Source of the DNA: an uncultured Faecalibacterium sp.
GTDB taxonomy: Bacteria > Bacillota > Clostridia > Oscillospirales > Ruminococcaceae
Length of the DNA stretch: 31,518 bases
Reading direction: 5' to 3'
NCBI GenBank assembly: GCA_900539945.1
Contig: UQDV01000029.1
Coordinates: 1-31,518 of the forward strand
Below the pieces are notes generated by a model. The model searched no databases. It was not told the origin of the DNA and saw nothing but the letters and a program-made list of their open reading frames with translations. Position numbers and translations under genes: made by a program. This document shows, one piece after another, positions 1 to 31,518 of this stretch. Position 1 is the stretch's first letter. Every line of letters begins with the position of its first letter.

Positions 1-321
1 GGCCCGGCGGCCCATTCCTGCATGGGCGGCAAGCGGTTTTATTCCCCCGCCGACACGGCGGCTTTCCTGCAGGACAACGCCGCCCCGGTGATGGACGGCG
101 GCTGCGGGGCCGAGGATTACCTGATCCTGCAATTGCGCCTGCGCAAGGGCCTGTCGCTGTCGCAGTACAAGGCCCTGTACGGAAAAGAGTTTTCCCCGGT
201 GCAGCTGGCGTTTATCCGTAACTGTGTCAAAAACGGCTATGCCGCCTTCGACGGCACCACCCTGGCCCTGACCCCGGCGGGGCTCATCGTGCAGAACAGC
301 ATTCTGGCTGAGCTGCTCTGA
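1..321 (+). CDS. hemW: HemW-like radical SAM protein, C-terminal fragment
   Basis: The reading frame is open from the first base, so the gene begins outside the window and only about 106 C-terminal residues are seen. The fragment starts with GPAAHSC and GGKRF, like the GPGAHSY region of HemW, and has EDYLILQLRLRKGL, typical of the HemW C-terminal domain. HemW is a radical SAM family protein related to coproporphyrinogen III dehydrogenase and acts as a heme chaperone; the SAM-cluster cysteines lie outside the window. The end is a winged-helix-like LTPAGLIVQNSILAELL tail. No terminator follows; a promoter for the next gene starts 17 bases after the stop. HemN is the alternative, but the tail fits HemW better. 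Confidence 0.85.
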   Translation, partial: GPAAHSCMGGKRFYSPADTAAFLQDNAAPVMDGGCGAEDYLILQLRLRKGLSLSQYKALYGKEFSPVQLAFIRNCVKNGYAAFDGTTLALTPAGLIVQNSILAELL

Positions 322-337
322 GCCTGCCCGCAGCACA

Positions 338-366
338 TTGCTTTTGCAGGGCGATTCTGGTATGAT
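338..366 (+). promoter_or_regulatory. Candidate sigma-A promoter for the flavoprotein gene
   Basis: TTGCTT (338-343) and TATGAT (361-366) are separated by exactly 17 bases and lie about 40 bases before the start codon at 403. Read by eye only. Confidence 0.55.
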
Positions 367-402
367 ATAAATGTAGAACTAGGCTTTTTGGGAGGAAAAC
401 AG

Positions 403-1695
403 ATGGCAAAGGTGTTGATCGTAGGCGCAGGTGCGGCAGGCCTGATGGCGGCGGGTGCTGCCGTGCGGCAGGGGCATCAGGTAACGGTGCTGGAGCACAT
501 GGACAAACCGGCCCAGAAGATCCTGGTCACCGGCAAGGGCCGCTGCAATGTGACCAACGACTGCACAGCGGAAGAGTTTTTGCGCCATGTGCGCACGAAC
601 CCGCGCTTTCTGTTCTCGTCGCTGGGGGCGTTCCCACCCGCAAAGACCATGGAGCTGTTCGAGAGCCTTGGGGTGGAGCTGAAGGTGGAGCGCGGACGCC
701 GGGTGTTCCCGGTGTCGGACAAGGCCGAGGAGATCCGGCAGGCCCTGCTGCGGTATGCGCAGGACGCCGAGTTCGTGCACGACGGTGCCGGAAAGCTGCT
801 GCTGGAAGAGCTGCCGCCGGAAGCGGAGAAAGCCCCCGCTGTGCCGGAAAACCCGCGCCATCCCAAAAAGAAAAAGGCCGGCCCGGCCCTGCGCTGCATC
901 GGCGTGCGGGGCACTTCGGGCCGGGAATACCGGGCAGATGCCGTACTGGTGGCCACCGGCGGCGTGAGCTACCCCACCACCGGTTCCACCGGTGACGGCT
1001 ACAAGCTGGCCCGGCAGGCCGGGCACACTCTCGTGGAGCCGGTGCCCAGTCTCGTGAGCCTTGTGAGCCACGACCCCGACTGCAAAAAGATGATGGGTCT
1101 GGCGTTGAAAAACGTCACCCTGACCCTGTTCGAGGACGGAAAGGCCATCTTTGACGAGCAGGGCGAGATGTTGTTCACCCACTTCGGCATCAGCGGCCCG
1201 CTGACCCTGAGCGCGTCCAGCCACCTGGGCGACATGAAAAAGCACAAGTATCACGCGGAGATCGACCTCAAGCCCGCCCTCAGCGAAGAGCAGCTCTACG
1301 ACCGCATCACCCGGGACTTTGCCCTGCTGGCCAACCACGCTGCCCAGGGCGCGCTGGTCAAGCTGCTGCCTTCCAGCATGCAGCCGGTCATGGTGGCGCG
1401 CTGGGGCATCGACCCGGCCACCAAGGCCAACCAGATCACCCGGGAGCAGAAGCGGGAGCTGGTGCAGCTCATCAAGCACTGGCGGGTGTCCATCGACGCC
1501 CGGGGCGACCTGGCCCATGCAGTCATCACCTCCGGCGGCGTATCGGTGCGGGAGGTGGACCCCAAGACCATGCAGAGCAAAAAGGCCCTGGGACTGTACT
1601 TTGCAGGCGAGGTGCTGGACGTGGACGCCTACACCGGCGGCTACAACCTGCAGATCGCTTTCTGCACGGCTCAGAGCTTTGCCAATCACCTGTAA
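403..1695 (+). CDS. BaiN/HI0933-family NAD(P)/FAD-dependent oxidoreductase
   Basis: A 430-residue flavoprotein. The N-terminus carries the dinucleotide-binding GAGAAG (residues 8-13), followed by GKGRCNVTN (44-52), a signature of the HI0933/BaiN family. The C-terminus has GLYFAGEVLDVDAYTGGYN, which in this family closes the FAD site. The ATG at 403 is chosen over an upstream TTG at 388 because GGAGG (391-395) lies 7 bases before it and the nucleotide-binding fold starts at once. Relatives include BaiN, implicated in bile-acid dehydroxylation, and proteins annotated as aminoacetone oxidase; substrate cannot be read from sequence. Family members commonly sit ahead of cmk in clostridia, as here. 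A lysine/proline-rich stretch near residues 145-160 looks like a linker. Confidence 0.9.
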   Translation: MAKVLIVGAGAAGLMAAGAAVRQGHQVTVLEHMDKPAQKILVTGKGRCNVTNDCTAEEFLRHVRTNPRFLFSSLGAFPPAKTMELFESLGVELKVERGRRVFPVSDKAEEIRQALLRYAQDAEFVHDGAGKLLLEELPPEAEKAPAVPENPRHPKKKKAGPALRCIGVRGTSGREYRADAVLVATGGVSYPTTGSTGDGYKLARQAGHTLVEPVPSLVSLVSHDPDCKKMMGLALKNVTLTLFEDGKAIFDEQGEMLFTHFGISGPLTLSASSHLGDMKKHKYHAEIDLKPALSEEQLYDRITRDFALLANHAAQGALVKLLPSSMQPVMVARWGIDPATKANQITREQKRELVQLIKHWRVSIDARGDLAHAVITSGGVSVREVDPKTMQSKKALGLYFAGEVLDVDAYTGGYNLQIAFCTAQSFANHL

Positions 1696-1713
1696 CGGTA
1701 CGATGCAATCACA

Positions 1714-1991
1714 CGATTGGAAATAGCCTCCGCTCGCGCTCTGGCTATTTTCAGCGGAAAATTTATTTTGATTTGGCGTTTGTCGCGCCCTGCGGGGCGC
1801 TCCAAACGCATTTTCACCGATTGGAGCCGAAACCGACAAATGCAGCAACTGGAAAACCACCGTCTCCCGGTCACGGCCCTTTCTGTGAAAAAACAAACCG
1901 GAAAAGTCCGCAGATTTTTCTGGTTTACACTTAATAAAATTAAAATTCCGCTGAGTATGGCCAGAGCGAACGCGGCGGCCATTCAAAATCG
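1714..1991. repeat. 278-bp element with long imperfect terminal inverted repeats
   Basis: The 326-base gap before cmk holds no convincing gene. Its ends (1714-1770 and 1936-1991) are inverted copies matching at roughly three of four positions, including CGATT at the tip and CTCTGGC and CAGCGGAA inside. Within is a two-step hairpin, GCGTTTG (1776-1782) with CAAACGC (1803-1809) and GCGCCC (1785-1790) with GGGCGC (1795-1800), and a second hairpin of AAACCGGAAAA (1895-1905) with a T-rich partner (1915-1925). The design resembles a MITE or a structured intergenic repeat. Short frames run through it on both strands, as expected of near-palindromic DNA. No clear target duplication was found. Confidence 0.7.
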
Positions 1992-2021
1992 TTCAGTCTA
2001 CAATAAAAAGGAGATATAAAA

Positions 2022-2690
2022 ATGGTATCTGTTGCGATCGACGGGCCTGCCGGGGCAGGCAAATCCACGCTGGCACGCCGCCTTGCGGCGGAGATGGGCT
2101 ACATCTATGTGGACACCGGTGCCATGTTCCGCACCATCGGCCTGTATGCCCTGCGTGCTGGCAAGGACCCCAAGGATAATGAGGCTGTCAACGCCCTGCT
2201 GCCGGAGATCGAGCTGCACTTTGCTTTCATCGACGGCGAGCAGCATGTTTATTTAAAGGAAGAGGACGTGAGCACCGCCATCCGCACCGAAGAGGTGGGC
2301 ATGGCAGCTTCTGCCGTGGGCGCAAACCCGGCCGTGCGGGCCTTCCTGCTGGGCATGCAGCGGGACATGGCCAAAAAGCAGGATGTGCTGATGGACGGCC
2401 GCGACATCGGCACCGTGGTGCTGCCGGATGCCACTGTCAAAATTTTCCTCACCGCCAGCCCGGAGGCCCGCGCTGCCCGACGCTGGAAAGAGTATCAGGA
2501 AAAGGGCGTCAACACCCCGTATGAGGAAGTTCTGGCCGACGTGAAGCAGCGGGATTATCAGGACACCCACCGTGCGGCCGCTCCCCTGAAGCAGGCCGAG
2601 GACGCCGTGCTGCTGGACACCTCGGAGCTGGACTTCGAGCAGAGCCTTGCCGCCATGAAGAAGATCATTGCGGAGAAAGTGAAAAACTGA
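2022..2690 (+). CDS. cmk: Cytidylate kinase
   Basis: A 222-residue (d)CMP kinase, the usual length. It transfers phosphate from ATP to CMP or dCMP in the cytoplasm. The P-loop GPAGAGKST is at residues 8-16, the CMP-site DTGAMFR at 31-37, and the signature DGRDIGTVV at 125-133, followed by the LID-region arginines in ARAARRWKEY. AAGGAG (2008-2013) lies 8 bases before the ATG. It heads the conserved clostridial run cmk-plsC-ispH/S1; plsC starts 7 bases after its stop, so the genes are probably cotranscribed. No clear promoter was found between the upstream repeat and the start, so transcription may read through from the flavoprotein gene. Confidence 0.97.
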   Translation: MVSVAIDGPAGAGKSTLARRLAAEMGYIYVDTGAMFRTIGLYALRAGKDPKDNEAVNALLPEIELHFAFIDGEQHVYLKEEDVSTAIRTEEVGMAASAVGANPAVRAFLLGMQRDMAKKQDVLMDGRDIGTVVLPDATVKIFLTASPEARAARRWKEYQEKGVNTPYEEVLADVKQRDYQDTHRAAAPLKQAEDAVLLDTSELDFEQSLAAMKKIIAEKVKN

Positions 2691-2697
2691 CGACGAT

Positions 2698-3309
2698 ATG
2701 ATGCTATATTACATTCTGCTGCCCTTTGCATGGCTGCTGTGGCACCTTGGCTTCCGCATCCGGGTGGAAGGGCGCGAGAACCTGAAAAAAGTGCAGACCA
2801 AGGGCTATATCCTGGCACCCACCCATGTGTCCGCCATCGACCCGGTGTTCATCGCGGTCACCCGGTGGGGCGGGCGAATGGTCATCTTTGCCAAAAAGGA
2901 ACTGTTTGAGATCAACGCCTTCCTGAGCTGGTTCTTCCGCTGCTGCGGCGGCGTCTGCGTCCGGGGCACCAAGGAGGAAGTGGCGGTCATCGACCGGACC
3001 GTAGAGGCCTGCAAAAACGGACGCACGCTGCTCATCTTCCCGGAAGGCACCCGCGAAAAAGAAGGAAAACTGCTGCCGCCCAAGAGCGGCCTGTTCGTCA
3101 TCGCGGCCGGTGCGGGGGTGGACGTGGTGCCCTGCCGCATCCTGTACGATACCCCGGACGGGAAAATGCACCTGTTCTGCAAGGTGCGGGTGATCTACGG
3201 TGAACCCATGCCCGCCGCGCAGTTTGCCATGGAGGGCCGCCGCGACACGAAAAAACTGCGTGCCAACAAGCAGGCCCTGCTGGATGCGTGGGAGAAGATG
3301 GGACGGTGA
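2698..3309 (+). CDS. plsC: 1-acyl-sn-glycerol-3-phosphate acyltransferase
   Basis: A 203-residue PlsC/LPLAT-family protein that acylates lysophosphatidic acid to phosphatidic acid at the membrane. The catalytic HX4D box is THVSAID (His43, Asp48) and the acceptor-binding block is FPEGTR (114-119). An N-terminal hydrophobic segment (about 3-18) would hold it on the membrane. Two ATG codons are adjacent (2698, 2701); neither has a strong Shine-Dalgarno site, so translation is probably coupled to cmk, whose stop is 7 bases upstream. Its product pathway starts from glycerol-3-phosphate, made by GpsA at 23935-24969. Acyl donor cannot be read from sequence. Confidence 0.93.
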
Positions 3310-3319
3310 GGAGAACGCA

Positions 3320-5230
3320 ATGGAGATCAAAGTTGCAAAGACCGCGGGGTTCTGCTTTGGCGTGAACCGTGCCGTGGAGCTGACCTACGGCCTGCTGGCC
3401 GAAGGGCGCAGGGTGGCCACCCTCGGCCCGCTGATCCACAACCCGCAGGCTGTGGCCGACATGCAGGCAAAGGGGGCCTTTGTGGCCGACAGCGTGCCTC
3501 AGGTGCCGGATGGCTATGAGGTGGTCATCCGCAGCCACGGGGTGCCCCGCAGCGTGTACGACGAGCTGGAGGCGCGCGGCATCGCGTACCACGATGCCAC
3601 CTGCCCCTTTGTGCAGAAGATCCAGCGCATTGCCGCACAGGCCGAAAAAGAGGGTGCCGTGCTGCTGGTGGCGGGCGATAAGACCCACCCTGAGGTGCAG
3701 GGCATCGTGGGGCACACCCGCGGAGAGGTGTTCGTTTTTGCCGATTTGGACGAGCTTGCGGCCTGGAAAGGCCCCTCGGACCCGCAAAAACCCCTTTTTG
3801 CAGTTGCACAGACCACATTTCAGGTGACAAAATGGAAAGAAAGTTCGGAGTTTCTCAAAAAAGCCTATACAAACGCCCGAATTTTTGATACAATATGTAA
3901 TGCGACGTGGGCGAGGCAACAGGAAGCGGAAGACCTCAGCCAACAATGCGACATCATTGTTGTCATTGGCGGTCATCATTCTTCCAATACCCAGAAGCTG
4001 GTACAGGTCGCCGCAAAACACACGCGTGCCGTAACGGTCGAGACAGCGAGCGAACTTCGGCCGGAATGGTTTGCAGATGTAAAAGTGGCGGGCGTGACAG
4101 CCGGGGCTTCAACGCCATCGTCTATTATTGAGGAGGTACTTAACAGTATGAGCGCAGAAATCAATGACAGCATGAGCTTTGAGGAGATGCTGAATGCATC
4201 CGAGGAAAAGCGTGTTCATGCAGGCAGTATTGTGAAAGGAATCGTGACCAGCATCTCTGCCAACGAGATCCAGGTGGATATCGGAGCGAAGCAGACCGGC
4301 TTTGTCAAGCTGAGCGAGCTGACCGATGATTCCTCCGCCAAGGTCGAAGACCTGGTGAAGGTTGGCGATGAGCTGGACCTCATCGTCGAGAAGGTTATGG
4401 ATCAGGACGGCGTCATCCAGCTCTCCCGCAAGAAGCTCGCATCTCGCAAGGGCATGGAAGAGATCGCCAAGGCAGCTGAATCCGGCGAAGTCGTCGAGGG
4501 CGACGTCACCGAGTTCAATAAGGGCGGCGTTGTTGTCAACGTCAAGGGCGTCAAGGTGTTCGTCCCCCGTTCTCAGGCCACTATGCGCCGCGACGAGGAC
4601 TACACCGCTCTGGTTGGCCAGCATGTTCAGCTGGTCGTCACCGAGTGCTCCGGCCGCAAGATCGTCGGCAGCATCAACAAGGTGACCGCTGAGCAGAACA
4701 AGGCAAAGCGCGAGGAGTTCTGGGCAAACGTTGAGGTGGGCAAGAGCTACACCGGCGTTGTCAAGAGCCTGACCTCTTATGGTGCATTCGTTGACATCGG
4801 TGGTGTTGACGGCCTGTGCCACATCAGCGAGCTGAGCTGGAACCGCATCAAGCATCCTTCCGAGGTCGTCTCCGTTGGTGACACCATCGAAGTGTATGTC
4901 AAGGACATCGACACCGAGAACCACAAGGTTTCTCTGGGTTACAAGAAGGCCGAGGACAACCCCTGGGAGCAGCTGAAGAACAACTACCCCATCGGCAGCA
5001 CCTTCCATGCTCCGGTCGTGTCTCTGACCAAGTTCGGTGCTTTCGTCCGCATCCTGCCGGGTGTTGACGGTCTGGTCCACATCAGCGAGATCAGCAATGA
5101 TCGCGTTGAGAAGGTCTCTGACGTGCTGAAGGTCGGCGATATGGTCGATGTGAAGCTGCTGGATGTCGACTTCGACAAGAAGCGCATCAGCCTGTCCATG
5201 AAGGCTCTGCTGAACGACGACGCTGAGTGA
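3320..5230 (+). CDS. ispH: IspH (HMBPP reductase) fused to ribosomal protein S1-like domains
   Basis: One 636-residue frame. Residues 1-276 are IspH, the 4Fe-4S enzyme making IPP and DMAPP from HMBPP in the MEP pathway; cluster cysteines are Cys12 (GFCFGV), Cys95 (ATCPFV) and Cys193 (CNAT), with [10 protein letters not shown] and [12 protein letters not shown] also conserved. Residues 298-630 hold four S1 RNA-binding repeats starting near 298, 390, 473 and 556, like clostridial S1. ATG 3320 follows AGGAG (3309-3313). IspH-S1 fusions are known in clostridia, so the fusion itself is not new. From about 4148 the codons shift to GTT/TCT/GCT-rich usage like that of rpsP and HPr, and a promoter and ribosome site lie inside the frame before this point, suggesting separate S1 production. 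A terminator follows. Confidence 0.95.
3866..3894 (+). promoter_or_regulatory. Candidate internal promoter inside ispH, ahead of the S1 part
   Basis: TATACA (3866-3871), a 17-base spacer, TG at 3886-3887 and TACAAT (3889-3894) make an extended -10 promoter candidate in an AT-rich patch of an otherwise GC-rich gene. It would give a transcript starting near 3901, carrying the S1 half and not a whole IspH. Confidence 0.45.
4131..4150 (+). promoter_or_regulatory. Internal ribosome-binding site and start codon for the S1 half
   Basis: A perfect AGGAGG (4131-4136) lies 11 bases before an in-frame ATG (4148-4150), which is Met277, exactly at the IspH/S1 border. Starting there gives a 360-residue, four-repeat S1 protein, close to the length of free-standing Firmicutes S1-like proteins such as YpfD. 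The codons here also encode the conserved IspH end EEV, so part of the match may be chance. Confidence 0.55.
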
Positions 5231-5272
5231 TCAGCCGCCTGTTTGAAGCATAGCTTCTGACACATGCGATCA

Positions 5273-5315
5273 ACAGCCCCGTTGCCGGGAAAACGGCGGC
5301 GGGGCTGTTTTTGTT
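5273..5315 (+). terminator. Intrinsic terminator after ispH-S1
   Basis: ACAGCCCCG pairs with CGGGGCTGT around a GC-rich loop and is followed by TTTTTGTT. It closes the cmk-plsC-ispH/S1 unit. Confidence 0.85.
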
Positions 5316-5320
5316 AAGGG

Positions 5321-5471
5321 AGAAACCCTCTCAGTCACGGCCTGCGCCGCGACAGCTCTCCCGAAGGGCGAGCTTTTGACAGTGAACGAAAAAGTTTGAG
5401 GAAAACCGGCAAAACCTCTCCCTTTCGGGAGAGGTGGACGCGAACAGCGTGAGCGGACGGAGAGGGTTATT
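5321..5471. repeat. Inverted-repeat element, family A, copy 1 (full)
   Basis: The left end AAACCCTCTCAGTCA and right end GGAGAGGGTTA are inverted copies. Inside are two hairpins, AGCTCTCCC-gaa-GGGCGAGCT (5354-5374) and CCTCTCCC-tttc-GGGAGAGG (5415-5434). The same arrangement recurs at 14887-15019 and, as a half copy, at 20906-20966. The right end GGAGAGGG lies where the ribosome site of the following gtrA-like gene should be. Confidence 0.75.
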
Positions 5472-5475
5472 TTTT

Positions 5476-6081
5476 ATGGTTAAATTTTTCAAAAAGCACT
5501 GGGAAGTGCTCAGTTACCTGATCTTTGGCGTGCTGACCACCCTGCTCAACATCGTGCTGTATGCCCTGTTCAACAAGCTGTTCGGCTACACCGCCGCCAA
5601 CAGCTGGGGCAACGTGCTGGACAACATCCTGTGCATCCTGTTTGCCTACACCACCAACCGGGCGTTCGTGTTCCGCAGCAGGACCCAGGGCCGGGAGATG
5701 GCGAAGGAGTTCGGCGCATTCGTCACCTGCCGTCTGGGCACACTGGTGCTGGATGCCGTCATCATGATGGTGGGCGGCAACCTGCTGGCCGCGCAGGGCA
5801 CAGCTCTGATGGAAGGCCTGATGCAGGGCGTGCTGGGGGCTGTGGCGGGCTGGATCGATCCGGCCACAGCGGTAAGCACGATCAACACCTACGCAGGAGG
5901 CGCTGATCATTCTGCTGCCATCGCCATCATCGGTGGTGCCGATGGCCCGACGGCGATCTTCGTCAGCGGTTACAGCGCACAGACTTTGTGGGGCTTATGC
6001 GTCAAGGTCTTTTCCAACGTGGTCGTGGTGGTGCTGAACTATGTGTTCAGCAAACTCATCATCTTTAAAAAGAAAAAATAA
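5476..6081 (+). CDS. GtrA-like membrane protein with an embedded IGGADGPT motif
   Basis: A 201-residue multi-pass membrane protein. The N-terminal half (YLIFGVLTTLLNIVLYALF, then AYTTNRAFVFRS) and the last segment (VLNYVFSKLIIFKK) match GtrA/DPMS-type proteins, four-helix membrane proteins linked to polyprenyl-sugar translocation. Probable helices are at about 10-30, 37-57, 77-98 and 172-195. GtrA proteins are usually 120-150 residues; the excess lies between helices 3 and 4 (about 100-170), where IAIIGGADGPTAIFVSG (149-165) is almost the reentrant-loop signature of the beta subunit of sodium-pumping decarboxylases (OadB/GcdB), including its key Asp (Asp156). ATG 5476 is preceded only by GGAGAGGG from the repeat end. 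Function is unknown; the GtrA call is firm for fold, not for role. Confidence 0.8.
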   Translation: MVKFFKKHWEVLSYLIFGVLTTLLNIVLYALFNKLFGYTAANSWGNVLDNILCILFAYTTNRAFVFRSRTQGREMAKEFGAFVTCRLGTLVLDAVIMMVGGNLLAAQGTALMEGLMQGVLGAVAGWIDPATAVSTINTYAGGADHSAAIAIIGGADGPTAIFVSGYSAQTLWGLCVKVFSNVVVVVLNYVFSKLIIFKKKK

Positions 6082-6102
6082 TTTTTTAGGAGGTACGGTC
6101 TT

Positions 6103-6240
6103 ATGAAACGTGGTCTGAAAGGTTTTGCATTCCTGGTCTCCGGTCTGGTGCTGGGCATCATCGGTGCAACGGTGTCGGCAACGGCCATTGCCCTGAGCGC
6201 TGTCGGCATGGCAAAGGTGCGCCGTGCCAACAAGAATTAA
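6103..6240 (+). CDS. 45-residue hydrophobic membrane peptide
   Basis: A short gene with a strong AGGAGG 7 bases before its ATG, 21 bases after the gtrA-like stop; its TAA is part of the TAAGGAGG that serves deoC. The product begins MKRGLKGFAFLV, has about 30 hydrophobic residues rich in Gly, Ala, Ser and Val (roughly 8-36), and ends in basic KVRRANKN, so it is probably one membrane span with charged ends. Not recognised as a known family. The tight spacing and good ribosome site argue for a real gene, cotranscribed with its neighbours; it may be a partner of the GtrA-like protein. Confidence 0.65.
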   Translation: MKRGLKGFAFLVSGLVLGIIGATVSATAIALSAVGMAKVRRANKN

Positions 6241-6253
6241 GGAGGACGACAAC

Positions 6254-6919
6254 ATGACCCGCGAAGAAATTCTCTCCCATGTCGATCACACCCTGCTGAA
6301 GCCGGAGGCCACCTGGCCCCAGATCCAGACCCTGTGTGACGAAGCCATTGCCAACCACACCGCATCCGTCTGCATCAACACCTGCTACGTCAAGCAGGCT
6401 GTGGAGTACATGGCAGGCCGCATCCCGGTGTGCTGCGTGGTGGGCTTCCCTCTGGGTGCCATGGACACCGCCAGCAAGGCCTTTGAGGCAAAGACTGCCA
6501 TCGAAAACGGCGCTTCCGAGGTGGACATGGTCATCAACATCGGCCGCCTGAAGAATAAGGAGTACGATGCCGTCCGCGAGGACATCCGTGCCGTGAAGCA
6601 GGCTGTGGGCGACAAGATCCTGAAGGTCATCATCGAGACCTGCCTGCTGACCGATGAGGAAAAGGAAACGATGTGCGACATCGTCTGCGAGGCAGGCGCG
6701 GACTACATCAAGACCAGCACCGGCTTCTCCACCGCAGGTGCCAACTTCCACGATGTGGAACTGATGGTCAAGGGTGTGCACGGCCGCTGCAAGGTCAAGG
6801 CTGCCGGCGGCATCTCCACGGTGGAGGACATGGAGACCTTCCTGGCTCTGGGCGCTGACCGCCTGGGCACCTCCCGCGCCGTCAAGATCCTGAACGGCGA
6901 GCAGGCCAAGGGCTATTGA
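6254..6919 (+). CDS. deoC: Deoxyribose-phosphate aldolase
   Basis: A 221-residue class I aldolase that splits 2-deoxyribose-5-phosphate into glyceraldehyde-3-phosphate and acetaldehyde in deoxynucleoside breakdown. The Schiff-base lysine is Lys153 in YIKTSTGF; Asp91 (EVDMVINIG) and Lys182 (KVKAAGGI) complete the catalytic set. The ATG at 6254 follows GGAGG (6241-6245) by 8 bases; a longer frame start at 6224 lies inside the previous small gene. It ends the gtrA-like/small peptide/deoC group and a terminator follows 12 bases on. No other deo gene is present in the window. Confidence 0.96.
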   Translation: MTREEILSHVDHTLLKPEATWPQIQTLCDEAIANHTASVCINTCYVKQAVEYMAGRIPVCCVVGFPLGAMDTASKAFEAKTAIENGASEVDMVINIGRLKNKEYDAVREDIRAVKQAVGDKILKVIIETCLLTDEEKETMCDIVCEAGADYIKTSTGFSTAGANFHDVELMVKGVHGRCKVKAAGGISTVEDMETFLALGADRLGTSRAVKILNGEQAKGY

Positions 6920-6931
6920 TCCGATCCTGCA

Positions 6932-6967
6932 AGAAAGGCGCAGCTGAGGCTGTGCCTTTCTTTTTTG
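6932..6967 (+). terminator. Intrinsic terminator after deoC
   Basis: AGAAAGGCGCAGC pairs with GCTGTGCCTTTCT (one mismatch) around TGAG and is followed by T6. Confidence 0.88.
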
Positions 6968-7037
6968 TATTTGCAGCAGAAAACCGACAAAACCTCCATC
7001 AATTTCAGAGAGTTGTATAAAAAGAGTGATACTCTTC

Positions 7038-7066
7038 TTGACAATCTGACGAAGCAATGATAGAAT
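7038..7066 (+). promoter_or_regulatory. metK promoter
   Basis: A consensus TTGACA (7038-7043), 17-base spacer and TAGAAT (7061-7066), placed about 25 bases before the riboswitch, so the whole aptamer would be in the leader. Confidence 0.85.
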
Positions 7067-7090
7067 ACTGAACGTAACAACTGAATACCG

Positions 7091-7187
7091 ACTTATCAAG
7101 AGCGGCTGAGGGGACAGGCCCTGTGAAGCCCGACAACCTGTGCGAAAGCATAAGGTGCCAAATCCTGCGGGAAACCGGAAGATAAGA
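7091..7187 (+). ncRNA. SAM-I (S-box) riboswitch aptamer controlling metK
   Basis: The leader shows the S-box pattern: P1 strands CTTATC (7092-7097) and GATAAG (7181-7186); the conserved AAGAGCGGCTGAGGG; GAAGCCCGACAACC; and AAGGTGCCAAATCC. Family knowledge: SAM binding stabilises P1 and favours a downstream terminator, switching off SAM-synthesis genes. A terminator at 7193-7230 lies directly after it, before metK, which fits transcription-level OFF control. The competing anti-terminator pairing was not worked out. Confidence 0.95.
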
Positions 7188-7192
7188 GTGCA

Positions 7193-7230
7193 ACGCTCAG
7201 AGCTTTCGGCTCTGGGCGCTTTTATTTTTT
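7193..7230 (+). terminator. Riboswitch-controlled terminator before metK
   Basis: CGCTCAGAGC-tttc-GGCTCTGGGCG followed by CTTTTATTTTTT, starting 7 bases after P1 of the SAM-I aptamer. It is the expression platform. The remaining 78 bases to the start codon show no other clear structure. Confidence 0.9.
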
Positions 7231-7308
7231 CATGGTACATGGCTTGATGAATGGTAGAAGCTGCAAGATACACACCCTGTTGTAAAAACTGTTTAGGAGG
7301 CAAAACCA

Positions 7309-8463
7309 ATGGCAAGACACCTGTTTACTTCTGAGTCCGTCACCGAAGGACATCCCGACAAGATCTGCGACCAGATCTCGGATGCGATCCTGGACGAGAT
7401 CCTGACCCACGACCCCGACGCCCGCGTGGCCTGCGAGACCTGTGCATCCACCGGTCTGGTGCACATCATGGGCGAGATCACCACCAGCTGCTATGTGGAC
7501 TTCCAGAAGGTGGTCCGTGAGGTGGTGGCAGATATTGGCTACACCCGTGCAAAGTTCGGCTTTGACGCCGACACCTGCGCCGTCATCTCCAACATCGACG
7601 GCCAGAGCCCCGACATCGCCCTGGGCACCAACGACCAGGTGGGCGGTGCCGGCGACCAGGGCATGATGTTCGGTTATGCCTGCGACGAGACCCCGGAGCT
7701 GATGCCCATGCCCATCAGCCTGGCCCACAAGCTGGCCAAGCGCCTGACCGAGGTGCGCAAGAGCGGCGAGATGAGCTATCTGCGCCCGGACGGCAAGAGC
7801 CAGGTCACCGTGGAGTACGACGAGAACAACAAGCCCGTGCGTGTGGACGCCGTGGTCATCTCCAGCCAGCACAGCGAGAGCGTGAGCATGGACCAGCTGC
7901 GTGCCGACGTGATGGAAAAGGTCATCAAGGCCACCATCCCCGCCGAGCTGCTGGACGAGAACACCAAGTACTATATCAACCCCACCGGCCGCTTTGTGGT
8001 CGGCGGCCCCCAGGGCGACACCGGCCTGACCGGCCGTAAGATCATCGTGGACACCTACGGCGGCTACGCACGTCACGGCGGCGGCGCATTCTCCGGCAAG
8101 GATCCCAGCAAGGTGGACCGCAGCGCTGCCTATGCGACCCGCTGGGTGGCCAAGAACATCGTGGCTGCCGGCCTGGCCAAGCAGTGCGAGGTGCAGGTGG
8201 CTTACGCCATCGGCGTGGCAAAGCCCGTGTCCATCATGGTGGACACCTTCGGCACCGGCACGGTCTCCGATGAGAAGATCGAGCAGGCTGTGGAGAAGGT
8301 CTTTGACCTGACCCCCGCTGCCATTATCCGTGACCTCGACCTGCGCAAGCCCATCTACCGCAAGCTGGCTGCCTACGGTCACATGGGCCGCGAGGACCTG
8401 GGCGTGAAGTGGGAGAACACCGACCGCGTGGATGCCCTGAAGGCTGCCGTGGCTGCTCTGTAA
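7309..8463 (+). CDS. metK: S-adenosylmethionine synthetase
   Basis: A 384-residue methionine adenosyltransferase making SAM from methionine and ATP in the cytoplasm. Visible signatures are [16 protein letters not shown] near the N-terminus, [12 protein letters not shown] (the family hexapeptide region) and [19 protein letters not shown], the phosphate-binding loop. Length is normal. AGGAGG (7295-7300) lies 8 bases before ATG 7309. It is a single-gene unit with its own promoter, SAM-I riboswitch and terminator, so its product should repress its own transcription. SAM made here is the methyl donor of TrmD. Confidence 0.98.
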
Positions 8464-8483
8464 AGAAGAACCGGTAAATGAAG

Positions 8484-8523
8484 AAAAAGGCTCCTCTGCC
8501 GACCGGCAGAGGGGCCTTTTTGC
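8484..8523 (+). terminator. Intrinsic terminator after metK
   Basis: AAGGCTCCTCTGCCG pairs with CGGCAGAGGGGCCTT over a two-base loop, followed by TTT. Confidence 0.88.
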
Positions 8524-8562
8524 AGGGTGCGGCCGGAAGCGGCGGCGGGATGTGCCTACATG

Positions 8563-8579
8563 GAAAAGTAATACTTTTC
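8563..8579. promoter_or_regulatory. Perfect 17-base palindrome upstream of prs
   Basis: GAAAAGTA-A-TACTTTTC is an exact inverted repeat in the 286-base gap between the metK terminator and prs. The rest of the gap is AT-rich and shows no gene except the promoter at 8712-8740. It could be an operator, but it lies about 150 bases above that promoter. Confidence 0.3.
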
Positions 8580-8711
8580 TCGAAAAATCGGTGGATTTTT
8601 GCGACTGCGAAGAGAAATGGCTGTCTTTTTGTCGAAAACACACAGTCTCTTTTTGAAAAAAGCAAAACAGATGTGCAAGGCGCAGAAAATCGGTTTGTGT
8701 AACAAATGGAT

Positions 8712-8740
8712 ATGGCACAAAACGCAAAATGTGATAAAAT
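8712..8740 (+). promoter_or_regulatory. Candidate prs promoter with extended -10
   Basis: ATGGCA (8712-8717), 17-base spacer, TG (8732-8733) and TAAAAT (8735-8740), 67 bases before the start codon. Confidence 0.6.
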
Positions 8741-8807
8741 AAAGGTAGATATGCGCTTTTGTACGCAGATCGTTCGGATTGGAAAGCAGCAATAAGGAGT
8801 TGTGATT

Positions 8808-9950
8808 ATGTCCATTGAAATTTCCCCCAAGTCGTTTTTCCAGCAGCCCAGCGTGGCAGACATGCGGCTGATCGCCTGCCCCGGTGCCGAGGAGCTTACC
8901 GGCCTGATCGACAAGCACCTGGTCCGTTGGGCCAAGGACGCCGGCATTGACAAGGAGACCTTCATCATCTCCTGCGACTGCCCCCGCTTCCAGAGCGGTG
9001 ATGCCAAGGGTCTGGTCAAGGAGTCCGTGCGCGGCGACGATATCTTTATTGTGGTGGATCCCGGCAACTACAGCGTGACCTACAAGCTGTTTGACAACGT
9101 GAACCACATGTCCCCGGACGATCACTTTGCAAACCTGAAGCGCCTGATCCAGGCGGTGGCCGGCAAGGCACACCGCGTGTCGGTGATCATGCCCAGCCTG
9201 TACGGCGGCCGTCAGCATCGCCGCGTGGTGCGTGAGAGCCTGGACTGCGCCGTGGCCCTGCAGGAGCTGCAGACCATGGGTGTGCAGAACATCATCACCT
9301 TCGACGCACATGACCCCCGCGTGCAGAATGCTGTGCCGCTGATGAGCTTCGACAACGCCATGCCTACCTATCAGGTGCTGAAAAGCCTGCTGAAGAAGGA
9401 CCCGGAGATCTCCTTCGACAAGAGTAAGTTCACCGTGGTCAGCCCGGACGAAGGCGCCATGAACCGCAACATGTACTTCTCCAGCGTGCTGGGCTGCAAC
9501 CTGGGCATGTTCTACAAGCGCCGTGACTACACCCGCGTGGTCAACGGCCGCAACCCCATCGTGGCTCACGAGTACCTGGGCGAGAGCGTGGAAGGCAAGA
9601 CCGTCTTTATCGCCGATGACATCATCGCTTCCGGCGAGAGCATGCTGGAAGTGGCCAGCAATCTGAAGGAGCGCGGCGCTGCCCGCATCATCGCCAACGC
9701 TACCTTCCCGCTGTTCACCAGCGGCCTGGCCAAGTTTGACCAGGCTGTGGCCGAGGGCAAGCTGACCTATGTGGTGGGCACCAACCTGACCTACCGCACG
9801 CCGGAGCTGCTGACCCGCGACTGGTATGTGGACGTGGATGTGTCCAAGTACGCTGCTTACTTCGTGGTGGCCCTGAACCACGACATGTCCGTTTCCAGCA
9901 TCATTGATCCGCTGAAGAAGATCGAGGCTCTGCTGGCAAAGCGCGCATAA
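8808..9950 (+). CDS. prs: Ribose-phosphate pyrophosphokinase, divergent type
   Basis: A 380-residue PRPP synthetase-like protein, longer than classical Prs (about 315). PRPP feeds purine, pyrimidine, His, Trp and NAD synthesis. The PRPP-binding loop is IADDIIASGESM (268-279), and NIITFDAHDPRVQNAVP takes the place of the classical VDLHAGQIQGFF stretch; YGGRQHRR matches the catalytic flexible-loop region seen as YARQDRK in classical enzymes. The substitutions suggest the divergent form seen in many clostridia rather than a copy of the B. subtilis type. ATG 8808 is used because AAGGAG (8794-8799) is 8 bases away; GTG 8802 is too close. Stand-alone gene with promoter and terminator. Confidence 0.85.
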   Translation: MSIEISPKSFFQQPSVADMRLIACPGAEELTGLIDKHLVRWAKDAGIDKETFIISCDCPRFQSGDAKGLVKESVRGDDIFIVVDPGNYSVTYKLFDNVNHMSPDDHFANLKRLIQAVAGKAHRVSVIMPSLYGGRQHRRVVRESLDCAVALQELQTMGVQNIITFDAHDPRVQNAVPLMSFDNAMPTYQVLKSLLKKDPEISFDKSKFTVVSPDEGAMNRNMYFSSVLGCNLGMFYKRRDYTRVVNGRNPIVAHEYLGESVEGKTVFIADDIIASGESMLEVASNLKERGAARIIANATFPLFTSGLAKFDQAVAEGKLTYVVGTNLTYRTPELLTRDWYVDVDVSKYAAYFVVALNHDMSVSSIIDPLKKIEALLAKRA

Positions 9951-9970
9951 TCCTGCGGAAGTCTGTACTA

Positions 9971-10006
9971 GAAAAGCCGCTGTATCGAACGATACAGCGG
10001 CTTTTC
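9971..10006. terminator. Bidirectional terminator between prs and the MATE gene
   Basis: A perfect 17-bp stem, GAAAAGCCGCTGTATCG with CGATACAGCGGCTTTTC, over a two-base loop. T-rich tails arise on both strands, so it can serve prs and the convergent MATE gene. Confidence 0.9.
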
Positions 10007-10023
10007 TTATGCAACCGAGAGGG

Positions 10024-11352
10024 TTACATTTTATTCTTGCGCAGATAGCGCAGCATGGCGGGCAGCTCGTAGGCCAGCATCAGTACCCAGCCGAAGGCGT
10101 AGCTGTAGGGCAGGGCTTCGATCTCCATCTTCCACAGCAGCACCAGCACGGACGCGGCGGCCACACGGCCTGCCATGTTCAGGATGCTGCTGATCAGTGT
10201 GATCCTCAGGTCGCCGATGCCGCGGAAGAAGCCCTGGATGCCGTTGGTGGCGGCGGGCATCAGGTAGAACAGCGAGATCGTGCGCAGGAACCGCACGCCC
10301 AGGTCCACCACCTCCGGGTCGGTGACGAACAGCCGGATGATGGGCTCTGCAAAGATCAGACAGACCGCCATCAGGCCCAGTGCATACACCACCTCGATGC
10401 GCATGCCGCAGCGGTAGCCATCCTTCACGCGGTCTTTCTTCCCGGCACCTTCGTTCTGAGCCATGAAAGTGGTCATGGCGTGGGCGATGTTCTGCTGCGG
10501 AGTGTAGGCAAAGTCGTCGATGCGAGATGCCGCGGTAAAGGCGGCCATGGCGCTGACGCCCATGGTGTTCACGATGGCCTGCACCGCGATCTTGCCCAGC
10601 TGCACGGTGGCCTGCTGCATGGCGCTGACCCAGCCGTAGCTTACAGTCTTGCGCAGCAGCTTGCCGTCAAACACGAACCAGCGTCTGCCCAGCTGCAGCA
10701 CCGGAACTTTCCAGCGGATGTACAGGGCGCAGAGCAGGCAGCACATGCCCTCGCTCAGCACGGTGGAAAGGGCGCAGCCCTCGCTGCCCCAGTCCAGGGC
10801 CTCCACAAAAAACAGGTCGCCGCCGATGTTCAGCACGGCGCTGATCATCAGAAAGTACAGGGCACTCTTGCTGTCGCCCAGGGCACGCAGCGTGGCGGCC
10901 AGAAAATTGTAAAAAAAGGTGAAGAGCAGGCCCGCAAACACGATGCGCAGGTAGTTCACGGCAATGGGCAGGATCTCCGCCGGCACCTGCAGCAGCCGCA
11001 GCAGGGGATTTGCCAACAGGATGCACAACAGCGAGAAGGCCAGCGAGAACACCGTACCGGCAATGGCGGTGGTGGACACCTGCCGTTCCACCAGCTCCGT
11101 GTCTCCGGCACCAAAGGCGGTGCTGACCAGAATGCCGGCACCCAGACATATGCCGTTGATGAACAGGATGACCAGAGTCATCAGCGGGTTGGCGGTGCCC
11201 ACGGCAGCCAGCGCATCCTCCCCCACGAACTTGCCCACGATGATGCTGTCGGCGGCATTGTAGGTGAGCTGGAACAGATTGCCCAGCACCAGCGGGATGG
11301 TAAAGTTGATCAGCAGCGGCGTGATCTTGCCGCTGGTCATATCTTTGGTCAT
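10024..11352 (-). CDS. MATE-family efflux transporter
   Basis: A 442-residue integral membrane protein with about 12 hydrophobic segments in two similar halves. The N-terminus MTSGKITPLLINFTIPLVLGNLFQ, then YNAADSIIVGKFVG, is typical of MATE (NorM/DinF-like) cation-coupled drug exporters, and the second half repeats the pattern with FFRGIGDLRITL. The first ATG (11352) is used; AAAGGA lies about 13 bases upstream, a poor spacing, so the internal ATG at 11340 remains possible. It lies 24 bases downstream of the cysteine-synthase-like gene on the same strand and probably shares its promoter. Its stop codon falls in a short GAGAGGGTT sequence like the ends of repeat family A. Substrate unknown. 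Confidence 0.92.
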   Translation of the reverse strand: MTKDMTSGKITPLLINFTIPLVLGNLFQLTYNAADSIIVGKFVGEDALAAVGTANPLMTLVILFINGICLGAGILVSTAFGAGDTELVERQVSTTAIAGTVFSLAFSLLCILLANPLLRLLQVPAEILPIAVNYLRIVFAGLLFTFFYNFLAATLRALGDSKSALYFLMISAVLNIGGDLFFVEALDWGSEGCALSTVLSEGMCCLLCALYIRWKVPVLQLGRRWFVFDGKLLRKTVSYGWVSAMQQATVQLGKIAVQAIVNTMGVSAMAAFTAASRIDDFAYTPQQNIAHAMTTFMAQNEGAGKKDRVKDGYRCGMRIEVVYALGLMAVCLIFAEPIIRLFVTDPEVVDLGVRFLRTISLFYLMPAATNGIQGFFRGIGDLRITLISSILNMAGRVAAASVLVLLWKMEIEALPYSYAFGWVLMLAYELPAMLRYLRKNKM

Positions 11353-11376
11353 GGTGAATGCGAAGTCCTTTCCGGT

Positions 11377-12282
11377 TTATAAGAGATTCTGTCGGCCGCT
11401 GAACACGGCCAGGGCCGAGCGGCTGATGCCGTTGGCCACCAGCTTGGCCGCCGCGTGCAGGGCCGCCCCGGCGCTGGCACTGGCCGGGATGGCATCGGTG
11501 CGCAGCACCTGCTGGGCAGCGCGCTGGGCGTCCTTGCTGGAAACTGCCGCCACATTGTCCACTACATAGGAGTTGAAGTTCTTGGGCACGAGGCCGAAGC
11601 CGATGTCCGGGATGTTGTGGGGGCCGGTGACGCCGCCGGTGAGGGCCTGACACTCAAAAGGCTCCACGGCCACGATGCGCACATCGTTGGTCCAGGCCTT
11701 GATGGTTTCGCCCACGCCGGTCACGGTGCCGGCGCTGCCCACCCCCACGGTGATGGCGTCCACCAGGCTGGCACCCTCCCGGGCGATGTTCTGCAGGATG
11801 GCCGGGCCGGTGACCCGGCGGTGATACTCCGGGTTGTTGTCGTTGGCCAGCCAGTCGGTGTAGTACCAGCCGTTGGCGGCGGTCTGTGCGGCCATGGCAC
11901 GGGCCCCGGCCAGCCCGCTGCGGGCGGGGCTGTGCTGGATCTGTGCCCCCAGACGCAGCAGGTTTTCCTGCCGCAGAGCGGGGGCATCCTCCGGCATCAC
12001 CAGCACCACCGGGTGCCCGGCGGTCAGGCCCGCCAGCGTGAGGGCAGAGGCAAAGGGGCCGGACACCGCCTCAATGATGGGCTGCCCGGGAGCCAGCTTT
12101 TTCTGCTCGATGGCCAGCGCCAGCATGCCCTCGGCCAGGCCGTCGCGGGCGGTGCCGGTGGGGCCGTTGAAGTCCAGATACGCAAATAGGCGGCCCTTGA
12201 GCCCGTTGGCGGCCGCGTAGCCCCGCAGCTCCACAACGGGGCAGGGGGTCAGCGTCTGGTAAAAATTCGGGTAGATCGGCAC
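11377..12282 (-). CDS. Cysteine-synthase-like protein lacking the PLP lysine
   Basis: A 301-residue fold-type II homologue of O-acetylserine sulfhydrylase, full length and alignable end to end (HRRVTGPAIL, VRIVAVEP, GPHNIPDIGFGLVP). The key sites are changed: the PLP-lysine box (family G-S-V-K-D-R) reads GTARDG with Arg46 in place of Lys; the substrate loop SGNTG reads SGPFA (74-78); the phosphate-cup loop reads GVGSAGT (180-186). It is therefore unlikely to bind PLP as a Schiff base and may be a pseudoenzyme, perhaps regulatory or a scaffold, as some CysK homologues are known to moonlight. The start is GTG 12282, 6 bases after AGGAGG. A promoter lies upstream and a MATE gene follows 24 bases on. 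Function unknown. Confidence 0.85.
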   Translation of the reverse strand: MPIYPNFYQTLTPCPVVELRGYAAANGLKGRLFAYLDFNGPTGTARDGLAEGMLALAIEQKKLAPGQPIIEAVSGPFASALTLAGLTAGHPVVLVMPEDAPALRQENLLRLGAQIQHSPARSGLAGARAMAAQTAANGWYYTDWLANDNNPEYHRRVTGPAILQNIAREGASLVDAITVGVGSAGTVTGVGETIKAWTNDVRIVAVEPFECQALTGGVTGPHNIPDIGFGLVPKNFNSYVVDNVAAVSSKDAQRAAQQVLRTDAIPASASAGAALHAAAKLVANGISRSALAVFSGRQNLL

Positions 12283-12317
12283 AGAAGGCCTCCTTTCGGG
12301 TGGGATACAACAACCTT

Positions 12318-12346
12318 ATCGTAACGCAAACCACGCACCGCGTCAA
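12318..12346 (-). promoter_or_regulatory. Promoter for the cysteine-synthase-like/MATE unit
   Basis: On the minus strand, TTGACG (12346-12341), a 17-base spacer and TACGAT (12323-12318). It is back to back with the ylxM-ffh promoter, about 64 bases apart. Confidence 0.65.
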
Positions 12347-12409
12347 GAAGTGTTTTGGCAAAAACAGCGAATTTTTGCCGGATTTTTTGGAAAAACTGCG
12401 CCGGAAGCC

Positions 12410-12438
12410 TTGACAAGCTCCATGTGTTCTGGTATACT
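12410..12438 (+). promoter_or_regulatory. Promoter of the ylxM-ffh operon
   Basis: Consensus TTGACA (12410-12415), 17-base spacer and TATACT (12433-12438), about 70 bases before ylxM. Confidence 0.85.
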
Positions 12439-12508
12439 CCATCCGTAAAGCAAATGAACTTTACATCACGAACGCGAAACACGAGCAGGATACCGGGGGT
12501 CACGCGCA

Positions 12509-12892
12509 ATGGCAAAAGATCTGGAAATGGGGTATCTGCTCGATTTTTATGGCGAAGTGCTGACCGAAAAACAGCGGGAGATGCTGCGCCAGTATTACAA
12601 CGATGACCTCTCCCTGAGCGAGATCGGTGAGAACTTCGGCATTACCCGGCAGGGCGCACGGGACGCCATCAAGCATGGCGAGACCACCCTGAAGGAGCTG
12701 GAGGAAAAGGTCGGCTTTGCGGCCCGGTACCGCCGGGTGCAGCAGAAGCTGGAAGAGCTGGAACAGCTGGTGATCGACGCACGGTTCGAGTGCACGGGCC
12801 CCAGCGCCTGCCTGACCACCACCGAGTATGCCGACACCCTGACAAAGATGCTGGGCATCATCCGCTCGATCGACGAGGCAAACGAGGACTGA
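12509..12892 (+). CDS. ylxM: YlxM-family helix-turn-helix protein
   Basis: A 127-residue protein of the YlxM/p13 family, small DNA-binding-like proteins encoded next to ffh in Firmicutes and thought to affect the SRP pathway. The opening MGYLLDFYGEVLTEKQREML and the helix-turn-helix LSLSEIGENFGITRQGARDAI (about 35-55) are typical. A charged, probably coiled segment (about 62-92) follows. The upstream GGGGG is a weak ribosome site, about 9 bases from the ATG. The ffh start lies 20 bases after its stop, so the two are cotranscribed from the promoter at 12410. Confidence 0.92.
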   Translation: MAKDLEMGYLLDFYGEVLTEKQREMLRQYYNDDLSLSEIGENFGITRQGARDAIKHGETTLKELEEKVGFAARYRRVQQKLEELEQLVIDARFECTGPSACLTTTEYADTLTKMLGIIRSIDEANED

Positions 12893-12912
12893 ACCGAAAG
12901 GAGCACCGCACA

Positions 12913-14268
12913 ATGGCATTTGAATCCCTGACCGACCGCCTTGCCGGTGTGTTCAAAAAGCTGCGCGGCCACGGCAAACTGACCGAGGCCGACATCAAGA
13001 CCGCCATGCGGGAAGTGCGCATGGCCCTGCTGGAAGCCGACGTCAACTACAAGGTGGCCAAGGACTTCTGTGCAAGGGTGTCGGAGCGCGCCATGGGCCA
13101 GGAGGTCATGGAGAGCCTGACCCCGGCCCAGCAGGTGGTCAAGATCGTCAACGAGGAGCTGGTGGCTCTGATGGGCGGCAGCGAGGCCGCCCGCCTGAAC
13201 CTCAAGAACAAGGGTCAGAACGTGATCATGCTCTGCGGCCTGCAGGGCAACGGTAAGACCACCCACGCCGCCAAGCTGGCCAAATACTTCATCAAACAGG
13301 GCCGCCGCCCCATGCTGGTGGCCTGCGACATTTACCGCCCTGCGGCGATCGATCAGCTGCAGGTGGTGGGCAAACAGGCCGGTGCGCCGGTGTTCACCCT
13401 GCCGGGTGCCAAGCCCCCGGAGATCGCCCGCAAGGCGCTGGCCCACGCCAAGGACTACGGCAACGACATCGTGATCCTGGACACTGCCGGCCGTCTGCAG
13501 ATCGACGAAGTGCTGATGCAGGAGCTGGTGGACATCAAGGAAGCCGTTCCGGTGGACGAGACGCTGCTGGTGGTGGATGCCATGGCCGGCCAGGACGCCG
13601 TGAACGTGGCCAAGACCTTCAACGAGACGGTGGGCGTGGATGGCATCATCCTCACCAAGACCGACGGCGACACCCGCGGCGGTGCAGCCCTGTCGGTGCT
13701 GGCCGTCACCGGCAAGCCCATCAAGTTCCAGGGTACCGGCGAGAAGCTGGACGATCTGGATGTGTTCCATCCGGACCGCATGGCCAGCCGCATTCTGGGC
13801 ATGGGCGATGTGCTGAGCCTGATCGAACGGGCACAGGATGCCGCCGATGAGAAACTGGCCGCCGAGACTGCCAAGCGGATGATGGAAAACAAGTTCGACA
13901 TGAACGACATGCTGGACCAGTTTGCACAGATCCGCAAGATGGGCGGTGTGGGCGCGATGCTGAACATGCTGCCGGGCGGCGCGGGCATCGACCCCAGCCA
14001 GATGGATGAAAAGGCCTTTGACCGCATCGAGGCCATGATCCATTCTATGACCAAGGAAGAGCGCGAAAAGCCCTCCATCATCAATCCCAAGCGCAAGCGC
14101 CGCATTGCCGCCGGCAGCGGCACCACCGTGGCGGACGTCAACAAGCTGCTCAAGCAGTTTGAAATGATGCAGAAGATGATGAAGCAGCTCAAGAAGAGTC
14201 CCAAGGGCTTTGCCCGTAAGCTGGGCGGCATGATGGGCAATCACAATGCTTTCCGCGGCCTGAAATAA
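12913..14268 (+). CDS. ffh: Signal recognition particle protein Ffh
   Basis: A 451-residue SRP54 GTPase that binds signal peptides on ribosomes and delivers nascent chains to the membrane with FtsY. Order: N domain (1-90); G domain with GLQGNGKTT P-loop (about 107-115), DTAGRL and TKTDGDTRGG; then the methionine-rich M domain (about 300-440), with RKMGGVGAMLNMLPGG and the RNA-binding SKRKRRIAAGSGTTV-like stretch (here PKRKRRIAAGSG). AAAGGAG lies 10 bases before ATG 12913. Second gene of the SRP/ribosome-maturation block. The 4.5S/6S SRP RNA gene is not in this window. Confidence 0.98.
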   Translation: MAFESLTDRLAGVFKKLRGHGKLTEADIKTAMREVRMALLEADVNYKVAKDFCARVSERAMGQEVMESLTPAQQVVKIVNEELVALMGGSEAARLNLKNKGQNVIMLCGLQGNGKTTHAAKLAKYFIKQGRRPMLVACDIYRPAAIDQLQVVGKQAGAPVFTLPGAKPPEIARKALAHAKDYGNDIVILDTAGRLQIDEVLMQELVDIKEAVPVDETLLVVDAMAGQDAVNVAKTFNETVGVDGIILTKTDGDTRGGAALSVLAVTGKPIKFQGTGEKLDDLDVFHPDRMASRILGMGDVLSLIERAQDAADEKLAAETAKRMMENKFDMNDMLDQFAQIRKMGGVGAMLNMLPGGAGIDPSQMDEKAFDRIEAMIHSMTKEEREKPSIINPKRKRRIAAGSGTTVADVNKLLKQFEMMQKMMKQLKKSPKGFARKLGGMMGNHNAFRGLK

Positions 14269-14338
14269 TCAAGGTACACAACCCGCACCGGGTTTGTAAC
14301 ATAAATCAAAAAACACTATTTTCTGGAGGATATCTATT

Positions 14339-14581
14339 ATGGCAGTTAAGATTCGTCTGCGCCGCGTTGGCGCCAAGAAGGCTCCCTTCTATCGTGTGGT
14401 TGTTGCTGACAGCCGCTTCCCCCGCGACGGCCGCTTCATCGAGGAGATCGGCACCTACGATCCCAACAAGGAGCCCTCTGAGATCAAGATCGACGCCGAG
14501 AAGGCAAAGCAGTGGATCGCTAACGGCGCACAGCCCACCGATACCGTTCGTGTCCTGCTGAAGAAGTCCAACGTTCTGTAA
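14339..14581 (+). CDS. rpsP: Ribosomal protein bS16
   Basis: An 80-residue small-subunit protein, family length. [19 protein letters not shown] and [21 protein letters not shown] are the bS16 signature. GGAGGA (14325-14330) lies 8 bases before the ATG. Codon choice is markedly GTT/CGT/GCT-rich compared with ffh, as expected for a highly expressed gene. The 70-base gap from ffh holds a small AACCCG-cac-CGGGTT hairpin (14280-14294) without a T run, possibly an RNA-processing or pausing site. khpA follows after 17 bases. Confidence 0.98.
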
Positions 14582-14598
14582 GTAGGGAGGGCTGACTC

Positions 14599-14832
14599 AT
14601 GCAGGAGCTGTTGCTGGCAGTTGCCCGCGGTCTCGTGGAGGACAAGGACGCCGTCAAGGTCACGGTGGACGAGCCCCGCGAGGACGGCACCATCGTCTAC
14701 CACCTGAGCGTGGCAGAGGGAGATATGGGCCGTGTCATCGGCAAGCAGGGCCGGATCGCAAAAGCCATTCGTGTGGTGATGCGCGCGGCTGCTGTGCGGG
14801 TCGATGAAAAGGTCCTTGTTGAGATCGACTGA
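14599..14832 (+). CDS. khpA: KH-domain RNA-binding protein KhpA
   Basis: A 77-residue single KH-domain protein (YlqC/KhpA), which in other Firmicutes pairs with KhpB (Jag/EloR) and binds RNA. The GXXG loop is GKQG (48-51) in MGRVIGKQGRIAKAIR. A GGGAGGG stretch precedes the ATG at 14599. It sits between rpsP and rimM as usual. A terminator 9 bases after its stop divides the canonical operon here. Confidence 0.95.
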   Translation: MQELLLAVARGLVEDKDAVKVTVDEPREDGTIVYHLSVAEGDMGRVIGKQGRIAKAIRVVMRAAAVRVDEKVLVEID

Positions 14833-14841
14833 GCACCCTAC

Positions 14842-14880
14842 AGGCCCTTTGCCCTTGCGGCAAGGGGCCTTTTTGATTTT
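14842..14880 (+). terminator. Intrinsic terminator after khpA
   Basis: AGGCCCTTTGCC pairs with GGCAAGGGGCCT (one G-T pair) over a five-base loop, followed by TTTTTGATTTTT. It separates ylxM-khpA from rimM-trmD. Confidence 0.85.
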
Positions 14881-14886
14881 TGATAG

Positions 14887-15019
14887 CAGGCTCGCCCTCT
14901 CAGGCGCAGACTGTGCACAAGAGCGTTCTGGAAAAACAAGCAATACACCACCTCTTCGTCAAAAAGCTCCCCCCCTCGGGGGAGCTGGCAATGCCGCAGG
15001 CATTGACTGAGAGGGTTCT
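14887..15019. repeat. Inverted-repeat element, family A, copy 2
   Basis: Ends GCCCTCTCAG and CTGAGAGGG are inverted; the inner hairpin AGCTCCCCC-cctc-GGGGGAGCT (14965-14985) is perfect and has a T run on the minus-strand side, so it would terminate minus-strand transcripts. The right end lies just before the rimM ribosome site. Same family as 5321-5471. Confidence 0.75.
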
Positions 15020-15033
15020 TACAGGAGAAAACA

Positions 15034-15573
15034 ATGCAGCAATATCTGGAAGCCGGAAAAGTTGTTACCACCCACGGCGTGCGCGGCGAAATGAAGCTGG
15101 AACTCTGGTGCGACGGTGTGGATTTTCTGAAAAAAGCCGGCCGGCTGTTCCCCTCGGCGCAGGGCGGCCGGGCCTATAAGATCACCTCCATCCGCCCGCA
15201 GGGGCAGATGGCGCTGCTCCAGCTGGAGGGCGTGAACGACATGGACGCCGCCCGCGCACTGCGGGGACAGGTGTTCTACTTTGACCGCGATGACGCCACC
15301 CTGCCCGCAGGCCGGTGGTATGTGGCCGACCTCATCGGGTGCGAAGTGCGGGATGCCGACACCGGCAAGGTATACGGCGTGGTGACCAGCGTGGACCACC
15401 CCGGTGCACAGGATATCTACACCGTCAAATCCCCCAGCGGCAAGGAATATATGTTCCCCGGGGTGGACGCGTTCCTGAAAGAGCGCAACCCGCCGGAGGG
15501 GTATATCCTGGTCACCCCCATCCCGGGTCTGCTGGACGATGACTTTGACAGCGAGCGCGACGGGGAGGAATGA
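15034..15573 (+). CDS. rimM: Ribosome maturation factor RimM
   Basis: A 179-residue 16S rRNA processing factor that binds uS19 during 30S head maturation. The N-terminal RimM domain has AGKVVTTHGVRGEMKL, and the C-terminal PRC-barrel part has WYVADLIGCEV and VPxIPGLLDDDF-like ending (here VTPIPGLLDDDF). AGGAGA lies 6 bases before ATG 15034. The acidic tail is normal for the family. trmD begins 3 bases after its stop. With a terminator and repeat upstream, its promoter is not obvious. Confidence 0.96.
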   Translation: MQQYLEAGKVVTTHGVRGEMKLELWCDGVDFLKKAGRLFPSAQGGRAYKITSIRPQGQMALLQLEGVNDMDAARALRGQVFYFDRDDATLPAGRWYVADLIGCEVRDADTGKVYGVVTSVDHPGAQDIYTVKSPSGKEYMFPGVDAFLKERNPPEGYILVTPIPGLLDDDFDSERDGEE

Positions 15574-15576
15574 GCC

Positions 15577-16821
15577 ATGGGCATGCGTGTGGACATCGTG
15601 ACCCTGTTCCCGGAGATGTGCCAGCAGGTGCTGGACGCCAGCATCCTTGGCCGGGCGGCAAAGCGGGGCTATATTGAGACCCACTGCCATCAGATCCGGG
15701 ATTACACCCTGAATAAGCAGAAACAGACCGACGACTACCCCTACGGCGGCGGCTGCGGCATGGTGCTGTATGCCCAGCCCATCGCCGACTGCCTGCGGGC
15801 CGTGCAGCAGGAGGTGGCCGCGCAGGGCCGCCCGGCCCCGCACATCGTGTTCTTGACGGCGGGCGGCCAGCGCTACACCGAGGAGCACGCCCGGCGGCTG
15901 GCCCAGTACGACAACCTCACCCTGGTCTGCGGCCACTATGAGGGCATCGACGAGCGGGTCATCGACGCCTTTGCGGATGAGGAGATTTCCATCGGAGACT
16001 ATATCCTCACCGGCGGCGAGCTGGCCAGCCTGGTGGTGGCGGACAGCGTGCTGCGCCTGAAGCCTGGCGTTCTGGCTGAGCAGAAGGGCTACGAGGAAGA
16101 GAGTTACTGGGACGGTCTGCTGGAATATCCCCAGTACACCCGCCCCGAAGTGTGGGAGGGCCGCGCCGTGCCCCAGGTGCTGCTGGGCGGCGACCACCAG
16201 AAGATCGACACCTGGCGCGGGCAGCAGAGCCGGGAGCGTACCCGTCTGCGCCGGCCGGAGCTGTACGAGCAATGGTGCGAGACCCATCCCATCACCCAGC
16301 TGCCCAAGTGGAAGCGGGGCGAGAACATGCGGTTGGTGAAAACCGAGGAGCAGTTTGCTGCCGCTGCCCGGCTGTTTGCCGAGGGGCGGCGCACCGTCTG
16401 CGAGGGCTGCTGGACGGAAGAAGCTCTGGTGGAGTGGACCCCGGAGTTCTTCTATGCGCAGCTCAAAGAAGAAAAACAGCAGGGCTGGGCGGTTTACCTG
16501 CACTGCACCAAGGACGTGCCGGACGGCATGGTGGCCGTGAGCCACAAGACCGGGCAGGTCGAGCACCTGTTCATCACGGCAGACGCCCGGGGCAAAGGGC
16601 TGGGGCAGAAACTGCTGGATTTTGCCCGCAAAAAGCTGCCGGAGCACGCGCACCCGGTGCTGACGGTACTGGACAAAAACACCCGGGCCATTGCCCTCTA
16701 CCGCCGCATGGGCTGGAAGGTGTGCGGCGTGGCCGAGGTGTTCGACCCTGCAAAGGACGGCTCTGTCACCGCCCACGCCGAGCTGCTGGAAATGCGCTAC
16801 GAGGGCCCGGCAGAAGCCTGA
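15577..16821 (+). CDS. trmD: tRNA (guanine-37-N1)-methyltransferase TrmD fused to a GNAT acetyltransferase
   Basis: One uninterrupted 414-residue frame. Residues 1-240 are TrmD, which methylates G37 of tRNAs reading CNN codons using SAM: YPYGGGCGMVL, TAGGQRY (from 94), GHYEGIDERV (from 119) and IGDYILTGGE (from 139) form the trefoil-knot SAM site, and the core ends at RRPELYEQW. TrmD normally stops near 240-250. Here MRLVKTEEQF (from Met251) opens a GNAT domain to about 410, with the acetyl-CoA loop ARGKGLG (337-343) and NTRAIALYRRMGW. GAGGA precedes ATG 15577; Met3 is an alternative start. rplS, often next to trmD, is absent. The acceptor of the acetyl group is unknown. Confidence 0.93.
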   Translation: MGMRVDIVTLFPEMCQQVLDASILGRAAKRGYIETHCHQIRDYTLNKQKQTDDYPYGGGCGMVLYAQPIADCLRAVQQEVAAQGRPAPHIVFLTAGGQRYTEEHARRLAQYDNLTLVCGHYEGIDERVIDAFADEEISIGDYILTGGELASLVVADSVLRLKPGVLAEQKGYEEESYWDGLLEYPQYTRPEVWEGRAVPQVLLGGDHQKIDTWRGQQSRERTRLRRPELYEQWCETHPITQLPKWKRGENMRLVKTEEQFAAAARLFAEGRRTVCEGCWTEEALVEWTPEFFYAQLKEEKQQGWAVYLHCTKDVPDGMVAVSHKTGQVEHLFITADARGKGLGQKLLDFARKKLPEHAHPVLTVLDKNTRAIALYRRMGWKVCGVAEVFDPAKDGSVTAHAELLEMRYEGPAEA

Positions 16822-16925
16822 CCCCGACGGCGAAGCAGGCCGGGAACCGTTCCTGCCGAAGGGGGCCGCAGGGTGTCACAAACGCACAAAACCGGGCGAG
16901 AATGCGCGCCGCGGTCGAAAAAATG

Positions 16926-16953
16926 TTGAAAACTTTTGTGTTACCCCTATAAC
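16926..16953 (+). promoter_or_regulatory. Candidate upstream promoter of the HPr gene
   Basis: TTGAAA (16926-16931), 16-base spacer, TATAAC (16948-16953). The gap 16822-17137 (316 bases) has no gene; it holds this, the promoter at 17043, and a long-range GGCCCCC/GGGGGTC pairing near 16998 and 17035. Confidence 0.35.
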
Positions 16954-17042
16954 CTTTCGGGAATAATTTTATTATCTTTGTATAAATAATGAAAAATGGC
17001 CCCCTTCTGATTGGAGAAACCGCCAAAAATGCGCCGGGGGTC

Positions 17043-17071
17043 TGTACAACGGTTTCGACTTGCGCTAAAAT
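17043..17071 (+). promoter_or_regulatory. Candidate proximal promoter of the HPr gene
   Basis: TGTACA (17043-17048), 17-base spacer, TAAAAT (17066-17071), 66 bases before the start codon. Confidence 0.5.
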
Positions 17072-17137
17072 GAGTGTAACGCAACAGGCACTATAGCTTT
17101 GAGCTACCAAAACGATATTAGATAGGAGCGCTTTACT

Positions 17138-17401
17138 ATGTACGTGAAAGAAGTTACGGTTGAAAATCAGGTCGGTCTGCACGCTCGTCCGGCAACCTTC
17201 TTCATCCAGAAGGCTAACGAGTTCAAGTCTTCCATCTGGGTCGAGAAGGAAGAGCGCCGCGTGAACGCAAAGAGCCTGCTGGGCGTTCTGTCTCTGGGTA
17301 TCGTGGGCGGCACCACCATCCGCATCATCGCAGACGGTGCTGACGAGCAGGCTGCCGTGGACGGCCTGATCAAGCTGGTGGAGTCCGGCTTCGCAGAGTA
17401 A
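17138..17401 (+). CDS. ptsH: Phosphocarrier protein HPr
   Basis: An 87-residue HPr of the phosphotransferase system. GLHARPA holds the phosphoryl-accepting His15, and NAKSLLGVLSLG holds Ser46, the HPr-kinase target used in Firmicutes catabolite repression, so both regulatory and transport roles are possible in sequence. GATAGGAG provides the ribosome site, 10 bases before the ATG. Codon usage is of the highly expressed kind. No ptsI is adjacent; the gene stands alone with its own promoter region and terminator. Crh is unlikely because His15 is present. Confidence 0.95.
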   Translation: MYVKEVTVENQVGLHARPATFFIQKANEFKSSIWVEKEERRVNAKSLLGVLSLGIVGGTTIRIIADGADEQAAVDGLIKLVESGFAE

Positions 17402-17423
17402 GTCTGAAAGATCATGTAACCAA

Positions 17424-17456
17424 AGAGCGGCGGGGGTTCCCTGCCGCTTTTTTCTT
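17424..17456 (+). terminator. Intrinsic terminator after HPr
   Basis: AGCGGCGGGG pairs with CCCTGCCGCT (one mismatch), followed by T6. uvrC begins 21 bases later. Confidence 0.8.
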
Positions 17457-17476
17457 ATTGGGAGGGACCGCAGCAA

Positions 17477-19327
17477 ATGACCAAGGCAGAGCTGTACCAG
17501 AAGGCCTGTATGCTGCCGCTGCTGCCCGGGGTGTATATCATCCGGGACAAAAGCGACACCATCATTTATATCGGCAAGGCCAAGCGCCTGCGCATCCGGG
17601 TGAGCCAGTATTTCCGCGAGGGCGTGCCCCACGACAACAAGGTCAGCCAGATGATCGCCCACGCCTACGCCTTTGACGTCATCGTCTGCCAGAGCGAATT
17701 CGAGGCGCTGGTGCTGGAAGCCAGCCAGATCAAGGCCCACACCCCCAAATACAACATCCTGCTCAAGGATGACAAGGGCTACAGCTATATCCGTGTCACC
17801 CGGGAGGACTGGCCGCGCCTTTCCTTCACCCTGCAAAAGGAGGAGGACGGGGCAGAGTATATCGGCCCCTACACCTCCAGCTTTGCGGCACGGCAGATGG
17901 CAGAGACCGCCATGGATGCCTTCCGCCTGCCCCGGTGCAACAAGCGCTTCCCGCAGGACATCGGAAAGGGGCGGCCCTGCCTGAACGCCCACATCGGCAA
18001 GTGCATGGCAGTGTGCAGCGGCAAGATCAGCTGCGAGACCTACAACGAGGCGGTAAAAGGGGCGGTGCACCTGATCCGTTACGGCAAAAAGGACATCCTC
18101 AAGACCCTGAACGAACGGATGCTGGAGGCCTCGGAGCGGCTGGAGTTTGAGACCGCCGCCCTGCTGCGGGACCAGATCAATGCCATCACCAAGGTGAGCG
18201 CCGGGCAGAAGGTGGTGGTGGACCCGGAGGTGGAGATGGACGTGGTGGCCCTGGCTGGCACCCCCGGCAGCGTGTGCGCCGCCGTGCTGCGGTTCCGCGA
18301 AGGGCGGCTCACCGACAAGCGGGAGTTCCTGTTCCATGACACCTCCGACATCGACGCGGTGCGGGAGGAATTTCTGCCCCGGTATTACCTGGATGATGAG
18401 CAAATTCCCAAGATCATTGCGGTGGATGCGCTGCCGCCGGACGTGGATGCCTTGCAGCAGGCGCTGAACCAGAAGCGCGGCAGCGAGGTGCAGCTGTATG
18501 TGCCCCAGCGGGGCGACAAGGCGCATCTGGTGGAGATGGCCCACACCAACGCGGTGGAGCGTCTGGCGCGGGAGAGTGGCCGCTATGCCCGGGAGGAAAA
18601 ACTGCTGGACGAGCTGGCCCAGGTGCTGGGCCTGCCCAAACCGCCTCGCGCCATCGAGAGCTACGATATCTCCAACTGGGGCGATGGCACCAGCGTCTGC
18701 GGCATGGTCACCTTCAAGGACGGCAAGCCCTTCAAGGCCGGCTACCGGAAGTTCAAGATGAAGACCGTGGCGGGCACGGACGACTACGCCTCCCTGGCGG
18801 AGACCGTGAGCCGCCGGGCGGCAGAATACGAAAAATACGCCGCACAGGCGCAAAACGGTCAGCCCGGCGGCAACTGGTTTGGCCAAAAGCCGGACCTTCT
18901 GCTGATGGACGGCGGCAGGGGACAGGTGAGCGCCGCAAAGGAGGCGCTTGCCGGTACAGCGCTGGCCGATGTGCCGCTGTACGGCATGGTAAAGGATGAT
19001 CACCACCGCACCCGCGCCATCGTGGACAGCGACGGGCGGGAAATTGCCATCAATATGAACCGGGGCACCTTCACCTTCATCACCGCCATCCAGGACGAGA
19101 CCCACCGGTTCGCCAACGCCTACCGCAAGCAGCAGATGAAGCAGAAAAGCTATTCCTCCACCCTCACCGAGGTGCCGGGCGTAGGCCCAAAAACCGCCAA
19201 AGCCCTGCTGACGCAGTTCAAGAGCGTGGGGGCGGTGAAGGAAGCCACCCCCGACCAGCTGGAAAACACCCCCGGCGTGGGCAAGCAGTTGGCCCAGACC
19301 ATCTACGAGTATTTTCATCAGGAATAA
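17477..19327 (+). CDS. uvrC: Excinuclease ABC subunit C
   Basis: A 616-residue UvrC, the dual-incision nuclease of nucleotide excision repair. The GIY-YIG nuclease opens the protein (GVYII, then IIYIGKAKRLRIRVSQYF). A UVR motif, for contact with UvrB, is at about 195-230 (LEASERLEFETAALLRDQI). The C-terminal RNase H-like nuclease has ESYDISNWGDG and VKDDHHRTR, and two helix-hairpin-helix motifs (VPGVGPKTAKALL, TPGVGKQLAQTI) end it. GGGAGGG lies 11 bases before ATG 17477. It follows the HPr terminator closely, so its own promoter must lie in or before that gap, or terminator read-through is used. Confidence 0.97.
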   Translation: MTKAELYQKACMLPLLPGVYIIRDKSDTIIYIGKAKRLRIRVSQYFREGVPHDNKVSQMIAHAYAFDVIVCQSEFEALVLEASQIKAHTPKYNILLKDDKGYSYIRVTREDWPRLSFTLQKEEDGAEYIGPYTSSFAARQMAETAMDAFRLPRCNKRFPQDIGKGRPCLNAHIGKCMAVCSGKISCETYNEAVKGAVHLIRYGKKDILKTLNERMLEASERLEFETAALLRDQINAITKVSAGQKVVVDPEVEMDVVALAGTPGSVCAAVLRFREGRLTDKREFLFHDTSDIDAVREEFLPRYYLDDEQIPKIIAVDALPPDVDALQQALNQKRGSEVQLYVPQRGDKAHLVEMAHTNAVERLARESGRYAREEKLLDELAQVLGLPKPPRAIESYDISNWGDGTSVCGMVTFKDGKPFKAGYRKFKMKTVAGTDDYASLAETVSRRAAEYEKYAAQAQNGQPGGNWFGQKPDLLLMDGGRGQVSAAKEALAGTALADVPLYGMVKDDHHRTRAIVDSDGREIAINMNRGTFTFITAIQDETHRFANAYRKQQMKQKSYSSTLTEVPGVGPKTAKALLTQFKSVGAVKEATPDQLENTPGVGKQLAQTIYEYFHQE

Positions 19328-19329
19328 GT

Positions 19330-19375
19330 AAACGCCCTTCTCCGCTGGCTCAAGGCCGTGGGAGAAGGGCGTTTT
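19330..19375. terminator. Terminator between uvrC and the convergent HAAS/DUF4097 gene
   Basis: AAACGCCCTTCTCC pairs with GGAGAAGGGCGTTT over a 17-base loop, followed by T on the plus strand. The minus side has a shorter T run. Confidence 0.8.
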
Positions 19376-19379
19376 GCTG

Positions 19380-20483
19380 TCAGGCAGGGGAGTGCTGAGG
19401 GGTCAGATCAATGAGGCCCGTGGCAGACAGGTCCAGATCCCCCTTGGGACCGGTAGAGGTATAGCGTTTGTCGTATTTTTTGCTGCCGATGCGGACAACA
19501 TTGTCGGTCCGGGCATCAATGGTGTAGTCGGCAGGGTCTCCGTCCAGACACAGATGGATGGAGCGGTAGGCACTGATATTAGCCTGCTTTGTGCCGGAAA
19601 GCTGGCGGATGAGGCATCCGCCGATGGAAATGTCCGCTTCCAGGTCCCGGGTCACGGTCAGGTCGTCGACATACAGACTGCCGTTATCCAGCTCTACCTT
19701 CAGGCTCTGCAGCTGCAGGTCGTCCAGATGGACGTCCCCCACCTCCAAATCTAAGGTCAACCGGGTGAGGGCGTCTGCCGGGAGGGTGACGGTAAGCAGG
19801 GCTTCCGGGGCATCGGGGGACACCTGCCAGTTATCTGGCATCTCAAAATCCAGGGTGGTGTGCCCATATTCATCAGAGGTGCGCTGGAGAGGGGTATGGG
19901 GGAAGTTGTCGAACTGGAAGGTGGCGTATACGTCCGAGGTAAGGGTCGGGTCGGTGACAAAGACCACGGAGCCGTAGTCTAGCTCCAACTCCAGCTCTGT
20001 ACGCAGCTTTTCCAGGGGGATCTGCAGGGTGCTTTCCCCAAGGTCATCGGCGGGAATGGGAAGGGGTACGGTATCGGCCGGGACAGCGAGGTGGGTGCCG
20101 TTGCTCTCTTCCGGGACAGAGCTGCTGTCTGCTGCCGGAGACGCAGGCTCCACCGGCTGCACCGGGGTGGCTTTGGAGTGCTGGAAGAAAAAGCAAACCA
20201 GCACCAGCACCGCCAGCCCACCGCCCAGCACCATGCGCCAGGTGGACCGGGGCTTGTTGGCAGGGGCTGCCGGGGCGGCAGAGGGGTCTGCCGGAGCTTG
20301 CTCCTCCAGGATCTTGTGGGCTACCTCCTCCGGCGTGCCCAGCTCTGCCAGAGCCTGGGCCTCCTTTTCCGGCCCGGCAGCATCCAGATAATCCTCGTAA
20401 TAGCTCAAAGCGTCCTTGCGCTCAGCTTCCGGCAAAGGGGCTAAAAGCTGCTCCAGGGCAGCAAGAAATGCAGTACGGGTCAT
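19380..20483 (-). CDS. HAAS-domain membrane protein with DUF4097-like beta domain
   Basis: A 367-residue protein. Residues 1-62 (FLAALEQLLAPLPEAERKDALSYYEDYLDAA, then ELGTPEEVAHKIL) match the HAAS/DUF1700 helical domain; a low-complexity Ala/Pro linker leads to one membrane span (about 84-100); the outer part, from about 150, is a repetitive beta structure of the DUF4097 type (LEVGDVHLDDLQLQSLKVELDNG, DLTVTRDLEADISIGG), probably a beta-solenoid outside the cell. The gene starts 3 bases after the padR stop, and PadR-HAAS-DUF4097 sets are a known pairing in Firmicutes, where the regulator controls the membrane gene. The ribosome site is inside padR. Exact role unknown. The run of 20 residues and more given here is abbreviated by commas where it is not contiguous. 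Confidence 0.85.
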   Translation of the reverse strand: MTRTAFLAALEQLLAPLPEAERKDALSYYEDYLDAAGPEKEAQALAELGTPEEVAHKILEEQAPADPSAAPAAPANKPRSTWRMVLGGGLAVLVLVCFFFQHSKATPVQPVEPASPAADSSSVPEESNGTHLAVPADTVPLPIPADDLGESTLQIPLEKLRTELELELDYGSVVFVTDPTLTSDVYATFQFDNFPHTPLQRTSDEYGHTTLDFEMPDNWQVSPDAPEALLTVTLPADALTRLTLDLEVGDVHLDDLQLQSLKVELDNGSLYVDDLTVTRDLEADISIGGCLIRQLSGTKQANISAYRSIHLCLDGDPADYTIDARTDNVVRIGSKKYDKRYTSTGPKGDLDLSATGLIDLTPQHSPA

Positions 20484-20486
20484 AAA

Positions 20487-20804
20487 TCATTCCACCTCTC
20501 TGAAAAATGTGTCAATGGAAGAACGGTAGCGGCTCCACTCCTGGGCATAGGCGGCAAGCTGCTGCCGCCCGACAGCGGTGATCTGGTAATAGCGTCGGTT
20601 GCGGCCGTTGACTGGTGCGTCGTACACCGTCAGAAGCTGGTCCTTTTGGAGCCGGCGCAGCACCGGGTACAGGGTGGACTCGCTGAGTTCCAGGGTATGG
20701 GTGACCTGCTGGGTAATGCGGTAGCCATAGGTGCCCTCCGGCTCCTGGGCCACCACAGACAGCACGATGGCATCCAGCAGTGCGGCACTGATGGGAAAAC
20801 TCAT
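20487..20804 (-). CDS. PadR-family transcriptional regulator
   Basis: A 105-residue winged-helix protein, the short PadR-s2 type: LLDAIVLSVVAQEPEGTYGY, then LSESTLYPVLRRLQKDQL and GRNRRYYQITAVGRQQL are the family signature, the last being the wing. AGGAGG (20820-20815 on the minus strand) lies 10 bases before the ATG. It is followed directly by the HAAS/DUF4097 gene. An AT-rich inverted repeat overlapping its promoter (20842-20864) is a likely operator, giving self-repression. The inducing signal is not visible. Confidence 0.93.
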   Translation of the reverse strand: MSFPISAALLDAIVLSVVAQEPEGTYGYRITQQVTHTLELSESTLYPVLRRLQKDQLLTVYDAPVNGRNRRYYQITAVGRQQLAAYAQEWSRYRSSIDTFFREVE

Positions 20805-20841
20805 GTGGGGACAACCTCCTTTCGATGTGGCCTGTTTCTAT

Positions 20842-20875
20842 AATATTATATAGCATATAATATTGCACAAGTCAA
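20842..20875 (-). promoter_or_regulatory. padR promoter with overlapping inverted repeat
   Basis: On the minus strand, TTGACT (20875-20870) precedes TATATA at 17 bases or TATAAT at 19 bases. The -10 area lies in a 10-bp-arm palindrome, AATATTATAT-agc-ATATAATATT (20842-20864), suited to binding a dimer such as PadR. Confidence 0.6.
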
Positions 20876-20905
20876 TAGAAAAGCACAAAAAAATATGGCA
20901 GGCAA

Positions 20906-20933
20906 CAAAAAAGCTCCCCCTTTCGGGGGAGCT
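20906..20933 (-). terminator. Terminator of the amino-acid ABC operon, from a repeat hairpin
   Basis: On the minus strand a perfect AGCTCCCCC-gaaa-GGGGGAGCT stem is followed by T6. It is the core hairpin of repeat family A and lies 41 bases after the binding-protein stop. Confidence 0.8.
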
Positions 20934-20966
20934 GGATGGGAACGAAGGGTACAGACGGAGAGGGCT
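20906..20966. repeat. Repeat family A, half copy
   Basis: The inner hairpin (20912-20933) and one end, GACGGAGAGGGCT (20954-20966), are present; the other inverted end is missing. The spacing between hairpin and end matches the copies at 5415-5466 and 14965-15016. Confidence 0.7.
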
Positions 20967-20973
20967 GAGCTTC

Positions 20974-21828
20974 TTAGTCCTCCGAAGAAATATCCTGTCC
21001 AAAGTATTTTTCGCCCAGAGCTTTCAGGGTGCCGTCGGCGCGCAGCTCCTCAATGGCAGTGTTGATGGCTTCCAGCAGGGAAGCGCTGTCGTCGCCCTTG
21101 CGCACCGGGATGGCCACATGAGAAGCGTCCTCGGTCTGGGCCACCAGCTTGAAGTCGGCGTCCGGATGCACATTCAGGTAGTCGTAGAAGGACACATCGG
21201 CGTTCAGGGTGGCGTCGATGCGGCCGGCGGTCAGCAGCTGGATGGTCTCTTCCAGCGTGTCGATGCCCTGCACGGTGGCACCATAGCTCTCGGCCAGCTC
21301 CATGTAGGTGGAAGCCAGGCTGTTGGCAGTGGTCTTGCCCTTCAGGTCCTCAAAGCTCTTGATGTCCTCGTTGTCCTTGCGCACGGCCAGTGCGGTGTGG
21401 ATGTAGCCGTAAGGGGTGGTGAAGTCGTAGGTCTTGGCCCGCTCGTCGGTCACTTCCACGCCGTTGCACACGATGTCAAAGCGGCCTGCGTCCAGACCGG
21501 CGAACAGGCTGTCCCAGTCGCTTTCCACATACTTCGGCTCCACGCCCAGCTTCTCGGCGATGGCGCGGGAGACTTCCACGTCGTAGCCCACCAGGGTGTC
21601 GCTCTCGTCGTGGTAGCTCCAGGGCTGCCATGCACCTTCCAGTGCCACCACCAGCTTGCCGTTGGCCTGAATGGCGGCCAGCTGGTCGGCAGCGCCGGTG
21701 GAAGCAGCCGAAGAAGCCGCACCGGAAGCGGCAGCGCTGCTGCCGGAATTGGAAGAGCAGCCCGCCAGGGTCAGCACACCGGCGGCAGCCATCACACTCA
21801 TCAGAGAAATAAACGTTCTGCGTTTCAT
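20974..21828 (-). CDS. Amino-acid ABC transporter substrate-binding lipoprotein
   Basis: A 284-residue extracellular solute-binding protein of family 3 (polar amino acids). The signal peptide ends in the lipobox LAGC with Cys24 as lipid anchor, followed by a Ser/Ala/Gly-rich linker to about residue 46. The binding domain has GKLVVALEGAWQPWSYHD, then LVGYDVEVSRAIAEKLG and AGRFDIVCNGVEVTDERAKTYDFTTPY (two separate stretches), typical of cystine/glutamine binders. AAAGGA lies 8 bases before the ATG. It is the last gene of a permease-ATPase-binding protein operon, set apart by a 240-bp inverted-repeat element. Ligand not determined; cystine-type is a guess from family likeness. Confidence 0.93.
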   Translation of the reverse strand: MKRRTFISLMSVMAAAGVLTLAGCSSNSGSSAAASGAASSAASTGAADQLAAIQANGKLVVALEGAWQPWSYHDESDTLVGYDVEVSRAIAEKLGVEPKYVESDWDSLFAGLDAGRFDIVCNGVEVTDERAKTYDFTTPYGYIHTALAVRKDNEDIKSFEDLKGKTTANSLASTYMELAESYGATVQGIDTLEETIQLLTAGRIDATLNADVSFYDYLNVHPDADFKLVAQTEDASHVAIPVRKGDDSASLLEAINTAIEELRADGTLKALGEKYFGQDISSED

Positions 21829-21860
21829 AGAAATATCCTTTCAGTTAAAATGTTTGTCTA

Positions 21861-22100
21861 GGCGGCCATCGGGGAGTTTCTCCGAGGACCGTCCGCTGGG
21901 GTGGGACCCTGTTGCCCGTAGGGCAATAGGGCGGGCGATGGAACGGCCTGCAACGGCAACGACCGCCGCCAGCGGCGGAAACAGGGAGTTGCTGTTGGGA
22001 CAGCGGCCAGCAGAATGCAAGGCTCGCTCAAGGGCCGCCGCATGCGCTGGGAGCCGCAACCCGTATTCGTGTCCGAGGAGGAAGCTCCCCGATGGCCGTA
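21861..22100. repeat. 240-bp inverted-repeat element inside the ABC operon
   Basis: The ends 21862-21889 and 22071-22099 are inverted copies sharing CGGCCATCGGGGAG exactly, then CTCCGAGGAC-like sequence. Inside are hairpins such as TTGCCC-gta-GGGCAA and CCGCCG-cca-GCGGCGG. No protein is credible. It fills almost all of the gap (21829-22102) between the ATPase stop and the binding-protein start, ending 3 bases from that stop. It resembles a MITE and differs in sequence from the elements at 1714 and 5321. Confidence 0.75.
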
Positions 22101-22102
22101 TA

Positions 22103-22897
22103 TCACTCCGTGTGGGCGATCTTTTGCAAAAAGGCCCGGGTGCGCTCCTCCTTCGGGTCGGCAAAGAATTCGCGGGAGGGCGCCTGCTCCACCACCACGC
22201 CGTTCTCCATGAACACCGTCTTGGAGGAAACGTTGCGGGCAAAGCCCATCTCGTGGGTCACCACCAGCATGGTCATGCCCTCTTCGGCCAGCTGGCGCAT
22301 CACGCTCAGCACTTCGCCGGTCAGCTCCGGGTCCAGCGCACTGGTGGGCTCGTCGAAGTAGATGATCTCCGGGTCGGTGGCCAGGGCACGGGCAATGGCT
22401 ACGCGCTGCTGCTGACCGCCGGAGAGCTGGCGGGGGTAGTAGTCGGCCCGGTCGGCCAGACCCACCTTTTCCAGCATGCGGCGGCCGATGGCGTCGGCCT
22501 GCTCCCGGGGCATCCTGCGGGCCACGATGAGTCCCTCGGTCACGTTCTGCAGGGCGGTCTTGTTCCGGAACAGGTTGTAGTTCTGGAACACAAAGGCCGT
22601 CTTTTTGCGCAGCCGGGCGATGTCGGCCCGGCCTGCATGGGCCAGGTCAAAGGTCTCGCCGTCCAGCACCAGCTGGCCTGCGTCGGCGGTCTCCAGAAAG
22701 TTCAGGCAGCGCAGCAGGGTGGTCTTGCCGGAGCCAGAAGGGCCCAGAATGGCCACCACATCGCCTTTTTCCACGGTCAGGTCCACGCCCTGCAGCACCG
22801 GCAGCTCGCTGACCACCTTGTGTGCACCGGGGCGCAGACCGGCTTTTGCGTAGGTGCGGAAGGTCTTGTGGACGTTCCGGATCTCCATCATTGCCAT
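22103..22897 (-). CDS. Amino-acid ABC transporter ATP-binding protein
   Basis: A 264-residue ATPase of the GlnQ/TcyC polar amino-acid class. Walker A GPSGSGKTT, Q-loop FVFQNYNLF, signature LSGGQQQRVAIARA, Walker B IIYFDEPTSALDP and the switch His in VVTHEMGFA are all intact, so it should hydrolyse ATP. The ATG at 22897 is chosen: AAAGGAG is 10 bases upstream, while the GTG at 22906 almost touches that site; ATG 22891 is also possible. It lies 18 bases after the permease stop. An insertion-like GLRPGAHKVVSELP near residue 22 is slightly longer than usual. Confidence 0.95.
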   Translation of the reverse strand: MAMMEIRNVHKTFRTYAKAGLRPGAHKVVSELPVLQGVDLTVEKGDVVAILGPSGSGKTTLLRCLNFLETADAGQLVLDGETFDLAHAGRADIARLRKKTAFVFQNYNLFRNKTALQNVTEGLIVARRMPREQADAIGRRMLEKVGLADRADYYPRQLSGGQQQRVAIARALATDPEIIYFDEPTSALDPELTGEVLSVMRQLAEEGMTMLVVTHEMGFARNVSSKTVFMENGVVVEQAPSREFFADPKEERTRAFLQKIAHTE

Positions 22898-22915
22898 GGG
22901 TTCCACACTCCTTTC

Positions 22916-23599
22916 TTACTGGAAGCCCCGGGCGTTGAGCCGGTGCTCCAGCACAGCCTGCAGTTTGGTGATGACCGTGCAGAACAGCAGATACACCACC
23001 GCCACCTCACAGTAGATGGGCAGGAAGATGTAGGTGCGGGCCGCCACGCGCTGACCGGCCATGAACAGCTCGGCCACCGTGATGTTGGACGCCAGCGAGG
23101 TGTCCTTGATCATGCCGATGAGGGAGTTGGACAGGGCGGGCACGGCGGTGCGCAAAGCCTGCGGCAGCACGATGCGGCGCATGATCTGCACCCAGCTCAT
23201 GCCTACGCAGTAACCGGCTTCCAGCTGGCCCTGGGGCACGCTTTCCAGCGCGCCGCGCATGGTCTCGGCGCAGTAGGCACCCTCATTGAAGGCAAAGGCG
23301 ATGACGGCGGCGGGGAAGGCGTCCAGCATGATGCCCAGGCTGGGCAGGCCGTAAAAGATGATGAACAGCTGCACCAGCAGCGGTGTGCCGCGGATGACCC
23401 AGATGTAGAACCGGGCAATCTGCCGCAGCACCGGCACGTTGGCGTACTGCACCAGTGCCACCACCACCGCGATGATCATGGCAAAAAAGAAGGACACCAG
23501 CGTCAGCGGGATGGTCATGGTAAGGCCGGCCGTCAGGATGCGGGGCAGGGCCTCCACCAGCACGCTGACCGTGCGGTTGGATAAAAGTGCTTCAAACAT
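22916..23599 (-). CDS. Amino-acid ABC transporter permease
   Basis: A 227-residue HisM/GlnP-family inner-membrane permease with about five spans. The EAA loop that docks the ATPase is ALESVPQGQLEAGYCVGMSW, and RGTPLLVQLFIIFYGLP is typical of the family. The ATG at 23599 has a weak GAGG about 13 bases upstream. First gene of a minus-strand operon with the ATPase and binding-protein genes; two permease subunits of this kind usually dimerise. The gene order, with the binding protein last, is less common. Confidence 0.94.
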   Translation of the reverse strand: MFEALLSNRTVSVLVEALPRILTAGLTMTIPLTLVSFFFAMIIAVVVALVQYANVPVLRQIARFYIWVIRGTPLLVQLFIIFYGLPSLGIMLDAFPAAVIAFAFNEGAYCAETMRGALESVPQGQLEAGYCVGMSWVQIMRRIVLPQALRTAVPALSNSLIGMIKDTSLASNITVAELFMAGQRVAARTYIFLPIYCEVAVVYLLFCTVITKLQAVLEHRLNARGFQ

Positions 23600-23646
23600 G
23601 AACGATCACAGTACCTCAAATACTCTCAGAAAACAACGGTGAATGT

Positions 23647-23677
23647 ATTATACAACTTCGAGTGTACTCAAAGTCAA
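23647..23677 (-). promoter_or_regulatory. Candidate promoter of the amino-acid ABC operon
   Basis: On the minus strand, TTGACT (23677-23672) and TATAAT (23652-23647) with a 19-base spacer that holds a short GAGT-aca-CTC-type inverted repeat, a possible repressor site. About 48 bases before the permease ATG. Confidence 0.5.
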
Positions 23678-23819
23678 GGGGTTTGCGGAAATTCCTACAA
23701 AACCTACCAGAATACTATAACATGAAACGTCCGGCGGTGCAAATGGTTTGCAAAAATCGCGTATTGTGAACAAAAACGGCCCAGCCGCTGCGGGAACTTT
23801 GTGCAATGCGGCAAGCCGG

Positions 23820-23848
23820 TTGACGCGGCAGGCGCTTTCGTGTACAAT
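23820..23848 (+). promoter_or_regulatory. gpsA promoter
   Basis: TTGACG (23820-23825), 17-base spacer, TACAAT (23843-23848). The 335-base divergent gap 23600-23934 holds this, the ABC promoter and the hairpin leader below; nothing else was seen. Confidence 0.75.
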
Positions 23849-23865
23849 GGGCATAACAACGTGCA

Positions 23866-23916
23866 CACCGGGTTTGCCGGTGCCGCGCAAATTCACCGGC
23901 GGCCCGGCTGCCGGTG
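23866..23916 (+). promoter_or_regulatory. Tandem-hairpin leader of gpsA with exchangeable arms
   Basis: CACCGG (23866-23871) pairs with CCGGTG (23877-23882), and CACCGGC (23894-23900) with GCCGGTG (23910-23916). Because the arms are the same, the first CACCGG can also pair with the last CCGGTG. The last arm ends 5 bases before the ribosome site GGAGG (23922-23926). Confidence 0.4.
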
Positions 23917-23934
23917 CAAACGGAGGACACAAAC

Positions 23935-24969
23935 GTGACGAAACGGAAGATTGGCGTTCTGGGTGCAGGTACCTGGGGCATGGCGCTGGCGCGGATGCTG
24001 ACCGTCAGCGGCAACGAAGTGCAGGTGTGGTCGGCCATTGAGGCGGAGGTGGACAACCTCTCCACTACACGGGTGCACCCCAACCTGCCGGGTATGAAGA
24101 TCCCGGCCGAGCTGCAGTTCACCAAGAGCATCGAGGAAGTGTGCACCGGCAAGGATGTGCTGCTGTTTGCAGTGCCGTCGGTGTTCGTGCGGGGCACCAC
24201 CGCCAAGGCACGGCCCTATATCCCGGACGGTCAGATCCTTGTGGATGTGGCCAAGGGCATGGAGCCGGATACCTTATATACCATGACCGAGGTGATCGCC
24301 GACGAGCTGAACAGGGACGGCGGCCCCAAAAACTGCAGGCTGGTGGCCCTGAGCGGTCCCACGCACGCCGAGGAAGTGGCGCTGGACCTGCCCACCACCA
24401 TTGTGTCGGCCTGCCCGGATGACGAGGCGGCCCGCTTTGTGCAGGATGTGTTCAGCAACACCTGCATGCGCGTGTACACCAACCCCGACATCAAGGGCGT
24501 GGAGCTGAGCGGTGCCCTGAAGAACGTGATCGCCCTGGGCGTGGGCATCTCCACCGGCCTTGGCTACGGCGACAACGCCCGCGCGGCCCTGATCACCCGC
24601 GGCATTGCCGAGATCGCCCGCCTGGGCGTGGCCATGGGCTGCAACATCCACACCTTTGCGGGCCTGGCCGGCATCGGGGACCTGATCGTGACGGCCACCA
24701 GCATGCACAGCCGCAACAACCGCGCCGGCATCCTCATCGGCAAGGGCGAGAGCCCGGAGCAGGCCGTAAAGGAAGTGGGCATGGTGGTGGAGGGCATCAA
24801 CGCCCTGCCCGCCGCCATGGAGCTGGCCGCCAAGTACAACGTGGAAATGCCCATCGTGCAGACGGTGAACGCCATCGTCAAGGAGGGCATGAGCGCCAGC
24901 GACGCGCTGCGCACCCTCATGGACCGTAACCGCAAAAACGAGATGCCCCAGGGCTACGAGAACATATAA
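23935..24969 (+). CDS. gpsA: Glycerol-3-phosphate dehydrogenase [NAD(P)+]
   Basis: A 344-residue GpsA that reduces dihydroxyacetone phosphate to sn-glycerol-3-phosphate, the backbone for phospholipids and the precursor of the PlsC substrate. The nucleotide-binding GAGTWGMAL is at 10-18, the catalytic lysine is Lys196 in GALKNVIALGVG, and GDNARAALITRG is the substrate-binding signature. The GTG at 23935 is used because GGAGG lies 8 bases before it and the Rossmann fold then starts at the usual distance; the GTG at 23914 would precede the ribosome site. Transcribed alone, ending at a strong terminator. Confidence 0.96.
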   Translation: MTKRKIGVLGAGTWGMALARMLTVSGNEVQVWSAIEAEVDNLSTTRVHPNLPGMKIPAELQFTKSIEEVCTGKDVLLFAVPSVFVRGTTAKARPYIPDGQILVDVAKGMEPDTLYTMTEVIADELNRDGGPKNCRLVALSGPTHAEEVALDLPTTIVSACPDDEAARFVQDVFSNTCMRVYTNPDIKGVELSGALKNVIALGVGISTGLGYGDNARAALITRGIAEIARLGVAMGCNIHTFAGLAGIGDLIVTATSMHSRNNRAGILIGKGESPEQAVKEVGMVVEGINALPAAMELAAKYNVEMPIVQTVNAIVKEGMSASDALRTLMDRNRKNEMPQGYENI

Positions 24970-24987
24970 GAATTGATACCGGAAAGG

Positions 24988-25020
24988 CACAGCTGTTCTG
25001 AGAACGGCTGTGTTTTTTTG
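24988..25020 (+). terminator. Intrinsic terminator after gpsA
   Basis: CACAGCTGTTCT pairs with AGAACGGCTGTG (one mismatch) over a G-rich turn, then T7. Confidence 0.88.
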
Positions 25021-25133
25021 CGCTTTGCGTGCAGAGCCCATATTTTCAGAAACGACCCGGCAGAATGCAGTGAGAATCATTCAAAATTTTTACAGAAATC
25101 AGACACGAAAGGGTAGAAGGTCGGGAAACTTTC

Positions 25134-25142
25134 TGCTATACT
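25134..25142 (+). promoter_or_regulatory. Extended -10 promoter element for the phospholipase-like gene
   Basis: TGC followed by TATACT (25137-25142), with no good -35 (TAGAAG at 17 bases). 45 bases before the start codon. Confidence 0.45.
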
Positions 25143-25187
25143 GAAACTATGAGCGCACTGCGCCCGACAGAAACAGGAGGGGATCTT

Positions 25188-25985
25188 ATGCCGTCAACTT
25201 ATGCGCACCGCCGCTTCGGCGCGGATGTTCTGCAGCAGCTGCCCGCAGCCCTGCAGGATCAGATCGGGAAAAACCGGGCCCTGTTCGATGTGGGCCTGCA
25301 CGGGCCGGATCTGCTGTTCTACTATCATGCAGCCAAGTCCAACCCCGTGGGCGCCCTGGGCAACGCCATGCACGAGCAGCCGGGCCGGGTGTTCTTTGAG
25401 CGCGCCCGGGGCGTGGTGCGACAGGCAAAGGTCCGGGACGCCGCGCTGGCCTATGCGCTGGGGTTCGTGTGTCATTTTGCGCTGGACAGCACCTGTCACC
25501 CCTATGTGGAGGCATACACCCGCCAGAGCGGGGTGAGCCACTGCGAAATCGAGACCGAGTTCGACGACATGCTGCTGCGCCGGGACGGCCATGACCCGAA
25601 GAACTTCTTCACGGCCAGCCATATCCGGCCCACGGCGGAAAATGCCCGGGTCATCGCGCCCTTCTACGAGGGCCTGACCGGCCTGCAGGTGCTGGACGCC
25701 CTCAAGGGGATGATCGCGATGCACCGGCTGCTGCAGCCCTCCGGCGCGGTCAAGCGCTGGGTGGTGCTCACCGGCATGAAGGCAGTGGGCAAGTACGACG
25801 TGCTCCACGGCCTTGTGGCCAACCCGCAGCCCAACCCGCAGTGCACCGAGAGCAATGAGAAACTGGATGCCCTGTACCAGCAGGCCATTCCGCTGGCGGT
25901 GCGGCTGATCGAAGCCTATGCGGAAACGCTGGACACGGACGAGCCGCTGGACAAGGCCTATGACCACACCTTCGGGGAATTCTGA
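25188..25985 (+). CDS. Zinc-dependent phospholipase C-like protein
   Basis: A 265-residue protein of the zinc-dependent phospholipase C superfamily (related to clostridial alpha-toxin N-domains). Likely metal ligands are His7 (MPSTYAHRRFG), the HGPD at 38-41, and the HFALDSTCH set (His96, Asp100, His104), with EIETEFDD as a further acidic site. Unlike secreted toxins it has no signal peptide and no C-terminal membrane-binding domain, so it is probably cytoplasmic and its substrate is unknown. ATG 25188 follows GGAGGGG by 5 bases; the longer frame from 25149 lacks a site. An MFS transporter gene follows after 91 bases on the same strand. Confidence 0.8.
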   Translation: MPSTYAHRRFGADVLQQLPAALQDQIGKNRALFDVGLHGPDLLFYYHAAKSNPVGALGNAMHEQPGRVFFERARGVVRQAKVRDAALAYALGFVCHFALDSTCHPYVEAYTRQSGVSHCEIETEFDDMLLRRDGHDPKNFFTASHIRPTAENARVIAPFYEGLTGLQVLDALKGMIAMHRLLQPSGAVKRWVVLTGMKAVGKYDVLHGLVANPQPNPQCTESNEKLDALYQQAIPLAVRLIEAYAETLDTDEPLDKAYDHTFGEF

Positions 25986-26076
25986 GGGGCGGCCAGCAGG
26001 AGGTCAGAGAAACTCCCTGCCGTTCAGACAACTGGGAAAAGAGAGTGCACCGCACGGCGGTGCGAGAGGAACAAGA

Positions 26077-27333
26077 ATGCAAAAGAAAAAATTTAAGGTC
26101 ACGCCGCTGGAGCGTGCGTGGATCCTGTACGATGTGGGCAACTCGGCCTTTGTGCTGATGATCGCTACGCTGGTGCCCATCTTCTTCAATGCGCTGGCGG
26201 AGGCCGGCGGCGTGAGCAAGGTGGACTATCTGGCCTACTGGGGCTATGCAAGCTCGGTGGTTACGGTGATCACCGCCGTGCTGGGGCCAATCCTGGGCAC
26301 CCTGGCCGATACCAAAGGCTTCAAAAAGCCCATCTTCATGCTCTGCCTGTTCGTGGGTGTGCTGGGCTGCTGTGCCATGGGCGCGGCCCGCACCTGGCTG
26401 CCGTTCCTGGTCATCTTCATCGTGGCCAAGATCGGCTTTTCGGGCAGTCTGGTGTTTTATGACTCCATGCTGGGCGATGTGACCACCCCGGAGCGGATGG
26501 ACATGGTGTCCTCCCGCGGCTATGCCTGGGGCTACATCGGCAGCTGTGTGCCCTTTGTGGTGTGTCTGGCGCTGGTGCTGGGCAGCGGGGCCATCGGCAT
26601 GAGCCAGATGACCGCCCTGACCATTGCACTGTTCATCACGGCGGCGTGGTGGCTGGTCACCACCCTGCCGCTGCTCCGGCGCTACCGGCAGGTCAACTAT
26701 GTGGAGGTGGAGCAGCACGCCATCCGGCAGAGTTTTGTGCGCATCGGCCACACCCTGAAGCACCTCTATGAGGACAAGCAGGTGTTCTGGTTCCTGCTGG
26801 CGTTCTTCTGCTACATCGACGGCGTGTACACCATCATTGATATGGCCACGGCCTACGGCACGGCCCTGGGTCTGGACACCACCGGCCTGCTGCTGGCGCT
26901 GCTGGTCACCCAGATCGTGGCCTTTCCCTCGGCGCTGATCTTCGGCCGGCTGAGCGCAAAATACCCCTCCAGCCAGTTGATCCCGGTGTGCATCGCGGCC
27001 TATACCGGCATTGCGGTGTTTGCTTTCTTCCTCACCCAGCAGTGGCAGTTCTGGGTGCTGGCCGTGCTGGTGGGGATGTTCCAGGGCGGTGTGCAGGCAC
27101 TGAGCCGCAGCCACTTTGCCAAGATTATCCCGGCGGAAAAATCCGGCGAATACTTCGGCCTGTTCGACATCTGCGGCAAGGGGGCATCCTTCCTGGGCAC
27201 CATGATCGTCAGTGTGGGCAGCCAGCTCACCGGCAGTGCCAATGTGGGCGTGGGCAGCATCGCGGTGCTGTTCGTCATCGGCTTTGTGCTGTTCCGGGTG
27301 TCGTGCCGGACGGAACACGCCAAGCAGGTGTAA
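26077..27333 (+). CDS. UMF1-type MFS transporter
   Basis: A 418-residue membrane protein with about 12 spans. ERAWILYDVGNSAFVLMI at the start matches the WxLYDxANSAF signature of the UMF1/Atg22-like branch of the major facilitator superfamily, and LADTKGFKKPI is the loop 2-3 motif. Yeast Atg22 exports amino acids from the vacuole; bacterial substrates are mostly unknown. ATG 26077 follows AGAGGA (26065-26070) by 6 bases. The 91-base gap after the phospholipase-like gene has no terminator, so the two are probably cotranscribed. A terminator follows. Confidence 0.9.
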   Translation: MQKKKFKVTPLERAWILYDVGNSAFVLMIATLVPIFFNALAEAGGVSKVDYLAYWGYASSVVTVITAVLGPILGTLADTKGFKKPIFMLCLFVGVLGCCAMGAARTWLPFLVIFIVAKIGFSGSLVFYDSMLGDVTTPERMDMVSSRGYAWGYIGSCVPFVVCLALVLGSGAIGMSQMTALTIALFITAAWWLVTTLPLLRRYRQVNYVEVEQHAIRQSFVRIGHTLKHLYEDKQVFWFLLAFFCYIDGVYTIIDMATAYGTALGLDTTGLLLALLVTQIVAFPSALIFGRLSAKYPSSQLIPVCIAAYTGIAVFAFFLTQQWQFWVLAVLVGMFQGGVQALSRSHFAKIIPAEKSGEYFGLFDICGKGASFLGTMIVSVGSQLTGSANVGVGSIAVLFVIGFVLFRVSCRTEHAKQV

Positions 27334-27345
27334 CACACGTTTTTT

Positions 27346-27384
27346 CAAAAGGCTCCTCTGTGCATGCACAGGGGAGCCTTTTTG
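27346..27384 (+). terminator. Intrinsic terminator after the MFS gene
   Basis: AAAAGGCTCCTCTGTGC pairs with GCACAGGGGAGCCTTTT (one mismatch), followed by T; the stem centre is GTGCATGCAC. Confidence 0.88.
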
Positions 27385-27407
27385 GGTTATTGTTTACAAA
27401 CCGGCAA

Positions 27408-27436
27408 TTGTGTTTTGGAACGGTGAATGATACAAT
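27408..27436 (+). promoter_or_regulatory. Candidate promoter of the M16C protease gene
   Basis: TTGTGT (27408-27413), 17-base spacer, TGA then TACAAT (27431-27436), an extended -10 form, 36 bases before the start. Confidence 0.5.
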
Positions 27437-27471
27437 AGGGCCAGACCAAAAACACAAAGGAGAATAAAGCG

Positions 27472-30228
27472 ATGAAGCAGGTTCCCGGTTATACCCTCGT
27501 CCGCACAGAGGACTGCCCCGAGCAGCACGGTACCCTGACCGTGCTCACCCACGACGTGAGCGGGGCCACCATCCTGCTGGTGGAAAATGAGGACAACAAC
27601 AAGGCCTTTGGCATCGGGTTCGGCACCTTCCCCTCCGATGACACCGGCGTTTTTCATATTCTGGAGCATTCGGTGCTGGCCGGAAGCGAAAAATACCCGG
27701 TCACCTCGCCGTTTCTGCAGCTGCTCAAGAGCAGCATGGCATCCTTCCTCAATGCCATGACCTTCCCGGATAAGACCGTGTACCCCTTTGCCACTCCCAA
27801 CGAGACGGATTTCAGAAACCTGATGGATGTCTACCTGAATGCGGTGTTCTGCCCGCTGGCCATGGTGGACAGGGCTGTGTTCGAGCAGGAGGGCTGGCAC
27901 CGGGATGCCGACGGCACTGTGAGCGGCGTGGTGTACAACGAGATGCAGGGAGCCCTTGCCGCCCCGGACGCTCAGCTGCAGAATGCGCTGGAGCGTGCCA
28001 TGTTCCCGGACACGGCCTATGGCTTTGTGTCTGGCGGCGACCCGGAGAGCATCCCGGCGCTGACCTATGAGAAATATCAGCGGGTGTACCGCCGCCACTA
28101 CAGCGCGGACAACTGCTGCATCACCCTGTATGGCAAGATGGACATGGCCGAAAAACTGGAAATGCTGGACCGCGATTACCTGTCCCGGATGCCCAGGACC
28201 ACCACCCGCCCCCGCCTGACGGTGCAGGACGAGCAGCCGGGCACCTGCGTGGAGCTGCCCTATTACACCGAGAACCCGGAGCCGGACGAGGTGCAGTGCG
28301 CACTGGCCTGGTACACCGGTGCCTTTGCGGACCGGGAACGGCAGCTGGGCGTGGAGATCCTGCTGGACGCGCTGCTGGGCACCAACAATTCGCCCCTGAA
28401 AGCGGCCCTGCTGGCCGAAAAGCTGGGTGCGGACATCGACATGGGCTTTGATGACAGCACCCTGCAGCCCACGCTGGAGCTGGTGCTGCGGGGTGCCACC
28501 GAAGAGAGCGCCCGCAAGTTTGCCCCGGCGGTGCGCAAGGCAGTGGATGACGTACTGGCCCGGGGCATCCCGCAGGAGCTGCTGCTGGCCTCGCTGAATT
28601 CGGCAGAGTTTGCCTCGCTGGAGCGGCCGGGCAGCCTGCCGGACGGCGTGCTGGACGCCATCAATGCTTCCACGGGCTGGCTGCACACCGGGGACCCCGC
28701 CCTGCTGCTGCACACGGATAAGCTGTTTGCCTCCCTGCGCAGCAAGATGGCGGACGGCTGGTTCGACGAGCTGCTGCGCAGCCTGTTTGCCCCGGCTCCG
28801 GTGCAGGTGCTGCAGGTGCCCACCCTGCCCAAGAAGCAGGAAGAGACGCAGGCCCCGGCCCGCACCGACGCCAAACTGGTGCTGGATCACCCGCTGACCG
28901 TGGCCGACCTGGGCGAAGGTGCCCCCAGCGCGGCCGGGCAGACCGAGCAGGTGGCCGGTGCCACGGTGCTGCGCCACCCCTCGGCGGGCAGCCTGTACCT
29001 GAATTTCTACTATGACCTGGGCCATGTGGCCCCGGAGGACCTACCGTATCTGGACCTGCTCACCGATGTGCTGGACGAGCTGGACACGCCGACCCACACG
29101 GCCCAGCAGCTGAACACCCTGCGCAGCACCTGGCTGGGCGACAGCCGCGTACTGCTGGACTTCTGGACCGGCCGGCAGGAGGGCGCACCCTGCCATGCCA
29201 AACTGACCATGAGCCTGAGCCTGCTGGAACGCAGCCTGCAAAAGGCCGTGGAGCTGGGCGGCGAGTGGCTGTATGACACGCAGCTCACCGGCCCGGCGGC
29301 GGAAGCCGCCTTTGCCCGGGTGCTGAGCCAGCAGAAACTGAACATGGAACAGCAGTTCATCCAGCAGGGCAACGCCTATGCGGCGGTCCGTGCCAGTGCC
29401 CACTACAATGTGGAGAACGCGGCCAGCGAGCGATGCAGCGGCGTAAGCTATTATCACTTCCTGTGCGATCTGCTGGAAAAGGCCGACTGGGCAGGCCTTG
29501 GCGCAAAGCTGGAAACCCTGCGGGCTCAGGTGCTGCAGCACGCCCAGCTCACCGTGAGCCTGCACGGCTCGGAGCAGGCGCTGGACACCTTGCGCACCCT
29601 GCTGCCGGGCAGCCGGTTTGCGGCGCAGGAGCGCGACGCGGCGCAGCCCTATGCGGAGCCGCTGACCCCGCCGGTGAACGAGGCCTTTATGATTGACGGC
29701 GGCGTGAACTACGCGGTGCAGGTGTGGCCCATGGAGCGCCGCAGCGACCGCAAGGTGCTGGCCCGCGTGATGAGCTACGAATACCTGTGGCACAACATCC
29801 GCGAGGTGGGCGGCGCCTACGGCACCGGCATGCTGTCGTCGGACGGCGTGGAGTACCTGTACACCTACCGGGACCCCCACCTGACCGAGAGCTACGACAC
29901 CTTTGCCAAGGGCCCGGCGGAGCTGGCCGCCCGCGATTACACCGAAAAGGACCTGAACGACCTGATCGTGGGTGCCGTGGCCAAGCTGGACACGCCCCGC
30001 AAGCCCCGCGCCGAGGCACGGGAGCTGGACCGGCAGTATTTCTGTGGCATCACCGAAGCAATGAAGGCTGCCGACCGCAAGGCCCTGTGTGCCGTGGACG
30101 CAGCTCTGCTCAAAGAGCAGGCCGCTGGTCTGGCCGATGCCATGGCTGCCGGTGTAAAGGTGACCTTTGGCAGCAGGGACGCGGTGGAGGCCGCAGGCTC
30201 CCTGTTTGACCGCGTAGAGACCCTGTAA
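27472..30228 (+). CDS. M16C-family zinc metalloprotease (PreP/insulinase-like)
   Basis: A 918-residue peptidase of the presequence-protease branch of M16. The inverted zinc motif HXXEH is HILEH (His62, Glu65, His66), with the distal ligand Glu157 in VVYNEMQG, at the spacing known for PreP. Four M16-type domains are expected in this size class; the C-terminal half keeps GGVNYAVQVWPM and VGGAYGTGML, the Arg/Tyr-type substrate region (here without the RxxxxY spacing checked). No signal peptide is seen, so it probably degrades peptides in the cytoplasm. AAGGAG lies 9 bases before ATG 27472. Single gene between a promoter and a strong terminator. Confidence 0.93.
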   Translation: MKQVPGYTLVRTEDCPEQHGTLTVLTHDVSGATILLVENEDNNKAFGIGFGTFPSDDTGVFHILEHSVLAGSEKYPVTSPFLQLLKSSMASFLNAMTFPDKTVYPFATPNETDFRNLMDVYLNAVFCPLAMVDRAVFEQEGWHRDADGTVSGVVYNEMQGALAAPDAQLQNALERAMFPDTAYGFVSGGDPESIPALTYEKYQRVYRRHYSADNCCITLYGKMDMAEKLEMLDRDYLSRMPRTTTRPRLTVQDEQPGTCVELPYYTENPEPDEVQCALAWYTGAFADRERQLGVEILLDALLGTNNSPLKAALLAEKLGADIDMGFDDSTLQPTLELVLRGATEESARKFAPAVRKAVDDVLARGIPQELLLASLNSAEFASLERPGSLPDGVLDAINASTGWLHTGDPALLLHTDKLFASLRSKMADGWFDELLRSLFAPAPVQVLQVPTLPKKQEETQAPARTDAKLVLDHPLTVADLGEGAPSAAGQTEQVAGATVLRHPSAGSLYLNFYYDLGHVAPEDLPYLDLLTDVLDELDTPTHTAQQLNTLRSTWLGDSRVLLDFWTGRQEGAPCHAKLTMSLSLLERSLQKAVELGGEWLYDTQLTGPAAEAAFARVLSQQKLNMEQQFIQQGNAYAAVRASAHYNVENAASERCSGVSYYHFLCDLLEKADWAGLGAKLETLRAQVLQHAQLTVSLHGSEQALDTLRTLLPGSRFAAQERDAAQPYAEPLTPPVNEAFMIDGGVNYAVQVWPMERRSDRKVLARVMSYEYLWHNIREVGGAYGTGMLSSDGVEYLYTYRDPHLTESYDTFAKGPAELAARDYTEKDLNDLIVGAVAKLDTPRKPRAEARELDRQYFCGITEAMKAADRKALCAVDAALLKEQAAGLADAMAAGVKVTFGSRDAVEAAGSLFDRVETL

Positions 30229-30244
30229 CGAAAACAAACCAATG

Positions 30245-30291
30245 AAGCCCCGGCACAGTGTGGAATGCAGACTGTGCCGGGGCTTGTTTTG
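30245..30291 (+). terminator. Terminator after the M16C gene
   Basis: A perfect 15-bp stem, AAGCCCCGGCACAGT with ACTGTGCCGGGGCTT, over an 11-base loop, followed by GTTTTGT. It may also serve the convergent regulator gene. Confidence 0.88.
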
Positions 30292-30300
30292 TGCGAAAAA

Positions 30301-31518
30301 TCAGAAGGCACCCTGATAGTATTCCAGCAGGATGCAGCCGGTGCGCAGGACATTGCGCACGGCGGCATCGTCCAGGTCCAGCTGCAGCAGGGTGCGGATG
30401 CGCTGCAGCCGGTACACCAGCGTATTGCGGTGGATGAAAAGCTGCCGGGCCGTGGCATGAAGATTCTGTTCCTGCAGCAGGTAAACGCACAGGGTGTGCA
30501 GCAGGGCGGTGCTGTGGGCCTGGTCGTACTCCTGCAGGCGGCGCAGCATGGGGTGGATGAAGGCCCGGAGGTTGGCGCTCTGGGCGATGGTGCGGACAAA
30601 CACGTCCTGATACAGGGCCGAGGCGCTGCGGCAGCCCGCACCGCAGTGCAAGTCCCGGGCGGTGGCGGCGGCTTCCTGATTGAAGCGCCACACGGTGCCC
30701 AGCTGCAGCAGAGAGGGAAACGGCATGCTCAGGATCACGGTCTGGTCCATGCGCAGGCCCACCACCTGCAATTTTTGCAGCAGCTGTTCCGGCTGGGCAG
30801 CGTCCCCGGTGCCGGGCAGCAGAAGCAGGAAGGCGGTTTCGGTCTGCATGAACCACCCTTCCGGCCACTCGTGGGCCAGCAGAGCCTGTTGATTCGTGCG
30901 GGTGAGCCGGTGCGCCTGCGACAGCGGGATGCTGGCCAGATAGAAGTGCGGGGGCGCTTCCAGCGCCGGGAAGCGGTGCAGCTTTTTCTGCATGGCGCTC
31001 TGCTGGGCAGGCTCACAGAACAGAAGCTCCTGCAAAAAGCGCTCTTCCGGTGCAGCCCGCCAGGCGGTGGGGGCTGCATGCACCAGATAATGCTGCAGCA
31101 GCTCCAGCAGACGCTGGGCTAGGACCTCGTCCTCCGGAGCAAAGGGGTGTTCCAGCTCAATGATCTCCAGCCCGCCGCAGTTGCGGCCATCGTCGGGGGC
31201 GACCACAGGCCCCACCATCCGACGGACGGGGCGGCCGTCCGGCTCGGTGTAAGGTACGGTCTGCAGGCCGGTAAGGTTGCGGGCAGAAAAATTTTCGATC
31301 ATGGCTTCGGCCTGCTTCAGGTCGTGATGCTGAGGCGCTTCGCCCTGCAGGATGCGGTCCCAACTGTCGATGCCGATGGGCTGTTCCGGCTCCATGGCCA
31401 GGGTGCGGAAGCTGCTGTCCACCACCAGCACCGGGTTGCCCAGCTCCTGCCGGGCGGCGGCCAGCAGGTCCTTCAGGCCGCCGGAGAGGCAGGCCTGCTC
31501 CAGACGGTGCAGGCGGCG
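30301..31518 (-). CDS. PucR/CdaR-type transcriptional regulator, 5' end missing
   Basis: The minus-strand frame is open to the window edge, so at least 405 residues are coded and the start is outside. The N-terminal visible part (LAAARQELGNPVLVVDSSFR, then MVGPVVAPD and GGLEIIELEHPF) looks like a PAS/GAF-like sensor domain. The C-terminus is the PucR helix-turn-helix: TLCVYLLQEQNLHATARQLF, then IHRNTLVYRLQRIRTLLQLD. The family includes activators and repressors of purine, sugar and amino-acid use, and the target cannot be told from this window since the downstream neighbour is convergent. GTG 31431 lies inside the domain and is not the true start. Confidence 0.85.
   Translation of the reverse strand, partial: RRLHRLEQACLSGGLKDLLAAARQELGNPVLVVDSSFRTLAMEPEQPIGIDSWDRILQGEAPQHHDLKQAEAMIENFSARNLTGLQTVPYTEPDGRPVRRMVGPVVAPDDGRNCGGLEIIELEHPFAPEDEVLAQRLLELLQHYLVHAAPTAWRAAPEERFLQELLFCEPAQQSAMQKKLHRFPALEAPPHFYLASIPLSQAHRLTRTNQQALLAHEWPEGWFMQTETAFLLLLPGTGDAAQPEQLLQKLQVVGLRMDQTVILSMPFPSLLQLGTVWRFNQEAAATARDLHCGAGCRSASALYQDVFVRTIAQSANLRAFIHPMLRRLQEYDQAHSTALLHTLCVYLLQEQNLHATARQLFIHRNTLVYRLQRIRTLLQLDLDDAAVRNVLRTGCILLEYYQGAF

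Follow-up and report, generated by a model that had tools for sequence, protein, structure and literature searches.

A short peptide resembling a sodium-pump hairpin tip recurs in a GtrA-family protein of Faecalibacterium and in many unrelated proteins of Clostridia

Introduction

Several short peptides act as sorting or processing signals at the membrane surface, among them LPXTG, GlyGly-CTERM, PEP-CTERM and the Bacteroidota lipoprotein export signal. In the LPXTG-type cell-wall sorting signal, the sorting motif, a helix and a positive tail are located at the C-terminus of the protein. Short in-frame inserts in unrelated genes are also known as DNA elements, i.e., the Rickettsia palindromic elements. 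Portable signals of the membrane surface are therefore familiar; we know of none that equals the ion-site hairpin of a transporter.

The transporter concerned is the beta subunit of the decarboxylase sodium pumps (OadB, MmdB and GcdB; PF03977, TIGR01109). According to a structural study (eLife 2020, PMC7274780), the tip of its re-entrant hairpin H1, with Asp203, forms part of the sodium site, and the hairpin H2 with Ser382, plus Asn412, completes the sodium sites. Here, we analysed a window of 31,518 nucleotides, the whole of a stretch of DNA from an uncultured Faecalibacterium sp. (contig UQDV01000029.1), in which an earlier note, made from the letters alone, had pointed out a GtrA-like membrane protein with the IGGADGPT loop of these pumps. 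We compared this protein with its orthologues and with other proteins that carry the same peptide ('carriers', with the peptide as a 'graft'). A search of the open-licence literature, the only kind covered, found no description of such grafts.

Results

A GtrA-family protein with an inserted peptide

The features of the open reading frame are listed in Table 1. Its product matches GtrA_DPMS_TM (PF04138) in two stretches (E = 2.8e-13; 50.5 bits against a curated cut-off of 26.1), and hence belongs by score to this family of four-helix membrane proteins. Outside the motif, the protein aligns with GtrA proteins that lack it. The GtrA-like ends described earlier are thus confirmed by both profile and alignment, whereas an insert of about 55 residues between helices 3 and 4 sets the protein apart from the ordinary GtrA/DPMS domain.

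Table 1. Positions of the GtrA-family gene and its parts in the window.
Feature	Position	Strand	Details	Basis
GtrA-family membrane protein with grafted peptide	5476..6081	+	201 aa; stop codon 6079-6081	ORF, Pfam, alignment
GtrA helices 1-3 (residues 10-109)	5503..5802	+	PF04138 best stretch 14-109; aligned in 45/45 orthologues	
Insert between helices 3 and 4 (about residues 112-167)	5809..5976	+	Approximate boundaries	Alignment
Grafted peptide SAAIAIIGGADGPTAIFVSG (residues 146-165)	5911..5970	+	Resembles H1 hairpin tip of sodium-pump beta subunits	
GtrA helix 4 and Lys-rich tail, probably cytoplasmic	5977..6078	+		Alignment; topology inferred from charges

Within the insert, residues 149-165 read IAIIGGADGPTAIFVSG, in which the Asp of IGGADGPT is D156. 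The same product matches the OAD_beta profile (PF03977) with E = 2.9e-6 and 27 bits, below the cut-off of 31.6. This match aligns residues 140-185 with profile positions 106-152 of 349, and the protein is not a member of OAD_beta by score over most of these positions. The matched part is the H1 tip, with D156 as the equivalent of the sodium-site Asp203 of the structural study, and the resemblance to the OadB ion-site loop noticed earlier, including its Asp, is therefore genuine. No match was found to the other half of the sodium site, i.e., the H2 tip (Ser382) and Asn412 as given in that study; the profile match covers positions 106-152 only. NCBIfam models of the beta subunit gave only weak matches to this part, with scores well short of their cut-offs. 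Hence, the graft shares about 18 H1-tip residues with OadB, MmdB and GcdB, including the Asp, and by charge the extracytoplasmic side of the next helix; in contrast, the rest of the transporter is unmatched and the grafts sit in other folds.

The insert of the GtrA protein should lie outside the cytoplasm, because the N-terminus, the loop between helices 2 and 3 and the C-terminus are rich in Lys, in Arg and Lys, and in Lys, respectively. An AlphaFold model of the protein was poor (mean pLDDT 62.3, pTM 0.45). It represents the peptide as a low-confidence beta-hairpin (strands 149-154 and 157-163, pLDDT about 50-57). In the model of a soluble carrier, the peptide is placed within a C-terminal linker (residues 256-296) with a pLDDT below 50. 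Such low-confidence models would be more in keeping with a linear motif than with a domain, and carry no weight as to membrane entry. No glycosyltransferase was recognised by eye among the open reading frames at 3500-8500 of the window.

GtrA orthologues with and without the peptide

Scanning genomes for GtrA yielded 17 loci, all in Faecalibacterium or Fournierella. The grafted peptide is present at loci L001-L005 and L014. The same GtrA protein lacks it at L006-L013, L015 and L017, several of which come, to judge by their titles, from poultry or rumen, and L016 is a GtrA fragment at a contig end. Looking for the insert in other GtrA homologues, as the earlier note had advised, revealed the motif in 36 of the 45 aligned proteins; the remaining nine are orthologues from Faecalibacterium and Fournierella. 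Neither of two refuting conditions named in the note, an ordinary GtrA loop or a lack of conservation in relatives, holds up. Compared with the orthologues that have the shortest loops, the extra block comprises 55 (L012, L013) or 58 residues (L015), so that the insert noticed earlier is real and its proposed size of 60-70 residues was an overestimate. The extra block is 43 residues relative to L006, L009 and L017, and 24-26 residues relative to L008, L010 and L011, whose own longer loops carry no motif.

The linker part of the insert is hypervariable and nearly unalignable; for instance, P0069, P0077 and P0098 have quite different linkers. Despite this variation, the peptide keeps its place and is almost frozen among the motif-bearing orthologues. 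Seven orthologous genes, found without using the motif, were compared pairwise at the codon level. The 18 codons of the peptide showed 6 nonsynonymous against 149 synonymous differences in 378 codon pairs. By comparison, there were 288 nonsynonymous and 476 synonymous differences in 2205 codon pairs of the GtrA core, and 63 and 119, respectively, in 556 codon pairs of the tail. These counts imply that conservation is higher in the peptide than in the surrounding GtrA domain, and that in GtrA the peptide is under strong selection at the amino-acid level. The idea that the peptide is a functionless relic was rejected on the basis of the same test.

Sequence and edges of the peptide

The consensus of about 18 residues is S-[IV]-[GA]-[IV]-I-G-G-A-D-G-P-T-[AS]-[IV]-[FY]-[VIL]-[ST]-[GS]. 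In 83 distinct graft windows, from which five chance-frame loci had been dropped (L079, L125, L128, L129, L135), conservation extends from position -5 to about +12 and ends there, whereas OadB continues with LAPxLLG. Outside GtrA, the invariance of the core is partly built in, because the carriers were found by the motif. Positions -1 and +8 lie outside the GGADGPT search pattern; in 44 graft windows of the family sample, these positions are I in 44/44 and I or V in 43/44, respectively. Profile searches that did not demand the exact core returned the variant tips GGSD, GAAD, GSAD and perhaps GETD, and DGPT was retained in all of these among the matches listed.

Pumps included, matches to back-translated GGADGPT occurred in 235 of the 297 genomes of the family, and a reversed-pattern control gave a total of 9 matches, so the peptide recurs beyond chance. 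Similarly, IGGADGPT matched in 206 of the 291 genomes of the class (reversed-pattern control: 0 matches), again with pumps included. All eight Faecalibacterium and Fournierella genomes that were searched contain IGGADGPT, in pumps and also in an SGNH-like secreted protein, PlsY and a soluble protein.

Unrelated proteins carry the same peptide

Many two-helix miniproteins and a range of further proteins carry the peptide, which bears out the earlier note's mention of the motif in further small membrane proteins of clostridia. Besides GtrA, the carriers include PlsY, with the peptide at the N-terminus; PgsA-like CDP-alcohol phosphatidyltransferases (P0128, P0130, P0135); HAAS and XRE-TM/helix-turn-helix proteins, in which two helices flank the peptide; BlaR1-like M56 peptidases with M23 domains; OadG-like subunits; lipoproteins with rhodanese-like, Big_14 or RNase N1 domains; an SLH-like protein (L326); C-terminally anchored proteins; an SGNH-like secreted protein; and some soluble proteins. 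The labels SGNH, SLH, rhodanese and OadG, as well as PlsY at genome loci, are readings of the sequence. In the carriers tested with Pfam, HTH_3, M56, M23 and Big_14 scored above the cut-off and HAAS below it. Database entries of carriers list PF01066, PF02660, PF00545, PF20251 and PF22564 among the matches listed.

When the motif region of an XRE carrier was searched against the database, 15 proteins matched; that of a miniprotein gave the best 120 of 170, and the list of miniproteins derives from this single query. The genomes from which loci were taken were mostly those with at least two pattern matches, and the carrier counts are not random samples. One locus (L312) showed no motif on translation. 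Two short proteins, P0187 (96 aa, Wukongibacter) and P0216 (94 aa), carry public annotations as decarboxylase beta subunits; the peptide is the apparent reason, which would explain such labels on small unrelated proteins. By eye, no common operon was seen in the neighbourhoods of 22 plus four carrier loci.

Some carriers contain more than one copy, with three copies in tandem in L309, two in L104 and two in P0143. L309 (G505:C2:173900-175700) is a membrane-anchored miniprotein in which the three peptides are joined by Lys/Asp-rich linkers, resembling a multivalent display or precursor array.

Soluble-looking carriers fall into two size groups. The larger proteins form a family of about 340-535 residues (L020, L026, L032, L087, L090, L093, L104, L122, L134, L179, L195, L322), in which IGGADGPT is the longest invariant stretch, an invariance that is partly built in since the members were found by the motif. 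One member gave no Pfam match at a threshold of 0.01, and a model of the family gave no Foldseek match in the PDB at E = 0.001 or better. In genome G004, the gene of this family adjoins apparent mobilisation genes (L273). The smaller proteins (L130, L131, L132 and L133 from IMG/VR, and L193) are about 220 residues long and carry the peptide close to the N-terminus, surrounded by Lys, and four of these five loci lie on contigs of viral collections. The 11 IMG/VR contigs with a match comprise four chance frames (L125, L128, L129, L135) and seven plausible carriers, the latter including two pairs with identical sequence. A tblastn search of phage and plasmid collections with a 21-residue consensus gave no match.

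Placement relative to the membrane

Placement of the peptide was studied in 247 carrier records (112 from loci and 135 from the database, among the matches listed). Of these records, 13 were left out as presumed pump fragments, picked by pump-like words; L131 and L132 were wrongly among them. Removal of relatives gave 148 non-redundant carriers, 128 of which have a hydrophobic segment (among the matches listed). Topology was assigned by simple hydropathy and by the number of Lys and Arg on either side of the neighbouring helix, with the first Met taken as the start.

The median distance from the peptide to the hydrophobic segment was 7 residues in these 128 carriers, among the matches listed. 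By the Lys/Arg count, the peptide was placed outside in 118 of the 124 anchored non-redundant carriers and inside in one (L052), with five ties (among the matches listed). In carriers of at least 150 aa with a hydrophobic segment, the peptide was 10 residues or less away in 39 of 45 cases, against 11.7 expected at random (among the matches listed). Keeping the pump fragments changed these numbers little (outside in 122/128; 10 residues or less in 39/46 against 12.3 expected, likewise among the matches listed). Hydrophobic segments were missing in 20 of the 148 carriers among the matches listed, a few of which are lipoproteins missed by the rule.

Of 36 lipobox-like carriers, 34 have a spacing of 9-11 residues between the lipobox Cys and the GGAD that follows it (among the matches listed); the exceptions are L341, with 7 residues after the Cys, and L342, with the peptide in mid-protein. 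The database lists account for 20 of these 34 carriers, whose flanks are mostly similar, and genome loci for the other 14 (L142, L167, L199, L310, L311, L313-L316, L319-L321, L323, L324). The peptide is near the mature N-terminus in secreted carriers (e.g., L018, L126), near the C-terminus in the soluble family, before C-terminal anchors in L182 and L317, and in mid-protein in L326 as well as L342. Judged by these rules, the peptide of anchored carriers is outside the cytoplasm and close to the membrane.

In OadB, the motif and a Lys/Arg-rich loop lie at opposite ends of one helix, and H1 of OadB should therefore also enter from outside. The same orientation of H1 was reportedly reached in older topology work on the beta subunit of Klebsiella.

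Co-occurrence with decarboxylase sodium pumps

Grafts occur in at least 49 of the 291 genomes of the class sample. This number comprises 22 genomes by translated loci, G001 with GtrA, a further 19 (17 translated), four with variant tips (G352, G409, G412, G519) and three others; in G449 and G493 the graft was recognised by a profile match alone. Of the 215 genomes in which a beta subunit matched strongly (E = 8.9e-73 or better), at least 47 have grafts, against 2 of the 76 that lack such a match (Fisher p = 2.6e-5, kinship ignored; mainly genomes with two or more pattern matches were examined for grafts, and genomes may be incomplete). No beta subunit was found in the graft-bearing genomes G036 (with two grafts), G371 and G519.

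A paralogous pump tip, GAADGPT, matched in 97 of the 291 genomes of the class. All 36 GAAD loci that were translated (L236-L271) read as pump subunits, eight of them missed by label and judged to be pumps by reading. Among the first 30 loci of each search, six were grafts for GGAD and none for GAAD (p = 0.024). There was a single case of a GAAD graft (L225), in genome G409, which has a GAAD pump only. This carrier is homologous to a GGAD carrier (L185, in G432), with 51% identity over 89 residues including the motif. A strict partnership of the grafts with GGAD-type OadB had seemed to be supported by pump-type matching in the class (table 44/0/0/2, p = 0.00097). We withdrew this claim because G006 and G116 showed only a GAAD-type pump, yet carry GGAD grafts.

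Over 65 grafts, graft variants matched the resident OadB better than shuffled pairs did (0 of 2000 shuffles reached the observed match). Without Faecalibacterium, 213 of the 2000 shuffles equalled the match, and the overall result is thus due to this genus (AAIA..AIFVTSR).

Discussion

Comparison of the carriers establishes that the peptide is a defined unit, reused in many proteins, selected in GtrA and, by the placement rules, predicted at the outer side of the membrane. One conserved peptide at a narrow membrane distance in otherwise unrelated proteins would imply a common envelope process in abundant anaerobes. We tentatively favour the reading that it is a portable docking or recognition tag at the outer surface of the membrane, with the same sequence as the H1 tip of GGAD-type OadB. 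A module of about 18 residues would have been added to the GtrA loop between helices 3 and 4, outside by charge, where it may be read by a partner at the outer membrane surface. GtrA would then be a carrier like many others and could well be active independently of the peptide. In favour of a tag are the unrelatedness of the carriers, the selection on the peptide, its defined edges, its narrow placement, the multivalent copies, the specificity for GGAD and the association of grafts with pump-bearing genomes. The suggestion of the earlier note that the motif could be a general-purpose membrane hairpin survives in the form of a membrane-associated module. The tag reading is weakened by carriers that look soluble, by the loose partnership with GGAD-type OadB, by the fit of graft variants to the resident OadB, which is lost without Faecalibacterium, by the partly built-in invariance of the core outside GtrA and by the lack of a common operon in the carriers' neighbourhoods, as described above; moreover, hydrophobic re-entrant behaviour alone could explain the proximity to the membrane.

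A broader form of the same reading, to which we give rather less credence, is an address tag of Clostridia as a whole, in which the hairpin tip of the pump is reused in dozens of proteins and one reader meets the pump or is mimicked by it. If true, Clostridia would possess an address tag at their outer surface that serves lipoproteins, regulators, enzymes of lipid synthesis and miniproteins. The motif-free GtrA orthologues allow a natural comparison of proteins that have the peptide and proteins that lack it, and lipoproteins could serve as simple baits in a search for the reader.

The graft resembles the known membrane-surface signals in that unrelated proteins share a short peptide whose distance from a membrane anchor varies little. 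It differs from them in its sequence, in its internal, N-terminal or C-terminal position, and in being the tip of a transporter hairpin. The LPXTG-type layout does not apply to the GtrA protein, since its insert is internal and its sequence differs; a motif followed by a helix and a positive tail is present in P0242 and L182.

Hydrophobicity could also act on its own: the peptide may be an autonomous hairpin that folds like H1 of OadB and dips from outside into the outer leaflet, as an anchor or to perturb lipids, with no reader involved. A membrane hairpin was also among the suggestions of the earlier note. Its proximity to the membrane on the outer side, its hydrophobic arms around a GGADGP turn and its sidedness, which agrees with that of OadB as judged by the single helix between the motif and the Lys/Arg-rich loop, would all fit. 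However, the retention of D-G-P-T in the variant tips listed and the near absence of the equally hydrophobic GAAD tip among the grafts examined exceed what lipid insertion needs, and soluble carriers exist. The AlphaFold beta-hairpin in GtrA and the disorder predicted in the soluble carrier, both of them weak, also speak against it. On balance, we consider an autonomous hairpin, the main rival of the tag, rather unlikely.

The narrow distance after lipoboxes, the adjoining membrane helices and the location near the mature N-terminus of secreted L018 and L126 could point instead to a signal at the level of export or translation, such as ribosome pausing or control of signal-peptide processing or insertion. 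We regard this as distinctly unlikely, given that the peptide is near the C-terminus in the soluble family, precedes C-terminal anchors (L182, L317) and occurs in mid-protein (L326, L342).

Another improbable explanation is that the displayed peptide serves as a decoy or in immunity, by mimicking an epitope of the pump to which a bacteriocin, toxin or phage binds. Seemingly any protein can be a carrier, display is outside, L309 looks like a multivalent array and graft genomes usually have a pump, all of which would fit a decoy. Conversely, there are soluble carriers, and no defence neighbourhood was seen by eye in the 22 plus four loci. We know of no agent that binds the hairpin tip of the pump.

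An in-frame mobile DNA element that inserts into genes and is tolerated would account for the patchy occurrence in many genes and for the tandem copies (L309, L104, P0143), and would recall the Rickettsia palindromic elements, which share the short in-frame insertion. Unlike what is expected of a mobile repeat, the copies are not alike at the DNA level (149 synonymous differences in 378 codon pairs), and same-genome copies differ at silent sites; the graft is conserved as a peptide with silent sites free. The codon data largely refute this explanation, which is now very improbable.

Finally, the cation-coupled or cation-gated flippase proposed in the earlier note, for which the Asp-bearing loop of the sodium site (as described in PMC7274780) would speak, is barely credible: the H2 half is unmatched, orthologues do without the motif, variation of the linker is unrestrained, and lipoproteins, secreted proteins and soluble proteins, in which ion coupling would be meaningless, contain the peptide too.

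Other features near the gene

Immediately upstream of gtrA, positions 5416-5468 of the window contain a hairpin-like sequence. Part of it, CTCTCCCTTTCGGGAGAGGTG, has exact matches only at L004 and L028 of the 342 loci, both of which are the gtrA locus of G003, and no second copy of the part at 5451-5468 was found within the window. Between gtrA and deoC, positions 6103-6240 hold a small open reading frame (45 codons; MKRGLKGFAFLVSGLVLG...), which encodes a single hydrophobic stretch. Further upstream of gtrA, at 3200-5230, a single open reading frame, named by reading the sequence alone, apparently joins IspH (LytB) to ribosomal S1-type repeats.
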